Origin: Peptoniphilus ovalis
GTDB taxonomy: Bacteria; Bacillota; Clostridia; Tissierellales; Peptoniphilaceae
Reading direction: 5' to 3'
Assembly: GCF_018919265.1 (NCBI RefSeq)
Contig: NZ_JAHLQO010000004.1
Span: forward strand, 124,001-188,000
DNA: 64,000 nucleotides
Shown here in pieces: positions 1 to 64,000 of the stretch. Position 1 is the stretch's first letter; each line of letters opens with the position of its first letter. Under the pieces are notes generated by a model, which was not told the DNA's origin, made no database searches, and worked only from the letters and a program-made list of their open reading frames with translations. The translations under genes and the position numbers were made by a program.

Positions 1-593
1 TCTTTAATCTCTTGAATTTCTTTTCCAGTCTTCTTATATACAGATGTATTTCCATCTGTATAATCTTGTCTAACTTCTACTATTTTAAAATTCTTACTAC
101 CTTCGTAGTCTCCATCTTCTTTTAATTTTTGATCATTATTAACAGAATATAAATCTAAAATTCTATTAAGTTCTGCTAATAAAGCATTTGCCCCATCTTG
201 ATCTAAAGAATCCACGTTATTTTTTGCTTTTGCAAGTTCATCATATATTGCATACCAAGCAGTTTCAGAAATTTGATCAGCTGTTAATATATAAGAATCT
301 TTACTGTAGAGCTTTCCGCTATCATCAACATCTTCATAATCACCTAGGTCAATACCTGGTGTATAATTTGTATTGTGAGGTGGAGCTAGATAATCTGTTC
401 CTAATAAATGTTTTTGAATTTCTTGATTTCTTTGAATTTCTTCAATCTTTTGTTTTATAGCTTGTTTTGTTTCGCTATTTGCTGGTGTGAATGCAAATAC
501 TGGTGTTGCTGTACTCAGCATTGTTATTATTGATAAGCCCAGTGCTACTTTTTTATGCAAGCTAATTATATTTGGCTTTTCTTTTTTGTTCAT
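1..593 (-). CDS. Secreted protein, N-terminal part (runs off left edge)
   Basis: Reading the minus strand from the ATG at 593 gives an open frame to base 1, about 197 codons, with the C-terminus outside the window. A ribosome site (AGAAGGAG) precedes the ATG. The first ~35 residues form a signal peptide: a Lys-rich start, then a hydrophobic core ending in TPVFA, so cleavage near residue 34 is likely. The mature part is charged and helical, with several Tyr and Asp, and has no motif I recognise. It is probably a surface or secreted protein, and a cell-wall anchor could lie in the missing part. It sits downstream of the haem-uptake operon in the same orientation, but a shared transcript is not shown. 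Confidence 0.75.
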   Translation of the reverse strand, partial: MNKKEKPNIISLHKKVALGLSIITMLSTATPVFAFTPANSETKQAIKQKIEEIQRNQEIQKHLLGTDYLAPPHNTNYTPGIDLGDYEDVDDSGKLYSKDSYILTADQISETAWYAIYDELAKAKNNVDSLDQDGANALLAELNRILDLYSVNNDQKLKEDGDYEGSKNFKIVEVRQDYTDGNTSVYKKTGKEIQEIK

Positions 594-669
594 TTTACTC
601 CTTCTTTCTTTATATATAATTAATTGATATCTTCGTTTTCTAATTCCCACCCTACCGCCCATGTTATTT

Positions 670-1197
670 TTATAGAAATTCTTCGATTTTTTCTTTGAAA
701 TACTTTCCTGCTTCTTCTAATTCCTCCTCTGTTGCATATCGAGATGCGATGCTTGTTTCTATCATTTTTTCTTTTACATGCTTTGGAACTACCATTCCAG
801 TTATTCCTTTTAGTTTTTCTATCATTTTTTCATCTACAAGTCCTGGACATATGTATTGTCCTAGTGATTCTTTATCTTTTAATAATTCTTCTAGATTTTT
901 TATGACTTTTCTTCCATGTTCGGAGTCTGGCATTGCTCCTAATGTGGCAAAGAGTCCTATTTTTTGATTTTCTAATGATTTAAATAGTTTCATTGCTTTA
1001 TTTTCTAATGTTCCTCTATCTATCCATGCTCCTAATAAGATAAAGTCATAATTTTCTTTATGAGATTCAGTCATATTTTTATATTCTTTTATATCTACTA
1101 AATCTACATCTGAAGTATTACTAATTTCTTGGCATATTACTTCTGCCATGTGTTTTGTATTTCCAGTTTTTGATGAATATATTATTAAGCCTTTCAT
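670..1197 (-). CDS. Flavodoxin-family protein at end of haem-uptake operon
   Basis: This 175-residue protein starts MKGLIIYSSKTGNTKHMAE, which carries the flavodoxin phosphate-binding loop (SSKTGNT) for FMN. The later LLGAWIDRGTLENKA and FATLGAMPDSEHG segments match the flavin-binding loops of short flavodoxin-like proteins. It would act in the cytoplasm as an electron carrier. It is the last gene of a run of haem/iron uptake genes, 106 bp after the ATPase. In some anaerobes (HmuF with HmuW in Fusobacterium) a flavodoxin supplies electrons for haem breakdown by a radical SAM enzyme. No such enzyme is visible here, so that link is inference. The RBS AGAAGGAAAA precedes the ATG. Confidence 0.85.
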   Translation of the reverse strand: MKGLIIYSSKTGNTKHMAEVICQEISNTSDVDLVDIKEYKNMTESHKENYDFILLGAWIDRGTLENKAMKLFKSLENQKIGLFATLGAMPDSEHGRKVIKNLEELLKDKESLGQYICPGLVDEKMIEKLKGITGMVVPKHVKEKMIETSIASRYATEEELEEAGKYFKEKIEEFL

Positions 1198-1248
1198 TTT
1201 TCCTTCTTTCTTTTTCTATTGTTTTTCTAGATACAATGATTTTAGATG

Positions 1249-1272
1249 CAGACAGCCCTAAAGGGCAGCCTG
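1249..1272. other. Imperfect inverted repeat between flavodoxin and ATPase genes
   Basis: A 10-bp stem with one mismatch and one wobble (CAGACAGCCC / GGGCAGCCTG) lies in the 106-bp gap inside the haem operon. It is more GC-rich than its surroundings. A T-rich stretch follows only on the plus strand, so it does not look like a normal terminator for the minus-strand operon. It may be an mRNA processing or attenuation structure that sets flavodoxin expression apart from the transporter. Confidence 0.35.
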
Positions 1273-1303
1273 CTGGGGTTTTGTTTCATTTAATTTAAAA
1301 AAT

Positions 1304-2065
1304 TTACTCACTAGCTAAAACTAATTTTTCTTCTTCAAATTCAACTACTCTAAGTTTAGTGTCATATATTTTAGAAATTTTATCTTCTTCGATTACTTTT
1401 CTAGGATCGCCTTTAAATAAAATTTGTCCTTGATACATTCCTACAACTTCATCTGAATATTTTATAGATTGATTAATATCGTGAAGTACCATTATTATAG
1501 TTTTATTTAAATTTTTATTTAGTTCTTGCACTAACTTTAGGATTTCAATTTGATATTTAATATCTAGGTATGTTGTTGGTTCATCTAATAGAAGTATTTC
1601 ACTATCCTGTGCAATTGCCATTGCTATCCAAGCTCTTTGTACTTGTCCTCCTGATAGGGCGTTTACTTGTGATTTTCGAATTTTCTCGAGTCCACATACT
1701 TCTATTGCTTCTTCTATTTTCTTTTCGTCTTCTTCTTTAGCTCTTTGCATAAATCCTATATATGGATTTCTGCCATATGCTACTAATTCTTCTACTTTTA
1801 TGTCGCCTGTTATGTGGTTTTTTTGTCTTACTATGGCAACTTTTTTTGCATATTCTTTTATATCTATATTTTTTATATTTTTTCCATCAAGTGTTATTTG
1901 ACCCATCTTCGGCTTTTCTGCTCTGCTGATGAGCTTAAATAATGTTGACTTACCACATCCATTTGCTCCCAGTAGTGTTGTGATTTTATTTTTCTTAATA
2001 TCTAAATTTAAATCTTTTATTACTAAATTTTTTCCATAGGCGAAAAAAAGATGTTTAATTTCCAT
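1304..2065 (-). CDS. Haem/iron ABC transporter ATP-binding protein (FepC/FhuC type)
   Basis: This 253-residue ABC ATPase shows Walker A (GANGCGKST, about residue 34), the signature LSGGQVQRAWIA (about 138), Walker B LLLDEPTTYLD and the switch His in VLHDINQS. The VRQKNHITGDIKVEELVAYGR region is typical of the iron-siderophore/haem/B12 importer family. It powers the permease encoded just upstream, whose 3' end overlaps this start by 11 bp. With the lipoprotein receptor and the two surface haem-binding proteins in the same operon, haem is the likely substrate. Length is normal for the family. Confidence 0.9.
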   Translation of the reverse strand: MEIKHLFFAYGKNLVIKDLNLDIKKNKITTLLGANGCGKSTLFKLISRAEKPKMGQITLDGKNIKNIDIKEYAKKVAIVRQKNHITGDIKVEELVAYGRNPYIGFMQRAKEEDEKKIEEAIEVCGLEKIRKSQVNALSGGQVQRAWIAMAIAQDSEILLLDEPTTYLDIKYQIEILKLVQELNKNLNKTIIMVLHDINQSIKYSDEVVGMYQGQILFKGDPRKVIEEDKISKIYDTKLRVVEFEEEKLVLASE

Positions 2066-3053
2066 AGTTTTTTCCTCCTACTTTTAAAAGTGTTATAAAG
2101 AATATTCCTCCCACTACTGTCATTACAACTGATGGTTTTATTTCGTATGGATATGCAATTACTCTTCCTAATGTATCTGATAATAGAAGTGTGATGGCAC
2201 CTAATATCATTGAGAAGGGTATTAGATTTTTGTGATTTGATCCCACAATTATTCTTCCTATATGCGGTACTACAAGTCCTAAAAATCCTATTACTCCAAT
2301 TATTGCAGTTGATGATGATGCAAGTATTATTGCGATTAATGCCAATATAAATCTATCTCTATTTACATTTACTCCAAGAGATTTTGCTGTGCTATCTTCT
2401 AATTGAAGTAGGTTTGCTGTTCTTATTGTAAATAGTGATATCACTAGAAATAATATTCCATAAATTGCCATTATCTTTACATCGCCCCAAGTTTTTTGTG
2501 CTACATTTCCCTCTATTATTGACTGAACATTTGTTAGGTTTCCGCCCATCATTGACTTAATAGCTTCATTTATTCCCATGATTGTCATATTTAGTGCAAC
2601 ACCTACAAGTATTAGTTTTATTGGGTTACTTCCTCCATTCCACGCAAGGGAATATATGAGTAAGTATGCAAGAAGTCCTCCTAATACTGAAAATGCTGGT
2701 GAAAATGCATATAATGAAGGAAATATTATTAGTAGTAAGTTTTGAGTTAAGCTCGCTGCTGATGATATGCCTATTATTCCAGGGTCAGTTAATGGGTTTT
2801 GCATTACTGCTTGAAGTAATACTCCACTTGTTGCTAGTGCTGCACCTGCTAAGACTGATATTATTATTCTTGGAAATCTCAAGTCATATATAGCTGATAC
2901 ATCGGAATCATATTCTATAAAAAGTCCATGTATTAATTTTGAAAAAGACATCTCTATTGATCCTGTTCTCATTGAAAAAAGTATTAATCCAATTAATATT
3001 AAAATTGATATTATATAGATTGAAATGATTTTACTTTTTTTCACTATTTTCAT
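2055..3053 (-). CDS. Haem/iron ABC transporter permease (FecCD family)
   Basis: This 332-residue integral membrane protein has about nine to ten hydrophobic segments and the FecCD hallmarks: LRFPRIIISVLAGAALATSG near residue 60, QAVMQNPLTDPGIIGIS near residue 85, and the GxxVPHIGR coupling region (LVVPHIGRIIVGSNHK). It would form the homodimeric channel for haem or an iron chelate. It overlaps the receptor gene upstream by 23 bp and the ATPase gene downstream by 11 bp, so translation is probably coupled. Confidence 0.9.
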   Translation of the reverse strand: MKIVKKSKIISIYIISILILIGLILFSMRTGSIEMSFSKLIHGLFIEYDSDVSAIYDLRFPRIIISVLAGAALATSGVLLQAVMQNPLTDPGIIGISSAASLTQNLLLIIFPSLYAFSPAFSVLGGLLAYLLIYSLAWNGGSNPIKLILVGVALNMTIMGINEAIKSMMGGNLTNVQSIIEGNVAQKTWGDVKIMAIYGILFLVISLFTIRTANLLQLEDSTAKSLGVNVNRDRFILALIAIILASSSTAIIGVIGFLGLVVPHIGRIIVGSNHKNLIPFSMILGAITLLLSDTLGRVIAYPYEIKPSVVMTVVGGIFFITLLKVGGKNYGN

Positions 3054-3933
3054 CTCCTCTATACAATATTTTTTCTAAGTCATCTAAGGCTTCTTTGTAA
3101 TTTAATTTTGCACTCATTCCAAATTTTTTATAGCTTAGGTCATAAACTTTTCCCTCTTTTACTGCTCTGAAATGCTTCCATATATCATTTTCTGCAAAAT
3201 CTTTTTTAAACATTTCCATTACTTCATCTGGAAGTGCATGGGCAGTTCTAAGTATTATATCCGGATCTTTCTTTAACATATCTTCTGTGTTTATTGTTAT
3301 AAACTGCTCGTCAGTTCCTCCATAGACATTTTCTGCTCCTGCTAATTGAGCTAGTGAACCAACATATGAGTTTTCTGTAGCTACTACATAGGAACCTGGT
3401 AGGCCCATTAGTATTAAAACTCTTGGTGCTTTTTTATTTTTATGCTTTTCCTTATAATCATTGATAAATTTTTCATAATCATCTCTTAATTCTTTAGCTT
3501 CTTTTTCTCGATTTAATAATTTTCCTAAATCATCAATTGATTTGTACATTCCATCAATATTATTTAGATTTAAAAATCCATAATCTAATCCTGCTGCCTT
3601 GTACTTAGGAAGTAAATCTGAAATTAAAGATACTGGTGAAAAAACATAATCAGGGTTTATCTGTTTTAGTTTTTCTATATCTGGTGACATTGCCATACCA
3701 ACTTTTGGTACATCCTTATATCTCTCTGGCATTTTATCTATTTGTGAATCTGGCACTGCTACTAAATCTACATTTAGCTTTTCCATAATATAAACTGTTC
3801 CCATAGATGTTGCGGCAATTCTTAATCCACTGCCATTGTTCGCTTTTCCCTGTTTTTGATTTACGCAAGATGTAAGAAATAAAGCTGATAAAAATATTAG
3901 TAGGAGTTTTTTAATCTTCATAGTATATTTCAC
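3031..3933 (-). CDS. Haem/iron ABC transporter substrate-binding lipoprotein
   Basis: This 300-residue protein begins with a lipoprotein signal peptide and lipobox (FLTSC, Cys near residue 23). The rest matches the periplasmic-binding fold used for iron chelates and haem: GLRIAATSMGTVYIMEKL, then a 'VGMAMSPDIEKLKQINPDYVF' type region and a long linking helix. It would deliver substrate from the NEAT/Shp-like proteins to the permease. Both ends overlap neighbouring genes. HtsA and IsdE have the same role in streptococci and staphylococci; I do not assign a symbol because orthology is untested. Confidence 0.88.
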   Translation of the reverse strand: MKYTMKIKKLLLIFLSALFLTSCVNQKQGKANNGSGLRIAATSMGTVYIMEKLNVDLVAVPDSQIDKMPERYKDVPKVGMAMSPDIEKLKQINPDYVFSPVSLISDLLPKYKAAGLDYGFLNLNNIDGMYKSIDDLGKLLNREKEAKELRDDYEKFINDYKEKHKNKKAPRVLILMGLPGSYVVATENSYVGSLAQLAGAENVYGGTDEQFITINTEDMLKKDPDIILRTAHALPDEVMEMFKKDFAENDIWKHFRAVKEGKVYDLSYKKFGMSAKLNYKEALDDLEKILYRGDENSEKK

Positions 3934-4885
3934 TCCTTTTCTTTTCTAATTCTTCTTCTGTTTTATTCTTGAAAAAGTATGTCAGTATTGCCAGTAATAT
4001 TACTAGCGCTGTTATAGCAACCATTAATCCTATTAATGCGTATATAAAAGCTAGAGTTATTTTGCCAAGTTTTGTCTTTTCCTTCGGTTCATCATCATTT
4101 TCATTTGAATAATATAATTTTTTAATTATGTCAGAATCTTTTGTCAAAAGTCCATGAGAGTAACCAAGATCTCCTGCTGAAAAATTAGAGTTTAATTGTT
4201 TTTGTTCTATTTTTTCACCTTGACTTTGAGGTGCTAAAATTTGTCCTACTTGTGAATTATTTTCATTAGTTCTTAATCCATCCATATTAGAAATATTACT
4301 ATTAGTTTTTGTAGGATCATTTTGATTTACGTTAGATTGAGATTCATTCACTGGCATTGATTTATCATTTACTTTTTTATTGGTTGATGAACCTTCCAGT
4401 GATTTAAAGTCTGTATTTCCTGAAACTAAATCAGATATAGTGTAGTAGAAAATTACATCACGACCCATTGGCTCTACAAATAATTTTGCTCTTACCACTA
4501 TATTTTTAGATGGTATTTCAAATCTATAATCTCTTGTCTCTTCAGTTTGTGCAGTTACTTCTGCTGGCACTGAATAGAGTGTATCTTCTCCATAATTCTG
4601 TACAGCAAAGCTTTCTTTTTTAATGTAATTTGCTAAATTATAACGAACTGATAAAAATATTCTCCCATCATCTGTTGTCTCTACTAAAGCATTTGGATTT
4701 AATACATTTTCTGTCATCCCTTGTCCTATTCCTGGATTATTACCTGGATCTTCTATAACTCCTGTTACAGGGTGAGCATAATATGGTGTAGATTTTGCAA
4801 TTTCCTGAGTATATGAAAATACATTAGTGCTTAGACTAAAGATAATTGCTAAAATTAGGATAAGACTTTTTATTTTATTTCTCAT
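3911..4885 (-). CDS. Membrane-anchored Shp/NEAT-like haem-binding surface protein
   Basis: This 324-residue protein has an N-terminal signal peptide, a single haem-binding-type beta domain at about residues 70-165 (DDGRIFLSVRYNLANYIKK ... VEPMGRDVIFYYTISDL), an Asn/Ser/Gln-rich linker, and one C-terminal membrane helix at about 278-308 followed by a charged tail. The order matches streptococcal Shp, which passes haem to the HtsA-type lipoprotein, and the next gene encodes such a lipoprotein. The 'VEPMGR' segment echoes 'VEPMGDEP' in the adjacent NEAT protein, so the two domains are probably related. Function rests on domain resemblance and context. Confidence 0.72.
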   Translation of the reverse strand: MRNKIKSLILILAIIFSLSTNVFSYTQEIAKSTPYYAHPVTGVIEDPGNNPGIGQGMTENVLNPNALVETTDDGRIFLSVRYNLANYIKKESFAVQNYGEDTLYSVPAEVTAQTEETRDYRFEIPSKNIVVRAKLFVEPMGRDVIFYYTISDLVSGNTDFKSLEGSSTNKKVNDKSMPVNESQSNVNQNDPTKTNSNISNMDGLRTNENNSQVGQILAPQSQGEKIEQKQLNSNFSAGDLGYSHGLLTKDSDIIKKLYYSNENDDEPKEKTKLGKITLAFIYALIGLMVAITALVILLAILTYFFKNKTEEELEKKRSEIYYED

Positions 4886-6350
4886 TTTTCTTAAGCCCTC
4901 CTAAAAATATGATTTCATCTTTCATATCTCTTATATCTTTAAAATTTTTCTTAATAAAAATTATTGCCACTGCATTTAATGTGATAAAAATTAATATTAT
5001 AAAAAATATAATTCCAGCAGATTCTCTCTCTTTAATTTCCTCTACATCTTCTGCCTTTTCAGTATTAGTGTTGGGAATATTAGATTTACCTGAAGTATTT
5101 TGTCCGCCTTGCTTTGCAAAAGTCATTTGTTTTTGTAATGAACTTTCACTACTTGTGTTTACTGCCGATGTTGATGCTACCTTTGATGTTAGTGTAGAAT
5201 TTGCTGAGTTATTTCCACTTGTTGAATTTGCTACATTCTTTGATTTTAGCTTTTTAGCAGTTGTCATAAAGGATTTTGCTCTTTCAGTTTTTGTGCTAGC
5301 TTTATTATTTACACTATTTGCTCCAGAGTTATTAACTGCATTAGTATTTTCTGGTATAGCATTTGCATCCTTAGTTTTAACTACTAGATATACTCCTGGA
5401 TTTTTAACTCTTGTTTCTAAATGTTCACCATTAATTTTAAATTCTAATTTTTTCTTTTCTCCACCTGTCATATCATACAGTTCAAGATTGTCTTCTTTCT
5501 TAAAATTAATTAGTGGTATCTTTAAAGTAAATTCTTTTTCTGTTTTTATTTTCTTTCTTGTGCTTTGAATACTTTCTTCATTTCCACTTATTTCTTTTAG
5601 TGGCCCTAAAAATTCAATTTTAAATACATTTACTTGATCTAATTTATCAAAATTTTTAGAATAATTATCTGCTTCTTCTCCAGATAATTTATTTCCATAA
5701 AATGTAAATTCTTCTGCAAAAGTATCTTTATCATAATTTATTATTAAATTTTTATTTTGCACTTCTCCAGATTCATCTTTGGAAAATTCTTTCTTTTTTG
5801 CACCATTTTTAAATTTGTGAATTAGTTTTGCATCTTTTTCATCAATTTTTTCTAATTTGTCAAAATCAAGTTTAATTCTTGCCCTTATTGGCTCATCTCC
5901 CATTGGCTCAACTTTTGGATCTATATATACCTTTGTAAAATCATTTTGATTTATTAAAGATGTCCTAAATACTTCTGGTCTTTTATAATTTTCCTTAGGA
6001 ACTTCTAACTCGAAGCAACCCGGTTCTGCTTGATAGTACTTGCCATCAGCTTTTTCAAAATATACATTAACAAGGGAAGCTATGATAGACATATATTCCA
6101 TTTTGTCTGATCCTATGTATAAATTAGCTTCTTTATCCTTTACTTCAATTTCTGCAGTTTGACTTAAAGCTTTGTTTCCCATACTTTCTTTATTATCAAT
6201 AGCATGCCAAAGCTTTATTGGAATTCTATAAAATCCATCCTCCAAATTTATTTCTTCTTCTACGGGAGTTTCTTTTTCCTTTGCAAAAACAACTGTAAAT
6301 AGAGAAAAAATTATTAATATATACGCAAATATTTTTTTATATTGTTTCAT
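4875..6350 (-). CDS. NEAT-domain haem-binding surface protein
   Basis: This 491-residue protein has a signal peptide (residues 1-23), then a NEAT domain at about 35-170 with the family signature DGFYRIPIKLWHA....SMGN, the central NVYFEKADGKYYQ strand and a closing RARIKLDFDKL strand. A second beta-rich region (about 180-335), a long Ser/Asn/Thr-rich stalk (340-440) and a C-terminal membrane helix near 452-474 with a basic tail follow. It would capture haem at the outer face of the envelope and hand it to the Shp-like protein. It is the first gene of the operon and lies just downstream of a Fur-like box. Confidence 0.85.
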   Translation of the reverse strand: MKQYKKIFAYILIIFSLFTVVFAKEKETPVEEEINLEDGFYRIPIKLWHAIDNKESMGNKALSQTAEIEVKDKEANLYIGSDKMEYMSIIASLVNVYFEKADGKYYQAEPGCFELEVPKENYKRPEVFRTSLINQNDFTKVYIDPKVEPMGDEPIRARIKLDFDKLEKIDEKDAKLIHKFKNGAKKKEFSKDESGEVQNKNLIINYDKDTFAEEFTFYGNKLSGEEADNYSKNFDKLDQVNVFKIEFLGPLKEISGNEESIQSTRKKIKTEKEFTLKIPLINFKKEDNLELYDMTGGEKKKLEFKINGEHLETRVKNPGVYLVVKTKDANAIPENTNAVNNSGANSVNNKASTKTERAKSFMTTAKKLKSKNVANSTSGNNSANSTLTSKVASTSAVNTSSESSLQKQMTFAKQGGQNTSGKSNIPNTNTEKAEDVEEIKERESAGIIFFIILIFITLNAVAIIFIKKNFKDIRDMKDEIIFLGGLKKNEK

Positions 6351-6388
6351 AATTACCTCTTGTGATTATTTTATCTTTTTGATGTTAA

Positions 6389-6431
6389 TGATAGTATTTC
6401 TCATTATAATAAACCACAAAAAAATTCAAAA
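6389..6431 (-). promoter_or_regulatory. Promoter of haem operon with Fur-like box
   Basis: On the minus strand TTTTGA (6431-6426) and TATAAT (6408-6403) are separated by 17 bp, about 50 bp before the NEAT-gene ATG. Directly after the -10, TGATAGTATTTCTCA (plus strand 6389-6403) matches the Bacillus-type Fur 7-1-7 consensus TGATAATnATTATCA at 11 of 14 positions. A Fur-type repressor bound here would block polymerase when iron is plentiful. The match is read by eye. Confidence 0.65.
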
Positions 6432-6496
6432 ACTTTTGTTAATAATAGTTAACAATGTTTTTGGTTTTGCTTTTTATTTTTTGTTTTATTTATGAT

Positions 6497-6533
6497 GTTG
6501 AAAAAATCTAGTAAATTACTAGAGATTTTCAAC
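6497..6533 (-). terminator. Terminator of exporter/regulator operon
   Basis: A long inverted repeat (GTTGAAAA..TCTAGTAA / TTACTAGA..TTTTCAAC) lies 37 bp after the stop of the DtxR-like gene and before the haem operon promoter. On the minus strand the sequence that follows is AT-rich rather than a clean T-run. Confidence 0.6.
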
Positions 6534-6569
6534 CTTTTATAATTATTTTTATTAATTATTTGTAAATTT

Positions 6570-7403
6570 CTAAATTAAACATAGGTTAATATAGAAGATA
6601 AAATTTGCCTTCTTTACATGATTCTTCATTCCAAGTTGTGACTTTATCGTTAAAATAATTGAAGATTCTAAAATGATTCCATCAGAAGTAGACCAATAAT
6701 CAATAATATCTAAAGGAATTTTAAAAGTTTTTTCTTTAGATTCAATTTCAAATTCTTCATTATTTTTAAAATAATATAATTTTGTTGCGATGCCCTTTCT
6801 ATTGTATCCATCTTGAGCTTTTTTAACTGTCTTTGCATATAATTCTATGTAAGACTTTTGTTCAATAACTAATTTTCCGTAACTTTCAAAACCCCTTAGC
6901 GCCATTGAATCTTCTACAAAAGATTTATCTGAGCAGTACTGAACTTTTTTTATGTTAAAACCAATATCATAGGATCCTTCTCCAATTAATTCAGATATAT
7001 TTGAAATTCTAGTTTTCTCTTTTAAGTTTTTAGAAAATTTTAAAAATTTATATCTTCTATCTAGAGCATCTTGAAGACTACCAATTCTTTTTGCTAAAAT
7101 CTCATAACTAACATCTCTTGCAACTTCCTCATCTAATTCTAAGAATTTTTCTAAGATATATATGTTTTTTTCAAGGTTTTCGTTATAAATATTGCTTAAA
7201 TCTTTTCCGACTTGAGTAAGCTTATATTCATTATTTTCTTTGTAAAGTACGCCAACTACAACCATTCTATCTAGAATTTTCTTAGAATTTACTCTTGAGC
7301 AATTAAAATAATTACTTGCTTCTGTTATAGTCTTATTTCCCTCATAATTTTGTATGAACAATAAATATTCAATTTGTACTCTGGTTATATTTAAATTTAA
7401 CAT
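6570..7403 (-). CDS. DtxR/MntR-like winged-helix regulator, divergent
   Basis: This 277-residue protein has an N-terminal helix-turn-helix (ITEASNYFNCSRVNSKKILDR, about residues 25-46) and a wing. A segment reading LELDEEVARDVSYEIL at about 88-103 resembles the dimerisation/metal-binding helix of DtxR-family iron and manganese regulators (LGvdeevA...). The usual Glu-His pair of that helix (the IEH motif) is absent, so metal sensing may differ or be lost. The C-terminal ~150 residues are unassigned. It is the last gene of the exporter operon, 5 bp after the CydC-like gene, so it probably controls that operon. 'Uncharacterised HTH regulator' is the safe fallback. Confidence 0.6.
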   Translation of the reverse strand: MLNLNITRVQIEYLLFIQNYEGNKTITEASNYFNCSRVNSKKILDRMVVVGVLYKENNEYKLTQVGKDLSNIYNENLEKNIYILEKFLELDEEVARDVSYEILAKRIGSLQDALDRRYKFLKFSKNLKEKTRISNISELIGEGSYDIGFNIKKVQYCSDKSFVEDSMALRGFESYGKLVIEQKSYIELYAKTVKKAQDGYNRKGIATKLYYFKNNEEFEIESKEKTFKIPLDIIDYWSTSDGIILESSIILTIKSQLGMKNHVKKANFIFYINLCLI

Positions 7404-7408
7404 TTAAT

Positions 7409-9067
7409 TTACGACTCCATTCCCCTATTAAATTTAATTATTTCGTCACAAATTCTAAGGCTTGATTTTCTATGAGATGATATTATAATTGTTTTGTTTT
7501 TCTTTTCATCATGAAGAGACTTTAAAATTATGCCTTCATTTAAAGCATCTATATTTGCTGTAGGTTCATCTAATATATATAGTTTAGATTTTCTTAAAAA
7601 CATTCTTGCTAGGGCAAGTCTTTGTATTTGTCCAGTAGATAAAAGCTTATTTTCTTTTACTATTTCTGTATCAAATCCCTTATCTAAACTTCTTATAAAT
7701 TCATAAATATTTGCTTTTTTGGATGCTTCTATTAATTCCTCTTCAGTTGCATCTTCCTTTGCAATTAGTAGATTTTCTCTAATTGTCCCCTTAAATAAAT
7801 GTGTTTCTTGAGATGTGTATGAAATATTATCTCTAAGATTAGTTGTATTAATATTTTTTAAATTATTATTATTAATTAAAATCTCTCCCTTATCTGGATC
7901 GAAAAATCTCATTATAAGCTTTATTATTGTTGATTTACCACAACCGCTCTTTCCGGATAATCCAATAACTTCATCTAATTTAAGATCTAGGTTAAATTTT
8001 TCTATTAATTTTTTATCATCATATGAGAAACATAAGTCTCTAGTGCTTAAATTATCGTATTCGATTTTTTCCCCTTCTATATTTTCTTCTACTACTGGTT
8101 TTTCATTAAAGAGTCCAAGAACTCTTTCACCACATGCAAAGGTAAGTACTAGATTATTTGCAAGTGATGATAAGGCCGATGTAGGTCCAAAGGAAGATAT
8201 AAATATTGCAAAGGGAAATATCAATCCTACTTCATCTACTTTTCCTTCAATAAATAATATTGATGCTGCCATTATGAATACAAAGTTTGAAAATATTATA
8301 ATAGCTGAAGTTATAGAAAAATTATTTGCTGATTTTTGTGATAATTTTTTTGTTGATTGATTTAATTTTTTAGTCAAATTATTTATCTCTTCTAGTCTTT
8401 TATCTTCGTAATTATAATTTATTATTTCTTTTAGACCTTTAAAAGTTTCTAAGATTTTTGAATTTAATCTTGATAAATCTCCTCTTTGAATTTTCCCTAT
8501 ATTTCTTGCAGATTTTTCAGTAATAATAGGCACAATAATTGCTAATATCAAATGAAATAACAAAAGTATAAGTGAATATATATAGCTGTATTTTAATAAA
8601 ATCATAAAAAAAACAAAACTGTGAATTAGAGCAATGCACACTGGCGAGATAGTATGAGCATAAAATACTTCCAAGAGTTCTATATCTGCTGTTATTATAG
8701 AAATTAACTCTCCCTTATTTTTTTCTTGCATTTTCGCAGGAGATAATTCTCTTAGTTTTTTAAATACTTTATCTCTAATTGTTGCAAGTGTTTTAAAAGC
8801 CACATAATGATTAAATAGTTGCTCAATATATTTGAATATCGCTCTTATAATTCCAAGACCTATTATTGATAAAACTGCCATTTTAAAGTTAATTTCTTCC
8901 TTTAAAATTAATTTTGCAAGATATAAGCCGCCTAGTCCTGGGATAAGTGTTGCGAATATATGGCCCAATGCTCCAAAAAATATTGCACAAATCATTTGAA
9001 TTTTTAAATTACTTACAAGTTTTAAAAGTTCTTTTATTAAATATTTATAGTGTTTTAACTTATTCAT
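7409..9067 (-). CDS. ABC exporter half-transporter, CydC-like
   Basis: This 552-residue fused permease-ATPase has six membrane segments in residues 20-300, then an ATPase with Walker A (GLSGKSGCGKST), signature LSTGQIQRLALAR (Thr in place of the usual Gly) and Walker B LYILDEPTANID. The membrane part carries KGELISIITADIELLEVFYA.. followed by SPVCIAL, the pattern of CydC subunits. It overlaps the CydD-like gene by 8 bp, so the two should form a heterodimer. CydDC exports thiols in E. coli and related pairs move haem or porphyrin. The Fur-like sites upstream and the haem operon next door make a metal- or porphyrin-linked substrate reasonable but unproven. Confidence 0.75.
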   Translation of the reverse strand: MNKLKHYKYLIKELLKLVSNLKIQMICAIFFGALGHIFATLIPGLGGLYLAKLILKEEINFKMAVLSIIGLGIIRAIFKYIEQLFNHYVAFKTLATIRDKVFKKLRELSPAKMQEKNKGELISIITADIELLEVFYAHTISPVCIALIHSFVFFMILLKYSYIYSLILLLFHLILAIIVPIITEKSARNIGKIQRGDLSRLNSKILETFKGLKEIINYNYEDKRLEEINNLTKKLNQSTKKLSQKSANNFSITSAIIIFSNFVFIMAASILFIEGKVDEVGLIFPFAIFISSFGPTSALSSLANNLVLTFACGERVLGLFNEKPVVEENIEGEKIEYDNLSTRDLCFSYDDKKLIEKFNLDLKLDEVIGLSGKSGCGKSTIIKLIMRFFDPDKGEILINNNNLKNINTTNLRDNISYTSQETHLFKGTIRENLLIAKEDATEEELIEASKKANIYEFIRSLDKGFDTEIVKENKLLSTGQIQRLALARMFLRKSKLYILDEPTANIDALNEGIILKSLHDEKKNKTIIISSHRKSSLRICDEIIKFNRGMES

Positions 9068-10766
9068 ACAGACCCCACTTTTCTAAAGAAATCTGATAAT
9101 TATATAATGAAGAAAATAATCTGCCTTTTAATATTTCATTAAACTTGCCTTCTTCTTTTATTTTTCCATCTTCTAAATAATAAATATAATCTGCATACTC
9201 AGTATTTTTAAGCCTATGAGTTATTAAAATAATATTCATTTCTTTCTTCATTTTTTCTAATAAATTAAGTATTAATTCTTCAGACTCTATATCTATATTT
9301 GATATAGATTCGTCTAGTATTAATAGCTTTGGCGATTTTAAAATTGCCCTTGCAAAGGAGAGTCTTTGCTTTTGACCACCTGATAAATTAGTTCCTAAAT
9401 CATCTAGTATTGTGTCTAGTCCATCTCCATTTTCAAAATAAGTTTTAAGTCCAACTTTATCTAGTGCATTTAGAATTTCTAAATCAGTTGCATCTTCTTT
9501 TGCAATTTTTAAATTATATCTAAGACTTTCATTAAATATATAAGGCTCGTTATCTATCATCATTATATTTTCTAATAGAGAATTTAAATTTACATCAGTC
9601 ATTCCATTAAAATAAATTTCTCCACTATTTGGTTTTAATATACCTGATAATACTTTCACAATTGTAGACTTTCCTGATCCACTCTCGCCCACAATAGCAG
9701 TAATACTACCTTTCTTAAATTCTAAATTAACATTATCAAGCACTAATTTTTTGTCGTAAGAAAAATTTAAATCTTTAATTTTTACGTTTAATTCACTACT
9801 CTTTAGATAATTTTCAAATTCTTTTTCATCTTCTGTCTCTAAAATTTTAAAAATACTTTTTGCTGCGGAAATTCCATTCATTGCAACATGGAATAGTGAA
9901 CCAAGCCTTCTTAAAGGTGTGAAAAATTCTTGAGCAAGTAAAACTATGGAAATGGCAGCAAATATAGAAATTTCTCCCTTATTATAAAATACTAAGCTTA
10001 AAATAATTCCCAGCCCCATACCGCAATATGAGACAATATCCATAACTGTAATATTGTTTAGTTGAACCATTAAAAGTTTCATTGTTTTAACTCTAAAATC
10101 TTCTGCATACTCATTTAACTTTTCATTTTGCCTTTTATCTGCATTAAATACCTTTAATGTTGTAAGTCCATATAAGAAATCTATAAATACATCTGATAAA
10201 TCTGTGTAAGATTTCCAATAAGATTTCACAACTTTATTTGCCAATTTTTGAACCATTAATATAGCAATTGGAATAACTGGCACTATAGCAAGCATTATAA
10301 TTGCTATTTTGAAATTTAAAAAACTTACAATTATAAATAGTATTAAAGGTCCTATCAATGAGAAGAAAAGTTGCGGCAACATTTCTGAATAAAATATATT
10401 TAATTGTTCTATTCCTTCTACTCCTAAATTTATGATTTCGGAAATTCTAATTTTTTCTACAAAGCTCATTTTAAAAGAATAGACTTTTTTTATTAATCTT
10501 TGTCTCAAAATATTTTTAACTTCAGTAGATACCTTAAAAGATATTTTATAATAAATTTTTGTTATAAAAATTCGAGCAATAATTATAAATAAAATTATGG
10601 ATAAAAGATTAATATTGTTATTTTTTTCTATTAGATTTTCTATGTATTTTGATAAACTAAAAATCATAAAAACATTTAAAATCATTTCCATAACTTTTAA
10701 TACTACTAAAATAATTAAATATATTTTTTCACTTTTAAGTTCTTTAAATAATCTCTTGTCAAACAT
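9060..10766 (-). CDS. ABC exporter half-transporter, CydD-like
   Basis: This 568-residue half-transporter has six membrane helices followed by an ATPase with Walker A (GESGSGKST), a canonical signature LSGGQKQRLSFAR and Walker B LLILDESISNID (Ser replaces the usual Pro after Glu). The region VEGIEQLNIFYSEMLPQLFF is typical of CydD subunits. Its partner is the downstream CydC-like gene. The intact signature here and the altered LSTGQ in the partner suggest unequal ATP sites, as in other heterodimeric exporters. It overlaps the DUF454 gene by 8 bp. Confidence 0.75.
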   Translation of the reverse strand: MFDKRLFKELKSEKIYLIILVVLKVMEMILNVFMIFSLSKYIENLIEKNNNINLLSIILFIIIARIFITKIYYKISFKVSTEVKNILRQRLIKKVYSFKMSFVEKIRISEIINLGVEGIEQLNIFYSEMLPQLFFSLIGPLILFIIVSFLNFKIAIIMLAIVPVIPIAILMVQKLANKVVKSYWKSYTDLSDVFIDFLYGLTTLKVFNADKRQNEKLNEYAEDFRVKTMKLLMVQLNNITVMDIVSYCGMGLGIILSLVFYNKGEISIFAAISIVLLAQEFFTPLRRLGSLFHVAMNGISAAKSIFKILETEDEKEFENYLKSSELNVKIKDLNFSYDKKLVLDNVNLEFKKGSITAIVGESGSGKSTIVKVLSGILKPNSGEIYFNGMTDVNLNSLLENIMMIDNEPYIFNESLRYNLKIAKEDATDLEILNALDKVGLKTYFENGDGLDTILDDLGTNLSGGQKQRLSFARAILKSPKLLILDESISNIDIESEELILNLLEKMKKEMNIILITHRLKNTEYADYIYYLEDGKIKEEGKFNEILKGRLFSSLYNYQISLEKWGLYE

Positions 10767-11133
10767 CTTTATCCTCCGAAATTGTCTTTACCTTAAAAAA
10801 GAAATAGAAATAATGAAATATAAGTACAATTGCAAGGCATATTCTCGCATGAAGATTATTTATTAATATAAAAGAGAGCGCAATAAAAAAGGAAATCATA
10901 CCTAAAATTTTTATTTTTCTCTTTTTCGTCATACCAATTTTATTTTTTATTGGCTCTATATTTTCTTTATATAGTTTTGTGGAAATAAAATAGGCATTAA
11001 ATTTCTTAGAACCTCTTCCAAAAAAGTAAGTTGCTAAAAGTAGAAAAGGTGTTGCAGGAAGTAGTGGCATATATATCCCCACGATACCTAGTCCTAAAAA
11101 TATAAAACCAAATATTAAATATATTATTTTCAA
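10759..11133 (-). CDS. DUF454 (YbaN-type) small membrane protein
   Basis: This 124-residue protein begins with the DUF454 hallmark GFIFLGLGIVGIYMPLLPATP, followed by the FFGRGSKKF region and two more hydrophobic stretches near residues 75-112. The family's biochemical role is not established. It leads the operon and overlaps the exporter gene, so it is probably made together with the transporter. The upstream region has clustered TGATAA half-sites. Confidence 0.85.
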   Translation of the reverse strand: MKIIYLIFGFIFLGLGIVGIYMPLLPATPFLLLATYFFGRGSKKFNAYFISTKLYKENIEPIKNKIGMTKKRKIKILGMISFFIALSFILINNLHARICLAIVLIFHYFYFFFKVKTISEDKDV

Positions 11134-11183
11134 AATTTCCTCCCTAAATAGTAATTGATAATCTTTTTTATTTTAGATTTATA

Positions 11184-11247
11184 TTATCAAAAAATATTTA
11201 TTTGTAAAGAAATATTGATAAGTTTTATCATTATTTCTGCTTATCAA
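11184..11247 (-). promoter_or_regulatory. Fur-like operator cluster upstream of DUF454/exporter operon
   Basis: Four TTATCA/TGATAA half-sites lie at 11184-11190, 11215-11222, 11225-11230 and 11240-11247. The middle pair forms TGATAAGTTTTATCA (11216-11230), 12 of 14 positions matching the Fur/PerR-type consensus, and TTGATAAG/CTTATCAA (11215 and 11240) is a perfect spaced dyad. A plausible minus-strand promoter (TTTACA, 16 bp, TAATAT) overlaps the left-most half-site. The regulator could be Fur, PerR or the operon's own DtxR-like protein. Confidence 0.55.
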
Positions 11248-11343
11248 AATAGGTTTTATTTTTCTTTAAATCCCTATATTTCAATCTTTTTAGAGGAATT
11301 AACCTGAGGTAACAAAAAAATAATTTTATGTAAATTTTTACAT

Positions 11344-11371
11344 AAAAAAAGTAGGTGCGTTAAACACCTAC
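11344..11371 (-). terminator. Terminator after membrane-protein gene
   Basis: The inverted repeat GTAGGTG...CACCTAC (11351-11371) is followed on the minus strand by seven T (11350-11344), a standard intrinsic terminator for the gene ending at 11396. A second AT-only palindrome sits just beyond it, at about 11326-11347. Confidence 0.85.
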
Positions 11372-11395
11372 TCATATAATTAATTTTAAAATTTA

Positions 11396-12421
11396 TCATC
11401 CAATAAATACTCTTGGAATCATAAATAAAATATTACAAATTACAAAGTAAATTAAACCAAAGGCAACTGATTGTTTTATATCATTTGCTCCGAGCTTTAA
11501 TTCTTTATTGTCCATAAGTTTTGCAAATATTGAAGCAATAAATCCAAGAATTGGATAAACTATTAATACTCCCATATTGCTAGTTCCCTTATCCATAAAT
11601 CTAAAGAATGTTGGTATCATTACAAACATTGCTCCAAGATAGATAAAGAAGTTTCCTCTTTCAAACCAAATTAGTGCACATACTGCAACTACTGCAAGTA
11701 AAAATGCAACTGTACTTGCTGTATTAAGTAATGAAATTTTGTTAACAAGTCCTTGGTTAATTAATTCAAGTTTATTAATATAATAACCTGAATTTGTATA
11801 GGCTTCCTTAATGCTATCCTTAACCTTAGTAGTCTCAGTAAAGTTATCAACTTTAGCATCAGTTATAAAAATTGACGCATCTTCAACTAATTGTCTGCCT
11901 GAGAAATAAAGTGGATTTGGTGCATAATAAACTGTGAAATCATATTCTCCAACTTTTTCTGTTAAGTCAAGTTTAATGGCACTTACTGCATCAAACTCTT
12001 TGTTACTAGTTTTGTTGTAAAAGTCTTTCACTTTTAGCTTCATTTTTTCTTCAAAAAGAGAAGAGTTTATTTTATCGAAATCTCCCTTTAAATTAACTTT
12101 AGATTTGCTATAAGTAACATCATCTCCAAAAAAGATTTGTCTAACAGGCGTTCCTAAAATTCTGGCAGTAGAATCTTCACCTGTATAATTAAATTTTATG
12201 TCGTATTTAATAAGTTTTTTTAGGCCATTTCCTTCTACACTTCTAGTGATTTGAAGTCCTTCAACTCCGTCTGAATTATTAAAGATTATTCCATCGAATT
12301 CTCTGTTAACTGTGGAGTTAGGCCATAAAAGAGACTTGTTAAAAAATGCTGTAAAAGAAATTATTACTAATAAAAATAAGAAAATTGCAAATACTACAAG
12401 TCTTTTTATTTTGTCGTTCAT
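11396..12421 (-). CDS. Membrane protein of unknown function
   Basis: I do not recognise this 341-residue protein. It has one membrane segment at residues 8-27, a soluble, probably extracytoplasmic region of about 200 residues (30-230) rich in beta-type sequence, and four closely spaced hydrophobic helices from about 232 to the C-terminus. The layout suggests a membrane-tethered sensor or assembly protein. It appears to be a single-gene unit: a clear terminator follows and PotD ends 82 bp upstream. Confidence 0.7.
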   Translation of the reverse strand: MNDKIKRLVVFAIFLFLLVIISFTAFFNKSLLWPNSTVNREFDGIIFNNSDGVEGLQITRSVEGNGLKKLIKYDIKFNYTGEDSTARILGTPVRQIFFGDDVTYSKSKVNLKGDFDKINSSLFEEKMKLKVKDFYNKTSNKEFDAVSAIKLDLTEKVGEYDFTVYYAPNPLYFSGRQLVEDASIFITDAKVDNFTETTKVKDSIKEAYTNSGYYINKLELINQGLVNKISLLNTASTVAFLLAVVAVCALIWFERGNFFIYLGAMFVMIPTFFRFMDKGTSNMGVLIVYPILGFIASIFAKLMDNKELKLGANDIKQSVAFGLIYFVICNILFMIPRVFIG

Positions 12422-12503
12422 TTCAAACCTCCATTATAAAACATTTAACTTATACTATATAATATCACATGAAGGTTTGAAAATAAACAAAATTTTTAGT
12501 TAA

Positions 12504-13550
12504 TTAAAGATTTGAAGCGTTGATTTCTGTCCAAATTCTGTCATAAACTTTGATAAATTCTCCAAGGTCTTTAAATGCTTCTAATTCTGGTGCATTTGTT
12601 AAATCTGGATAAGCTACTTTAGAGTTTTTGATTTCATCTGGTAGAAGTTCCTTTACTCCTTTTACTGGAGAAGTATAACCAACACAGTAATTTACATTTT
12701 TAGCTTGAACTTCTTTTTCAAGCATGTAGTTTATAAACTTTTCAGCTCCTGATACATTTCTTGCATTTTTAGGAATTACCATTGAGTCGTACCAAATATT
12801 TGATCCTTCTTTTGGAATTACATAATCAAGGTCTTCATTTTGTTTAATCATTAAAAGTGCATCTCCTGAATACATTACAGAAAGATTTGCATCTCCTTGA
12901 ACTACTACATCTCTTCCATCATCATCAAGATATGCATATACTAGAGGTTTTTGTGCAATTAATAGATCTTTTGCTTCTTGTAATTCTTTTTCATTAGTTG
13001 AGTTTAAAGAATATCCAAGCTTTTTAAGAGCAACACCAATTGTATCTCTTTGAGAATTATACATTATAATTTGATTTGCATATTTTTCGTTCCAAAGAAT
13101 ATCCCATGAATTCACTGGATCAGTCACTGCTTTTTTGTTATAAACAATACCAACTGTTCCCCAGAAATATGGAACTGAATATTTATTTTCTGGATCGAAA
13201 GTAGGATTTTTAAGTCTATCTTCTACATTTTGGAAGTTTGGAATATTTTCGTAATTTACTTCTTGAAGTAAATCTTCTTTAATTAGTTTTTCAATCATAT
13301 AATCTGAAGGAACAATTACATCATATTGATCTTGTGATTGAGTCATCTTGATGTATAAGTCTTCGTTAGATGCATAAGTTGAATAATTTACTTTGATTCC
13401 AGTTTCTTTTTCAAAATCTTTTAAAATTTCAGGATCGATATATTCTCCCCAGTTGTAAACTGAGATTTCTTCTGTGGCTTTACTTTCTCCACCACATGCA
13501 GTTAAAGTTACAGATATTAATAAAGACATTAATAAGATTAATTTTTTCAT
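12504..13550 (-). CDS. potD: Spermidine/putrescine-binding lipoprotein PotD
   Basis: This 348-residue protein has a lipoprotein signal (TLTACGGE, Cys at about 19) and the PotD/PotF pattern: ISVYNWGEYIDPEILKDFEKE, the VIVPSDYMIEKLIKE strand, NSWDILWNEKYA, and DANLSVMYSGDA. Acidic and aromatic residues in these motifs bind the polyamine in characterised homologues. It is the last gene of the pot operon, 14 bp after PotC. Length is normal. Confidence 0.92.
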   Translation of the reverse strand: MKKLILLMSLLISVTLTACGGESKATEEISVYNWGEYIDPEILKDFEKETGIKVNYSTYASNEDLYIKMTQSQDQYDVIVPSDYMIEKLIKEDLLQEVNYENIPNFQNVEDRLKNPTFDPENKYSVPYFWGTVGIVYNKKAVTDPVNSWDILWNEKYANQIIMYNSQRDTIGVALKKLGYSLNSTNEKELQEAKDLLIAQKPLVYAYLDDDGRDVVVQGDANLSVMYSGDALLMIKQNEDLDYVIPKEGSNIWYDSMVIPKNARNVSGAEKFINYMLEKEVQAKNVNYCVGYTSPVKGVKELLPDEIKNSKVAYPDLTNAPELEAFKDLGEFIKVYDRIWTEINASNL

Positions 13551-13564
13551 TTCTTCACCTCGTA

Positions 13565-14347
13565 TTAGAATAGATTATTTTGTTTATCCTTTTCATTTCG
13601 CTTATTAATTATTACAAGCAAAATCAAAAGAACTACTAACATTATTGTTGAAAGTGCGTTAATTGAAGGGTTGATTCCCTTTCTCGCCATTGAATATATT
13701 GTAATAGATAGATTTGAAACTCCTTGACCAGTGTTGAAAAAAGATATTACAAAATCATCTATTGAAAGTGTAAAAGCCATCAAGGCTCCTGTTAAAATCG
13801 CAGGTTTAATCTGCGGTATTACTACATTCCATATTGCATAAGAAGGAGTTGCTCCTAAATCTAGTGCTGCCTCAACAGTGTTTTTTTGTAGCTGAGATAA
13901 TTTTGGAAGAATTGATAATATTACATAGGGTATACAAAAAACTATGTGGGAAATAATCATAGTAGTATATCCCATTTTTAAATTTATCAGTCCAAAAAAT
14001 CCCATAAGAGCAATAGCTGTAACTATATCTGGATTAATTACTGGAAGGTAGTTTATATTTAAAATTGTACTCTTCTTTATTCCTCTTAGCTCGTTAATTC
14101 CAATTGCTGCAAGAGTTCCCACTATTGTTGAAATAACTGTTGCAACTATGGCAACTATAAAAGTTGTCTTAAGTGAGCTTAAAATATTTGGATCTGTGAA
14201 CATGTTCTTGTACCATTTAAGAGTAAAGCCTGCCCATGATCCTCTTAGCTTTGAATTGTTAAAACTAAATACTATTAGAACAATTATTGGAGCGTATAAA
14301 AATAAAAATATTAAGAATAAATATATTCTATCTACTAGTTTTCTCAT
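13565..14347 (-). CDS. potC: Spermidine/putrescine ABC permease PotC
   Basis: This 260-residue permease has six membrane helices. The EAALDLGATPSYAIWNVVIPQIKPAI segment is the EAA loop (consensus EAA---G) that docks on the ATPase. YAPIIVLIVFSFNNSKLRGSW at the N-terminus is typical of PotC. It pairs with PotB, whose 3' end overlaps this start by 4 bp, for translational coupling. Confidence 0.92.
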   Translation of the reverse strand: MRKLVDRIYLFLIFLFLYAPIIVLIVFSFNNSKLRGSWAGFTLKWYKNMFTDPNILSSLKTTFIVAIVATVISTIVGTLAAIGINELRGIKKSTILNINYLPVINPDIVTAIALMGFFGLINLKMGYTTMIISHIVFCIPYVILSILPKLSQLQKNTVEAALDLGATPSYAIWNVVIPQIKPAILTGALMAFTLSIDDFVISFFNTGQGVSNLSITIYSMARKGINPSINALSTIMLVVLLILLVIINKRNEKDKQNNLF

Positions 14348-15177
14348 ACTAATCCACCTCCAATACTACTAGATTTAACAGTTCTTTTAAAAATTTTTGG
14401 AATCACAAGGATTAAAAGCATTATTATAATCAACACAATTGAAATTGCTGAACCAAATCCCCAGTCTCCTGTGAATGTAAATTGCTTTTCAATTAAGTTT
14501 CCTATTAAATAAAAATTATTTCCACCAAGTAAGTTTGGCACAACGAAAGTTGATATAGCCGGGATAAATACCATTGTTATACCAGTGTAAATTCCTGGAA
14601 GTGATAATGGGAAAATTACGCTAATAAAAACTTTAAAATTATTTGCTCCCAAATCCTTCGCTGCTTCAATTAATTTTTGATCCATCTTTAAAAGTATTGT
14701 GTAAATTGGTAGTACCATAAATGGCAAGAAGTTGTAAACCATACCAATCATAATTGCCTTAGAATTATACATTAAATCCCATGGTCCAATTCCAAAAAGC
14801 CCAATAAATTTATTTATAAGTCCATTATTTCCAAGAAGTGTAAGCCATGCATAAGTTCTTAATAAAAAGTTCATCCACATTGGAATTATAAAAATTAAGA
14901 TTAAATTATTTCTTACTTTTTCTGGCATTCTAGAAATTATATAGCTAACTGGATAACCAATAAGAAGACAAAGTATTGTTGATGCACCTGCTAGAAGTAT
15001 TGAAACCCAAAGTATTTTTAAATACAGTGGCTCCATAAATCTAGAGAAATTATCCAAAGTAAAGCTAAAATCCATTAAGCTTTGATTTGCATTAAATGCA
15101 TAAGCTAAGATTAAAATTAGAGGAAATAATATAAAGACCAGTGCCCATATAAAATATACAAATGACATTTTCTTCAT
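14344..15177 (-). CDS. potB: Spermidine/putrescine ABC permease PotB
   Basis: This 277-residue permease has six membrane helices and an EAA loop (EAAKDLGANNFKVFISVIFPLS, about 178-199). The PSLAT-type N-terminus and the PFMVLPIYTIL segment fit PotB. It lies 4 bp after potA and overlaps potC by 4 bp. Together PotB and PotC make the membrane channel. Confidence 0.92.
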   Translation of the reverse strand: MKKMSFVYFIWALVFILFPLILILAYAFNANQSLMDFSFTLDNFSRFMEPLYLKILWVSILLAGASTILCLLIGYPVSYIISRMPEKVRNNLILIFIIPMWMNFLLRTYAWLTLLGNNGLINKFIGLFGIGPWDLMYNSKAIMIGMVYNFLPFMVLPIYTILLKMDQKLIEAAKDLGANNFKVFISVIFPLSLPGIYTGITMVFIPAISTFVVPNLLGGNNFYLIGNLIEKQFTFTGDWGFGSAISIVLIIIMLLILVIPKIFKRTVKSSSIGGGLV

Positions 15178-15181
15178 AATA

Positions 15182-16231
15182 TTACTCCCCTTCTACTTTC
15201 ATTACGTGAATTAAATCAGGTTTAATATTAATTCCAGTTCTCTCTCCAACTTCTCTTTTTTCTGTAGACTGAACAAGCATTGTAAATCCATCTACATCTA
15301 CAGTCATTTCATAGTGAACGCCCTTAAAAACTAAGCTTGTTACAACTCCAGCAATTTGTGAATTTTCATCATTTTCATCTACTAAAAATACATCTTCAGG
15401 TCTTATAACAACTTCAACATTTTCATTTTTATTAAAACCAGAGTCAACACATTTAAATTCATAACCTAAAAATCTAACTTTGTAATCATCAACCATTACT
15501 GCATTTATAATATTTGATTCACCAATAAAATCAGCAACAAAGGCATTTTTTGGCTCATTGTAAATATTAATAGGAGTATCCATTTGTTGAATTTCTCCAC
15601 TATTTAATACAACAATTGTATCTGACATTGAAAGAGCTTCCTCTTGATCATGAGTTACATAGACAAAAGTAATTCCTACACTTTTTTGAATCCTCTTAAG
15701 CTCTATCTGCATGTTTTGACGAAGCTTTAAATCAAGTGCTCCTAGAGGTTCATCAAGAAGCAGTACATCTGGCTCATTTACAAGTGCTCTTGCAATTGCA
15801 ATTCTTTGTTGCTGACCGCCAGATAGTGAATCAATTTCTCTATTTTCAAATCCTTCAAGATTTACAAGCTTTAAAACTTCTTTAACTTTTTCTTTAATTG
15901 TATTTTTATCAACTTTTTTAATTTTTAAACCAAATGCAATATTTTCAAATACATTCATATGTGGGAAAAGTGCGTATTTTTGAAAGACAGTGTTAATTTT
16001 TCTCTCATATGGCTCTTTATTTGTAATATCTTCTCCGTTAAAAAGAATCTTCCCACTATCAGGTTCTTCAAAACCTCCAATAAGTCTTAAAATAGTTGTT
16101 TTTCCACAACCACTAGGTCCAAGAATAGTTAGAAAATCATTCTTTTTAACTAAAATATTAAAGTTTTCTAATATTACATTATCTCCAAAGCTCTTTGTAA
16201 TGTTTTTTAATTCAATTACATAATTTTCCAT
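15182..16231 (-). CDS. potA: Spermidine/putrescine ABC ATPase PotA
   Basis: This ABC ATPase shows Walker [10 protein letters not shown], signature [13 protein letters not shown], Walker [12 protein letters not shown], the H-switch [10 protein letters not shown] and a C-terminal TOBE-type domain (about 265-345). I start it at the ATG at 16231 (349 residues, [10 protein letters not shown]), because AAGGGG lies a good distance before it. The longer frame from 16282 would overlap the regulator gene by 41 bp and adds residues with no family match. It lies between the regulator and potB. Confidence 0.92.
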
Positions 16232-16241
16232 ATTTCGCCCC

Positions 16242-16805
16242 TTAAAAACTTGGTGGGGAACTAACCCACAATATTTCAGCATCCTTTGAACTTTTATTAA
16301 CTAAACAGTGAGATTTTTTTGCTTCAAAGTAAAAAGTCTCTCCTTTTTTTACCTTGTATTCATTATCTCCATAAATTAAAACTATGCTTCCCTTTATAAC
16401 ATATCCAAACTCTTCCCCTTCATAAGGCGGAATAACTTTAGACTTACCTCCAGGAGCAATCTTAATTCTTGTAGGCTCCATTTGATTTTTCTGTGCATTT
16501 GGCACAATCCATTCTAAAGCATAATTTAAATCATCATTATCTGTTTCAAAATAATCTTCTTCTTTAAAGACTATTTTTTCATTTTTATCCTTCTCAAAAA
16601 AAATGCCTGGTTCTGTACCCAGTGCCTCTAAAATATCTAAAAGAGAATCTACAGAAGGAGAAGTAAGATCTCTTTCAATTTGAGAAATAAAGCCTTTTGT
16701 CAGCTCTGACCTATCAGCCAGCTCTTCTTGAGTAAGACCTTTCTCAATTCTAAGCTCTTTAATTTTACTTCCTATTTCCATTTCATCACCTATGTTATTA
16801 AACAA
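16242..16805 (-). CDS. XRE-family regulator with cupin domain (polyamine operon)
   Basis: This 187-residue protein has an XRE helix-turn-helix at residues 10-65 ([27 protein letters not shown]) and a cupin beta-barrel at about 105-185 ([21 protein letters not shown]...[12 protein letters not shown]). This HTH-plus-cupin layout is common for PuuR-like regulators beside potABCD, where the cupin is thought to sense a small ligand. It is the first gene of the pot operon, so it probably controls its own transcript. Confidence 0.88.
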
Positions 16806-16832
16806 ATTACTTAATTTACTAAACCATATAAG

Positions 16833-16861
16833 ATTATAAAACTTAATATATTAAATGTCAA
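16833..16861 (-). promoter_or_regulatory. Promoter of regulator-potABCD operon
   Basis: On the minus strand TTGACA (16861-16856) and TATAAT (16838-16833) are separated by exactly 17 bp, a consensus vegetative promoter about 28 bp before the regulator ATG. The spacer holds the palindrome TTAATATATTAA, which could be an operator for the XRE protein (inference). Confidence 0.8.
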
Positions 16862-16972
16862 ATCAAATATATGATTTTTATTGGAATTTTCAGTAAATTT
16901 ACAATTCACATACTAAAATTTAAGTTTTTTATCATTTCAATATATTATGTTATAATTTTTTAGAGGTGCAAA

Positions 16973-17689
16973 ATGGAAAAGAATAAAAAGAGATACAATA
17001 TTATAGATTTTTTAAGGGGATTTACTATTATAAATATGATTATTTATCATGGTATTTATGATTTAGAAGCTTTTTATGGAATAGAAATTCCCTACAATCT
17101 TTATTATTACCAACAGTACATATGTATGTCTTTTATTTTAATTTCTGGACTTAGCCTTAATTTTTCTAAAAATTATTTTAAAAAGTTTTTGATTTTAACT
17201 GGTGTTTCTATTGCTATTACATTGGCAACTTTTTTATTTGATAAAAATGAAGCTATTTATTTTGGTATAATTCATTTTTTTGCAGCTGCAATGCTAATTC
17301 ACATTATTTTTGAAAATTTTATAAAAAAAATAAATCCTAAGTTTGGACTTATTATTTGTTTAATATTGTTTATTATTTTTAAGAGAATTTATTATGGAAA
17401 TATTTTCTTTGGATTAATTGATATTCCAAATTCACTATATAATTTGAATTTATTTGTGCTAGGTCTACCCTCCCCAAGCTTTTCATCTGCTGATTATTTC
17501 CCAATTATTCCATGGATATTTCTATTCTATGTTGGGTATTTCTTCTATGATTTTATTGACTTAAAGAAAAAGGAAGCTTCAAAGAATATTATAAATATTA
17601 TGGGAAGACATTCTCTAGTTCTCTATATAGTTCATCAAATTGTATTAGTAGTCCTACTTAGTATCGTCTTTTATTTTGTAGGAAGTTAA
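16973..17689 (+). CDS. DUF1624 (HGSNAT-like) membrane acyltransferase-type protein
   Basis: This 238-residue membrane protein has seven or so hydrophobic segments. The N-terminal RYNIIDFLRGFTIINMIIYHG motif (Asp, Arg and His conserved) and the later FIIPWIFLFYVGYF type segment are hallmarks of the DUF1624/heparan-alpha-glucosaminide acetyltransferase-like family, thought to move acyl groups across the membrane onto envelope glycans. The substrate cannot be told. RBS AGAGGTG and a TATAAT at about 16951 precede it. It is divergent from the pot operon. Confidence 0.75.
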   Translation: MEKNKKRYNIIDFLRGFTIINMIIYHGIYDLEAFYGIEIPYNLYYYQQYICMSFILISGLSLNFSKNYFKKFLILTGVSIAITLATFLFDKNEAIYFGIIHFFAAAMLIHIIFENFIKKINPKFGLIICLILFIIFKRIYYGNIFFGLIDIPNSLYNLNLFVLGLPSPSFSSADYFPIIPWIFLFYVGYFFYDFIDLKKKEASKNIINIMGRHSLVLYIVHQIVLVVLLSIVFYFVGS

Positions 17690-17730
17690 TTTAGGTGTAT
17701 AATTAAATATAATTTATAAATGGAGGAATT

Positions 17731-18792
17731 ATGAATAAAAGAATTGAAAATTTAGTTGAAAAATTAAAGGAAAATAAAATTGATAATTTACTTATAACTG
17801 ATCCTTATGCTATTTTTTACTTTATTGGAAAATGGTATGAACCTGGTGAAAGACTAGTTCTTTTAAATGTTTCAAAGGACAGTCAAGTAATTTTATATGT
17901 AAATAAATTATTCCCTACTGAAGACTTGGGCGTGGAGTTGAAGTGGCATGATGACACTGATAATCCATTAAAAGATGTAATTAAAGATATCAAAGGAACA
18001 GTGGGCATAGACAAAAAAATGCCTGCAATGTTTTTACTTCCATTAATCAAAGAAACAGACTGCGAATTCGTAGAGGGTTCTCACTTAGTCGATTACTTAA
18101 GAGGTAGAAAAGATTCTGAAGAAATCGAAAAAATGATTAATGCTTCAATTGCAAATGACAAGGCAATGGCTAAGATGGAAGAAAAATTAAGCGAAGGCTT
18201 AACAGAAGAGGAAATGACTAAATATTTAAAGTCTGTTTATGAAGATTTAGGTTCCAAGGAGTTTTCTTTCGATCCAATTATTGCCTATGGTGCAAATGGA
18301 GCAAATCCTCATCACACAAATGATTCATCTCTTCCAAAAGATGGCGACAGTATTGTTGTTGACATGGGATGCATACTTGATGATTATTGTTCTGATATGA
18401 CTAGAACTTTCTTCTACAAATCAGTTCCTGAAGAAAGCAAAAAAGTTTATGAAACAGTTCTTGCTGCAAATCTTGCTGGCATTGCTGCTGTTAAACCTGG
18501 AAATAAACTTTCAGATGTAGATAAGGCTGCTAGAAAAGTAATCGAAGATGCAGGTTATGGAGAATACTTTACTCACAGAACTGGACACTTTATTGGACTT
18601 GAAACACATGATAAGGGAGATGTTTCTTCAACTAATGATGCTATTATAGAAGTTGGAAATATTTTCTCTGTAGAGCCAGGAATTTATCTTCCAGGAAAGG
18701 TTGGAGTGCGTATCGAGGATTTGGTTCTTGTGACAGAAGATGGCTGCAAAGTTTTAAATAATTATAATAAAGAAATTACAATAGTTGGATAA
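17731..18792 (+). CDS. M24-family Xaa-Pro aminopeptidase/dipeptidase
   Basis: This 353-residue protein has a creatinase-like N-domain (1-130) and the pita-bread catalytic domain. Metal ligands visible are the two Asp in VVDMGCILDDYCSDMTRTFF, His in HRTGHFIGLETHD, and the two Glu in SVEPGIYLPGKVGVRIEDLV. It would release the N-terminal residue from X-Pro peptides in the cytoplasm. It follows the DUF1624 gene by 41 bp with RBS GGAGGAATT and ends before a strong terminator. Confidence 0.9.
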   Translation: MNKRIENLVEKLKENKIDNLLITDPYAIFYFIGKWYEPGERLVLLNVSKDSQVILYVNKLFPTEDLGVELKWHDDTDNPLKDVIKDIKGTVGIDKKMPAMFLLPLIKETDCEFVEGSHLVDYLRGRKDSEEIEKMINASIANDKAMAKMEEKLSEGLTEEEMTKYLKSVYEDLGSKEFSFDPIIAYGANGANPHHTNDSSLPKDGDSIVVDMGCILDDYCSDMTRTFFYKSVPEESKKVYETVLAANLAGIAAVKPGNKLSDVDKAARKVIEDAGYGEYFTHRTGHFIGLETHDKGDVSSTNDAIIEVGNIFSVEPGIYLPGKVGVRIEDLVLVTEDGCKVLNNYNKEITIVG

Positions 18793-18806
18793 TAAATACT
18801 AAAAAG

Positions 18807-18829
18807 GGATGCAAAATTGCATCCTTTTT
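18807..18829 (+). terminator. Terminator after M24 peptidase
   Basis: The stem GGATGC/GCATCC (18807-18824) with an AT loop is followed by TTTTT on the plus strand. Confidence 0.88.
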
Positions 18830-18850
18830 ATTAGTATTATATTAAAAATA

Positions 18851-18875
18851 AACCCTCTTTTAATCTAAGAGGGTT
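18851..18875 (-). terminator. Terminator after TPM-domain gene
   Basis: The stem AACCCTCTT/AAGAGGGTT is followed on the minus strand by a T-rich tract. It lies 12 bp after the stop of the TPM gene and faces the plus-strand terminator. Confidence 0.85.
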
Positions 18876-18886
18876 AAATTTTTGAG

Positions 18887-19735
18887 TTATATTGAGCCAC
18901 CGGCTCCTCCTCCTCCAGAAGAACCTCCGCCGCCGAAGCCTCCAAAGCCTCCGCCAGAGCCTCCACCGAAGCCACCGGAACCACCGAAGCCACCGGAACC
19001 ACCAAAGCCTCCACGGCCGCCGAAGCCTCCAAAAGATCCTGGACCCCAGAATATTACTGGAGGTCTTCTTCTCCTTCTTCTGTTACCAGGTCCTCTTCCA
19101 GAACCTCCACCTAGGAAAGCTGAAAGAATAAATAAGATTAGAATTATTTTAAAAATATCTCCCAACTCAAGTCCTTCTTCGGTAGGAGTTATTTCTCCTT
19201 CTGGTTCTCTTGCCTCAATAGTGATTCCATATTCATCTTCATAATATTTAATAATATGAGCATATCCTTCAAGCATTGCTCTTTCAAGTGGTCTATCATC
19301 TAGATATTTACTTGTAACATCAGCCATAGACCTAATAATTCTTGAAGCATAAGCATCTGGGATAAAACCTTCAGTTCCATATCCAGATTCTATTCTCACA
19401 TATCTATTGCCATCATCTGTTAAAGAAAGCATTAATAAAGTTCCATTGTGCTTTTTTGCATCCCCTATTCCAATATCATTAAAGACTTTTGTAGAATATT
19501 CTTCGGGAGTATAACCTTCTAAATCAGTTACAATGACAACAGCTATTTCTCCACCAGTTTTCTTTTTTAAATCATAGGTTGTCTTGTTTAAATAGTCTAT
19601 GCTTTCCTGTGATAGAATTCCTGCCTCATCATAGACATTGTAGGACATTCCATCTTTATTAAAGGCCGCATTGACATTTAACACAAGTGCTAGTATAAAA
19701 AAGATTGTAAAAATTGACTTTTTCATTTCTATCAC
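18887..19735 (-). CDS. TPM-domain protein with glycine-rich tail (YgcG-like)
   Basis: This 282-residue protein has a signal peptide (1-22), a TPM domain at about 30-165 (VYDEAGILSQESIDYLN...GGEIAVVIVTDLEGYTPEEYSTKVFNDIGIG), one membrane helix at about 190-207, a basic patch (RRRRRR near 220) and about 60 residues of Gly/Phe/Ser repeats. Its function in bacteria is not settled; links to membrane protein quality control and cell-envelope stress have been made. It is coupled to LemA, a frequent partner. The Gly-rich tail makes 18890-19060 locally GC-rich. Confidence 0.85.
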   Translation of the reverse strand: MIEMKKSIFTIFFILALVLNVNAAFNKDGMSYNVYDEAGILSQESIDYLNKTTYDLKKKTGGEIAVVIVTDLEGYTPEEYSTKVFNDIGIGDAKKHNGTLLMLSLTDDGNRYVRIESGYGTEGFIPDAYASRIIRSMADVTSKYLDDRPLERAMLEGYAHIIKYYEDEYGITIEAREPEGEITPTEEGLELGDIFKIILILFILSAFLGGGSGRGPGNRRRRRRPPVIFWGPGSFGGFGGRGGFGGSGGFGGSGGFGGGSGGGFGGFGGGGSSGGGGAGGSI

Positions 19736-19747
19736 CTATCTATGATC

Positions 19748-20323
19748 TTAAAACTTAACTTCTGGTACCTCATTATCTGCTTCTGAAACTTCAAAATATT
19801 GTCTTTGTGAAAATCCTAGTATTCCTGCAACTATATTAGTAGGAAATCTTCTAACAGCTTGATTATAAACATTAACTGTTTCGTTATATCTCATTCTTTC
19901 TGTTGCTATTCTATTTTCTGTTCCTTCAAGTTGAGCTTGTAAATCTAAGAAGTTTTGATTTGCTTTAAGCTCAGGATAGTTTTCAACTACAACATTAAGT
20001 CTGCTAATAGCATTGGTTAAATTATCATTAGCTTCTGCTAATTCTTCAGGAGTATTTGCATTTTGAACTCCTGCACGAGCTTGTGTAATTTCAGTAAATG
20101 TTTCTTTTTCGTGTCCTGCATAACCTTTTACAGTTTCAACTATATTAGGAATTAAATCAGCACGTCTTTTAACTTGGTTTTGAACTTGTGCCCAAGCACC
20201 ATTTACATCTTCATCAAGTTTTACTAACTTGTTCCATTGACCACCAAGAACTACTGCAATACCAATAACTATGGCAATAATTATTATTATGCCAGCAGCC
20301 CCTTTATTTTTCCTCTTCATCAT
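19748..20323 (-). CDS. lemA: LemA family protein
   Basis: This 191-residue protein has one N-terminal membrane helix and the LemA core: LVKLDEDVNGAWAQVQNQ, KRRADLIPNIVETVKGYA.HE, and SRLNVVVENYPELKANQNF. The helical part probably faces the outside. It lies 12 bp before the TPM gene and overlaps thiI by 20 bp. The molecular role is not known; the lemA-TPM pair is widespread. Confidence 0.92.
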   Translation of the reverse strand: MMKRKNKGAAGIIIIIAIVIGIAVVLGGQWNKLVKLDEDVNGAWAQVQNQVKRRADLIPNIVETVKGYAGHEKETFTEITQARAGVQNANTPEELAEANDNLTNAISRLNVVVENYPELKANQNFLDLQAQLEGTENRIATERMRYNETVNVYNQAVRRFPTNIVAGILGFSQRQYFEVSEADNEVPEVKF

Positions 20324-21491
20324 AACCTCCTATTTTACTAACGCTCATTTTTTCCATTGCCTCTTCAACAAGTTTTTCAGAGTCTAGCGGCTCTTCTGAT
20401 TCTTCTATACCCTCAATTGTAGGTTTTAAATTAGGATGTTTTGGTAAAAATACTGTACAGCAATCTTCAAATGGAAGAATCGATGTCTCATAAGTATCTA
20501 TTTCCTTTGCAATTTCAATAATATCTACCTTATCCATTCCTATTAGAGGTCTAAAAACTAATTTATTAGTAATATCATTGGTTACAGTAAGACCATTTAT
20601 GGTTTGAGAAGCAACTTGTCCGAGATTTTCCCCAGTTATAATGCAGTCGTAGTTATTTTCTCTTGCAATTTTATCAGCAATTCTCATCATAAATCTTCTA
20701 GAAATAATTGTCATTTCCTCTTCAGGACAATTTTTATTAATTTCCTTTTGAACAGGAAGAATATTAACAGAATAAAATGTGAGTTCGTCGCTAAAGTTTG
20801 CAATATCTTCTGCAAGTTTTTTCACCTTTTCCTCTGCTCTTTCAGAAGTAAAAGGATAGGAATGAAAATGCAAGCAGTCCACTTTAACTCCTCTTTTTGC
20901 CATTAAAAACCCTGCAACCGGAGAATCAATTCCACCTGATAATAATAGTAGTCCTCTACCATTAGTGCCAGAAGGAAGTCCGCCATGAGCTTTAATCTTT
21001 TCTACATATATATAGGTATCCTTTTTTAAATCGCAGTAAACATTAAAGTCAGGGTTGTGAACATCAACTTTTACATCAAAATTCTTTAAAACTATTCCAC
21101 CAATTTTTGCTGAAATTTCCATAGAATTTAATGGAAATTTTTTATCTCCTCTTGATGTTATTGCCTTGAATGTTTTGTATTCAGGATTTTTTTCAAGAGT
21201 CTGTTTTACAATTTCCTTTACAGCTTCTTCGATTTGTTCTGGATTTGTCTCAACTTTAATAGTTGGAGCAATATATACAATTCCAAAAACATGTTTTAAT
21301 CTATTGATTAATTTTTCTTCATTGTCAGATACAACTTCAACATAGACCTTTCCCATATTGTGATAAATCTTCCCGTGATCAATTCCACGTAGATTTCTCT
21401 TAATTTGTCTCATAAGTTGCTCTAAAAATCTATGTCTATTCTTGCCTTTTAAGACAAGTTCTCCCAGTGAGAGAGCCATTTCTCTATTCAT
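20304..21491 (-). CDS. thiI: tRNA 4-thiouridine synthase ThiI
   Basis: This 395-residue protein has an N-terminal ferredoxin-like/THUMP region (residues 1-165) and a PP-loop ATPase (LLLLSGGIDSPVAGFLMAK, about 180). The EDCCTVFLPKHP segment near 345 holds the conserved Cys. There is no rhodanese extension, as in many Firmicutes, where sulfur comes straight from a dedicated NifS-like enzyme; such a gene lies 8 bp upstream. It adenylates U8 of tRNA and transfers sulfur; a thiazole role is possible. Confidence 0.93.
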   Translation of the reverse strand: MNREMALSLGELVLKGKNRHRFLEQLMRQIKRNLRGIDHGKIYHNMGKVYVEVVSDNEEKLINRLKHVFGIVYIAPTIKVETNPEQIEEAVKEIVKQTLEKNPEYKTFKAITSRGDKKFPLNSMEISAKIGGIVLKNFDVKVDVHNPDFNVYCDLKKDTYIYVEKIKAHGGLPSGTNGRGLLLLSGGIDSPVAGFLMAKRGVKVDCLHFHSYPFTSERAEEKVKKLAEDIANFSDELTFYSVNILPVQKEINKNCPEEEMTIISRRFMMRIADKIARENNYDCIITGENLGQVASQTINGLTVTNDITNKLVFRPLIGMDKVDIIEIAKEIDTYETSILPFEDCCTVFLPKHPNLKPTIEGIEESEEPLDSEKLVEEAMEKMSVSKIGGYDEEEK

Positions 21492-21499
21492 TAAATCAC

Positions 21500-22645
21500 C
21501 TATCTCATTATTTCTCTTATTTCATTTACATATTTTACAAGTTTTTCTACAAATTCATCAATATCTTTTTTTGTAGTGTCTTTGGAAGTACATATTCTAA
21601 TGGTACCTTCCATATATTTTGGACTCATTCCTATCTCTTTTAAAGTGCTGGAATGATGAGTGCCATTTGAAGTACAAGCTGAAGCAGTTGAAATATAAAT
21701 TTCTTCACCTTCTAAATAATGAAGCAGTACTTCAGCTCTAATATCTAGTATTGATATTGAAATTATGAAATCACTTGAATTTTCTGGAGTGTTTATTTTA
21801 TAATCAGTTAAATTTTCATCTAGTTTTTTTAATAAATATTTTTTTATCTCTTTTGCATGATTAAGCCTATTATTTAAATCTTTTCTTGTAAGTTCACAAG
21901 CTTTGCCAAAACCTAAAATTCCCGGCACATTTTCAGTTCCTGAGCGAAGTCCCTTCTCTTGACCTCCACCTATTACAAGGCTTGGAATTTGAAGATTTTT
22001 TCTTTTATATAGGGCTCCAACACCTTTAGGCCCATAAATTTTATGAGATGAGAAAGAAAAAGTGTCTACTCCCAAATCTTTAACATCCACTGGAATTTTT
22101 CCAACTGCTTGAACTCCATCAACATGAACTAAAATATTTTTATTGTAAGCTTTTATAATTTTTATAATCTCTTTGATGTTATTAATAGTTCCAAGCTCAT
22201 TGTGAACATATATAAGTGAAACTAAAATAGTTACATCATCTAATTCATTTTTTAAAGCATTTATTTCAATATTTCCGTAGCTGTCAACAGGAAGATACAC
22301 TACATTTAATCCTTCATCTTTATAATGTAAAAATTGATCATAAATTGAAGCATGCTCAATTGAAGTTGTAATAATCTTTTTTCCCATTCTTTTATTTTTT
22401 TGAATAGCTCCATGAATAGCAATATTATTACTTTCAGTTCCACCTGATGTAAAATAAATTTCATCAGAGTTTACATTAATTAAATCAGCAGCATTCTTTC
22501 TAGCATTTTCAATTTCTTTTTCAACTTTTAGACCAAAACTGTGAAGTGAAGATGGATTGGCAAAATCCTCTTGAAGTGCTTTTAACATTACTTCTACAAC
22601 TTCTTTGTCTGGCTTTGTAGTTGCACAATTATCTAAATAAATCAT
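21500..22645 (-). CDS. Cysteine desulfurase, NifS/IscS-like partner of ThiI
   Basis: This 381-residue PLP enzyme starts MIYLDNCATTKPDKEV (the family N-terminus) and shows the cofactor Lys in FSFSSHKIYGPKGVGALY, TSGGTESNN, and the catalytic Cys in STASACTSNGTHHSS. It takes sulfur from cysteine and passes the persulfide on. With thiI directly downstream, 4-thiouridine synthesis is the likely use (NifZ-type in Bacillus). It is the first gene of the four-gene operon. Confidence 0.92.
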   Translation of the reverse strand: MIYLDNCATTKPDKEVVEVMLKALQEDFANPSSLHSFGLKVEKEIENARKNAADLINVNSDEIYFTSGGTESNNIAIHGAIQKNKRMGKKIITTSIEHASIYDQFLHYKDEGLNVVYLPVDSYGNIEINALKNELDDVTILVSLIYVHNELGTINNIKEIIKIIKAYNKNILVHVDGVQAVGKIPVDVKDLGVDTFSFSSHKIYGPKGVGALYKRKNLQIPSLVIGGGQEKGLRSGTENVPGILGFGKACELTRKDLNNRLNHAKEIKKYLLKKLDENLTDYKINTPENSSDFIISISILDIRAEVLLHYLEGEEIYISTASACTSNGTHHSSTLKEIGMSPKYMEGTIRICTSKDTTKKDIDEFVEKLVKYVNEIREIMR

Positions 22646-22766
22646 AATATCTTCTTTCTATATAAATTTTAAATCATATTATCTTTATTATACTATATTT
22701 GACTAATTTCTAAAAATCATATCTTTAAACAAATCCTATGTGATAAAATATATCAAAGGTGAAAAT

Positions 22767-23678
22767 ATGAAAATTTTACATAGAAAACTAAATTTAAAAT
22801 CAAATTACAATTACTTTAAAATAGAAACATCGGGACTGTCAAGGGATAAAGATCAAATAATATCAATTAGTTTTATCTTAGAATATAGCGATGAAGTTAT
22901 AAACCTTTCAATTGAAAACTTAAAAGAAGAGGAAAAAATTATAAAAGAATTCTATAAAATCTGCAAAGATAAAGAATTCATAACATTCTCTGGAAAATCT
23001 TTTGATTTGCCCTTTTTAAATGAAAAGTATGAATTTTACATTGGGGATAAAATTGATATAAAAGTAATTGATTTACAAAACCTAGTCAAGAAATATAATT
23101 ATATATTTAAACTAGACTCTTTCGCAATTAATTATCTTCTTAGAAATTTTGATGTAGTAAGTGAAGATAAATTAATTAAGGGAATAAAAAATCATATTTA
23201 TTTTAAAAATTTTGTAGAAGGTAAATCTGAAAATATAGATAAAGTTTCTGAAAATAATTTAGATAATATAGAAAACTTGATGAGTTTACATGAGAAGATT
23301 TTATATGAATTAGAAGATAAACTGACTTTAGAAATACCTTCATATAAATTTAAAATTTGTGAAGTGAATCTAATAGGAAATACATTAGAGATTTCTGGTA
23401 CTTCAAATTATATAGATGAATATTTTAACACTAATGAATTTTATACAATTAATTTAGGAGAAGAATTTACTGTTAGAATTAACACAAGAGACTTGCCTTA
23501 TGATAAAGACGACAACTGTTACTTTGTAATGAAAAATTATTTTGGAAATATTAAAAATAAAAGTAATTTGAAAAGTCCCGATAAGATTTTGATTTTATAT
23601 TATAAGAATCATATCTTTGAAAATGAAAAAGAATTACTAGAATTTATTATAAAAAGAGAATTAATCAATATAAATTAA
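22767..23678 (+). CDS. YprB-like RNase H-fold protein
   Basis: I start this at the ATG at 22767 (303 residues), which has AAAGGTG in front; the ATG at 22740 has none. The sequence has the layout of the YprB/RNase_H_2 family of predicted 3'-5' exonucleases: 'FKIETSGLSRDKDQIISISF', 'FITFSGKSFDLPFLNEKY' and 'KVIDLQNLVKKYNYIFKLDS'. Several acidic residues expected in the active centre are replaced (the first motif reads KIETSG instead of DIETTG), so activity may be weak or absent. The last ~100 residues are unassigned. It borders the prophage. Confidence 0.65.
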   Translation: MKILHRKLNLKSNYNYFKIETSGLSRDKDQIISISFILEYSDEVINLSIENLKEEEKIIKEFYKICKDKEFITFSGKSFDLPFLNEKYEFYIGDKIDIKVIDLQNLVKKYNYIFKLDSFAINYLLRNFDVVSEDKLIKGIKNHIYFKNFVEGKSENIDKVSENNLDNIENLMSLHEKILYELEDKLTLEIPSYKFKICEVNLIGNTLEISGTSNYIDEYFNTNEFYTINLGEEFTVRINTRDLPYDKDDNCYFVMKNYFGNIKNKSNLKSPDKILILYYKNHIFENEKELLEFIIKRELININ

Positions 23679-23681
23679 AAA

Positions 23682-23705
23682 AGACTGCCTTGCACAGTCT
23701 TTTTC
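23682..23705. terminator. Bidirectional terminator at the host/prophage border
   Basis: The stem AGACTG/CAGTCT with loop CCTTGCA has TTTTT after it on the plus strand and a run of T after it on the minus strand. It ends the YprB-like gene. On the minus strand it lies just past the tRNA-like 3' end at 23718, where a tRNA terminator would be expected. Confidence 0.8.
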
Positions 23706-23717
23706 TTTTGATTATTT

Positions 23718-23736
23718 TGGTGCAGGAGAAGGGACT
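23718..23736 (-). other. Putative prophage attachment core: tRNA 3'-end remnant
   Basis: On the minus strand AGTCCCTTCTCCTGCACCA reads like the last 19 bases of a tRNA: end of the T-loop, T-stem strand CCCTT, acceptor strand CTCCTGC, discriminator A and CCA. Upstream bases (GGTGCAA) no longer match a T-loop and no tRNA body is present. This is what remains at one end when a phage integrates into a tRNA 3' end. An intact matching tRNA would then lie at the other prophage end, outside the window. Confidence 0.45.
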
Positions 23737-23793
23737 TTGCACCATAAATCCCACAGTACCGTAAAATACTCATATTCGCACTAACTATATAAT

Positions 23794-23815
23794 AAAAGTT
23801 GGCTAAAAGTTGGCT
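23794..23815. repeat. Tandem 11-bp repeat next to the putative att site
   Basis: AAAAGTTGGCT occurs twice head to tail (23794-23804, 23805-23815), about 60 bp inside the putative attachment core. Short direct repeats at this spot are typical arm-type binding sites of tyrosine integrases; that role is inference. Confidence 0.5.
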
Positions 23816-23829
23816 ATAAAATAAAAGGG

Positions 23830-23870
23830 TTATAATTAGAGATTGAATATATAATTATCTCTAATTATAA
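23830..23870 (-). terminator. Terminator of left-most prophage operon
   Basis: A perfect 14-bp inverted repeat (TTATAATTAGAGAT / ATCTCTAATTATAA, 13-bp loop) is followed on the minus strand by CCCTTTTATTTT. It lies 8 bp after the last phage gene. Confidence 0.75.
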
Positions 23871-23878
23871 CTTATATA

Positions 23879-24499
23879 TCATTCAAGTCCTAGTAAATCA
23901 TTTGTCGTTATCTTATCATCTCGCAATACATTATTCAGTAGTTGTAGTTTAAATTCTAAAGGTATATTTTTCTTATCAGAATCCTCATATTGTTGTCTAA
24001 AGAACCTAGTTACAAAATCATTTCTTTCTTGAGTCCCTTGACCTATTAAAGACATAAGATAGCTATAATCTTCTAAAACCTCATTATCATCAAAATCTAG
24101 AGAATGTAGAAAACCTGCATCGCCGGATTTATTTTTAACTTTAATGGCGATATTGGCTAAGTTAGCATAATCTTTATTATATGCAGCATTAAGTCCATTC
24201 CAAAATAATTTTGCTATACTTTCTTTACTTGATTCATCTTTAATTATATATTTTTCGACATCTATATCTTTATCTAATGTTTTAACTGTTGCTAATGTTA
24301 GTCTAATAAGGCTTATAGTAGTGACAATATCTATATCGTAATCTACGCTTCGTAGCAATGCAGGTTTTAATTTATAAATTGCATTACTCCATAACTTCAG
24401 TAGTAAACTATCATTTAATTCCATTTTAAATAGTTCTGAATTTGATTCATAATGTACGTAATCTATTAATAGATTTTTATCAAGATTAGTATTTTTCAT
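23879..24499 (-). CDS. Phage protein of unknown function
   Basis: I do not recognise this 206-residue protein. It is acidic, predicted mostly helical, with no membrane segment or signal. It is the last gene of a two-gene operon (10 bp after the 310-residue gene) driven by the operator-type promoter at 25490-25518, and lies next to the putative attachment site. That position in prophages often holds lysogenic-conversion genes. Confidence 0.65.
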   Translation of the reverse strand: MKNTNLDKNLLIDYVHYESNSELFKMELNDSLLLKLWSNAIYKLKPALLRSVDYDIDIVTTISLIRLTLATVKTLDKDIDVEKYIIKDESSKESIAKLFWNGLNAAYNKDYANLANIAIKVKNKSGDAGFLHSLDFDDNEVLEDYSYLMSLIGQGTQERNDFVTRFFRQQYEDSDKKNIPLEFKLQLLNNVLRDDKITTNDLLGLE

Positions 24500-24509
24500 G
24501 GTATACTCC

Positions 24510-25442
24510 TCATTTATACTTGTTATAGATTATTTTTTCCATTCCTACCCTATACTGTAAATATCTTTTTCCATAAATTGTTAATCTTTCGCTTATGGTA
24601 TCGAAGAAAAAATTCTTAAACTCATCTATAAGCTCTTTGTTATCAGAATTTCTATCTAAGAAATCTACATAAAATAACATCAGTTCATTAGCTTTTTGTA
24701 CTAGCTCATAAGTTCCTTTATCTGTTACGTATAATCTCCCGTTTTCATCTGCATAAAAGTTAAACATGCTTATTCCGATAATGTTTCTAAGTTGTATAGG
24801 ATTTACGTTATCTACATAATACATTTCCGGTCTATTTTTCCAATTTTCTTCTTCTAATCTCCAATATTGGTGTAATACTCCATTTTCTTTTCTAAACTGT
24901 TCTTGTGCCTTATTTTCAAAATCTACTAATAACTCAATTGCATCTAGGATATTCATTCTACTTTCATAATCTGTTATAACCAGAAAATCTAATAATTCTT
25001 TTTTTTCTAAATCACGAATTCCAAATCCACGTGCCCCACCAATATTGTTTGCTGATTGTAAATATATCTTAAAATATCCGTAGTGCTTAGCATTATGTTC
25101 ATTTTTTTTCAATTTTGCAATGTGTTCTTTTTTACTTACAAAACGTTCTAAATCTTTTTCACTAATAGAATCTATTTCATAGTCTCCAATTTTTATAGTG
25201 CAATCATCGTAATTTATAAAGCCTGTTGGTGTTTCTAAGGCTAACATCATTCTTATACTTAGCCTATCGAATGAAAGATTCCTATATGTTACATAAGCTC
25301 CTAAAAATTTATATCCAGGGTATGAATCCATATTAATTTTGTCTATATAGACTCTTTGAGCTTCTCCTACATTAATAAAATCAATATCCTTTGGTACTAA
25401 TCTTTTGCCCTTGTAATCTCTGTAATAGTTAAGATATGTCAT
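24510..25442 (-). CDS. Phage protein of unknown function
   Basis: This 310-residue soluble protein has no motif I can name. Aromatic residues are frequent (Tyr, Phe, Trp) and the C-terminal half is helical. It is the first gene behind one of the five dyad-type promoters; its leader contains the box GAAATATAGA just before the ribosome site AGGAG, shared with two other operons in this region. Confidence 0.65.
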   Translation of the reverse strand: MTYLNYYRDYKGKRLVPKDIDFINVGEAQRVYIDKINMDSYPGYKFLGAYVTYRNLSFDRLSIRMMLALETPTGFINYDDCTIKIGDYEIDSISEKDLERFVSKKEHIAKLKKNEHNAKHYGYFKIYLQSANNIGGARGFGIRDLEKKELLDFLVITDYESRMNILDAIELLVDFENKAQEQFRKENGVLHQYWRLEEENWKNRPEMYYVDNVNPIQLRNIIGISMFNFYADENGRLYVTDKGTYELVQKANELMLFYVDFLDRNSDNKELIDEFKNFFFDTISERLTIYGKRYLQYRVGMEKIIYNKYK

Positions 25443-25489
25443 AATCCAACTCCTATTCTATATTTCAAATGTTTTCTCTATCTGTTTTT

Positions 25490-25518
25490 ATTATACTCTA
25501 AGAGTAGATATAATGCAA
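25490..25518 (-). promoter_or_regulatory. Dyad-type phage promoter, copy 1
   Basis: On the minus strand TTGCAT and TATAAT are 17 bp apart. The spacer and first -10 bases hold the dyad TACTC-TAA-GAGTA (plus strand 25494-25506). It drives the 310- and 206-residue genes. A protein bound to the dyad would cover the space between the two promoter boxes, so it should repress or remodel the promoter. Confidence 0.8.
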
Positions 25519-25525
25519 GACTTTT

Positions 25526-25720
25526 TTATAAATTTATTCTTCTTTCTTCAATCCACTTTTCAAGTTCTTGAAGGTCTTCTTCTTTGGAATATTTAAGTAT
25601 AAAATTTTTGGCCGCACTTTTATAACTAGCTATCTTTTTACGCTCTTTGTTATTTCTGTCCCATTTGTTTCTCGCTCTTGCTTGAGCGGGTGAAGTTTTC
25701 AATTTTTCCTTCTCTTCCAT
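25526..25720 (-). CDS. Small basic RHH-like phage protein, paralogue A
   Basis: This 64-residue, strongly charged protein begins with KLKTSPAQARARNKWD, a phrase found in many small Firmicute ribbon-helix-helix-type proteins, then a predicted strand (KNFILKYS) and helix (DLQELEKWIEERR). It is close to 60% identical to the product at 33307-33501. It ends the long helicase/IbrAB-like operon. A DNA-binding regulatory role is likely but unproven. Confidence 0.6.
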   Translation of the reverse strand: MEEKEKLKTSPAQARARNKWDRNNKERKKIASYKSAAKNFILKYSKEEDLQELEKWIEERRINL

Positions 25721-25724
25721 TAAG

Positions 25725-26357
25725 TTATATTTCCCTTTCTATATTATCAATTCTCTCTAACAGTACTGACAACCTTTTGTGATTTAACTCCGTACCAACA
25801 AACTTTTTATTATTCAAATAACTATACATTCCTACTAGTCCACGTCCCATACAAAAATCACCTATGCACTCATAATCTATATTAGTGCATATCCATTCAA
25901 TTATTTTTTCTTCGTCCATTCCATCTAGTTTTAGATTCTTATACTTATCTGCACCTTGTACTATATAACATAGGTTCTTATTATTGTTGTAATACTTACT
26001 GTTATAAAAAGTAACCTTCTTGTATATCTTCTTCATTTCCTCAATAAAATAAGGTAAATATTCTTTACCAACTTCAACAAATGCTATTCTTGGTCTAACC
26101 TCTTTTATGCACTCAAATAATCTTTTATAAAAACTATCATATTTAAATGGATTAGTCTTATCTGCTTTAGTGTAAAAACTAGTCATGTTTCCCTGATTCC
26201 ATGGAGGGTCTACAAAAATAACATCTGCTTTATACATAAAATCAGGTATAGGATTAAATATATCATGCACCTTAACAATAGAACCATCTTTAAAAGTATA
26301 AGGTTCATCTCCTAAAGGATACTTTAAATAAGCATCTCCATAATTCCATTTTGTCAT
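25725..26357 (-). CDS. DNA adenine-type methyltransferase (DPPW motif)
   Basis: This 210-residue protein has the catalytic motif DPPW (VIFVDPPWNQGN, about residue 50) and, near the C-terminus, CIGDFCMGRGLVGMYSY followed by FVGTELNHKRL, the AdoMet-binding motif. Catalytic motif first and AdoMet motif last is the order of beta-class amino methyltransferases. There is no partner endonuclease, so it is an orphan phage methylase, probably for protection of phage DNA. Its ATG overlaps the stop of the ParB-like gene (ATGA). Confidence 0.8.
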   Translation of the reverse strand: MTKWNYGDAYLKYPLGDEPYTFKDGSIVKVHDIFNPIPDFMYKADVIFVDPPWNQGNMTSFYTKADKTNPFKYDSFYKRLFECIKEVRPRIAFVEVGKEYLPYFIEEMKKIYKKVTFYNSKYYNNNKNLCYIVQGADKYKNLKLDGMDEEKIIEWICTNIDYECIGDFCMGRGLVGMYSYLNNKKFVGTELNHKRLSVLLERIDNIEREI

Positions 26358-26941
26358 TGTTCCACCTCTTGCATTTCCCAGGACTTGCTATAAGGCTGAT
26401 TTCTAAAAAGATAAGCAATTCCAGTTATTTGTTTAAGCCTAAATACTTCTTCTAGCTCCATACCTAGCATATGTGCAATTTGTTCATCATCAGCACCTTG
26501 GTCAAACATTGATTTTACAAGGTCGCCCATTAACTCAACTTGGTGTACTCCTCTAGCTCTGTTAAATTGTACTGTAGCACTCATTCTTTTAACCATATCA
26601 TGCTCTAGAACTACTATAGGAATTTCTTTACATTCCAATACATCTTTTAAGATAGTAAATCTGTGGAATCCGTCTATAATTACAAACTTTTCTTGCTCTT
26701 CGTCCCATATTGTAACTATTGCAAATGTAAATCCATTATCAACAATAGAAGTCTTTAATAAATCCATGTTTTGTGGGTCTACATGGTTAGGATTGTAAGT
26801 ATTAGCTACTATGGATTCTGTAGGCACTATTATAGGTGTCATAACTGGTAGTTTCAGTTTTTCTCCACCTTTAATTTCAATCTCTGGTGCTTTTTCTATT
26901 TCAAACTTTCCGTAAGGTGTATCTAGTATTCTTTTACTCAT
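26354..26941 (-). CDS. ParB/sulfiredoxin-like protein, IbrB type
   Basis: I start this at 26941 (195 residues, MSKRILDTPY), since GGAGAG lies upstream and the ATGA overlap couples it to the IbrA-like gene. It holds the ParB/Srx core at about residues 35-110 (NTYNPNHVDPQNMDLLKTSI ... FVIIDGFHRFTIL), where GFHR is the nucleotide-handling motif, and a helical HTH-like region (140-180). IbrB/YbdM proteins of this type are regularly encoded beside a PAPS-reductase-like IbrA in phages, as here. Confidence 0.78.
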   Translation of the reverse strand: MSKRILDTPYGKFEIEKAPEIEIKGGEKLKLPVMTPIIVPTESIVANTYNPNHVDPQNMDLLKTSIVDNGFTFAIVTIWDEEQEKFVIIDGFHRFTILKDVLECKEIPIVVLEHDMVKRMSATVQFNRARGVHQVELMGDLVKSMFDQGADDEQIAHMLGMELEEVFRLKQITGIAYLFRNQPYSKSWEMQEVEQ

Positions 26942-28062
26942 AATATCGCTCTCCATTTATCTAGTGTTTTTTGTCTAGGGTCTTCTTTATTATCTATTGT
27001 TAAGTTGTTTTCATAATCGTTTAGGATTAATTGTCTGCATTGTTGCCTTGCTACGTAGTTATTGTTTAAATGTTTCTTAAACCTCTTCTCAAATATCGGT
27101 TTCTTTGTAGGGTCAGGATATGTTTCCATTAAAAAATCTCTATACTCAATCCAGTTTTTAAAGTTCTTAGGTAGTTTTCTAACCTTTAATAGTTTAGGGT
27201 CTTTACCGTATAAATTACCTACAGAAATTCCATCTATACGTTTTAACAACCTATCATAAGTCTTAGGCTCGAACTCTGGTAAGTCGACCAACGCTTTAAA
27301 GGATTTTTCATGTATCAAAGACGATACCCTAATCTCTTGCAGTCCCAATCCTTTTTTGTGTTGGTAATCATAAATTTTAGAATATTTAAGTTCATTATCG
27401 TAAATATATTTCCAAATGTCGTGGAAATTCCAGTCATACAATGGATAAGCATTTACTCCCTTTTCAGTTTTTGTAGTCCAATATACATCTTCATATCCAG
27501 GGTTCTTCATTACTGCTCTCATTCTATTAGGAGATTCAGTCGCTCTAAGTCCCAATATAAAACAAGTATTTTCTTTAGTTCTTTGGAAATTTTCTAATGC
27601 GTCATAAAATCCAAATCCTTTATTTTTGTCTCTAATTGTTTCTGTTTTAGAATCCCACGGTTTATGCTTTATACTATCAGGTTCTTTAGGTCGCATCCAG
27701 ATTTTAGATTTTCCTTCTTCCCAACATTTTAACTGTGTTTCCATCATGGACGTTGCATTAGTTAGATTAAATTGTATTTGCAACCAATATTTTATAGTAT
27801 TTTCAGGGTACATATTCATCAGATATCTTATTTGTTTTACTGTACTGTCATATACAACTTCTTCATCTAAGAAAAATATTCCAATTCTTCTATTTCTTTT
27901 GACTGCTTCTTGTAAAGCTAAATGGCAAGCTACAGTGCTATCTTTGCCACCTGATACAGAACATATAATATTATCCCAGTCGTCAAACAGCTTGGATATT
28001 CTCTTTTTAGTTTCTGTTAATACGTCAGAATTAATATAAATTTGCCTTAGCATAAAACGCAT
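26938..28062 (-). CDS. PAPS-reductase-like ATP pyrophosphatase, IbrA type
   Basis: This 374-residue protein has the PP-loop SVSGGKDSTVACHLAL (about residue 35), FILGLRATESPNRM (about 170) and the YPLYDWNFHDIWKYI segment, all of the CysH/IbrA (DUF3440-like) family. The cysteine motif for sulfate reduction is not evident, so metabolic sulfate reduction is unlikely. In E. coli prophages IbrA and IbrB act together to raise expression of other genes, and related PP-loop proteins modify nucleic acids. It overlaps the upstream gene by 32 bp and ibrB by 4 bp. Confidence 0.78.
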   Translation of the reverse strand: MRFMLRQIYINSDVLTETKKRISKLFDDWDNIICSVSGGKDSTVACHLALQEAVKRNRRIGIFFLDEEVVYDSTVKQIRYLMNMYPENTIKYWLQIQFNLTNATSMMETQLKCWEEGKSKIWMRPKEPDSIKHKPWDSKTETIRDKNKGFGFYDALENFQRTKENTCFILGLRATESPNRMRAVMKNPGYEDVYWTTKTEKGVNAYPLYDWNFHDIWKYIYDNELKYSKIYDYQHKKGLGLQEIRVSSLIHEKSFKALVDLPEFEPKTYDRLLKRIDGISVGNLYGKDPKLLKVRKLPKNFKNWIEYRDFLMETYPDPTKKPIFEKRFKKHLNNNYVARQQCRQLILNDYENNLTIDNKEDPRQKTLDKWRAIL

Positions 28063-28912
28063 CTAACCTACCTTTCCATTTGCTAAACTCATTAACCATA
28101 TAAGTATCAATAGATAAATCGGTGCTTATATACTCAAGCTTATTAGTTTTAGTGTCTATAATATAATCAACTAAATTCATTCTCGATGTTGGTAAATCAA
28201 TAATTATGTGATTCTTGTTTTTATCAAAATTTTGATAAGTCTCTACGTTGTCTAGTTTAAATCTTCCATTCCTTGCAATATAAAACAAATCTTCCTTGAT
28301 ACTAGACTTTTTATAATCTCCAGCTTTTAACTGTAATCTTCTAGGTAAGTTATTAGGGTCTTTATTTGCATTCTCTTCAATTTCTAATGCTAATTTATCC
28401 CTTAATTTATCGTAACTAACTTTTTGTTTATAGGTAGTTTTTATCATTTCTATAACTTCTAATTTAATCTTATAAGGCTTAATTCTAATGTCTTGTAATT
28501 GTAACTGTACGTAATCAAATTTTTCAACTTGCTTCATGCCTTGGTCTAACTTTTGCAAGATTCTAAAATCTTCCTTGTTATCTATAAATGGTAGTGTATT
28601 AAATATTATTCTATGTGGTGTTTGATTAATCCATACTGTAGCACAATTTACTTTCAAATCTTGATAATTTGTAGTTCTTAGAGCTTCATTTACTATTATT
28701 AAGCTATCAGGTCTGACCTTTTCTATCATAGGGTAAAAGGTTCTATACATTTCCCATTCGTTATATTCAATTTCTTCATATTCACGTCCTATATTTAATT
28801 TTTGATGATATTTTTCTGAATATAAGACAAAAACATCTCTTATATCATTTTTTCCTAAATATTCTTTTATTAGTTTCTCTTTCTGTCTTATCCCCAGTCC
28901 TATTCTTATCAT
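28031..28912 (-). CDS. Phage protein of unknown function, between helicase and IbrA-like gene
   Basis: This 293-residue soluble protein starts at the ATG at 28912 with GGAGG in front. I see no known motif. Residues 60-120 look alpha/beta (FYPMIEKVRPDSLIIVNEAL), and 150-190 are helical and basic. It overlaps the helicase gene by 68 bp in another frame and the IbrA-like gene by 32 bp, so it is probably an obligatory part of that set. It could be a nucleic-acid-binding partner (inference). Confidence 0.65.
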   Translation of the reverse strand: MIRIGLGIRQKEKLIKEYLGKNDIRDVFVLYSEKYHQKLNIGREYEEIEYNEWEMYRTFYPMIEKVRPDSLIIVNEALRTTNYQDLKVNCATVWINQTPHRIIFNTLPFIDNKEDFRILQKLDQGMKQVEKFDYVQLQLQDIRIKPYKIKLEVIEMIKTTYKQKVSYDKLRDKLALEIEENANKDPNNLPRRLQLKAGDYKKSSIKEDLFYIARNGRFKLDNVETYQNFDKNKNHIIIDLPTSRMNLVDYIIDTKTNKLEYISTDLSIDTYMVNEFSKWKGRLDAFYAKANLY

Positions 28913-30278
28913 TTTCTAAGACCTCCAAAATGTTCTTTTTGTTTAACATGCTTCTTATATGTGCTTCTAAATTTTCTTTTCTTTCTAAGCAGTTCTTTAT
29001 TAAATTATCTATTCCAGTATTAGAATAAATGTTGTAGTAGTAGCATTGTCTATCTTGTCCTATCCTATGGATTCTATCTTCGGATTGTTTAGCAGTTCCC
29101 CAGTCAAAATCGGGATTGTAATATATCATCTCGTTGCAAAACTGTAGATTTAAACCATATCCACCAGTTGTTTTATTACCTATTAGCACTTTAATATCTT
29201 TGTTATGCTCAAAATCGTACAAGTTTTTTTCTCTTTGTTTTAACGTTATTTTTCCATGCAATTCTGTATATTTAAGACCTCTTTTGCTCAATAATTTTTT
29301 AATATCTTCTATCTCAAAATGGTATTTGCACCAAACAATTACCTTGTTATCAATTTTGTCTAAAATATATTCCAGCATTTCCATTCTAGGATTCTCTTCT
29401 ATATTTTTAAAATAAGAACTGTGTTTGATTTTTGCATCATCTAATACTACATCTGTTAAATTATAAATATATCTTCCTGCTGTTATAAGTTGCATTGCGT
29501 TCAACAACCTATAAATAGTCGCTTCCGACCACTCGTTAACAAGAGATGTCATCTCCATTAGAACTTCTCTATAATGTTCATCTTGTTCATCAGTCAAACT
29601 AAACCAGAAATCTTCTGTTACTTTCTTAGGCAAATCCAAACACTTTTCCTTACTAATTTCATAGCTATATGGAGCTATTTTGTCTGTAAGGTAATTTACA
29701 TTTAAAACACGTCTTACACGTCCATAATCATCATATTCAAGGTGGTTGGCAGCAAAGGAATAGAAAGTTCTGTAACCAAATATTCTTTTGTCTAATATGC
29801 ACCATTGACTGTACAGGTCAGCTTCATTTCTTGTAACTGGTGTACCGTTTAAAATTAGTTTATACTTACATACTTCTGATAAAGCCGTTATCCTTTTAGT
29901 TCTCAAAGCATTATGATTCTTAACTAAATTACTTTCATCTACAACTAGGTAGCAATCGTAAAACTGTACTAAATTCAATGTTTCTAAAAAAGTTTTATCA
30001 CTCATGGAGATGGATTCAATTCCAATAATAGAAGTGTTTTCTATAAGACCGCTAGAGTGTTTTTTAATATCCATTTCTAGATTTTTCTTAACAGAGCAAG
30101 GACAAAACCAAATAACGTAATTCACTTTATTTTTATTAAATCTATCTTTTATAAGCTCTATAGCTGTTCTAGTTTTACCAGTTCCCATTCCCATATACAG
30201 AGCACCAACTTTTAACTTAATTAATTTATCATATCCAGTTTTTTGATGTGGAAGTAGTTCCGTTTTAGTGCTTATCAT
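28845..30278 (-). CDS. SNF2-family DEAD/DEAH-type helicase
   Basis: The product, 477 residues from the ATG at 30278 (AAGGA at good distance), has all SNF2 helicase blocks: Q-like LLPHQKTGYDKL, motif I YMGMGTGKTRTA, motif II VVDESN, motif III LILNGTPVTRN, motif IV region IVWCKYHFEIEDIKKLL, motif V GGYGLNLQFCNEMIYYNPDFDW and motif VI QSEDRIHRIGQ. It is compact, with no extra DNA-binding domain; that may be supplied by the adjacent 408-residue protein. It lies 2 bp after that gene. Confidence 0.88.
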   Translation of the reverse strand: MISTKTELLPHQKTGYDKLIKLKVGALYMGMGTGKTRTAIELIKDRFNKNKVNYVIWFCPCSVKKNLEMDIKKHSSGLIENTSIIGIESISMSDKTFLETLNLVQFYDCYLVVDESNLVKNHNALRTKRITALSEVCKYKLILNGTPVTRNEADLYSQWCILDKRIFGYRTFYSFAANHLEYDDYGRVRRVLNVNYLTDKIAPYSYEISKEKCLDLPKKVTEDFWFSLTDEQDEHYREVLMEMTSLVNEWSEATIYRLLNAMQLITAGRYIYNLTDVVLDDAKIKHSSYFKNIEENPRMEMLEYILDKIDNKVIVWCKYHFEIEDIKKLLSKRGLKYTELHGKITLKQREKNLYDFEHNKDIKVLIGNKTTGGYGLNLQFCNEMIYYNPDFDWGTAKQSEDRIHRIGQDRQCYYYNIYSNTGIDNLIKNCLERKENLEAHIRSMLNKKNILEVLENDKNRTGDKTERETNKRIFRKK

Positions 30279-30280
30279 AA

Positions 30281-31507
30281 TCAATTGTCCTTTAAATCAT
30301 CTAATAAGTCACTCTTGCTATTTAATATTTCTTTTAATTTTTTATTTTTGTCGAATTGTTCTTTTTCTACTACATTAATCTTAGTTTTTTCAATTTCGTT
30401 CATTTTTATTTCAATCTCTTCTTTTGCAGCAGGACTTATTTTATAATCATATAAATCAGCAAAATCCAAGACCTCTTTATAACTTTTTAAAGGAACTAAC
30501 ATTCCAGTACCTTTTAACCATCTAGCATCAGGTATTCTTTTAGCTTCTTCGTATAGGTCATCTTCCCAATTTAAAACAATTTGTAATAATTCAAATTTAC
30601 TATTATAAAATATCCATCTAGTGTTTTCTTGTTTAAAATATCCGTTTATGGCTAAATCTTGTACTCGCTTATAGTTGTCAATCATAAACCTAACTCCATA
30701 ACCTTCCGCTAAAAGTTTATTAGCTATTTCAGCTATTCTATCTTCTGTAGCTTCTGTAAATTGTGTTATTTTCTTTACCCAATAAGGATTATCCCATTTA
30801 TAACCATATTCACGTATCGTTACCATTGCTACTTTGTATTGTGGTGTTCTTATTTTTATATAATCATCAGCTTTTATTAAAATATCAGTCTCATTATAAT
30901 TTTCAGGGTGTATTGTTTGGTCTCTTTTTAGTTCTTCTTCTCTTGCTTTTTCTTCTTTCTCTTTTTCAATTTTATTTTTAATTTTAGGTAGAAAATCTTT
31001 AGTAATTACAATAATAGCTTCAGTATTTAAATTTTTGATTTTCCAGTTATAGTTAATAAAGAATGTACTGCTAGTTTTTTCTTTTAAAAGTTCTTCTAAG
31101 GATTCTCTTAAATCAACTCTAATTTTTAAAGAATCATCATCTTCGTAGAAATAATCTTTATATATTTGTTTTAGATACCTAAGCTCTTTATCTTCTGCAT
31201 TATCTATTATGTTTTGAGCTTTTTCTGATAGTTCTTTTCTAATATTTAGTGCCCATTGCACTTGTTTGTCAGTACCTTCTAAATCAGGGAATCCTAACTT
31301 CTTAGCGTTTTCTTCTGCTATATCAGCTTCTTTTTTATATTGTGCTTGCTTTTCTTTTTCTATACAATCAGGACAAACATTATCTTTAAATTCTTTAGAT
31401 GCTATGCTTTCTGCGTAATCTCTTGTATATCCACCTTGTTTAATTGTTCCCTTGTGACCGCATTTAAAAATTCCATCAAATTCGTATTTGTAGTATTTGT
31501 TGCTCAT
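30281..31507 (-). CDS. Zinc-ribbon and HARP-like phage protein, helicase partner
   Basis: This 408-residue protein has an N-terminal zinc-binding pair (CGHKG at about 17, CPDC at about 45), a long helical region with a Lys/Glu coiled coil (about 185-210), and two C-terminal segments (220-290, 290-365) with the pattern 'KWDNPYWVKKI' and 'IPDARWLKGTGMLVPLKSYKEVLDFADLYDYKISP'. The latter resembles the HARP-type region that precedes the helicase core in SMARCAL1-like SNF2 proteins. Since the helicase follows at 2 bp, the pair may be a split enzyme. It is first in the operon behind dyad promoter copy 2. Confidence 0.55.
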   Translation of the reverse strand: MSNKYYKYEFDGIFKCGHKGTIKQGGYTRDYAESIASKEFKDNVCPDCIEKEKQAQYKKEADIAEENAKKLGFPDLEGTDKQVQWALNIRKELSEKAQNIIDNAEDKELRYLKQIYKDYFYEDDDSLKIRVDLRESLEELLKEKTSSTFFINYNWKIKNLNTEAIIVITKDFLPKIKNKIEKEKEEKAREEELKRDQTIHPENYNETDILIKADDYIKIRTPQYKVAMVTIREYGYKWDNPYWVKKITQFTEATEDRIAEIANKLLAEGYGVRFMIDNYKRVQDLAINGYFKQENTRWIFYNSKFELLQIVLNWEDDLYEEAKRIPDARWLKGTGMLVPLKSYKEVLDFADLYDYKISPAAKEEIEIKMNEIEKTKINVVEKEQFDKNKKLKEILNSKSDLLDDLKDN

Positions 31508-31556
31508 AATTTACTCCTTTGAACTCTATATTTCATCTATGTTTCTTACAATTATT

Positions 31557-31585
31557 ATTATACTCTAAGAGTAGATATAATGCAA
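31557..31585 (-). promoter_or_regulatory. Dyad-type phage promoter, copy 2
   Basis: TTGCAT, 17 bp, TATAAT on the minus strand, with dyad TACTC-TAA-GAGTA at 31561-31573. It drives the seven-gene helicase/IbrAB/methylase operon. It lies in the divergent gap before the plus-strand gene at 31633. Its 28 bases are the same as those of copy 1 across the dyad and the -35. Confidence 0.82.
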
Positions 31586-31632
31586 GTATTTTTATTAACA
31601 TTTATGTTATAATTTATCAGGAGGTATTTATA

Positions 31633-32151
31633 ATGGAAATTAAGAAAATTGGAGATGTTGTCGAAAAATACATAGGATATCATGAGGGTGCAAGATTTCA
31701 GATTGGAGAATATGGTAGTACTTTAACTTTGCTATATAAAAATCCTACTAAAAATGAGATTGAAGATATTAGTAAGGGTGATATTCAATATAGGATTACA
31801 GTTGTGGAAGATGTTATATTTTTGCTGTTTAAATTCGGTTCGCAAAGTTATATTGACTGTCCTTATAATATAAATAAGAATCCTGATATTATATTAGATG
31901 AACTTGAAGATGGATTAGGTTATTCTTGTCTAATAGAACTAATTGATTGTCGAAATGGAAAATTAAAGGCTTTTAGATTTATCTCTTTTTCAACTAATTT
32001 TTCTCAAAAATTAAAACAATTCGTTGATGAACAAAGAGAAAAATATGTAACCGATGATAATATAAGGGCTGCATTTTCTAAGTACTCAACTAACGACCTT
32101 GTGAAATTAAGCTCTGCAAGAGGTAAAATAACTAGACAAAATAATGATTAA
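31633..32151 (+). CDS. Phage protein of unknown function, only plus-strand prophage gene in view
   Basis: I start this at 31633 (172 residues, MEIKKIGDVVEKYIGY) because CAGGAGG lies 8 bp before it and TATAAT is at about 31609; the longer frame from 31519 lacks a ribosome site. The protein is mixed alpha/beta and soluble, with no motif I know. It is divergent from the helicase operon and has its own terminator, so it is an independently expressed unit. It could be an immunity or regulatory gene expressed in the lysogen (inference). Confidence 0.65.
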   Translation: MEIKKIGDVVEKYIGYHEGARFQIGEYGSTLTLLYKNPTKNEIEDISKGDIQYRITVVEDVIFLLFKFGSQSYIDCPYNINKNPDIILDELEDGLGYSCLIELIDCRNGKLKAFRFISFSTNFSQKLKQFVDEQREKYVTDDNIRAAFSKYSTNDLVKLSSARGKITRQNND

Positions 32152-32229
32152 GTGATAACATACCATTTAGTTAAATCAACTAGTTTTGTTCAGTTGGTTA
32201 GTTATTTAGTTTTGCTTATTTTTAAGCTA

Positions 32230-32262
32230 GGTCTTTATTGTTTCGATAATAAAGACCTTTTT
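32230..32262 (+). terminator. Terminator of plus-strand gene
   Basis: A long stem (GGTCTTTATT / AATAAAGACC) with TTTTT after it on the plus strand, about 80 bp after the stop at 32151. Confidence 0.85.
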
Positions 32263-32269
32263 GTTACAT

Positions 32270-32296
32270 AAAAATATCCTAGGTTTACCCTAGGAT
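32270..32296 (-). terminator. CCTAGG-type terminator, copy 1
   Basis: The stem ATCCTAGG/CCTAGGAT (32276-32296) starts at the stop codon of the 90-residue gene and has T-rich sequence after it on the minus strand. It shares the CCTAGG core with terminators at 33523 and 35068. Confidence 0.8.
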
Positions 32297-32569
32297 TTAA
32301 TCATCTTCCAAATCTTCTATTACATCGTTATCTAAATCGAATCCATATTGTTCTAAAAAATCATCGCTTGTTATCTCTTTGCTATTGCCTGCAGCTGAAA
32401 TGAGTTTAATTTTCATATTATCCCAAACCATCATAATGTAGGAATTTTGATTAGGTTGCATCAATTTTTTACCTACCCAGAATTTCCATCTAGTTTTGGG
32501 AAACTTAACAAGAAAGGCCTTGTCAGTTTCCCATACTACTTGATTTTTTAAGATTCTAACGTTGTACAT
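32297..32569 (-). CDS. Small phage protein, unknown
   Basis: The product is 90 residues: a basic, aromatic N-terminal half (VVWETDKAFLVKFPKTRWKF) and a very acidic tail. No family is recognised. It overlaps the previous gene by 14 bp and ends at a CCTAGG-type terminator. Confidence 0.6.
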   Translation of the reverse strand: MYNVRILKNQVVWETDKAFLVKFPKTRWKFWVGKKLMQPNQNSYIMMVWDNMKIKLISAAGNSKEITSDDFLEQYGFDLDNDVIEDLEDD

Positions 32570-33029
32570 TTTCTTCTACTGTACAGCCCCAAATTTCTTT
32601 TTCAATAGCTTTTAGGATTTCTTCGTCTGTATTTTTTCTACTGTCTACTTGACCTTTAGCTGATACATCATCGCTATATACTCCATAATAATATTCATCA
32701 CCGCTTTTATATCTATAAAGACTGTGCTTATTTTGAGTTTCTTTGTTTGTTTTGATGTTGTACTTGTCTTTAATATAAAAGACCTTTTCTTCGCCATTTT
32801 TAAGCTTTTCTAAGTAGTTTTGTGACTGTTGTTTTATAGTATTGTCGTAATTAGCTATTGCTGAATATATATCTTCAATATAGCCGAAATTAATATCTTC
32901 TATGTCTCTATTTCTAAGTGATGTTATCATGTCAGGACTAGTCTTAACTAGTTTTGCCATTTCTTTATCTGTTAGTGCACTTCCGAAAAATTTATTGATT
33001 TTTTCTTTTACTAATTCTAATTCTTTCAT
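32556..33029 (-). CDS. Phage protein with N-terminal HTH-like region
   Basis: This 157-residue protein has at residues 15-45 (ALTDKEMAKLVKTSPDMITSLRNR) a helix-turn-helix-like pattern; the rest is charged and unassigned. It is second in the three-gene operon behind dyad promoter copy 3. It could be a regulator, including a candidate binder of the shared dyad, but nothing in the sequence proves this. Confidence 0.55.
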   Translation of the reverse strand: MKELELVKEKINKFFGSALTDKEMAKLVKTSPDMITSLRNRDIEDINFGYIEDIYSAIANYDNTIKQQSQNYLEKLKNGEEKVFYIKDKYNIKTNKETQNKHSLYRYKSGDEYYYGVYSDDVSAKGQVDSRKNTDEEILKAIEKEIWGCTVEENVQR

Positions 33030-33073
33030 ATAATTTACTCCTGTATTTTGATGTTTTTTTATTTTACTTTCTG

Positions 33074-33208
33074 TTAGATTTCTTCTTCATCTATAACATT
33101 AACATCACCATAATCATACATAGCTTGTCTTATTTGTGATATAACTTCTTCTAGTTCTTCGTCTGATACAACTTCTTCAAAATCTAATGTTATTGTTACT
33201 CTTCTCAT
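33074..33208 (-). CDS. Small acidic phage protein (44 residues)
   Basis: The ATG at 33208 has TAGGAG in front and opens a 44-codon frame ending at 33074. The product begins MRRVTITLDFEEVVSDEELEE and has about 15 acidic residues. It is the first gene behind dyad promoter copy 3, which together with the ribosome site supports translation. A small acidic phage protein could be a DNA mimic or inhibitor, but that is a guess. Confidence 0.65.
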   Translation of the reverse strand: MRRVTITLDFEEVVSDEELEEVISQIRQAMYDYGDVNVIDEEEI

Positions 33209-33259
33209 ATTTTCTCCTATTTATATTACTAATATTTCTTTTCTCTTCTTTACAACTAT

Positions 33260-33288
33260 ATTGTACGCTAAGCGTATATAAAATACAA
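33260..33288 (-). promoter_or_regulatory. Dyad-type phage promoter, copy 3
   Basis: TTGTAT, 17 bp, TACAAT on the minus strand, with dyad TACGC-TAA-GCGTA at 33264-33276. It drives the 44-, 157- and 90-residue genes. Compared with copies 1 and 2 the dyad differs at one position in each arm, and the change is symmetric. Confidence 0.8.
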
Positions 33289-33306
33289 GTCTTTTTTTGA
33301 AGTTTT

Positions 33307-33501
33307 TTAAAATTTTTTTCTTGCTTCTTCTATCCAGCTTTCCACCTCTTCTAGGTCTTGCTGGTCCGCTAATTTTAAAATATAGTTCTTGCAGCCACTT
33401 TTGTATGTTCTTCTCTTTTTATTCTCTTTGTTTTTACTATCCCATTTATCCCTTGCCTTAGCTTGTGCTGGTGACGTCTTAAGTTTTCTTTCTTCTGCCA
33501 T
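33307..33501 (-). CDS. Small basic RHH-like phage protein, paralogue B
   Basis: I start this at 33501 (64 residues) because GGGGATATT precedes that ATG. It is the same length as the product at 25526-25720 and shares KLKTSPAQAKARDKWD, the predicted strand and the SWIEEARKKF helix. It follows the CCTAGG terminator at 33523 closely, so it may be expressed by read-through from the 81-residue gene. A ribbon-helix-helix DNA-binding fold is likely. Confidence 0.6.
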   Translation of the reverse strand: MAEERKLKTSPAQAKARDKWDSKNKENKKRRTYKSGCKNYILKLADQQDLEEVESWIEEARKKF

Positions 33502-33522
33502 AATATCCCCTTTCAAAAATAA

Positions 33523-33541
33523 GCCTAGATTTAACCTAGGC
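33523..33541 (-). terminator. CCTAGG-type terminator, copy 2
   Basis: The stem GCCTAGG/TCTAGGC with an AT loop is followed by TTATTTTTG on the minus strand. It lies 12 bp after the 81-residue gene and just before the RHH-like gene. Confidence 0.7.
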
Positions 33542-33553
33542 TTTTATAGTCTA

Positions 33554-33799
33554 TTAAATGTCGTATTTTATTAAATATCCATTATAAGTAAAATTCTTAA
33601 CTAGATTAGATATTGTTTCTAAGTCCTTTGCTAGTTTTAATGCTTCATCTGCTGTTAGCTTGCTAACTCCTGCAATAGAGATTTTTAACTCTATTGGGTT
33701 TCTGCTAGTTTCGTTTAGACTAATCTTATTGCTTATACTTTCAATTTTATCGTTTAATTCTCCGTACGCTTTACTGTAAACTGAATCATTTACTACCAT
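33554..33799 (-). CDS. Small phage protein, unknown
   Basis: The product is 81 residues, probably a helical N-terminal half and a strand-helix C-terminal half; no family recognised. It is the only full gene between dyad promoter copy 4 and the CCTAGG-type terminator copy 2, giving a minimal promoter-gene-terminator cassette. Confidence 0.6.
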   Translation of the reverse strand: MVVNDSVYSKAYGELNDKIESISNKISLNETSRNPIELKISIAGVSKLTADEALKLAKDLETISNLVKNFTYNGYLIKYDI

Positions 33800-33863
33800 A
33801 ATCCATCTCCTATATTTCTAAAATTATTGTCTTTATATATACCATTATTTTCCTTACAATTAT

Positions 33864-33892
33864 ATTGTACGCTAAGCGTATATAGGATGCAA
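33864..33892 (-). promoter_or_regulatory. Dyad-type phage promoter, copy 4
   Basis: TTGCAT, 17 bp, TACAAT on the minus strand, with dyad TACGC-TAA-GCGTA at 33868-33880. It drives the 81-residue gene. The leader again has AAATATAG just before GGAG. Confidence 0.82.
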
Positions 33893-33900
33893 GTGTTTTT

Positions 33901-34278
33901 TTAAATTTCTTTTATATAATCTTTTATATTTTTTAGTTTTGTGGTTTCATTTTCTAAATATTTAATAGTTTGAATAATAATATCCGATGTACAGGCTTGT
34001 ATGCTGTCAGCTAAAACATTTATAGTTAGCGGTTTGAAATCCCACTTCCACGTTACTTTATAAGTTTCATTGAATCTATCGTATTTGACTTTTTCTACTG
34101 GTAAATGTGATATATCCTCAATTATAGTTTTATAAAAATTTTCTCTATTTTGTCTTTCTGTGTGACTTCGTTCTTCAAGATTTTCTAAAAAATCCTTGGC
34201 AGATTTGCTTACATTTTCTAAAATTGTTTCCATTTCATTTCCTACATAATATTTACTTTTTTGTGCTATTGATTTCAT
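33901..34278 (-). CDS. Phage protein of unknown function
   Basis: This 125-residue protein is helical and charged (MKSIAQKSKYYVGNEMETI start), with a central beta-type stretch (YDRFNETYKVTWKWDFK). No known motif. It is the third gene of the operon from promoter copy 5 and ends just before promoter copy 4. Confidence 0.6.
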   Translation of the reverse strand: MKSIAQKSKYYVGNEMETILENVSKSAKDFLENLEERSHTERQNRENFYKTIIEDISHLPVEKVKYDRFNETYKVTWKWDFKPLTINVLADSIQACTSDIIIQTIKYLENETTKLKNIKDYIKEI

Positions 34279-34287
34279 ATTTACCCC

Positions 34288-34488
34288 CTAAATTTCTTTT
34301 ATAAAATCTAATTCATATTGATATACTTCTTCGTCAGTTAACTTTCTGTCATATATCAAATAATCGTGATAGTCTCTAGTAGATTCTAAGTCTAGGACTT
34401 TTCTGTCTTCTACTAATTCATAGAATCCATACTTAGGGAAAGTCCCTAAGCTGAATCCTCTTGCTCTCATTCCATAAATATATTTCAT
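34288..34488 (-). CDS. Small conserved phage/ICE-type protein (YIYGMR family)
   Basis: I start this at 34488 (66 residues, MKYIYGMRARGFSLG), with GGGAG 8 bp upstream. This N-terminus and the tail YHDYLIYDRKLTDEEVYQYELD are familiar from many short proteins of Firmicute phages and conjugative elements, whose function is not known to me. It follows the 152-residue gene with a 2-bp gap. Confidence 0.65.
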   Translation of the reverse strand: MKYIYGMRARGFSLGTFPKYGFYELVEDRKVLDLESTRDYHDYLIYDRKLTDEEVYQYELDFIKEI

Positions 34489-34490
34489 AT

Positions 34491-34949
34491 TCATATCTCC
34501 CATTCTCTATTTCTAAGATATTCAATTCTTGCTGCTCTATAAGCGTTCTTTGTAGAATCATTAAGATTTAATTGTTTAAAGTATAATGAATAGTCGTAGT
34601 CGTCGTCTTCGTATTCTACATCGAAAAAGCAAGATAGAACGTCGTAATTGCCTTGATAAGTGTTTATTTCATATTCGTGATTTCCCATTTCGTAATAAAA
34701 TGCATCTTTAGCAAAATCAAAGTCTTTCATTAGGTCGTCTAATTCATCGTTAGCTAAGAAGTTGTGGATTAAGTCCACGTCTTCTTTTAAACAATAAGTG
34801 CCAGCGTATATCCTTGTTATCTTGTCAAAACTATCGATATTTCGTTGTTTCATTTGTTCTTTGATTTGTTCCATACTATATCCATAAAATACTGGTAATT
34901 TGTTCCATTGTTCATTCTTGATTTTCTTGTACTCTTGATAAGTTTTCAT
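34491..34949 (-). CDS. Phage accessory protein, unknown
   Basis: This 152-residue acidic protein has an aromatic-rich middle (FAKDAFYYEMGNHEYEINTYQG) of a type seen in proteins from large Firmicute phages. There is no catalytic motif. It is the first gene of the operon from promoter copy 5. The leader has GAAATATAGAAGGAG, which includes the ribosome site. Confidence 0.6.
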   Translation of the reverse strand: MKTYQEYKKIKNEQWNKLPVFYGYSMEQIKEQMKQRNIDSFDKITRIYAGTYCLKEDVDLIHNFLANDELDDLMKDFDFAKDAFYYEMGNHEYEINTYQGNYDVLSCFFDVEYEDDDYDYSLYFKQLNLNDSTKNAYRAARIEYLRNREWEI

Positions 34950-34993
34950 AATATTCTCCTTCTATATTTCAAATGTCTTTTTCTTACATCTTT

Positions 34994-35023
34994 ATTATAC
35001 GCTAAGCGTATATAGAGTGTCAA
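34994..35023 (-). promoter_or_regulatory. Dyad-type phage promoter, copy 5
   Basis: TTGACA, 18 bp, TATAAT on the minus strand, the strongest of the five by consensus, with dyad TACGC-TAA-GCGTA at 34998-35010. It drives the 152-, 66- and 125-residue genes. Confidence 0.85.
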
Positions 35024-35067
35024 GAAGTTTTTTAAAATAAATTGAAATATTAGTGCAAAAAAATAAA

Positions 35068-35087
35068 GCCTAGGGATTAACCTAGGC
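35068..35087 (-). terminator. CCTAGG-type terminator after holin gene
   Basis: The stem GCCTAGG/CCTAGGC is followed by TTTATTTTTTTG on the minus strand, 7 bp after the holin stop. It closes the late/lysis transcript. Confidence 0.85.
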
Positions 35088-35094
35088 CATTTCT

Positions 35095-35406
35095 CTATCT
35101 GTTCTTATTAAATTCTGCTACGACTGATTCAATCATCATATTTAAATCTTTTTTAGAAATCTTAATGCCTTTAGAATTTAAAGTCTTAACAATATAATCT
35201 AGTGCCTGTTGTTTTTTCTCTTCTCCATTCCAACCGTTAACTGCTCCTAGTTGTTCTACTGCTTTAACTCCGATTCTAACATATTGTAAAACGTGGTCTA
35301 CATTTTGTTTTCCATATTTTTGATTTAGTGATGCAAAAATATATACTGCTATTGCTCCAATAATAACTGTAATTGCTTGTATAATTTCAAAATAGTTAAG
35401 TTCCAT
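35095..35406 (-). CDS. Holin (LLH type, phage_holin_6-like)
   Basis: This 103-residue protein has one membrane helix at residues 8-27 (AITVIIGAIAVYIFASLNQ), then an amphipathic region NVDHVLQYVRIGVKAVEQLGA and a Lys-rich helical tail. This order is typical of the LLH holin family. It would make membrane lesions that let the amidase reach the wall. It is the last late gene before a terminator. Confidence 0.75.
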   Translation of the reverse strand: MELNYFEIIQAITVIIGAIAVYIFASLNQKYGKQNVDHVLQYVRIGVKAVEQLGAVNGWNGEEKKQQALDYIVKTLNSKGIKISKKDLNMMIESVVAEFNKNR

Positions 35407-35544
35407 AGTATTTTCCTTTCTTAAATGCTTGTAATACTGTAATTCACTTACTTTAAAGGTGGTGCTTTTAAAATGCCCCCAAATTCACATTTTTATTTTT
35501 AAGTAATATAAAAGTATGCTTATATTTTTGATGAAATAGATTAT

Positions 35545-35769
35545 TTACTTAATTTCTTCTAAATAGTCTAAACATGGATAAATTCTATATGAATACTCTC
35601 CAAATAAATCGAATGCCGATTTATAAAAATACTCTTCGAAAGTCTTATCGTTTATTAGTTCTCTATTCTTCATTAGAACTACATAAAATCCATTATCTTT
35701 CTTTAGACAAAATATATCGTAAGGATATTTGCCCTTTAAAATTTTAATAAACTTATTTAACTTTTTCAT
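35545..35769 (-). CDS. Small phage protein, unknown
   Basis: The product is 74 residues, mixed alpha/beta (KKLNKFIKILKGKYPYDIF, FYVVLMKNRELI), no family recognised. It overlaps the previous gene by 4 bp. The 138-bp gap to the holin gene has an imperfect hairpin near a GGGGGC stretch but nothing I can assign. Confidence 0.55.
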   Translation of the reverse strand: MKKLNKFIKILKGKYPYDIFCLKKDNGFYVVLMKNRELINDKTFEEYFYKSAFDLFGEYSYRIYPCLDYLEEIK

Positions 35770-36023
35770 CTTATACCTTTTTGCGGATTAAAGTATCGTT
35801 GTTTTTTATCTAAACTTTTAAATTCTTCTTCTGTTAGTAGTCTTTGTACCGCTATCTTATAATCTTTACAATATGGATAGACCCATCTATCGATTATATT
35901 TCTTACTTTTAAAGCATCTTTTTTAGATTTAAGGTGAGCATGCTGTTCATACTCGCCATTTTCTCTTACTATAAGCCATGGTCTTTCATCGCACCTAGGC
36001 TTAAATTTTATACTTAGTTTCAT
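35766..36023 (-). CDS. Small phage protein, unknown
   Basis: The product is 85 residues, basic, with Trp/Tyr-rich segments (ERPWLIVRENGEYEQHAH) and DALKVRNIIDRWVYPYCKDY. No family recognised. It lies 12 bp after the phosphodiester-glycosidase frame and is coupled to the 74-residue gene by a 4-bp overlap. Confidence 0.55.
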   Translation of the reverse strand: MKLSIKFKPRCDERPWLIVRENGEYEQHAHLKSKKDALKVRNIIDRWVYPYCKDYKIAVQRLLTEEEFKSLDKKQRYFNPQKGIR

Positions 36024-36035
36024 AACATCTGCCTT

Positions 36036-36671
36036 TTAAATTACACTAACTATCGTATTTAATCTTCTTCTTTGGTCTTTAATAACTCTTCCTTCTGCCA
36101 CCATAGCTGTAGAGCCGCCACCATCTAGATTAAGAGCACTATAAAGTCTAAATTCTTTTAATAGGTCGTTTCTCGCATCAGTTAATGTTCGATTCTCTTT
36201 AGTTATTAGCAATAAGATTTTTCTGTCTTTAGTGTATGCAATCATTGTGTGTGGTGCATACCTCGATATATCTGCCATTGCTTGCTCTAACTTTAGGTTA
36301 TAGTCCGGATAAAGTGCATTGCCACCTATCGCCCATTTTACTTTTCCTAGCTTTTGTATTTCTGCAAGATTATTAAATCTATCCATGATTACGCCACCAT
36401 CTTCAAAACATACCATTGTACCTTTTCTAGCACCGCCATAATTATTAGTGTGAGAATTGCCACCTAAAGCTACATTGTCTTGCACTGCTATCTGCCATAT
36501 ACTATCTTTATTTTGTGGATTTTTAGTATCGAAGAATGTTCCGTTAATAGCAAAATCTCTTTTGCATTGTGATAGTGTTCTACCAGCTATGAAATTAATT
36601 CTTATGTTTAAAGGGTCTGTCTCTATTACATAGAAATTTCCCTTTTCATAGAACTTAGTCTCATTATTTAG
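36036..36671 (-). CDS. Phosphodiester-glycosidase (NAGPA) domain, read by -1 frameshift from amidase gene
   Basis: This frame is open from the end of the amidase gene to 36036 (211 codons). It encodes a whole NAGPA-type domain: KGNFYVIETDPL, CKRDFAINGTFFD, VCFEDGGVIMDR, and the signature ALNLDGGGSTAMV near the end. There is no ATG, GTG or TTG with a ribosome site before the domain; a GTG at 36485 would cut it in the middle. The frame is -1 relative to the amidase, and A AAA AAC directly precedes the amidase TAA, so it is probably the C-terminal part of an amidase fusion of about 463 residues. It may cleave a sugar-phosphate bond in the host wall. Confidence 0.65.
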   Translation of the reverse strand, partial: LNNETKFYEKGNFYVIETDPLNIRINFIAGRTLSQCKRDFAINGTFFDTKNPQNKDSIWQIAVQDNVALGGNSHTNNYGGARKGTMVCFEDGGVIMDRFNNLAEIQKLGKVKWAIGGNALYPDYNLKLEQAMADISRYAPHTMIAYTKDRKILLLITKENRTLTDARNDLLKEFRLYSALNLDGGGSTAMVAEGRVIKDQRRRLNTIVSVI

Positions 36672-37426
36672 TTTTTTTTTAATAATCTGCTAACGACTAC
36701 TGCAACTTCTGCTCTAGTTATTTCTTTATCAGGTCTGAAAGTTCCATCATCGAATCCAGTCATTATTTCTTTTTTTAGGACCTCGTCAATCTGTTTTTCT
36801 GCCCAATGTCCTTTATAGTCTTTCTCCATCTTCTTTTCCTCTTTCACCTTAGATATTTTATTAGATTCTAATGTTCCAAATTCTGAATCTTTAGATAAGT
36901 CTATTTGCCATTCTATAGGTTTTTTAATATCCTCTTTAAATTGCCACCACTTAGACCAATTGTTTTTACTCCAGCTACCAGGACAAATTTTTCCAGTTGC
37001 ATCGAAGTGCCTAATCACTCTTTCTATTGGAACTTTAAACTTAACCATTAGGTTTTTAGTTAATTCAACTAAATTCTTATATGCTTTTTCCTGGTCTATA
37101 TCGCTATTTATACATAATTCTATGCTTATACTGTTGCTATTATATGCATTTTTAATCCTATTAGGATTGTTAGCATATCCCCACTTATCACCTATAGACC
37201 AAGCCACGAACGAATCTCCTATAGTTTGAATAATCTCTTTATCATCAAGATAGTAGTGTGCTGACCCGTATCTAGTTGCTCCATTAAGATATCTTAAGTG
37301 ATTTTCTGCATCTGCACCCTTAGAACTATTTCCAGTATCGTGGATAACAATATATTTAATGTCGTCGTAACTTCTTTTTTTTCCTATCTGTTTTTTGTTG
37401 CTGATAGGCCTATACTTAAATTTCAT
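36668..37426 (-). CDS. Phage endolysin: N-acetylmuramoyl-L-alanine amidase with SLH domain
   Basis: This 252-residue protein has an amidase_2 domain at about 25-175 (IKYIVIHDTGNSSKGADAENH with zinc His, YLDDKEIIQTIGDSFVAWSIG, RVIRHFDATGKICPG with the later zinc His and Cys) and one SLH repeat at about 203-252 (YKGHWAEKQIDEVLKKEIMTGF.DGTFRPDKEITRAEVA). It would cut the amide bond between MurNAc and the peptide; the SLH unit binds secondary wall polymers in other proteins. It ends at a slippery A9-C-TAA, and a -1 shift there adds the NAGPA domain. Confidence 0.85.
   Translation of the reverse strand: MKFKYRPISNKKQIGKKRSYDDIKYIVIHDTGNSSKGADAENHLRYLNGATRYGSAHYYLDDKEIIQTIGDSFVAWSIGDKWGYANNPNRIKNAYNSNSISIELCINSDIDQEKAYKNLVELTKNLMVKFKVPIERVIRHFDATGKICPGSWSKNNWSKWWQFKEDIKKPIEWQIDLSKDSEFGTLESNKISKVKEEKKMEKDYKGHWAEKQIDEVLKKEIMTGFDDGTFRPDKEITRAEVAVVVSRLLKKN
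36671..36680 (-). other. Slippery A9-C sequence (A AAA AAC) at the amidase stop
   Basis: On the minus strand nine A and a C (36680-36671) come just before the TAA of the amidase, in frame as AAA AAA AAC TAA. A AAA AAC is a classical -1 slip heptamer. After a -1 slip the next codons are CTA AAT AAT GAG and the frame stays open for 211 codons. A9 could also vary in length during replication, or be an assembly error. Confidence 0.6.
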
Positions 37427-37438
37427 TTAAATCAACTC

Positions 37439-37807
37439 CTATAAATTCTTAGGACCTTTCTTTAAATCTTCAACTTCTTCATAAAGTTTTTCTATTTTAT
37501 CCAGTAATTCCCTTTTGCATACTTCGTTGTCACTTTGTACCGTTACAAGGACGTGTTTTAATTCTTCGATGGTTCTTTGAATGTCGTCTATCTTTTTATC
37601 CATTCTGTTGTGCATCTCCTTCGTGTCCTTTATAACTTCGGTACTGTTTTCCATTGCCTTTATATTCGCTCTAAAAGCATCTAAAAATTCTGATATAATC
37701 TTAGGTGACTTTTGTATTAGAGTTATTACTGCATATATAACTACGATAGATAGAGCCATTGACAAGCCTTTTTCTATCATAAAGGTTATAAATTTTTCGT
37801 TTGCCAT
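37439..37807 (-). CDS. Small membrane protein with coiled coil (holin-like)
   Basis: This 122-residue protein has one membrane helix at about 13-30 (KGLSMALSIVVIYAVITLI) and a long charged helix/coiled coil (60-115, NRMDKKIDDIQRTIEELKHVL). It lies 12 bp before the amidase gene. The layout and place suggest a second holin or an anchor that sets lysis time, but the family is not clear. Confidence 0.6.
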   Translation of the reverse strand: MANEKFITFMIEKGLSMALSIVVIYAVITLIQKSPKIISEFLDAFRANIKAMENSTEVIKDTKEMHNRMDKKIDDIQRTIEELKHVLVTVQSDNEVCKRELLDKIEKLYEEVEDLKKGPKNL

Positions 37808-37821
37808 CTCTCACCTCATTT

Positions 37822-38271
37822 TCATTCAATAATTCTATAATGTAAATCTAAAGCATTAGCTACATTTCCATAAGTATTTTGTAAATTCTTACCTAAAGTT
37901 ATAATTATGGAATTATTTTTTTTAATTGTTCTATCGCATTCAATTCTAAAAATATTACTTTTTACTTTAAAATCTAAGTATTGTACACCATAAGAACCAT
38001 CAACCGCACTAGGTGTCATTAATGTAATCTCCTTTACGGCATATATCCTAGCAAAATTCAAATCTATTTTAAATTCTGCTGTTTTCCATGGCCTATCCAC
38101 TAATGTTTTTGCCCCATAACTGGTACTCATGATTGAATCGCTATAAACTCTATATTCACAATTAGATTTTAACCAAATAATTTTCTCCCATAGAATACCC
38201 CCCCCATTAACAATTCGCTTAATATCAACGTTTGAAGAGGTTATTCTTTTTATTTTATTATCTATTTTCAT
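37822..38271 (-). CDS. Fibre-type protein with poly-G tract (phase-variable candidate 1)
   Basis: I start this at 38271 (149 residues) with AGAGGAATTT in front; the longer frame from 38316 has none. Residues 1-30 (MKIDNKIKRITSSNVDIKRI, then VNGGGILWEK) almost match the gene at 39588. The three Gly are encoded in a G8 tract. The remaining ~120 residues are beta-rich, like a receptor-binding head, and differ fully from the paralogue. A slip of +1 or -1 in G8 gives a stop within about 15 codons. It lies downstream of the fibre genes, so a virion-surface role is likely. Confidence 0.65.
   Translation of the reverse strand: MKIDNKIKRITSSNVDIKRIVNGGGILWEKIIWLKSNCEYRVYSDSIMSTSYGAKTLVDRPWKTAEFKIDLNFARIYAVKEITLMTPSAVDGSYGVQYLDFKVKSNIFRIECDRTIKKNNSIIITLGKNLQNTYGNVANALDLHYRIIE
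38185..38271 (-). repeat. 87-bp direct repeat, copy 1 (5' module of fibre-type gene)
   Basis: The first 87 bp of this gene match 40011-40097 at about 80 of 87 positions, in the same orientation, including the G8 tract. Downstream of it the two genes differ entirely. Confidence 0.85.
38198..38205 (-). repeat. Poly-G tract (G8), codons 23-25 of the 37822 gene
   Basis: Eight C on the plus strand, G8 in the coding strand, reading GGG GGG GGT. In DNA this AT-rich, a run of eight G is unlikely by chance. A +1 slip leads to TAA after about 12 codons and a -1 slip to TAA after about 9. Confidence 0.85.
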
Positions 38272-38358
38272 AAATTCCTCTTTTAAATCTATATAAAATG
38301 TAATTATTATTTTCAATTTTAAATAAGTAGGGAGCTACCTTTCGATAGCTCCAATCCC

Positions 38359-38502
38359 TTACTTATTTTCTTTTTCTTCTGTTAAGAAGCCAAGTCCTGA
38401 ATCAACTAGGATTTCTTTTACTCTAGCTTTTAATACCTTAGGTACTTGTGCATATGTGCATTTTTCAAGAATAATTCTTTGTGCAAAAAACATTGCCATC
38501 AT
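38359..38502 (-). CDS. Small phage protein, CD1375-like
   Basis: I start this at 38502 (47 residues) because GGGGGTGAAACC is an ideal ribosome site there. The product (FFAQRIILEKCTYAQVPKVL, then KARVKEILVDSGL) resembles the short CD1375-type proteins found after fibre genes in clostridial prophages: a start rich in hydrophobic residues, then VPxxLKxxVKxIL. Function unknown. Confidence 0.6.
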   Translation of the reverse strand: MMAMFFAQRIILEKCTYAQVPKVLKARVKEILVDSGLGFLTEEKENK

Positions 38503-38574
38503 GGTTTCACCCCCTTTAAAATAAAGTTTTATCCAATTAATAAAATTAATTAGCCCTTTCATAAAATCACCTCA

Positions 38575-39192
38575 TTAAGTAGTGGGTGAATCTGTATTAG
38601 TAGCTTCAGGCGGAATTGTTTCTAGACTTCCATAAACTATAGTTGCCATTTCTTGTATTAAGTCGTCTCTAAATGCTCCTTGTTCTTCTATCGCTTTTAT
38701 TTTTAATTCCAACTTTTCTGTTTCTGATATTTGAGGTCTAGGCTCTTCCTTAGGTTTAGGATATAAATATCTTTCTTCCTTTTGTATCAAGTCTCCACAT
38801 TTAGCTACAATAAAAAAGGAAGTCTCTTTATCGACCTCCTCTGTTACTAATTTATTATTTTCAATTCTTGCCTTTTCCGTTCCATCTACTTTAAACTCTA
38901 TTGTTTTATTGATTATATCTCCGTACTGGTCATAGACTTTGCCAGTTAAATTATAAAAATCTACTTCCATATTAGTTTCCACTGGTCTAGGTAATTCATA
39001 TTCCTCTATGAGTTCTGAATTACCTTTAAATTCTTCTTTAGGTAAAGCTTTAGATAAAATGTAAGCATCTTTTAAAATGTCGTCTTTTTGTCTGTTTTTG
39101 CTTATTATATTCACTTTATTGCAAGTGTTGTTTTTATAAATAATGGTTAATTCTGAACGTTCACCATCATCTATATAATTATATATTTTCAA
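38575..39192 (-). CDS. Phage structural-type protein, unknown
   Basis: This 205-residue protein has a beta-rich middle (VDFYNLTGKVYDQYGDIINKTIEFKV), with the look of an Ig-like domain, a Pro/Lys linker (YPKPKEEPRPQ) and a helical C-terminus (KLELKIKAIEEQGAFRDDLI). It lies among the fibre-type genes and is probably a fibre or fibre-associated protein. Confidence 0.55.
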   Translation of the reverse strand: MKIYNYIDDGERSELTIIYKNNTCNKVNIISKNRQKDDILKDAYILSKALPKEEFKGNSELIEEYELPRPVETNMEVDFYNLTGKVYDQYGDIINKTIEFKVDGTEKARIENNKLVTEEVDKETSFFIVAKCGDLIQKEERYLYPKPKEEPRPQISETEKLELKIKAIEEQGAFRDDLIQEMATIVYGSLETIPPEATNTDSPTT

Positions 39193-39203
39193 TATGTCAC
39201 CTC

Positions 39204-39572
39204 TTATCGAGTTCTATATACTATTGATGCCATTATGGCACATCTAGAGTCTTGTATTAATATTTGTATTTCTCCTAAATCGGTTATTATAACAGTATTA
39301 GGATATTTTGTATGGCTAGAATCTTTAGCGTTGTAGAACTTATACTCGCAGGTTGTCTCCTTCGGAATTAAACTGGATTTAAGATTAAGATTCATTCTAT
39401 AAGAACGCAACTCTTCAGGATTAGTATTGACTATGACTTCTGCGTACTTATTATCAAGTTTCCTCGCATGAATTATATATCCACTACCCTCAAAGACTTG
39501 ATAATCCAATACCCCCCCCCCAATCTCGTAAACTACGCCATTATAAGCTATTTTATTTATTTTTTTTGCCAT
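39204..39572 (-). CDS. Fibre-type protein with poly-G tract (phase-variable candidate 2)
   Basis: This 122-residue protein has AAAGGAGAATATAA before the ATG. The N-terminus (INKIAYNGVVYEIGGGVLDY) has the short 'NG..Y/W' start module common in phage tail accessory proteins, and its three Gly lie in a G10 tract at codons 18-20. The rest is beta-rich. A +1 slip gives TGA after about 9 codons, a -1 slip gives TAA after about 15. It lies between the two paralogous poly-G genes. Confidence 0.65.
   Translation of the reverse strand: MAKKINKIAYNGVVYEIGGGVLDYQVFEGSGYIIHARKLDNKYAEVIVNTNPEELRSYRMNLNLKSSLIPKETTCEYKFYNAKDSSHTKYPNTVIITDLGEIQILIQDSRCAIMASIVYRTR
39512..39521 (-). repeat. Poly-G tract (G10), codons 18-20 of the 39204 gene
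   Basis: Ten C on the plus strand, G10 in the coding strand, reading GGG GGG GGG G. This is the longest homopolymer of G/C I find in the window. It is the most slip-prone of the three tracts. Confidence 0.88.
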
Positions 39573-39587
39573 TTATATTCTCCTTTT

Positions 39588-40097
39588 TTATCTTATGAAT
39601 TCATAATAATAATCTCCCTGGAATCCACTATGAGGATATTGGTTTATGTTTTGATGTTTAATTAGATTTAAGAATTTTCCTTTTGAATAATGAGAAAATA
39701 CTTGTTCTTCCTCGTTTGTAATACCTATTTCTTCTGTATAAGTATCTACTCCAAATCCACCAAGATAATATCTTCTATATTTATAGAACTTGCCATCATG
39801 CTCATAGTAAAATGTACCAGTATCAACAGATTCTACATAGTTTTTACTTACTTCATTATTTAAAATAATTTTATTACCAATTAATTTACAAGTTTCATAG
39901 TAGTAATCTATGTTGTTATTATTTTCAACATCACGAATGAAACCTATTGCTCTTTTAGTTATTCTTCTATAAATCGCCTTTTTCTCGTACCTTTTCCATA
40001 AATACAATTTCTCCCACAGAATACCCCCCCCACTCACAATTCGCTTAATATCAGCGTTTGTAGAGGTTATTCTTTTAATATTATTATCTATTTTCAT
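39588..40097 (-). CDS. Fibre-type protein with poly-G tract (phase-variable candidate 3)
   Basis: This 169-residue protein has residues 1-30 (MKIDNNIKRITSTNADIKRI, then VSGGGILWEK) that match the gene at 37822; the next ~135 residues are unrelated to it, rich in Tyr and basic residues. G8 encodes the three Gly. A +1 slip gives TAG and a -1 slip TAA within about 25 codons. A shared start and variable end point to an adaptor module with exchangeable binding domains. Confidence 0.65.
   Translation of the reverse strand: MKIDNNIKRITSTNADIKRIVSGGGILWEKLYLWKRYEKKAIYRRITKRAIGFIRDVENNNNIDYYYETCKLIGNKIILNNEVSKNYVESVDTGTFYYEHDGKFYKYRRYYLGGFGVDTYTEEIGITNEEEQVFSHYSKGKFLNLIKHQNINQYPHSGFQGDYYYEFIR
40011..40097 (-). 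repeat. 87-bp direct repeat, copy 2 (5' module of fibre-type gene)
   Basis: Second copy of the 5' module at 38185-38271, about 92% identical, same orientation, 1.8 kb apart. Recombination between the copies would delete the intervening genes and join this start to the other binding domain. Confidence 0.85.
40024..40031 (-). repeat. Poly-G tract (G8), codons 23-25 of the 39588 gene
   Basis: Eight C on the plus strand, same frame position as in the paralogue, so the tract is conserved in position though flanking bases have changed (AGT before it here, AAT there). Confidence 0.85.
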
Positions 40098-40107
40098 GTT
40101 TCACCTA

Positions 40108-40599
40108 CTATCTACTGTATTTACTTGTTAAACTAATGGTAATATAAGCATCAATTAATTTTTTTGTGCTTAATAGACTTTTATGCACTTCCAAAGCGAG
40201 ATACCATTGTGGCTGTGTCGCTAGTTTGTTTTTCATATTATTTATAAAACTGGAACTCATCGTATCTTGCAATCCAAAGTAAATGCTTTCTTTTCTATCA
40301 ATACTTTTAAATCTGAAAATATCATTTGTGTTAGGGTATTGGATAGCATTTATTTTTAAAGTGGAATAATCTAAATATTCTGGCAAAAGCACTGGTTTAA
40401 TACAAAAGAAACGTTCATTACTGTTAAATCTTATTGGGTAACCAGGGTTCATAGTGTAATACCCATTATCAATTATATTTTTCTCGTCAAATAGATAGTA
40501 GAAATTTTTAAATGGATACTCCCAAACGACGTCATTTTTGCATAAAACTTTATTAATATTTCCATTAATTTTTATATCTTTTATATTTTTACTATTCAT
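40108..40599 (-). CDS. Fibre-type protein with related start, no poly-G tract
   Basis: This 163-residue protein has an N-terminus (IKDIKINGNINKVLCKNDVVWEYP) of the same type as its neighbours: short Ile/Lys repeats, then N-x-x-V/L-W-E. Where they have GGG it has KND, so it lacks the G tract and would be always on. The C-terminal part is beta-rich. It lies 10 bp before the 39588 gene. Confidence 0.6.
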   Translation of the reverse strand: MNSKNIKDIKINGNINKVLCKNDVVWEYPFKNFYYLFDEKNIIDNGYYTMNPGYPIRFNSNERFFCIKPVLLPEYLDYSTLKINAIQYPNTNDIFRFKSIDRKESIYFGLQDTMSSSFINNMKNKLATQPQWYLALEVHKSLLSTKKLIDAYITISLTSKYSR

Positions 40600-40603
40600 A
40601 AAA

Positions 40604-41131
40604 TCACTCTTTTATAAAATAAATTTTGCTTTCATCATTCTTTTGAGAAGTAGATAAAGCATTATATTGAGATTCTGTTAAAATTATCTGTTCTTTTAGA
40701 TTGGATAATTTAGTTTTATCTGCATTTGTATAGTCGTTTGAAGATAGAGCCTTTCCACTTATTTTATCTACTTTATTATTTAACTTAGTAGAGATGTTTG
40801 AATCTAAAGAAGATACACTACTTTTATTTTCTCTAGTTCTTTTATCAAAATCCCCTATCCAATCCTCTAAATCTCTTTGTGTATCTATTGATTGCCAAAC
40901 GTTAGAGGTGTTATAACCATCAGTTTTTGCTCTTGATATATCTTTCCCTGATAGACTAGAAAGTTTATTATTCCAAGTAGATTTTTCTGAATCTGTAACT
41001 AGTCTATGCGTACTATCTTCTCTTAATTGCGATAAATTGGTAGGTATAGAACTTGTATCAGCCTTTTTATCTAGCAATTCTTTAATCTTAATTATCAGCT
41101 GTTTTAAGCCGTTATAGTCTAATATCTTCAT
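40604..41131 (-). CDS. Tail fibre protein, short
   Basis: This 175-residue protein begins MKILDYNGLKQLIIKIKELL and contains VDKISGKALSSNDYTNADKTKLSNL, the standard phage fibre repeat (VDKxxGKxLSxNDYT..K.KL). It starts 2 bp after its neighbour at 41134, which has the same overall plan, so the two are likely paralogues. It is helical and trimer-forming in type. Confidence 0.7.
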   Translation of the reverse strand: MKILDYNGLKQLIIKIKELLDKKADTSSIPTNLSQLREDSTHRLVTDSEKSTWNNKLSSLSGKDISRAKTDGYNTSNVWQSIDTQRDLEDWIGDFDKRTRENKSSVSSLDSNISTKLNNKVDKISGKALSSNDYTNADKTKLSNLKEQIILTESQYNALSTSQKNDESKIYFIKE

Positions 41132-41133
41132 AA

Positions 41134-41751
41134 TCAGCTACCCATTGCTTCGTTAATTTCAGTATTGGTAATTGTCTTAATATCTTCCTCTTTTAGATAG
41201 CCAGTTAAATCAACTCTAGTGTCTGTATCTCCTATTTTCTCCCACTTACTATTAATGTATAACCATTCTTCGTAAATGTTGTTTCCACTTCCTTTAGGGC
41301 CTACTAGATAAATTACATTTTCTTCACCGGTAGATGGTCTAGTCGCTAATATTTCCTTTTTCATGTGTCTAGCATCATTAATTAATGTTTTAACCTTAGT
41401 TTCATTAATAAAAGAATTGTCATTAACTAATTCCGATAACTTTGTAGGTACTTGAATATTTACTTCTGTACCTGAAATATTAAGTAGTGTTCCGTTTCTC
41501 TTAATCTTTGTAATTACGTTCTTTTCAGCACCATCTTCAAGTCCATTAATCTTATTTAGGTTAGCACTTGATAATAGTCCAGGCTCTTCACTAGTTGCTA
41601 CGTTATAAGTTTTTAAGGTCGAAAGTTTTTGTTTTTCTTCATTTGTAAAGTTATTTTCTGATAGTCCTTTTCCGCTTTCCACTTGTACGAATCTTTCTTT
41701 AATAAGTCCTATTAGTTGTTGTAATCCTTGTAAATCAAGAAATTTTGCCAT
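41134..41751 (-). CDS. Tail fibre protein
   Basis: This 205-residue protein starts AKFLDLQGLQQLIGLIKERF and carries the fibre phrases GKGLSENNFTNEEKQKLSTL, GLLSSANLNKINGLEDGAEKN and a C-terminal YLVGPKGSGNNIYEEWLYINSKWEKIGDT, a common fibre end domain. It likely takes part in host binding. Confidence 0.72.
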   Translation of the reverse strand: MAKFLDLQGLQQLIGLIKERFVQVESGKGLSENNFTNEEKQKLSTLKTYNVATSEEPGLLSSANLNKINGLEDGAEKNVITKIKRNGTLLNISGTEVNIQVPTKLSELVNDNSFINETKVKTLINDARHMKKEILATRPSTGEENVIYLVGPKGSGNNIYEEWLYINSKWEKIGDTDTRVDLTGYLKEEDIKTITNTEINEAMGS

Positions 41752-41763
41752 TTGTTTCCCCCT

Positions 41764-42333
41764 CTAAAATAGTTTTAGGATTTCTCCCTCTTCAATCGGT
41801 CTAATGTTTATATCTTCTAGCATCTTCTTTTGGTCGTCTTCTCTAAAGAAGTCTATACCTACTATTGGCGTTTTCCCATCTTTGCCATCTTTACCATCTC
41901 TCCCAGGCGGTCCTGGTGGTCCTTGTGGCCCTTGAATGTTAGGTAAGAATGGATTAGTAACTATATTTCCACATACTCCACTTGCTAATGTTTCTCTTAT
42001 TTCTAAATAAAAATCACCGCTTGTAAAAACGGTGTCGCCATTAATTATTTTGATTTCACATTCGCATATGCCGGGTACTGATAATACTGAATCTGTCAAG
42101 ACTACCTTTAATACTTTTTTATCTTTTGAAACTTCGCAAGGTAGTTTTATTTTTACCTTGTCTGGTCTTTTAATTAAGCAATATATATCTTCGTGTTTTC
42201 CTATTGTTATTTCCCTTAGATTTTCAACTAACTTAATATATATAATGCTTGTTTTGTTGTCGTATTGGACTAATCCACTGTAAACTCCGCTGTTGTTTTT
42301 TACGTCTACTTTTATATTAAAAAGTTTCTCCAT
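41764..42333 (-). CDS. BppU-like baseplate/fibre protein with collagen-like stretch
   Basis: This 189-residue protein has a beta-sandwich N-terminal domain (1-125) with the pattern of BppU-type upper baseplate proteins (YDNKTSIIYIKLVENLREIT, GICECEIKIINGDTVFTSGDFYLEI), then a collagen-like run GPQGPPGPPGRDGKDGKDG at about 135-155. The collagen part would trimerise and serve as a stalk. Confidence 0.72.
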   Translation of the reverse strand: MEKLFNIKVDVKNNSGVYSGLVQYDNKTSIIYIKLVENLREITIGKHEDIYCLIKRPDKVKIKLPCEVSKDKKVLKVVLTDSVLSVPGICECEIKIINGDTVFTSGDFYLEIRETLASGVCGNIVTNPFLPNIQGPQGPPGPPGRDGKDGKDGKTPIVGIDFFREDDQKKMLEDINIRPIEEGEILKLF

Positions 42334-42341
42334 TAAATCAC

Positions 42342-42911
42342 CTACCCTAGTATATTAAGTAAGCTTTTTAAGTCCTCACTAGATGCACTCTCAATGTTTA
42401 ATTTATAGTTAAATTCTTCTATTTGTTTCTTTATAGTCTCTAATATTTCTTTAGATTCATCTGATATGCCTTGCATAGTTGCGATGTTACTTTTAGACAA
42501 CTTGTATTGGTCCATAAAGGATTCTACAATGTTCTTTTCAAGATTTATCTTTATGCTAGATTCACTATTGATGTTACTTTGTCTAATAATTATCTTGTCG
42601 CCCTTTAAAAGAAATACATCATCTAGAGTTTTTCTTTGAGGATTTAGTGAAATATTTGTTGTTTTTCCATTACTGAATAGGTCTATATTTACAGTTCCAA
42701 TATCTGCTAACATCTCAATCTTATACATTCCCATTACAAGAATTGGTATTTCTTTAGGAATATCAGTATTTTTTATTGAATAATTAATTTTTTCTTTGAT
42801 GTTAGGCTTTAATGTTTCGTAAACCTCTTTATTGTTGTTAATCTCTTCAACTATTTCATTGATTCTACTAATGATTTCAACTAAATATGAATGGCCTTTT
42901 AATTTTTCCAT
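42342..42911 (-). CDS. Fibre/baseplate accessory protein, unknown
   Basis: This 189-residue protein is helical at both ends (IISRINEIVEEINNNKEVYE; EILETIKKQIEEFNYKL), with a beta-rich middle. It lies between the coiled-coil small protein and the BppU-like gene. A structural role in the fibre is likely; no family is recognised. Confidence 0.55.
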   Translation of the reverse strand: MEKLKGHSYLVEIISRINEIVEEINNNKEVYETLKPNIKEKINYSIKNTDIPKEIPILVMGMYKIEMLADIGTVNIDLFSNGKTTNISLNPQRKTLDDVFLLKGDKIIIRQSNINSESSIKINLEKNIVESFMDQYKLSKSNIATMQGISDESKEILETIKKQIEEFNYKLNIESASSEDLKSLLNILG

Positions 42912-42923
42912 TTAATCACCTAA

Positions 42924-43097
42924 TTAAAAAGAAGATAGCTTATTAACTATCTTCTTAATCTCTTTTAATTCATTTTTTAATAATTCTACTTCCGTTCTTA
43001 ACTCAACCACTTCTTTATTCAAGCTTTCTATAGTAGGTTTATCTTCGTCTTTAGGTTTAAAGATTAAAGCTCCTACTGCATCTACTCTATAACTCAT
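42924..43097 (-). CDS. Small coiled-coil protein (57 residues)
   Basis: The ATG at 43097 opens a 57-codon frame ending at 42924, filling the gap between the large fibre gene and the next one. The product begins MSYRVDAVGALIFKPKDED and then forms a heptad-type coiled coil (LNKEVVELRTEVELLKNEL). Short coiled-coil proteins at this place are often fibre-attachment or trimer factors. Confidence 0.65.
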   Translation of the reverse strand: MSYRVDAVGALIFKPKDEDKPTIESLNKEVVELRTEVELLKNELKEIKKIVNKLSSF

Positions 43098-43103
43098 ATT
43101 CGC

Positions 43104-46100
43104 CTACTTTACAATACATTTTAATCTTCTAACAGTAGGTCTAACTGCCGGATTATTAGTTGTTAGGTCCACTCTAACTCTAAAGTTATTAACTCCACTT
43201 GATTCGTTAGCTGTATAAGTGTATTCGATATATCCACCTACTTTTTTAACTTTTCCATCACCATTTTGAGTAAGTTTTTTCCAAGTATTACCATCTCTAT
43301 CTGTAGCGTAGTAGAATACAACTCCTGCTCCACTAGGTGCATAAACATCGGCTATTACCTTTACACTTGTATACTTAGCATCAGTAACAATATTTCGTGA
43401 TACATAAGTACTTGATGGACTGTTTAAAGTTCCAAGAAGTAGTAAGCTATCTAGTGCTATTGCTGGAGATACATTTCCTTTAGTTGTCATTTTTGCTCTA
43501 ACTGTAACATTGTTAATTTTCTTTAATAGGTCTACATGATTTTCTATTGCAAGTGGTAACCAAGTTTTAGATTCATCTATTGAATATTCCCATTTAAGCG
43601 TACAATCTAAAGGCACTGATGTATCTGCTAAAAGCTTTATTCCATCGTATTCTACCCCTTTAATTGAGTTAAAATAGATAGTTGACTTCCTAGTATAATC
43701 ATTGATATAAAGGTCAAATTTAAGGTTAAAGTCTTGCTTAGCACTCCAAGCTATAGCATTAGAAGATTCGAACATCATACCTGGTACATATGGATTTTCT
43801 AAGACTATTTTATTGGTAATTAAATCTTTCTTACCTAGTTCTTGTACATAGATACTAGCTGTAGGTGAGTTGGATAAAACAGTAACTGCATATTGTTCAT
43901 TGGCCTTTAAATAGATAGGGTCATCGAACTTTATGAGAGTTTGAACTGAACTGTCGTTACTAATTTTAATGTCGTTATATCCTACTACTGTTTCTGATAA
44001 AATTTCTTCACTAGGATATCCGTTGTCACATTTTCTTATCTGCACTCTTAAGTCGTGCTTATTGTCTTTAGATGCAAAGTAAAGTCCTATTGAAGTTAGC
44101 ATTTGGTCTGTTAATACTGAAAAAGTTTGAGCTACTGGGTCTACATATACTTCGGTCCACTTAGTGCTATATACTGTTGTATAAGTTGTGTGCGTTCTAG
44201 TTGTATAAGTTGTTGTAGTTGTCTTTAATGTACCATTAGCTATGAAAGGTGTATCTCCAACTAGTTTTGGAAATTCCTCTGCATAAATTTTTACATTTAC
44301 AGTACCGCATCTAACATTATTAGGAATGGTGAATTTACCTTTAACGACTCCATTAGTATCTGCCATTAGCGAACCATTAGAGCCTTTGTATGTTGATGAT
44401 TCAGGTGTGACGTCTACTGGAATATCGTTAAATATTACTCTAATGTTATCTTGTCTAGGGAAAAATCTTGAACCAGTGACCTTTATTTCGATTGGTCTCA
44501 TGTACTCTATAGCTGAATCTGTTACCTTAGTACTGGTATCTGTAGTTGTATATGAACTTGAAGTAGTAGATGAGGTAGTGCCTGACTGTCTCCATTCGTA
44601 CCATCTTCTAGCTTCTCTATTTGGGCTGCTATTATTACCATCTCTAATTGAGTTATAAGATACTGTAGTTCCGCCATTTTCTCTTAGTGTTATATTGTTT
44701 GTTTCAATCCAATTATCCACTCTAGGATATATGTCTATGCTAGGTGTTTGAGGGAATACTGTATAAGGATTGATTCTGTGTGCTCTAGTTGCGAAAGGCT
44801 GTTTGTCTCCTGCTTTTTCTTCCCCTAAAGCTGTAACAATTCTGTTGTACGCTGAATAGTTTTTTGAATTGTCTTTGTCAATACTCAACTTATTAGTATT
44901 TAGCTTATACCCAAGTGTCAATTCGTTGTTTGCTACATCGATACTTGCATTATATTTAGGGTGATTGATGTCTGATTTTGTAAATCCTAAAAATCCATCT
45001 GTAAAAATACCTTTAAGTTGTGTTGCATCTTCTCCCTCTAATGCTTCTTTGTCTAGGTCTGTAATAGCTTGATTTACTTCCATATCTTCGATTCTTTCGA
45101 ACATTTTTTGAATTCTATCCATATCTGACCTAATATTTCTTGAATTTCTAATCTTTAGAGTATCATTAACTGGTGCTACGTGAACATATCCAAGTAATAA
45201 TACCGCCTGGTCTGTAATATCCGGTGGTGCTATCTTGTCCTCTGTATCTGATTGTCCTGGAACTGCTCTTAAAATACCTTTTTCATCTAAAGTAATACTA
45301 GCTATATAGTGAAGATAAAAAGTGTAGTCTATAAGCATTTGACTTCGTTCTACTGGTGTATCTCCATTAAGTAGTTCTACGTAATATTGCCCGTTATCTA
45401 CTGTTAGCTTGTAATCTTTACTAGGTATCATTGTTTTATTGTAGTTGAATTCAATTTCATAAGTTGAACCTAAATCGGGTTGCTTTCCACCATTTAACCA
45501 TCTAATAGTATCTGATTCTAATACGTAGTCAACGTTCTTAGTGTAATTAGTACTTGTATTTGATTGTTTGATTGATAAAACTTCGGCTACTGGTGTGTAC
45601 TGGCTAGGTATAGGGTCTGTACCATTTACTGAACCTTGTCTTGTCAGCCTTGTAGATACCTTAATAACTGAAATTAATCTGTCGATTTTAGATACCGGAT
45701 TATTGTTTAATGCGTATTTTTTATTTCCACTTTGATATATCTTAGGTTCTGCAACTATTGACCTTGTAGCTTTAGCTCTAGGAATTGGAATAGTAGTTGC
45801 TGTTTGCTTTTCTATTTCCCAACCATTTACATAAGCTTTACCAATGGATAAGTTGAGGTATAAGTTGTTTTCATCTTGTTGTGCCTTTTGAGATAGCTCT
45901 AATCCTCTAACTTTATAGTGTCCTGATTCATCAAATGTACGTCTAGCAAGTAGTGCTAATAACTTGTTGTACATTGTGTCATCTTCTTTTTTATTATTTG
46001 TTACTAACTCTCCATCTTGCAATAGGTATATAGCTGTTGCCTTATCATCGTTAGCTGTTAAGATTAGAGTTTCTTCAAGTCTGTCTGAACTAGGTAATCC

Positions 46101-46523
46101 AAAGGCTGGTAATCCACTTGCTGGAGATACAAGCCTATTATCATCGGTGTATTTTACCGCTTTAGTTGATAGTCTTACTCCAACTGATTCAAGGCCTTTT
46201 CCCTTTATTCTAACTTTTTGACTTTTGAAATCTCTTACAATCCCGTTGATATAGATTTTTCCATCTGTGATAGTGATATCTTTTTCAATGCTACCTTCAA
46301 TACTTTCAATGATTATTTGTGCACCACTCTTGATGTCTCCGTCTTTAAGGAAACAGTCTGCAACTCCTTTAACTATTCTTTTTGATGTGGATTGAATTTC
46401 GTTTAAATCTCTATTTTGAAGTGGTGTTCCTGGTCTAAAAAGAACTTGCGTATAATCGTTATTTAAGTTCGTATCATAATAAGGTGCTTGCGAAATATCC
46501 AAGTTTTCAAATTTATCTGCCAT
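43104..46523 (-). CDS. Large tail fibre/baseplate protein (DUF4815 type)
   Basis: I start this at 46523 (1139 residues, MADKFENLDISQAPYYD) because AAGGGGGAAATA is directly upstream; the frame could extend 7 codons. The N-terminus (FRPGTPLQNRDLNEIQS, GQIYINGIVRDF-like) matches the DUF4815 domain of phage tail proteins. The middle is Ser/Thr-rich (about 640-670) and the last 400 residues are beta-rich repeats. As the largest baseplate-distal protein it is probably the main long fibre, to which the small fibre genes that follow add. Confidence 0.78.
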   Translation of the reverse strand: MADKFENLDISQAPYYDTNLNNDYTQVLFRPGTPLQNRDLNEIQSTSKRIVKGVADCFLKDGDIKSGAQIIIESIEGSIEKDITITDGKIYINGIVRDFKSQKVRIKGKGLESVGVRLSTKAVKYTDDNRLVSPASGLPAFGLPSSDRLEETLILTANDDKATAIYLLQDGELVTNNKKEDDTMYNKLLALLARRTFDESGHYKVRGLELSQKAQQDENNLYLNLSIGKAYVNGWEIEKQTATTIPIPRAKATRSIVAEPKIYQSGNKKYALNNNPVSKIDRLISVIKVSTRLTRQGSVNGTDPIPSQYTPVAEVLSIKQSNTSTNYTKNVDYVLESDTIRWLNGGKQPDLGSTYEIEFNYNKTMIPSKDYKLTVDNGQYYVELLNGDTPVERSQMLIDYTFYLHYIASITLDEKGILRAVPGQSDTEDKIAPPDITDQAVLLLGYVHVAPVNDTLKIRNSRNIRSDMDRIQKMFERIEDMEVNQAITDLDKEALEGEDATQLKGIFTDGFLGFTKSDINHPKYNASIDVANNELTLGYKLNTNKLSIDKDNSKNYSAYNRIVTALGEEKAGDKQPFATRAHRINPYTVFPQTPSIDIYPRVDNWIETNNITLRENGGTTVSYNSIRDGNNSSPNREARRWYEWRQSGTTSSTTSSSYTTTDTSTKVTDSAIEYMRPIEIKVTGSRFFPRQDNIRVIFNDIPVDVTPESSTYKGSNGSLMADTNGVVKGKFTIPNNVRCGTVNVKIYAEEFPKLVGDTPFIANGTLKTTTTTYTTRTHTTYTTVYSTKWTEVYVDPVAQTFSVLTDQMLTSIGLYFASKDNKHDLRVQIRKCDNGYPSEEILSETVVGYNDIKISNDSSVQTLIKFDDPIYLKANEQYAVTVLSNSPTASIYVQELGKKDLITNKIVLENPYVPGMMFESSNAIAWSAKQDFNLKFDLYINDYTRKSTIYFNSIKGVEYDGIKLLADTSVPLDCTLKWEYSIDESKTWLPLAIENHVDLLKKINNVTVRAKMTTKGNVSPAIALDSLLLLGTLNSPSSTYVSRNIVTDAKYTSVKVIADVYAPSGAGVVFYYATDRDGNTWKKLTQNGDGKVKKVGGYIEYTYTANESSGVNNFRVRVDLTTNNPAVRPTVRRLKCIVK

Positions 46524-46533
46524 TATTTCCCCC

Positions 46534-47088
46534 TTAGCACTCAATTATCATAATATAAGTGTCTTTAGTATCTGATTGTCTTGTGACTGGCTTTCTGTTG
46601 TTTAGGACCTCTAAGATTCCAATATCTTTAATATCTTTAGGTAATAATACATTACTATTTTCTTTACCACTCACTGGCGTTACTCTAGAGAATAGACCTA
46701 TTTGTCTATATGCAACTGGTGGTAGTTCTTCAAAATAAATTGTAGTTTCTATAAGTACCCACCTTGATTTAAGTCTTAGTCCTTCTTCCTTAGATACAGT
46801 TCTAAATCTTTGTTTAGCATACTCAATTCCACCATTTTCGTCAGGTACTACAAGACTTACCCTTTCAGCCTTTTTAAGTCCTACTAACTCTTCAAGATTT
46901 TCTGCATCTAAATCAGGCTCTGGTGGAATAAATCCTTCTTCCGTTTCCTTTTCCCAAGGCGAAGTCTTACCAATTCCAAAGAATACATTGCCTTGTTCTA
47001 CAAATGCAAGTGCCCTTGAACAATGTGCGGTATTTGTGATAATTGGTAGCCTTTCGTGAATATTCGTGCTTACTGCTCTTATTGCCAT
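46534..47088 (-). CDS. Baseplate/fibre adaptor protein
   Basis: This 184-residue protein begins MAIRAVSTNIHERLPIITNT; NVFFGIGKTSPWEKE and LPPVAYRQIGLFSRVTP are like short phage proteins between tail I and the DUF4815 fibre. It is likely the wedge-to-fibre connector. Assignment is from position and general pattern. Confidence 0.6.
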   Translation of the reverse strand: MAIRAVSTNIHERLPIITNTAHCSRALAFVEQGNVFFGIGKTSPWEKETEEGFIPPEPDLDAENLEELVGLKKAERVSLVVPDENGGIEYAKQRFRTVSKEEGLRLKSRWVLIETTIYFEELPPVAYRQIGLFSRVTPVSGKENSNVLLPKDIKDIGILEVLNNRKPVTRQSDTKDTYIMIIEC

Positions 47089-47094
47089 TTCTCA

Positions 47095-48096
47095 CTAAAT
47101 CCTTTCTGTTTTAATTTCTATCGGTTTTAAAGATATGTTGAATTTACCTTCTTTTTCTCTAGTTCCTTCAATAGCTTGTCTTTCATATTCTAAAGCATCT
47201 GCAATTGTAGGATTTTCTTTTTGCATTATTACCGCTAAATCTTCTAAAGATAAATAACCGCCAGCGTAGTTTCTTATTGTTCCAGTTCCGTAGTAACTTC
47301 TAGATAGTTCAACTCCGTCCCAATAGATTATTTGCTTACCTTCAAGTAGTGAGAATCCATCTAGGATAGTGTTTTGTATATCTTCTTCGTTAGTTGCTCC
47401 AATAGGTACTGTGTGGAATATTGTGTTGTCTACTTCTTTAACATCTATATAAGTATTTCTGTGGATTTTTTCCCATACATGCGTATTTCTTTCTAATCGG
47501 TCTATATCCGTTATAATATCCCATCGTGGTGCAAGTGAAAAAACTATTTTTACTCCACCAGCTTTTATCTTATTAAGATATTTTATTAAGTCTGGTGTGA
47601 TGTACGAAGAATCTGGCAAACTAATGTCAATTACTGAATATATCCAATAATCATAAGATATTATTCTTGAAGTGCCGTCTAAGACTCCTCTTTCATCTAA
47701 GATAATAAGTTCAGTCCAAGGCTCGAATACTCTTATGGATTCCGGAATAAATTCTTCTTTGTGGCCTTTGTTAATCTTTCTTGCTGTTGCTCTTTTAATA
47801 GCTTCAATAGTATTTTTAGGTGCTATGATTTCTTCGATAATTCTGAATCTATAATCATCGTCATTTTCTCCAAAGTCTCTTGATACTCCTAAAACATATC
47901 CCCAATAGTCCAACCATTCACCAGTTGCGGTATCTAGTGCCATTGCAAGCTTTCCGTTTTGTAGACCTTCATCACCAATTCTTAAAGCTTCATAAATTGC
48001 ATCAATTAATACGCTTTTACTTCTTCCGTCTTTATCTGTGTTTAGTTTATATAATGCTACTAGAGTTTTGTAATATATACTGTTTAAAAAGTTCAT
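47095..48096 (-). CDS. Tail protein I-like / DUF2612-type baseplate protein
   Basis: I start this at the ATG at 48096 (333 residues), with GGTGAG 7 bp upstream; the frame could start 1 codon earlier at TTG. The N-terminal KLAMALDTATGEWLDYWGYVLGVSRD..ENDDDYRFRIIEEI is the classical DUF2612/gpI-type pattern. It closes the wedge outside baseplate J, whose stop overlaps this ATG by 1 bp. Confidence 0.75.
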   Translation of the reverse strand: MNFLNSIYYKTLVALYKLNTDKDGRSKSVLIDAIYEALRIGDEGLQNGKLAMALDTATGEWLDYWGYVLGVSRDFGENDDDYRFRIIEEIIAPKNTIEAIKRATARKINKGHKEEFIPESIRVFEPWTELIILDERGVLDGTSRIISYDYWIYSVIDISLPDSSYITPDLIKYLNKIKAGGVKIVFSLAPRWDIITDIDRLERNTHVWEKIHRNTYIDVKEVDNTIFHTVPIGATNEEDIQNTILDGFSLLEGKQIIYWDGVELSRSYYGTGTIRNYAGGYLSLEDLAVIMQKENPTIADALEYERQAIEGTREKEGKFNISLKPIEIKTERI

Positions 48097-49151
48097 CAAT
48101 CACTCACCACTATTTCACCTGGTTTTAGGATTTCGTTGTTGAGTGTGACAATATCTTTTTTATCCTCTAGGTCTATATAGGCTATAATCTCTCTAAAATT
48201 GTCATTTATTACAGTAATTAAAGTTGATATATTAAGGTCCTCTGATACCTTTAAGTTGTTTATATACTGATAAATAATCTTCTCTATCGCTTGATTGTAA
48301 ACGTTAGGGTCATAACCTGGTCTATAGACAACCTTTATATCAAGGTCAACAACTTTTTTAACTGTTGGTCTTACGACTACTTCAATACCCGCACTTCTAT
48401 AGCCTTCAACTTCTTTTAAAACTTCTTGTTTTAATTCATCTGTTAGATTTCCATAAATATCGTGTACATAAGCAATTAAGTATCCTATATAGTTGTCGTC
48501 GATGTAAACTCCAGCTACTCCGTTTACTTGCTTTATGCCATAAGCTACAGCATCTTTTGTGCCCCTTTGTAAAGTGTGTACATACTCTCTAAAGCGTTGT
48601 TCTCTTTCTGTGTCTGATTCAATGTCTTTGCCATTGCTAAAATCGTTATTGTTAGATATTAGATATATATTAGGGTTTCCGATAGATAGCTTAGATATTT
48701 CTCCAGCTGTAACATTTCCTATTGTTCCTTTTTCTGTACATTCTACTGGCACTATAACTGCTTGTGCTCCCTCTTTAATAAGGATATCTTTTGTAGATTT
48801 AAAGTATATTTTTCTTAGGGTGTTTTCTCCAGTATGAAATTCTGTTCCCTTTTTTATAACCTTATCTTGTAAAATAGGGTCTTCGTAATATATCGTTACT
48901 GTTCCACTTGCATAGCTTGATGCATATTTTTCGAACTTAAAAGCGTTGTAGCATGCGTTTCTTACTGCATATTTAATAGCATTAAATAAGTTATAATAAA
49001 ACTCTTCTATTTGAAGTGATACCGCTTCTAGTAAAGTTCTTACTGCTGAACCTGGGTTAAAATCTGTTAATTTATCAGTCTTAATACTGGTCCACGTAAT
49101 TAGTTTTTGTAAAATGCTATCTTTATTTTCACTATTTAGTCTAAATTTCAA
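48096..49151 (-). CDS. Baseplate protein J-like (wedge)
   Basis: This 351-residue protein shows the Baseplate_J pattern: TDFNPGSAVRTLLEAVSLQIEEFY at about 33-56, GTEFHTGENTLRKIYF, IVPVECTEKGTIGNVTAGEI and EQRFREYVHTLQRGT (the family's central motif). It forms the wedge with the gp25-like and tail I-like products in this same run. Confidence 0.88.
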   Translation of the reverse strand: MKFRLNSENKDSILQKLITWTSIKTDKLTDFNPGSAVRTLLEAVSLQIEEFYYNLFNAIKYAVRNACYNAFKFEKYASSYASGTVTIYYEDPILQDKVIKKGTEFHTGENTLRKIYFKSTKDILIKEGAQAVIVPVECTEKGTIGNVTAGEISKLSIGNPNIYLISNNNDFSNGKDIESDTEREQRFREYVHTLQRGTKDAVAYGIKQVNGVAGVYIDDNYIGYLIAYVHDIYGNLTDELKQEVLKEVEGYRSAGIEVVVRPTVKKVVDLDIKVVYRPGYDPNVYNQAIEKIIYQYINNLKVSEDLNISTLITVINDNFREIIAYIDLEDKKDIVTLNNEILKPGEIVVSD

Positions 49152-49162
49152 TTTCTCACCAC

Positions 49163-49810
49163 CTATAAAAGAATATATTCATATTTGAAAGGTGTTCCAG
49201 GCTCTATAGGAATCACCGTGCATGATACGTACCTCGCACTACCTTTATGGATTAACTTTATATTTGTTACGTCTTTAACTCTAAAGTCTTCTCTTATGCA
49301 GGATTCGACCTCAAATATTACTTTGTTATCTGTTCTACCATTATCAAGTAGACCGTTGTATTTATATAAATCTGAACCGTAATCGGGGTGTTCTATAAGA
49401 GAGCCTCTTTTTGTCGTTAGCCTTGTATTAAGTTGTTGTGCGAGGTTATTAACTCCAGCTACTAACTTAATATCTCCACCTTCTCTAATTTCACCTTGAA
49501 TTGTAGTTGCAACTGGTAAATCTCCGTTAATGTCAATATCTATTCCATAGGCTAAACTTTCTATTTCTTCATTTCTCCTATTAGAGATGTTTATATCATC
49601 TCCATTAGGCTTAGGTAGTAGGATTATGTCACCTATTTTAGCTACTTTTGGGTTATCTTTATAAGTATCACTAAAAAATACGCTATCTATATAGGGTTCT
49701 TCGAGGCTATTAAGTATTGTTATTTGTCGCCAATCTTCTATGTCGTAAAGTCTAGCTAATTTCTGTAGTGAATCACCTTCGGTTATTCTATGGGTTTTAA
49801 GTCCGTGCAT
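49163..49810 (-). CDS. LysM plus gp25/GPW-like baseplate wedge fusion
   Basis: This 215-residue protein has a LysM-type unit at about 6-65 (THRITEGDSLQKLARLYDIEDWRQITILNSL) and a gp25/GPW domain at about 110-215 (NNLAQQLNTRLTTKRGSLIEHPDYGSDLYKYNG, IREDFRVKDVTNIKLI). The gp25 part is the basal wedge of contractile tails. Joining it to LysM is less usual, and the LysM may bind the hub or peptidoglycan. Confidence 0.78.
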   Translation of the reverse strand: MHGLKTHRITEGDSLQKLARLYDIEDWRQITILNSLEEPYIDSVFFSDTYKDNPKVAKIGDIILLPKPNGDDINISNRRNEEIESLAYGIDIDINGDLPVATTIQGEIREGGDIKLVAGVNNLAQQLNTRLTTKRGSLIEHPDYGSDLYKYNGLLDNGRTDNKVIFEVESCIREDFRVKDVTNIKLIHKGSARYVSCTVIPIEPGTPFKYEYILL

Positions 49811-49821
49811 ATAATCACTTC

Positions 49822-50496
49822 CTAACTTTCAATAAAATATCTGTTAATGTCATAATTTATCGATAAAATATTCATTAAAAGAACTGATAAATGGTGTGTT
49901 AAGTTTATCGTATTTATATTTTCGTTTGATAACCTACACTTAACATATTCAATATTATCTGCTAATTGAGTTATTCTCTTATGTCCTAGTTGCATCTTAT
50001 CAGGCTTTACATTCTCATAGCAAAACTGATACAAGGAATAGTAGACTGAATAGCTTTCAAGCAAGATATATAAGATATACATATATACATCTTTTGTTTC
50101 ATACTCTTTTGTCTCTTCTAAAATATCTAAAATTGCACTATCATTAATTGATTTATCTAGAGACTTCAAGAATAATAAGTCCGTTATTTCTTTAATCGTT
50201 TTGCCACCTCTTACGCTTTCTAAGATGTAGTCAGTGTTTAGTATTGCAGGACTATAAGAACTAGCTAATTCGTGTATTTTTGAAGCTTGTAGCGTGAGTT
50301 TATTCTTAAACTTATATTTGATTTTACCTGAATATATGATGTCACTTTGTAGGTCTAAACATACTAAAGATGCAATTCTTAATTTCTTAGCAACTACTGA
50401 ACCTACTCTAGGATTCCACCTTTTGCTATTAGGCCTAGCTCCAATAAGTGGTGCTAAGTTATTTAGTATTACTTTTCCTCTTTCGTGTATTTCCAT
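49822..50496 (-). CDS. Baseplate protein, unknown
   Basis: I start this at 50496 (224 residues, MEIHERGKVILN), which has AAGTGGTGG upstream. It is mostly helical, with no known motif (LHELASSYSPAILNTDYILE-type segments). Its place between the LysM-like adaptor and the gp25-like gene suggests a baseplate or tail-completion part. Confidence 0.55.
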   Translation of the reverse strand: MEIHERGKVILNNLAPLIGARPNSKRWNPRVGSVVAKKLRIASLVCLDLQSDIIYSGKIKYKFKNKLTLQASKIHELASSYSPAILNTDYILESVRGGKTIKEITDLLFLKSLDKSINDSAILDILEETKEYETKDVYMYILYILLESYSVYYSLYQFCYENVKPDKMQLGHKRITQLADNIEYVKCRLSNENINTINLTHHLSVLLMNILSINYDINRYFIES

Positions 50497-50508
50497 TTTT
50501 ACCACCAC

Positions 50509-51126
50509 TTAAAATTCTAAAAGTTCTGCTGCTAAGTCTTTAAGGTTTTGAGGTGAGAAGTTATTGTTTGCTCCGTCCTTTTCCTTTAATACTCTATCTT
50601 CTACTGTTCTAGGTGCTGTTTTGGGCGTTCCAATGGAATTTCCTATGCCTTGCCCTTCGTTCTGACCTCTAGGCTGATTAGCATCTCGTATTACATAAAA
50701 ACTCATATCATATTTATATAATAGTGGCTGACTCACATTTCTTAATATTGATAATCTAGTAGGTATTGTTTCGTAGCCTTCACCATCTGTGTGATTATAA
50801 AACATTAAAAAATCTTTTACTGGCTTCCCGTCCTCTATATCTTGCATGTTTTCTCTTATTATGCTTTTTAATAACAAAAATTTCTTATAACCATGTTCGG
50901 GGTCTTCTGTTGTGCTTTTAAATCCGGTAATGCCACTAACCGTTAATTCTCTAAGTCCTTCACCAAATAAATCAAGGTAAACTCCAGCCTTAGTGTATGT
51001 TGCATTTGCCCTATTAGGTATTTTTAGCTCGTACTGTTCCGGATTTATAGTAAATAAATAAGAATGGCCTTTAAACTCTAATTCCATTCTTTTAAGATGG
51101 GTTAATCCATTGCTGTTTCCATTCAT
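50509..51126 (-). CDS. Baseplate adaptor protein (LysM-adaptor region)
   Basis: This 205-residue protein, MELEFKGHSYLFTINPEQYELKIP.., holds a beta-type N-terminal half like the domain that comes before LysM in many phage tail proteins, with GLRELTVSGITGFKS typical. LysM itself is not here but at the start of the gp25-like protein two genes on. It overlaps the spike gene by 35 bp; AGAGGAT is 8 bp before the ATG at 51126. Confidence 0.6.
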   Translation of the reverse strand: MNGNSNGLTHLKRMELEFKGHSYLFTINPEQYELKIPNRANATYTKAGVYLDLFGEGLRELTVSGITGFKSTTEDPEHGYKKFLLLKSIIRENMQDIEDGKPVKDFLMFYNHTDGEGYETIPTRLSILRNVSQPLLYKYDMSFYVIRDANQPRGQNEGQGIGNSIGTPKTAPRTVEDRVLKEKDGANNNFSPQNLKDLAAELLEF

Positions 51127-52285
51127 TTTCGCTATCCTCTTTCTTAGGGTCTTGATATGCTCCGTTGCCTTCTTTTATATCTATTACTGGTGCTCTTACT
51201 TTAAAGCTTTCTTTAGAACTTAAATACATAGAGCCTTTACTGTGTAAATTTACATTTCCAGTTGCATTAATTTCAATATCTTCACCTATTACAATATTAG
51301 TGGCCTTGCCTTTGTTTTGGTAGTGTATATCAAGTTTTCCATCTTCTAGAATCCTTATATTAGTAAAATCATTAATCTTTTGAAACTCCGGTATTGGCTT
51401 AGGCTCTTTTAACTTATTGATGTTAGGGATATCACTTTCTCTTAGTGTTTTGTGTGGATACTTACTTTCTTCATAAGGCTTTTTCGGTCTCCTATTGGAA
51501 TCCCTTTGTTGCATAATAGTAAACTCATCATCAAGTTCGATGTAGAATAGTTTATTCTTGCTATCTTTAGATACTCTAGTAACCCCTTTTTCACTATCGT
51601 GATAGAATCTGTTATATACTGTCTCCTTTGTATCTTCATAAGTATTTTGTGTTTTTATTAGGTAGTTAAAGGGTTTATATCTAAAGAACTTTTTAAGTGC
51701 TCTAATGGTCTTATAAGTCCATTTATTCTTAATAGTTAAATCGTTGTATCCAAATCCATTTTCTCTATGGTCTGATATTTTCTCTCTTCTTCCAGTAATA
51801 AAACTTCCGTTAGCTTTTACTTTTTCAAAGTTTCCATCTGCATCTACATAATCGTATTCTTGAAGTTTTGATACGTTAAATATCTCTTCCTTTTCTCTTT
51901 CAATTTCTCCATCTGCAAAGACTGTAGGCTGATTAGTTAGTGCATTGTCAAAGGGTGCAATAGAGCCTAATATAATAGGTTTTTTCTTCATGGAATCTAT
52001 ATGTGCAACTAAAACAAATTGTCCTTCATGAAGTGGTGTGATTCTTCCATAAGCTACATTTCTTTCATCGTCCCAACCTTGTGAATTTTCTAGTATCAAG
52101 CATTGAACGGTTTCTTCATCACCTTTTTTACTTGAACCTATATATGAGCCTTGCTCTAGTACAACTTCTGCTGTGTGGGTCTTATTATTAACTCTTTTGA
52201 CCTTAGCTAATATTATTTGACCGGTGTTATCTAAATCACCACGGCCGGGATATTTTACGCTTCCTAGATTAGCTTGTAATCTCAA
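51092..52285 (-). CDS. Baseplate spike (gpV/gp45-like)
   Basis: This 397-residue protein has an OB-like N-terminal domain at about 20-110 (ILAKVKRVNNKTHTAEVVLE, GRITPLHEGQFVLVAHIDSMKKKPIILGSI), as in phage spike proteins, a middle domain of unknown fold, and a C-terminal beta-helix-like repeat (INATGNVNLHSKGSMYLSSK). It would form the cell-puncturing tip below the hub. It is the first gene after the moron's terminator. Confidence 0.75.
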   Translation of the reverse strand: MRLQANLGSVKYPGRGDLDNTGQIILAKVKRVNNKTHTAEVVLEQGSYIGSSKKGDEETVQCLILENSQGWDDERNVAYGRITPLHEGQFVLVAHIDSMKKKPIILGSIAPFDNALTNQPTVFADGEIEREKEEIFNVSKLQEYDYVDADGNFEKVKANGSFITGRREKISDHRENGFGYNDLTIKNKWTYKTIRALKKFFRYKPFNYLIKTQNTYEDTKETVYNRFYHDSEKGVTRVSKDSKNKLFYIELDDEFTIMQQRDSNRRPKKPYEESKYPHKTLRESDIPNINKLKEPKPIPEFQKINDFTNIRILEDGKLDIHYQNKGKATNIVIGEDIEINATGNVNLHSKGSMYLSSKESFKVRAPVIDIKEGNGAYQDPKKEDSENEWKQQWINPS

Positions 52286-52307
52286 AACATCACTTCCTTT
52301 TACAATA

Positions 52308-52350
52308 AAAAAAGCACTTTAGATTTATCTAAAATGCTTAGCTTTTTTTA
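52308..52350. terminator. Bidirectional terminator isolating the moron from the spike gene
   Basis: A 10-bp stem with one mismatch at 52315-52338 (GCACTTTAGA/TCTAAAATGC) is flanked by seven A on its left and eight T on its right (52343-52350), so it works on either strand. Finding it inside a tail operon is unusual; read-through or a further promoter must feed the spike and fibre genes. Confidence 0.8.
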
Positions 52351-52386
52351 ATTAATATACTTTAAAAATTATATGCTTTAATTAAT

Positions 52387-52617
52387 TTAATAGCACATAT
52401 CTATTTCGTGTGCAGCTGATTTCGGTTCATAATTTAAAAACTGCTCTACTGTAATTCTTCCACTTTCTAGTGATTGTGTAGCTGATTTATATTCGAATTT
52501 GATATCTTCTTCTATATCTTCAACTTTGTAGAACTTTCCAAATCTTTTATACCCCTTTAAAGCTTCTAAAGTCGCCTTTCTGAATTCGTTATAAGAAGGT
52601 GCATTATTATTCTTCAT
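52387..52617 (-). CDS. Small partner of GNAT-like moron protein (possible immunity/antitoxin)
   Basis: This 76-residue acidic protein, KNNNAPSYNEFRKATLEALK.., is helical. It overlaps the 288-residue gene by 11 bp and is followed by a strong terminator, so the two form a closed unit. Small acidic proteins in this place are often immunity proteins or chaperones for the partner. The family is not known. Confidence 0.55.
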   Translation of the reverse strand: MKNNNAPSYNEFRKATLEALKGYKRFGKFYKVEDIEEDIKFEYKSATQSLESGRITVEQFLNYEPKSAAHEIDMCY

Positions 52618-53473
52618 TTTCGTACTCCTTTAATTTATCTTCTCTAACTTTTTGTGCTGCATCATAATCTTTTGACTTTTTTACCCTAGAGAAAAATTCT
52701 TCTGCTGTTTCAACTTCTTTTCTATTAATTTTATTACCAGTGTACATATAAAATATAATAGGCTCTTTTTTACAAGTTTTAGGGTCCCAATCAGGCGGTG
52801 CAAATTCTTCATCAAAATCGCACCATGAAATAGGCTCAAATCCACATTGTTGATAAAAACTGTGATTCCCACTAAATGAATCTAACTTTTTACCGCCACG
52901 CCTTACAGCTTCTTCCATTATATCTTTACCCCTAGCGTTTATGTCGTTTTCATTTTTACATACACTTATTATATCACCATCTCCGGTAATTGCAAAGGTC
53001 GAACCATTTTTTTGTGTATAGTTTCTAGTTTTTTCATAATTTTCTACTTGGTGAACATCAACTCTCCACCTAACAGTAGGGTCATTTGTTTTCTTAGTTT
53101 CTATTAAAATATTTCTAAATTGCTCTGCTTTAACTCCTTTAAATTCTGCATATTTCTTAGTAAAATTTATAGTATAATATTTCGCAATAAAGTTTTGCAA
53201 CGATGTTTTTTTATTGCTCTTTAAATATTTCTTTATTATTTTCTTTTCAGTATCAAAGTTACCGGTTTTTTTAGATTTAAAATGTATATTTCTATCCTTG
53301 TTTGTTTTATTATAAATTGCTCTTTTAACTATATTTAGTGCGACGTTAGGGTTCTTCCACCTTTTAGATTTATAAGGTCCTTTTTTGCCTTGAACTTCTA
53401 CATCTATTAAAACTAACTTGGTCTTGTTTAGTCCTTTTATTAAACTTGTATCTCTATAAACTCTAATTTTCAT
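52607..53473 (-). CDS. Moron: GNAT-like/polyvalent-type phage effector candidate
   Basis: This 288-residue protein has a very basic N-terminal half (Lys/Asn-rich, 1-130). Residues about 157-245 (STFAITGDGDIISVCKNEND, KDIMEEAVRRGGKKLDSF, NHSFYQQCGFEPISWCDFDE) resemble the GNAT-like domain I know from phage MuF-associated and polyvalent proteins: a central strand with GDIISV, an RGG..LD helix-strand and FY..CGF. It is not a normal tail gene, though it lies between hub and spike. It could be an effector packed in or injected by the tail, or a lysogen-expressed moron. Confidence 0.5.
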   Translation of the reverse strand: MKIRVYRDTSLIKGLNKTKLVLIDVEVQGKKGPYKSKRWKNPNVALNIVKRAIYNKTNKDRNIHFKSKKTGNFDTEKKIIKKYLKSNKKTSLQNFIAKYYTINFTKKYAEFKGVKAEQFRNILIETKKTNDPTVRWRVDVHQVENYEKTRNYTQKNGSTFAITGDGDIISVCKNENDINARGKDIMEEAVRRGGKKLDSFSGNHSFYQQCGFEPISWCDFDEEFAPPDWDPKTCKKEPIIFYMYTGNKINRKEVETAEEFFSRVKKSKDYDAAQKVREDKLKEYENEE

Positions 53474-53490
53474 TTAATCACCTTATGTAT

Positions 53491-53510
53491 AACAACTATT
53501 TCTAGTTGTT
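53491..53510. other. Short hairpin between hub and moron genes
   Basis: AACAACTA/TAGTTGTT with a four-base loop, a perfect 8-bp stem, overlaps the hub stop codon and precedes the moron's ribosome site. It has no T-run, so it is not a terminator; it may affect moron translation or mark an insertion border. Confidence 0.45.
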
Positions 53511-56064
53511 AATTAATCCCCTTAATTCGATAGCATTTTTGCCATTTTCCATTCTTGATTTTTCCACCATATCCAGCCGGTGTTCCTGGCTTATGTGCTC
53601 CAAAGCTTCTTCCATTTATTCCTTCATCTGATACGAATTCTGTGTGCCCTGGTCTCCATAAAACATCTCCAGGCAAAGCTTCATTAAATGATATTTCGTA
53701 TAATTGTTCCCACGAAGGTATTGAACTTGAACTAGGTGCCCATTTTCCTTTATAGCTAATTCCTAGTGCTTCGCAAGTCCTTTTATATACAAAACTAGAA
53801 CAATCGGAATACCCATCTTCCATTCTTTTACCTTGACTATATGTTTCTCCAGCTTTAGATAAGAATGTATTCACTAAATTTTTTCTAGTACTTGATAGTC
53901 CATCTGTATTATTTGATGCTTTATTGTTATCTGAATAATTTTCAATATCTGCATTTGAATCTGCTGGTGTTATGACTCCAGTTATACTTTGCATATCTGA
54001 ATAATCCATAATCTTATATTGATTCCACGGTGCATCAAATCTAGTGCCTTTTTTCATTCCTCTAGTAACTTGTAGTGAAGTTAACCAGGATTCATTGTAA
54101 GTAAAAGAATGACTAACATTTTCTATATAGTATTCCATATCGGTTTCTTCTAGTAGAAGTCTATCTCCGATTTTGTACTTAGCATCTCCAATTAGAGTTA
54201 TATTTCCATTTTCCATTTGATTATTGTGTATATTCCAATTAAATAGATTTACAACCTTTTTAGATGCAAATTCATTTCCTTCGTTGCTGCCTAGTAACTC
54301 ATCAACTCTATTTAATCTTTCCTCGACTTGATTTTCGCTTTCTTCAATTACGTAATCTAGATAACTTTTTTGATTAAAGATACTATCCCATGGATTGTTT
54401 ATAGCATTTTGAATTATCCCTTCTACATAATTCTGTTGAGCTCTATTTATAGATTCTTGTGTAGGTTTTCCGCCAAATTCTTTGATATTGTCTTTTAGCT
54501 TTTCTTTTTCGCCTTCTATACTAGGACCATTTAATAAAGTACTCATATCAACTTTTGATATTTCCGTTGTCGTATCATTAGGTCCGCCTTTTCCACCACT
54601 TCCGCTATTACCTTTACCCTCTAGATAAGGTAGTGGGTCTACTGCTTTTCCGTTTTTCTTAACCTCAAAGTGGAGATGCGGTCCAGTTGATTTTCCAGTA
54701 CTTCCTACTTGACCTATTATTTGACCTCTTGTAACTTTTTCGCCCTTTAGTAGTGGTGGTTTTTTTAAGCAATGTTGATATCTGGTAACTAGTCCGTTTG
54801 TGTGCTGAACTTCTATCCAGTGTCCTGATATGTTGTTATATCCAACTTGCTTTACTACTCCATCTCCTACACATGGAATAGCTGTTCCAGCATCTGTTGC
54901 TAAGTCGATTCCGTTATGTTGTTTACCTTTAGTTCCATATACTGGGTCAGTTCTTTTTCCAAATTTTGATGTTAATCTTGCATTAGGTAGTGGATATAAA
55001 AATGTTCCACCTTTATCTGCTGCATTATCAGTAGTTTCTGTTGTTGCTATTCCATCACTTGAAGCTCCGTCTACGCTTATTTGAGGGACATCTCCTACAT
55101 AGTTATATTTACTATTAACTTGTAATCTTCTAAGTCCATATTTCTTATAGAAAGGCGGATACCATAAAGGTCGACCAAACATTTCCGCTATACCTGAATA
55201 GGCTGTTTCTCCTTTAACTACAAAACATGTATAAGTTTCTAAGTCGCTTCTTCCTAGATTTTTTGATACAACTTTTGTATTTTTTACGGTTATCTCTGGT
55301 AAATCGTTCCATTCTTCCGGATTAAATGGTGTTGGTCTAACTATTAGAGTTGGTTTATCCTCTTCTATTTCCCAATATATTTCGTAAAATGGAGCATTTC
55401 TAAGTTCTTTTAAGAACTCCCATAATCCACCTTGATATTGAGTGTAAAACTGTTCATCTCCTATAGATGCTTCGTTATCTTCCGGATTATCTTTAAATAT
55501 TGTTCTTGCTAAAGATTTATAGCTTTCTCCATTAGCGAAGTTTATATCTATTCCATTTTCTGTGTAGTGATTATATGCTGTTTCAATTATCTTCGCTGGA
55601 CTGTTTTTAAACATTACATCTATCTGATGTGGGAAAAATCCGGTAGTATATTCTACTGTTTGTAAATCTGTTATCGCTCCAATACCAAATTGTATAAGTG
55701 CTTTATTAAATCCACGTCCACTAATTACTAAACTTCTTGTAGCTATTAAGTCTGGGTAGGATTCTGATTCATATATGCTATCTACCATTCCATAAAATAT
55801 TGGTTTCTCATTCTCCCCATCGCCTAATCTAATAATAACTAAGTCATTGCCACCTATTGAGTTGTACCACTCTTCTTTATAAACTAGAGTAATTGAAAAA
55901 GTTGCACAATCATCGCTCCCAATATCTCTTTTAGTTTCGATACTCAATATATTAAGGTCTAGTTGAGATTCATTTATTTTAGTTTTTTGAAATATTGTAA
56001 GTTCTCCCGTTTCTGTTGCAAATTCAACTTTAGCGTAAGGGTGTCTAACAAATGCTTTACTCAT
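53509..56064 (-). CDS. Tail hub with M23 and NlpC/P60 peptidoglycan hydrolase domains
   Basis: This 851-residue protein has, at 1-330, a tail-hub fold typical of gp44/late-control-D proteins (AFVRHPYAKVEFATETGE, SIETKRDIGSDDCATFSITL). At about 360-482 lies an M23 endopeptidase with zinc ligands in QHNGIDLA and HLHFEV. At about 735-851 lies an NlpC/P60 (C40) domain with catalytic Cys in GYSDCSSFV and His in RPGHTEFV. So one tail protein holds two wall-cutting enzymes, for local cell-wall entry at infection. It lies 10 bp after the tape-measure gene. Confidence 0.85.
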   Translation of the reverse strand: MSKAFVRHPYAKVEFATETGELTIFQKTKINESQLDLNILSIETKRDIGSDDCATFSITLVYKEEWYNSIGGNDLVIIRLGDGENEKPIFYGMVDSIYESESYPDLIATRSLVISGRGFNKALIQFGIGAITDLQTVEYTTGFFPHQIDVMFKNSPAKIIETAYNHYTENGIDINFANGESYKSLARTIFKDNPEDNEASIGDEQFYTQYQGGLWEFLKELRNAPFYEIYWEIEEDKPTLIVRPTPFNPEEWNDLPEITVKNTKVVSKNLGRSDLETYTCFVVKGETAYSGIAEMFGRPLWYPPFYKKYGLRRLQVNSKYNYVGDVPQISVDGASSDGIATTETTDNAADKGGTFLYPLPNARLTSKFGKRTDPVYGTKGKQHNGIDLATDAGTAIPCVGDGVVKQVGYNNISGHWIEVQHTNGLVTRYQHCLKKPPLLKGEKVTRGQIIGQVGSTGKSTGPHLHFEVKKNGKAVDPLPYLEGKGNSGSGGKGGPNDTTTEISKVDMSTLLNGPSIEGEKEKLKDNIKEFGGKPTQESINRAQQNYVEGIIQNAINNPWDSIFNQKSYLDYVIEESENQVEERLNRVDELLGSNEGNEFASKKVVNLFNWNIHNNQMENGNITLIGDAKYKIGDRLLLEETDMEYYIENVSHSFTYNESWLTSLQVTRGMKKGTRFDAPWNQYKIMDYSDMQSITGVITPADSNADIENYSDNNKASNNTDGLSSTRKNLVNTFLSKAGETYSQGKRMEDGYSDCSSFVYKRTCEALGISYKGKWAPSSSSIPSWEQLYEISFNEALPGDVLWRPGHTEFVSDEGINGRSFGAHKPGTPAGYGGKIKNGKWQKCYRIKGIN

Positions 56065-56074
56065 TTTCTATCAC

Positions 56075-59000
56075 CTAGTTTTGATATCTTAAATATGATT
56101 TTGATAAGTCTATTTGACTTCCATTATTCATTCCCAAGCGTTGTAATGCTTGTTTAATTCCATTTTCTATCATTACTGCTATGTTATCTGTACTTTGTCC
56201 GTTAGCGTTGATATTAAAATTTAAATTGACTGTTCCATTTACATTATTAGTTGATTCTTTTCTGTAGTTTTCTGCATCAAATTTATTTAGGACGGCTTCA
56301 TCTTTGTGGATATATGCTAATTGGTCTCTATCAACTTTATCTGTTCCTATTGCGTAACTTTTTAGTGGTGCTTGATTTAAAAGTGCTAATAAGTCTTGCT
56401 CTTCTGTAACAAATCTATTGTTTTTAAGTGAGTTTTGAATTGCCCTAGAAGAACTCTTGAAGAATGAACCTACATTATTTCTTTTGTTTGCAAATGAGGT
56501 GTTTATAATTTCTTTTTCGTTCATTCCTGCGTTAATGTTCCCTAGAGCTTTAACTCCTAAACTGCCACCACCAAATTGAATTGATGTTGAAAATGCTAAT
56601 TCTTGTAATGCTCTAGAACTATTTAGGTCTACGCCTTTTTCTTTTTTAATTTTATTAATTAAAGGTACTGCATAATTATTAAATGCGTATTCTTGTTGTT
56701 TTTTTGTAAATCCATTAGGGTCTGAATTATATGCTTTTTTCCAGGCATTATCAAATGAACTACTGCCGGGATTTCCGGAACCACTAAAAAATTTTTCAAA
56801 TGGTGTTCCTTTAAGACTTCCTACAAATGCTTTAGCACTTCCAGTTGTTGTTGAGAATTGAGGTACTCCATAAGATTTTCCACCATAGTCGCCTTTAGTG
56901 TTTGATATTGCATCTCCTCTAAGACCGCCTACCTCGTATTTAGCTGATATCTTTCCTAAAAAGTCCCCTATTTGAGCTTCTACTGCGTTTTTTGCATTAT
57001 TAATGACTCCACCTTTTGAATCACTTGAACTTTCTGGCAAATCTTCACCAGTAATCAATTTATAGCCTTCTGCTTGATTTCCACTAGCTAAAGCATCAAA
57101 TAATTGACCTCTAAGTGAATCCCCTTCTTTTAGGCTATCTTTAGGTGTTTCTTTATTCTCTTTAGTCTTATCTTTATCTGAACTTAAACTTAAGATATTA
57201 TCAAAGATTTCTTCTTCTTTTCTTAACAGTCTTTCTTTCCAGGCTAAGATTTCATTTTCTCTTTTATCGTCTTTAGAAGATTTTGAACTCGCTTTAATTT
57301 CATCTAAGTTTTCTGTGGTGTTGTTTCCAGCTGCTTTATTATAAATGCCTTTACCAACTTTTCCACCTAACCAACCACCTAGACCACCTATTGCAAGTCC
57401 ACCTAACGCTCCTACTGCTGTTCCAACTACTGGGACTGGTATTGCTGTTCCTAGTGCTGCTCCAGCCTTTGCCCCTAATATTGCTCCACCAGTTGCACCT
57501 AATCCACTTCCTAGCTGTTCACTTGCTTTTTCGTTTTCACCTTTAGAAAAACTTCCAATGGCTTGAGCTCCACCTATAACTGCAGGCAAAGCAACTCCAA
57601 CTTTACCTAATTTAGGTGCTATCTTTCCAAATTTCCCACCTAATGAACTTAGTAATTTACCGCCACCAGCTACTGCATCATCTGCACTACTAGCAGCTGT
57701 ATTCTTGAATATGTTAGAGAAAATATTGCCTAATCCAGTGCCCTTAATTGCTTCGCCATTCATTTTAGATGCAAAGCTTCCAATACCTTTAAGCCCTCTT
57801 CGAACTATAGCACCTTGAATCAATCCGCCTAGTACTCCACCGGCTAAATCTCCACCTATCTTTGCTCCCATAGGCATTGAATTATATAAGTTATCCATTG
57901 GCCCTAGAGCGTTAATTGCAGCGTCACCAGCTGTATTCTGTGCTTCTTCTCTATTTACATCACGTAATTCTCTAGCATTAGTTCTTGAGGATTCTATATC
58001 ACTTAAGATTTTGTCTTGGCCGCTTAAATCGATATTATCGTATTTATTGTATATATCTTCTGGACTGTTGTTCTTAAGTGCTTTAATGAGTTCTCCAGCT
58101 TCGGTCATACTCATTCCAGCATGTTGTCTTAAGAAAAATTTTTGATTCGTTTCGCTGTATCCTGCAAGTTTAGGTAAATTCTGTTGTATTTGTTTAAAGT
58201 TCTCTGGGTCGCTCCAACCTCTGTCGCCTTGCTCCATTATCTTCGCCATTGCTTCAGGTCCTACGTTTCCGTTTTCTCCGTAACCTAGTAACCTAAGCAT
58301 AGTATAGTCAGATGTATTAAATAAGCCTTGAGTTTTACCTAAGAACTCTGCACCTTTTTCACCTTTTAAGGCTGCATTTTGTCTACCTAGAGCATCAAGA
58401 ATTCCAGCACTAGCTTTCAAATCCTCTGATGATACGCTTATCTTTCCGCTTGTCATTACATCAAGGATTCTATCAATGGCTTTTACTTGCTCGGATTCTC
58501 TGCCTTGCATACCTTGTTTATTAATAGAAGTGGATATTATATCTGTTACATCACTTGCTTGACCTGGTGCAAGACCACCTCTTTTTACAAGTTCTGAATA
58601 AGTGCCTATTGATTCACTAGTATTAAGTCCATAAGCCTTAGAAAATCTTTGAATACTTTCTGTATCTTGGTCTAATCTGCCTTTAGAAGAAAATCCAGTT
58701 GTTGATAAAAGTTGATTCTGCAAGGACATTGTATCTGTGGCGTTATATCCTAGACTTTTGCCTATTTTATAAGCATCTTTTGTTCCCCTACTAAAATCAT
58801 TTCCGTAAATACCTAATCTTGCGTATGTTCCCATAGAAGTTAAGTTATTACTTTGAGCGGTAGAAATAGAGTTTGAAGCATAAGCTTTAAGGTTAATTCC
58901 AGCTAAAATAGTACTAGCTAAGTTGCCTATTTTATTGCCAAATTCTGTTATATTTTTTTGCTCTTGCTGTTGTTTTTTTCGTTCTCCATTTAACTTTTCT

Positions 59001-59344
59001 GTAGCTAATTTCTGTTCTTCTCTTTGACCTCTTGAAGAACTTCTACTAGAACTTTGAGAACTTTTATTTTCTCTATATTCTCTTCTTCTTGATTTTCGGC
59101 TTTCTTTATTAAGATTATTAACGGCCTTTTCGAAATCCCTCATAGTACCGTTAAGGCCAGTAAGAATATTTGTTAATTCATCTATACTAGAATTAGCGTT
59201 AGTTTCTCCATGCTTATTTTTGACCTTACCAGTTCTTTTTACATTAAACTTTCCATCGCCAATATGCTTATTGAGTTTTTCAAATTCTTTTTTCGCTTGG
59301 CTTGTATCTGCTGTGATATTTAACCTTATATTTTTGTTACTCAT
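56075..59344 (-). CDS. Tape measure protein with lysozyme-like domain
   Basis: This 1089-residue protein has an N-terminal coiled-coil (1-150), a helical middle, Gly/Ala-rich hydrophobic segments at about 500-670 as in many tape measures, and at about 800-975 a soluble domain (YEVGGLRGDAISNTKGDYGG, SYGVPQFSTTTGSAKAF, GSSSFDNAWKKA) resembling the lysozyme-like glycosidase at the end of VgrG3-type proteins. It sets tail length and could cut glycan strands during DNA entry. It overlaps the chaperone frame by 8 bp. Confidence 0.82.
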   Translation of the reverse strand: MSNKNIRLNITADTSQAKKEFEKLNKHIGDGKFNVKRTGKVKNKHGETNANSSIDELTNILTGLNGTMRDFEKAVNNLNKESRKSRRREYRENKSSQSSSRSSSRGQREEQKLATEKLNGERKKQQQEQKNITEFGNKIGNLASTILAGINLKAYASNSISTAQSNNLTSMGTYARLGIYGNDFSRGTKDAYKIGKSLGYNATDTMSLQNQLLSTTGFSSKGRLDQDTESIQRFSKAYGLNTSESIGTYSELVKRGGLAPGQASDVTDIISTSINKQGMQGRESEQVKAIDRILDVMTSGKISVSSEDLKASAGILDALGRQNAALKGEKGAEFLGKTQGLFNTSDYTMLRLLGYGENGNVGPEAMAKIMEQGDRGWSDPENFKQIQQNLPKLAGYSETNQKFFLRQHAGMSMTEAGELIKALKNNSPEDIYNKYDNIDLSGQDKILSDIESSRTNARELRDVNREEAQNTAGDAAINALGPMDNLYNSMPMGAKIGGDLAGGVLGGLIQGAIVRRGLKGIGSFASKMNGEAIKGTGLGNIFSNIFKNTAASSADDAVAGGGKLLSSLGGKFGKIAPKLGKVGVALPAVIGGAQAIGSFSKGENEKASEQLGSGLGATGGAILGAKAGAALGTAIPVPVVGTAVGALGGLAIGGLGGWLGGKVGKGIYNKAAGNNTTENLDEIKASSKSSKDDKRENEILAWKERLLRKEEEIFDNILSLSSDKDKTKENKETPKDSLKEGDSLRGQLFDALASGNQAEGYKLITGEDLPESSSDSKGGVINNAKNAVEAQIGDFLGKISAKYEVGGLRGDAISNTKGDYGGKSYGVPQFSTTTGSAKAFVGSLKGTPFEKFFSGSGNPGSSSFDNAWKKAYNSDPNGFTKKQQEYAFNNYAVPLINKIKKEKGVDLNSSRALQELAFSTSIQFGGGSLGVKALGNINAGMNEKEIINTSFANKRNNVGSFFKSSSRAIQNSLKNNRFVTEEQDLLALLNQAPLKSYAIGTDKVDRDQLAYIHKDEAVLNKFDAENYRKESTNNVNGTVNLNFNINANGQSTDNIAVMIENGIKQALQRLGMNNGSQIDLSKSYLRYQN

Positions 59345-59648
59345 TAGCTTTTACCTCTTCCCACTCATCAAGACCACGTTCATATTCAGCGAAATCATCA
59401 TCTACAATAGTTCGTTTGTATCTGTCTATGTTTTCAGGGTCATCGAATCGTGTTAACCATTCAATTAGTGATAAATCGTAAGAATTTAGGCTTGTAACAA
59501 CAGGGTCAAATATTGGTTTTCCGTAAAGTTTACTCGCCTTCCACAACCTCTGAATCACCGGATTTAGAGCTATCTCTTGTATCTTCTGACTTGTACATTT
59601 CGTTTCGAAAGGTAGCTGTGAAATTATCCACCTCTCTATAAATATCAT
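59337..59648 (-). CDS. Tail assembly chaperone, frameshifted C-terminal part (T-like)
   Basis: This open frame overlaps the upstream chaperone by 119 bp and ends just inside the tape-measure gene. The part after the overlap (KASKLYGKPIFDPVVTSLNS...DEWEEVKANE) is a coherent acidic protein. The first ATG (59648) has no ribosome site, which argues for making it by a frameshift, as with lambda G/GT. Frame arithmetic gives a +1 (or -2) shift. A possible slip site is TTT CGA at 59610-59605: tRNA-Phe could move to TTC before the rare CGA codon. The fusion would be about 197 residues. Confidence 0.6.
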   Translation of the reverse strand: MIFIERWIISQLPFETKCTSQKIQEIALNPVIQRLWKASKLYGKPIFDPVVTSLNSYDLSLIEWLTRFDDPENIDRYKRTIVDDDFAEYERGLDEWEEVKANE

Positions 59649-59931
59649 CTATAGTTTCAAATCTATCTAGATTGTCTATATCGTACCAATCTGGCTTTTT
59701 AACTAGTAAAACATCTAGACTTGCCAATTTAAAGGCTTGTACAACTGCACGGTCGAATATATTTTCGTTATCTGCCCCTTCAAGATATCTACTAGCTAAA
59801 ACTTGAATCTTAACTGAATCAAGTACACTAGGATATTTACAAGTAAATTCGCCTTCAACTTCTTTTCCAAATACAGTAGTTTTGATGTTAAAAGTGTGTT
59901 GTCTTTTATCAATATCTAAGTATTCTTGCAT
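59530..59931 (-). CDS. Tail assembly chaperone (G-like)
   Basis: This 133-residue protein, MQEYLDIDKRQHTFNIKTTV.., has the size, acidic type and position (between tube and tape measure) of the gpG/TAC family; VIQVLASRYLEGADNENIFDRAVVQAFKLASL-type helices follow a beta start. It holds the tape measure during tail assembly. It overlaps the T-like frame by 119 bp. Confidence 0.78.
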   Translation of the reverse strand: MQEYLDIDKRQHTFNIKTTVFGKEVEGEFTCKYPSVLDSVKIQVLASRYLEGADNENIFDRAVVQAFKLASLDVLLVKKPDWYDIDNLDRFETIDDIYREVDNFTATFRNEMYKSEDTRDSSKSGDSEVVEGE

Positions 59932-59983
59932 TTAAATTCTCCTTTTTTATAAAAAAATAGAAGTGCCATAATAGCACTTCCTT

Positions 59984-60406
59984 TTATTTTCCAGTATCTG
60001 CTGATAAGAATTGAACTGTTGCATCTTCACCACTTATAGCGTTAGCTCTGTGAGATTCTGTGTAGTCTGTGAATGTGCAACCCCTATAAACTCTTAGAGT
60101 TTTATTATCAACTTTGTTTTGAATTTCAATATCTATTACCCCAATTTTTAGGATATCTTCTCCTATACCTACCATTCCAGCTTCTACTAAACTGTCTTTT
60201 CTTAATAGATATCTAGATAGAGTAAATGAACCTTCATATCTTAGGTGCACATGTTCTTGTGGCATTATTGTACCTAATTCATAAACTCCCTCTGTACCAT
60301 ATCCAATTCTAGGTTCTAGTGATTGAGCTCTTCCTACTTCTACTCCGTTTACTTTAATAAGTATGAGGTTACCGGATAGCGTTGTTTGTTCATTAATACT
60401 TGCCAT
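59984..60406 (-). CDS. Tail tube protein
   Basis: This 140-residue protein, LSGNLILIKVNGVEVGRAQS, then EPRIGYGTEGVYELGTIMPQ and a beta-rich body to DATVQFLSADTGK, is typical of the myophage tube (gp19-like) family, directly after the sheath gene with a 15-bp gap. It forms the inner tail tube. Confidence 0.85.
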   Translation of the reverse strand: MASINEQTTLSGNLILIKVNGVEVGRAQSLEPRIGYGTEGVYELGTIMPQEHVHLRYEGSFTLSRYLLRKDSLVEAGMVGIGEDILKIGVIDIEIQNKVDNKTLRVYRGCTFTDYTESHRANAISGEDATVQFLSADTGK

Positions 60407-60421
60407 TAAAAATCACTCCCC

Positions 60422-62506
60422 TTATAGCGTAATATCTTGAAGATAAAAGTCTTGGTCTATGAAAGTAAAGTTAGTTACAAGTGTAGGTGCAATTCCGTAT
60501 CTGATGTTTACTTTATCTCTGTGTTTAGTGATAGTTACATCTTTATAAGCTACGATAATACCTTCCTTAATACCATCTTTTAGTAGTGTTAAGACTTTAT
60601 TTCTAGCACTTTCTAATACTCCAAATGGTGTAAGTTTACCAGTTAGCATCTTTCCTAGTTCTTTTCTAATTCTCTTAGAGAATATATCTGCTATTGCTCC
60701 AGTAGAACGTTCTGTTAGTAGTGGGTCGTCATATTCTGTGAATGTAGTATAGTCCCATACTAACTTAGGATAGAATGTTTTGTGGTCGTAATCTGATACT
60801 ATTTGTTGGAAAAACATTACGCCATTGTTGATAAGCCTTTTAACTTCTAGGTCTGAATATTCGAATTCAGGTCTAATACCTTTATAAGTGTCTGCTGTAG
60901 CACTTTCTGCCTTTAAAAAGGCTGCTCTTCCAGCGTGTTGAGCCGCAATAATATAAGCAGGATATAGCTTGATTTCTCCGTTTTCGTCATAATCATACAT
61001 ACCTTGTCCCATATATTGAACTCTTGCATCTCTTAATTTTTTAGCGTTTTGAATTGCTCCACCAGCTGTTATTCCTTTACCTAGTCCGCATACCATTCTA
61101 CGTTCTTTACCTTTAGTTTTACTCATTTGTAAGCAATGTTCTTTTACCTCTGCAATGATTGACATATCAGTAGTTAAAGGTACGATATAGTCAATATCAT
61201 AGTTAGATAATAGGTCTAAGAATTTTACATAAGAAGAACTAGAAGTCCCTTCATCTCCACCATTTAGTGGTGTAAATGGATAGTTTTTATAGTTAGATAC
61301 TTCTTTATTAACTATTTCTGCTTCCACATAATTTGATTGGAATCTTAAAGTCTTTGTAAGGTCTCTAAGAATAGCTGTAATAGGTTTTTCTTCTTTGATA
61401 TTTTCTTTTTCATAGAAGTCTAAGTCGTTTACTGTTAATTCTGAATTAGCTGAATCAACCATTTCAGTTTCATAGTTTTCGAAAGACTTAATATATTCAC
61501 TAAGTGATTTTAAGGACTTGAATCTAGTTGCATCTAAATCAATATCTAAATCAACTATAGCTGTTGCTTCATCTTTTCCAATATAAGTTTGTAGTTTGAT
61601 TGAATCCCCTTTACCATTAGCTGTAATACTCATAGCTGCGTATTGTTCTTTACCAGTATATTTGATAGAGAAGCAACCACCTAGATTGTCGAAAGTTTCG
61701 TATTCGTCCCTTTTGCCTTCGTAAACAACTAATCTTTTAGTGCCTTCTGATGTACCATCTTCTAATTTGTGAGAAATCAAGTTTGTTTCTTCCCCATAAT
61801 CCTTAGAAGTGATAGTATAAACGAATTCACTTTCTGTTACTGGTGCTGTACAAGGAATTAGGAACGTATCGCCTTTGTTGTATTTGCCTTGTTCAAATGT
61901 TATAGTTACTCCATCTTCTAACTCTTTGTTAGTAGCGTTTTGAGTGTCATTTAATGCAAGGTTATCTTTTGATTTATATTGTTCATCAGTAGCTAACTTA
62001 TAGTTAAATGTACAATTTTCAAGGTCATTTAAGCCTTCACTTGTTATAACTACTTTATATGTTTTATTTTCAGTTCCAGTATAAGTTCCACCTACAGTTA
62101 GTTTTCCAGTTGTATTTGCATGTACTGTTTTAACAACTTCACCAACTTTAGCTGGTACTTCCTTAGTTTGATAGATTTCTGTTGAGCCTTGCTTAGCGTT
62201 ATTTGCTCTAATAGCAAAGATTAAATCTGCTCCGCCTAATTCTACGCCAACTTTAGTTTCAGTTACTGGGTTATATGCTCTTAAGCATGCATCTAATAGG
62301 TCTCCACCTTTTAGAATCTCTTTAGCATCTTCTGGGTCTTCTAAAAACATTATTTGTCCCGGAATACCACCTTTAGAATCTCCAATAATGGCGATGTTTT
62401 GTGCACCGTTTACGTTGTCATCTCTTAAGTGAGATGTTACGTGAGTATAAACATCAGGTATTGAATAATGGTTTCCGTGGAACTTATAACCTTTTCTATA
62501 TGCCAT
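60422..62506 (-). CDS. Contractile tail sheath protein
   Basis: This 694-residue protein has N-terminal sheath pattern ..IPDVYTHVTSHLRDDN..AQNIAIIGDSKGGIPGQIMFL and C-terminal ..PLLTERSTGAIADIFSKRIRKEL..MLTGKLTPFGV; AALHAGRAAFLKAESATADTYK-like central segments are typical. The length is greater than that of short sheaths (~480), with an extra beta-rich insert at about 115-260. Its presence proves a contractile-tail phage. The GTGGAGGG ribosome site is strong. Confidence 0.92.
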   Translation of the reverse strand: MAYRKGYKFHGNHYSIPDVYTHVTSHLRDDNVNGAQNIAIIGDSKGGIPGQIMFLEDPEDAKEILKGGDLLDACLRAYNPVTETKVGVELGGADLIFAIRANNAKQGSTEIYQTKEVPAKVGEVVKTVHANTTGKLTVGGTYTGTENKTYKVVITSEGLNDLENCTFNYKLATDEQYKSKDNLALNDTQNATNKELEDGVTITFEQGKYNKGDTFLIPCTAPVTESEFVYTITSKDYGEETNLISHKLEDGTSEGTKRLVVYEGKRDEYETFDNLGGCFSIKYTGKEQYAAMSITANGKGDSIKLQTYIGKDEATAIVDLDIDLDATRFKSLKSLSEYIKSFENYETEMVDSANSELTVNDLDFYEKENIKEEKPITAILRDLTKTLRFQSNYVEAEIVNKEVSNYKNYPFTPLNGGDEGTSSSSYVKFLDLLSNYDIDYIVPLTTDMSIIAEVKEHCLQMSKTKGKERRMVCGLGKGITAGGAIQNAKKLRDARVQYMGQGMYDYDENGEIKLYPAYIIAAQHAGRAAFLKAESATADTYKGIRPEFEYSDLEVKRLINNGVMFFQQIVSDYDHKTFYPKLVWDYTTFTEYDDPLLTERSTGAIADIFSKRIRKELGKMLTGKLTPFGVLESARNKVLTLLKDGIKEGIIVAYKDVTITKHRDKVNIRYGIAPTLVTNFTFIDQDFYLQDITL

Positions 62507-62520
62507 TTTTTCCCTCCACT

Positions 62521-62754
62521 TTAAATATTTTCTTCAAATTGTCTGACTATCTTTAACCACTCTTCCCTAGGCTTATATATATCTTGGTCTAGTTCCATTT
62601 TTAATCTAGCCTTATACTCTGCCCTAAGTGGATAAGTCGTAAAAAATTCATTGAAAGAAATAAGCTTTTTGCTCTTTTCAACTTTAGGCTCTTCTTTCTT
62701 TGTCTCTTTTACAGTAGGTCTAGTGACCTTTTTCTTATTTTCTTTATTCTCCAT
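62521..62754 (-). CDS. Small phage protein before sheath gene
   Basis: The product is 77 residues, very Lys/Glu-rich at the N-terminus, then LISFNEFFTTYPLRAEYKARL, which is like short neck/tail-joint proteins that come just before the sheath gene. It overlaps the 230-residue gene by 11 bp. Function unknown. Confidence 0.6.
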   Translation of the reverse strand: MENKENKKKVTRPTVKETKKEEPKVEKSKKLISFNEFFTTYPLRAEYKARLKMELDQDIYKPREEWLKIVRQFEENI

Positions 62755-63436
62755 TGTCTACTCCCTCATAGAATCCATGAGACTTAATATCTAAATCATC
62801 AATAGTAGTCTTATAATCGAATTGGTCGTCTTCTTTGCCAATCAGTAAATCTCCTACGTGGTAGCTTGCTGTATATTCGCATGAAATTGTGAGTGCTTTT
62901 CTATAAATAAAAATAGGCAAGTAATCCGGTACTGGTTCTAAGTCTCCACCACTTAGGGTAGGTAATAGAATTCCCTTCTTTACTAGCCTTGTCTTTGCTC
63001 TTAAAAAACAGTATTTAGCTATTGCGTATAATAAGCTTGCCATCACTGCATTGTCCGACCATATCTCTACTCTTATTTGAGCGTTTAGTTGAATATTCTC
63101 TTGTATATACTTTGAGCCTTCCTCTTCGTCCCATTCTAGGTAGTTTTCTTGACCTAAGAATTGTTCAGTATATCTTTCATCAATTCCATCTCCTATTCCG
63201 TAAGGTGTTTCATCTTCTCCTGCTATCATTACGATGAAACAAGGTATCTTATTTTCTTCTCTAGGAAATCCACTTAATACGGGAATATTAGTATTGTTTA
63301 GTATATACTGAATATCTTCTAGGTGTTTTTGAGGTATCATTGAGAAATATCTTTCTACCTTATCAGAATTGGCTCTTAGATACTCAATTCCCTCTTTCAT
63401 TAAGTCTTTTATTAATAAGTCTAATACTGGTATCAT
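62744..63436 (-). CDS. Tail completion/terminator-type protein
   Basis: This 230-residue protein has IPCFIVMIAGEDETPYGIGD and NAQIRVEIWSDNAVMASLLYAIAKYCFLRAK, which fit the tail-terminator (gpU/gp15-type) layout: a beta-rich protein with a helix near the middle that caps the tube. It is 1 bp from the HK97-gp10-like gene and before the sheath. Confidence 0.6.
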   Translation of the reverse strand: MIPVLDLLIKDLMKEGIEYLRANSDKVERYFSMIPQKHLEDIQYILNNTNIPVLSGFPREENKIPCFIVMIAGEDETPYGIGDGIDERYTEQFLGQENYLEWDEEEGSKYIQENIQLNAQIRVEIWSDNAVMASLLYAIAKYCFLRAKTRLVKKGILLPTLSGGDLEPVPDYLPIFIYRKALTISCEYTASYHVGDLLIGKEDDQFDYKTTIDDLDIKSHGFYEGVDNGE

Positions 63437-64000
63437 TTAATCACCTAATGCATCAAAAAAGGCTTTTTCGGCGTTCTTTTTGACTTCTTCAATAGCATGT
63501 AGTCCTTTATATCCTGGGTGGATAAATGCTCTAGGGTCTGATGCACTTCCAACTCTTCTAAAAGTCATATAATAACCTCTAGTTGAGCTCTCGTAATTCT
63601 TTACCACTCTTCTAAGTCCATCATATTTAGAGTTCTTCCACCTATAGCCTGTTTTTGAAGTCTGTGGGCCAAATCCTAAGTCTCTAACAATAGCTTCTCT
63701 TAATACTCCACCATTTCTAAGCTTTCTTGCTGCTTTAAGAATTTTACTAGGCATAACATTTGTTGTTCCACTTGTATAGTGCCTAAAGGGTATTGTTAAA
63801 TACCATCTTCCGTTTTTTCCTTTTCTTTTCTTGGTAGATTTAGAGAAATTCATTTTCATATCAAAACTAGTAAATCCAGTTTCAATCATTACCGGGAATG
63901 TTCCTCTAAGCTCTATATAGCCGCTATTTGTATCTTCTACATAAACATCAGATATTGCCCTAATATACTGTTCTCTTGAGGATTTTAAGCCTTTTTGTGC
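63437..64000 (-). CDS. HK97 gp10-like neck/tail protein (5' end outside window)
   Basis: The ATG at 63889 has no ribosome site, and the frame is open upstream to the window edge (AQKGLKSSREQYIRAISDVYV...). So the start lies outside the window; at least 187 residues are seen. The pattern of 'KGLKSSREQYI...I' then a Lys-rich beta segment and HPGYKGLHAIEEVKKNAEKAF at the end is that of HK97 gp10/virion-neck proteins, which join head and tail. Confidence 0.65.
   Translation of the reverse strand, partial: AQKGLKSSREQYIRAISDVYVEDTNSGYIELRGTFPVMIETGFTSFDMKMNFSKSTKKRKGKNGRWYLTIPFRHYTSGTTNVMPSKILKAARKLRNGGVLREAIVRDLGFGPQTSKTGYRWKNSKYDGLRRVVKNYESSTRGYYMTFRRVGSASDPRAFIHPGYKGLHAIEEVKKNAEKAFFDALGD

What the first reader, a model, noticed from the sequence alone, without database searches (positions are those of the whole stretch)
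37822..40097. Three poly-G tracts in tail-fibre genes: a candidate phase-variable phage receptor cassette
Three genes within 2.3 kb each hold a pure G tract in the first 25 codons: G8 (38198-38205), G10 (39512-39521) and G8 (40024-40031). I see no other G/C run this long in the AT-rich window. I followed the frames: for all three, both +1 and -1 slips give a stop within about 25 codons. All three are ON in this sequence. This is the pattern of contingency loci in bacterial surface genes; here it is in prophage fibre-type genes, so virions from one lysogen could carry eight ON/OFF combinations. The tract encodes a GGG linker between a start module and a binding-type domain, so it is also tolerated as a hinge.
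Basis: partly seen in the sequence, partly recalled or inferred. Interest (0 to 1): 0.9.

Follow-up and report, generated by a model that had tools for sequence, protein, structure and literature searches.

The report
Slippery G-tracts in prophage tail genes
A dormant virus in a Peptoniphilus bacterium carries runs of eight to ten Gs near the start of three genes beside its tail genes, and matching genes in related viruses are broken between two reading frames exactly at such runs, so these viruses probably switch tail parts on and off by DNA-copying slips.

Summary
Three pure G-runs (G8, G10, G8) lie at codons 23, 18 and 23 of three genes at the tail end of a contractile-tailed prophage in a Peptoniphilus-group genome. 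They are the only G/C runs longer than 5 in the window, and all five runs of 8 or more in the 2.1 Mb genome lie in this prophage. Both other frames stop within 6-20 codons.

Relatives give the key evidence. The two G8 genes share a 90-nt head, tract included. A related head carries a tract in another prophage (G091, read through) and in P. genitalis, where the gene is split between frames exactly at the run. A P. duerdenii gene with a head similar by eye is split likewise. Tractless heads of the same type have at most one Gly in the loop, so the run is not there to encode a conserved Gly-Gly-Gly.

Best reading: poly-G slipped-strand ON/OFF switching of tail-tip, probably receptor-binding, proteins. 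This is known in lytic Campylobacter Fletchervirus phages; here it would be in temperate phages of Gram-positive anaerobes.

Not shown: length variation within one strain, virion location, receptor binding. Homopolymer sequencing error could explain the split alleles. The G10 gene has one detected relative, without a tract.

The parts
37822..38271 (-). Tract gene 1, 149 aa, G8 at codon 23; head shared with tract gene 3, different body
   Evidence: no match to it at the thresholds used in Pfam, only weak ones in PHROGs
38198..38205 (-). G8 tract of gene 1
38182..38271 (-). 90-nt head module of gene 1, 92% identical to that of gene 3
39204..39572 (-). Tract gene 2, 122 aa, G10 at codon 18, another head type (KINKIAYNGVVYEI)
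   Evidence: only itself in 130 family genomes at E 0.01; 36% over 44 aa to tractless G091 gene L161:9282-9698
39512..39521 (-). G10 tract of gene 2
39588..40097 (-). Tract gene 3, 169 aa, G8 at codon 23
40024..40031 (-). G8 tract of gene 3
40008..40097 (-). 90-nt head module of gene 3
40108..40599 (-). Sister gene with the same type of head and no tract (loop CKND before VVWE)
40604..42333 (-). Three tail-type genes just upstream in the transcript (weak tail PHROGs; BppU_N domain in 41764-42333)
36668..37426 (-). Amidase (Amidase_2 plus SLH domain) downstream; used as anchor to find related prophages

Best explanation
The three tracts are slipped-strand contingency switches. When the DNA is copied, a pure G-run can gain or lose a G; the gene is then read out of frame right after its N-terminal head and ends within 6-20 codons, so the C-terminal domain is not made. 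The genes sit at the end of the tail operon of a contractile-tailed temperate phage and most likely encode tail-tip accessory proteins, probably receptor-binding: the shared head would dock on the baseplate and the swapped C-terminal domain would meet the host. A population of lysogens would then release virions with differing sets of these proteins beside a tractless, always readable sister protein. Shown: tracts, frame anatomy, rarity in the genome, recurrence of the run in related heads, alleles of relatives split at the run. Inferred: slippage within a strain, virion location, receptor binding, benefit.
For: All five G/C runs of 8 or more in the genome lie in this prophage. Both other frames stop quickly in all three genes. 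Run kept while residues differ: N-GGG in gene 1, S-GGG in gene 3, Y-R-GG in G091 with another codon register. P. genitalis gene: 22-codon head and 223-codon open body in different frames, meeting at a G9 run; the body is 62% identical over 228 aa to an intact P. catoniae gene with a tractless head and matches virion structural PHROGs. P. duerdenii: intact tractless gene followed by a 41%-identical paralog split at a G10 run. A rabbit-gut Clostridia MAG tail-fibre gene is split at a G11 run. Tractless heads: loops CKND, SNNE, NGNK, SGEV. In 134 non-redundant amidase loci, 6 of 6 G8+ runs lie within 2.5 kb upstream of the amidase (19% of the bases) and no C8+ run occurs. In same-genus host genomes 4 non-phage coding runs are also split, including a DNA methylase.
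Against: No reads, so no length mixture is shown; the three genes here are all readable. Each split allele comes from one assembly; homopolymer miscalls could make them. Searches for natural length variants in viral contigs found none for three sites and one record with the same G10 for P. duerdenii, apparently the same assembly. Tracts of genes 1 and 3 lie in one duplicated 90-nt repeat, so they may be one event. The P. duerdenii heads resemble the others by eye only: the pattern did not pick them and BLASTP was not significant. The G10 gene's relative has no tract. The C-terminal domains have no family match and no usable fold. Runs of 8 slip less often than longer ones (recalled).
Confidence: 0.72

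Rival explanations
1. The runs only encode a useful Gly-Gly-Gly turn; the pure G spelling is an accident copied with the head, with no switching role.
For: Genes 1 and 3 share one 90-nt repeat including the tract; all three window genes are readable; runs of 8 are short.
Against: Tractless heads have at most one Gly in that loop; the encoded residues differ between tract heads while the run is kept; GGG is the rarest Gly codon, 70 of 1,175; gene 2 with another head type has a run too; related genes are split at the run.
Confidence: 0.13
2. The split alleles of relatives are homopolymer sequencing or assembly errors, or one-way decay of degrading prophages, so they say nothing about switching.
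For: Each comes from one assembly; homopolymers are error-prone in some methods (recalled); the G091 prophage has its amidase gene interrupted by another ORF, so such prophages do decay.
Against: Bodies downstream stay open over 223 codons in P. genitalis and about 90 in P. duerdenii with no other break; breaks fall at the run in 3 of 9 coding tail runs seen; host surface genes and a methylase of the genus show the same split.
Confidence: 0.25
3. The runs act as programmed slippage sites for polymerase or ribosome, so each gene always makes a mix of short and long product without DNA change.
For: Pure runs allow it in principle (recalled); split alleles could still give some full product that way.
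Against: G-runs are not the usual slippage sequence for this (recalled); read-through and split DNA alleles coexist among relatives, which DNA switching explains directly.
Confidence: 0.08
4. The genes switch, but the products are not receptor-binding: they are other late proteins (lysis-linked, superinfection or morphogenesis factors).
For: No family match for the three genes; no usable structure.
Against: They lie between tail genes and the lysis genes; a head of the same type carries a virion-structural-type body in P. genitalis and P. catoniae and a weak Ig-like match in P. nemausensis (below the curated cut-off); bodies are swapped behind a constant head.
Confidence: 0.3

Closest known systems
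PolyG phase-variable receptor-binding proteins of Campylobacter Fletchervirus phages (Sorensen et al. 2021, Cell Rep 35:109214; not held; seen only through passages of PMC10579305, PMC11868660 and PMC11959909)
   Same: Phage-borne polyG runs said to switch receptor-binding proteins; host genus also uses polyG switching
   Different: Lytic phages of a Gram-negative host (recalled) against a prophage of Gram-positive anaerobic cocci; no Campylobacter phage among tblastn matches for two of the three proteins; switching shown there by experiment, here inferred
Poly-G contingency genes of Campylobacter, Neisseria and others
   Same: Pure 7-11 G runs near the gene start, frame loss on slip, relatives in both states (passages of PMC9311878 and PMC8713573)
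   Different: There cellular surface-modifying genes; here prophage tail-end genes
Invertible tail-fibre or receptor-binding cassettes (Gin, Cin, Min; Rin of bifidophages, PMC6109161 passages)
   Same: Reversible variation of tail-tip proteins, also in prophages of Gram-positive gut bacteria
   Different: They need a recombinase and inverted sites; no good inverted repeat pair found at 36000-43000 (best long arms 74-89% complementary); recombinase genes were not searched for
Diversity-generating retroelements (Bordetella phage type; recalled)
   Same: Phage-borne variation of a tail-tip protein
   Different: Codon-level mutagenesis by reverse transcriptase; not specifically searched here

Membership tests
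Poly-G slipped-strand contingency locus | Pure homopolymer inside the reading frame near its start, rarer than chance allows | tested here: met
Poly-G slipped-strand contingency locus | A shift of frame in either direction truncates the product | tested here: met
   native alternative frames stop 6-20 codons after the run in 3 of 3 genes
Poly-G slipped-strand contingency locus | Relatives in readable and split states at the run | tested here: met
   G091 readable; P. genitalis and P. duerdenii split; each from one assembly, P. duerdenii head alike by eye only
Poly-G slipped-strand contingency locus | Length mixture within one clone | not testable with these tools
   no reads; no natural variants in viral contigs
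Poly-G slipped-strand contingency locus | Switching changes a phenotype | not testable with these tools
   needs bench work
Fletchervirus polyG receptor-binding proteins | Homologous protein in Campylobacter phages | tested here: not met
   tblastn of 2 of the 3 proteins against 50,697 phage records: no match, and 5 weak matches, none in a Campylobacter phage; the G10 protein was not searched
Fletchervirus polyG receptor-binding proteins | Product binds a host receptor | not testable with these tools
   no family match, no usable fold
Invertible tail-fibre cassette | Inverted crossover repeats around swapped gene ends | tested here: not met
   8 imperfect inverted pairs of 18-23 nt in 36000-43000, none near-perfect at gene ends; recombinase not searched
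Diversity-generating retroelement | Template/variable repeat pair with reverse transcriptase | tested here: inconclusive
   only long direct repeat pair in 36000-43000 is the shared 90-nt head; reverse transcriptase not searched

The most novel reading that the evidence does not exclude
Temperate phages of Gram-positive anaerobic cocci, and perhaps of other gut Clostridia, carry a recurring tail-tip cassette: one always-readable protein plus one to three poly-G-gated proteins that share a docking head and differ in the host-facing domain. A lysogen population would release virions with a random mix of tail-tip sets, facing hosts that themselves switch surface proteins and a DNA methylase by poly-G runs. 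Poly-G switching of phage receptor recognition would then be a general strategy, not a Campylobacter peculiarity.
Probability: 0.45. Interest if true: 0.78.

Novelty: new variant of a known kind. Interest (0 to 1): 0.62.

Why it matters
[quoted passage not shown] If confirmed, this carries the mechanism into temperate phages of human-associated Firmicutes, ties it to a recognisable N-terminal module that can be searched for, and makes a question directly testable by counting reads: does one lysogen produce virions with different tail-tip sets? The host side, poly-G switches in surface-type genes and a methylase of the same genus, is a lead of its own.

Tried and rejected
Viral-contig pattern scan for a G7+ run followed by a (I/V)LWE-type end (89 stretches): in the part of the output that was shown (one search was cut) I saw no viral contig with the N-terminal module; the shown ones look like chance G-rich matches. 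Profile search of viral contigs with the module: 52 candidates, none confirmed. Single proteins as queries gave 3 and 2 loci; a four-sequence amidase alignment gave 80 viral and 80 genome loci, both capped lists. AlphaFold models of two of the three proteins were unusable (mean pLDDT 36.8 and 29.8), so no fold search was run. Natural length variants in viral contigs: none for the two window G8 sites or P. genitalis; one record for P. duerdenii, 2,112 of 2,112 31-mers shared with the genome locus, so apparently the same assembly. Relatives of the G10 protein in 130 family genomes at E 0.01: only itself.

Rejected: inverted-repeat cassette; a conserved Gly-Gly-Gly as the sole reason for the run. 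In one search my automatic frame test marked L007 as read-through; the native sequence has a stop codon at the tract border, so I treat it as non-coding. In one search two of 162 loci (L168, L169) were left out because they were not amidase hits, and 26 of 160 were dropped as redundant. Two of the seven runs (L206, L273) look non-coding.

Full report
What is there. The window is G000:C4:124001-188000 of a 2.10 Mb genome. Its genus, as grouped by the tool, also holds G002, which has the contig length of Peptoniphilus genitalis SAHP1 (1,917,962). The minus-strand genes from about 35 kb to the end of the window and on into the next stretches form a contractile-tailed prophage: holin, amidase, tail-end genes, baseplate, tail sheath, major head protein, portal and terminase, with a repressor-like regulator further on. 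Between the lysis genes and the baseplate genes lie three genes with pure G-runs at 38198-38205, 39512-39521 and 40024-40031.

More than chance. No other G or C run in the window exceeds 5; an order-1 model expects 0.12 C-runs of 8 or more. In the whole genome I count 19 distinct runs of 6 or more; 14 are exactly 6, none is 7, five are 8 or more, and these five lie in this prophage. GGG is the rarest Gly codon in minus-strand window ORFs of 100 aa or more: 70 of 1,175, tract codons included.

Anatomy. With the native sequence unchanged, both other frames end 6 to 20 codons after each tract, while the native frame runs on 101 to 144 codons. Genes 1 and 3 share a 90-nt head at 92% identity, tract included, and then diverge: 79% amino-acid identity over 34 residues and no longer match. 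The neighbour 40108-40599 has a head of the same type with the loop CKND and no tract. The run therefore replaces a short loop inside the module, just before (I/V)(L/V)W(E), rather than joining two modules. Gene 2 has another head type.

Relatives of the G8 heads. A profile of four heads (three of the window, one of G091) was run on 130 family genomes. The strong matches are its own members in this genome (3) and in G091 (1.5e-18), then G002 (4.4e-5) and G124 (1.1e-4), then weaker ones such as G051 (0.0032), a second G002 gene (0.016) and G017 (0.024); 69 of 130 genomes had some match at E 10, mostly weak. G091 has a G9 run read through as Y-R-G-G-V-L-W-E, another codon register. G002, P. genitalis, has an intact tractless-head gene followed by a gene whose 22-codon head and 223-codon body lie in different frames at a G9 run. 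That body is 62% identical over 228 aa to an intact gene of G124, P. catoniae, whose head is tractless, and matches virion structural PHROGs. G017, P. nemausensis, has a tractless head on a weak Ig-like match below the curated cut-off. P. duerdenii (L254) has an intact tractless gene followed by its 41%-identical paralog, split at a G10 run; its heads look alike to the others by eye only, since the pattern did not pick them and BLASTP gave E 0.15 at best. Supported heads thus number eight: four with tracts (three readable, one split) and four without; the P. duerdenii pair would add one of each. In this prophage and P. genitalis the tractless gene lies upstream of the tract genes; P. duerdenii shows the same order.

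Wider context. Among 162 loci fetched by two tail-end proteins there are seven distinct G8+ runs, all on the strand of the amidase. In 134 non-redundant amidase loci, 6 of 6 lie within 2.5 kb upstream of the amidase, a bin of 316,274 of 1,650,055 bases, and there is no C8+ run. Besides P. genitalis and P. duerdenii, runs inside open frames occur in L180 and L268 (read through) and in L274, a rabbit-gut Clostridia MAG, split. The L274 gene matches tail-fibre PHROGs; the L180 and L268 genes match none, though L180's neighbour is a tail fibre gene. These three lack the module and their runs lie deeper in the gene, so they are a looser class. Over all, 9 coding tail-end runs were seen: 6 readable, 3 split.

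Host side. Of 14 same-genus genomes, 11 have G8+ runs, 39 distinct sites by my count. An automatic frame test on all 39 gave 6 read-through (one an artefact, see Tried and rejected), 5 split and 28 unclear or non-coding. The split ones are the P. genitalis tail gene, two paralogous surface-type genes in G005, a secreted-type gene in G013 and a DNA methylase in G009 that resembles type III Mod (both labels from recall of motifs). Some of the rest lie, by eye, upstream of signal-peptide proteins. Poly-G slippage therefore looks like a habit of this genus. One library search with Peptoniphilus, phase variation and prophage found 663 papers with two or more of the terms; among the 20 listed only one held Peptoniphilus together with phase variation, a sialic-acid review that I did not open.

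Interpretation. What recurs is the run, not the residues; it sits where any slip ends the gene; relatives show readable and split states at it; and it lies in tail-end genes with constant heads and swapped bodies. Slipped-strand ON/OFF variation of tail-tip proteins is the best account. Receptor binding is inferred from position and modular build only.

Known or new. The mechanism is reported for Campylobacter Fletchervirus phages (Sorensen et al. 2021; not held; I saw passages of PMC10579305, PMC11868660 and PMC11959909 that describe it). The searches listed no paper whose title or abstract start describes poly-G switching of tail genes in temperate phages of Firmicutes; these lists are partial and most subscription papers are not held. 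I also saw passages of PMC10877375, PMC4004267, PMC9311878, PMC8696038, PMC8713573, PMC6109161, PMC9863714 and PMC7291426. I file it as a new variant of a known kind.

Limits. No reads, no same-strain variants, split alleles from single assemblies, unknown C-terminal folds, genes 1 and 3 possibly one tract event, and a weaker case for the G10 gene, whose one detected relative has GCT GGT GGG and no tract.

Noticed in passing
L008:16477-16484 and L008:18331-18338 (G000:C4:204477 and 206331): The two other G8 runs of the genome lie in the same prophage just before start codons, where a Shine-Dalgarno sequence would be; length changes there could tune translation.
   Followed up: partly
L013, L345, L019, L017 (same-genus genomes): Host coding G-runs (10 to 16 G) with frames split at the run in surface-type genes and in a methylase that resembles type III Mod: the genus may have a wider poly-G switching set.
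   Followed up: partly
L028, L014, L016, L018: G-runs of 8 to 13 lie, by eye, upstream of signal-peptide proteins, where they could affect promoter spacing.
   Followed up: no
L353 (G008:C1:576937): A run of 23 G in a same-genus genome with no clear open frame around it.
   Followed up: no
L161:6132-7187: In the G091 prophage the amidase gene is in two parts with a 351-aa ORF between them that looks like an HNH homing endonuclease (label from recall).
   Followed up: no
window 36668-37426: The phage amidase ends in an S-layer homology domain (Amidase_2 plus SLH).
   Followed up: no
G000:C4:283000-297500 (L327): A second prophage of the same genome has a related amidase but no G7+ run in the 14.5 kb fetched.
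   Followed up: partly
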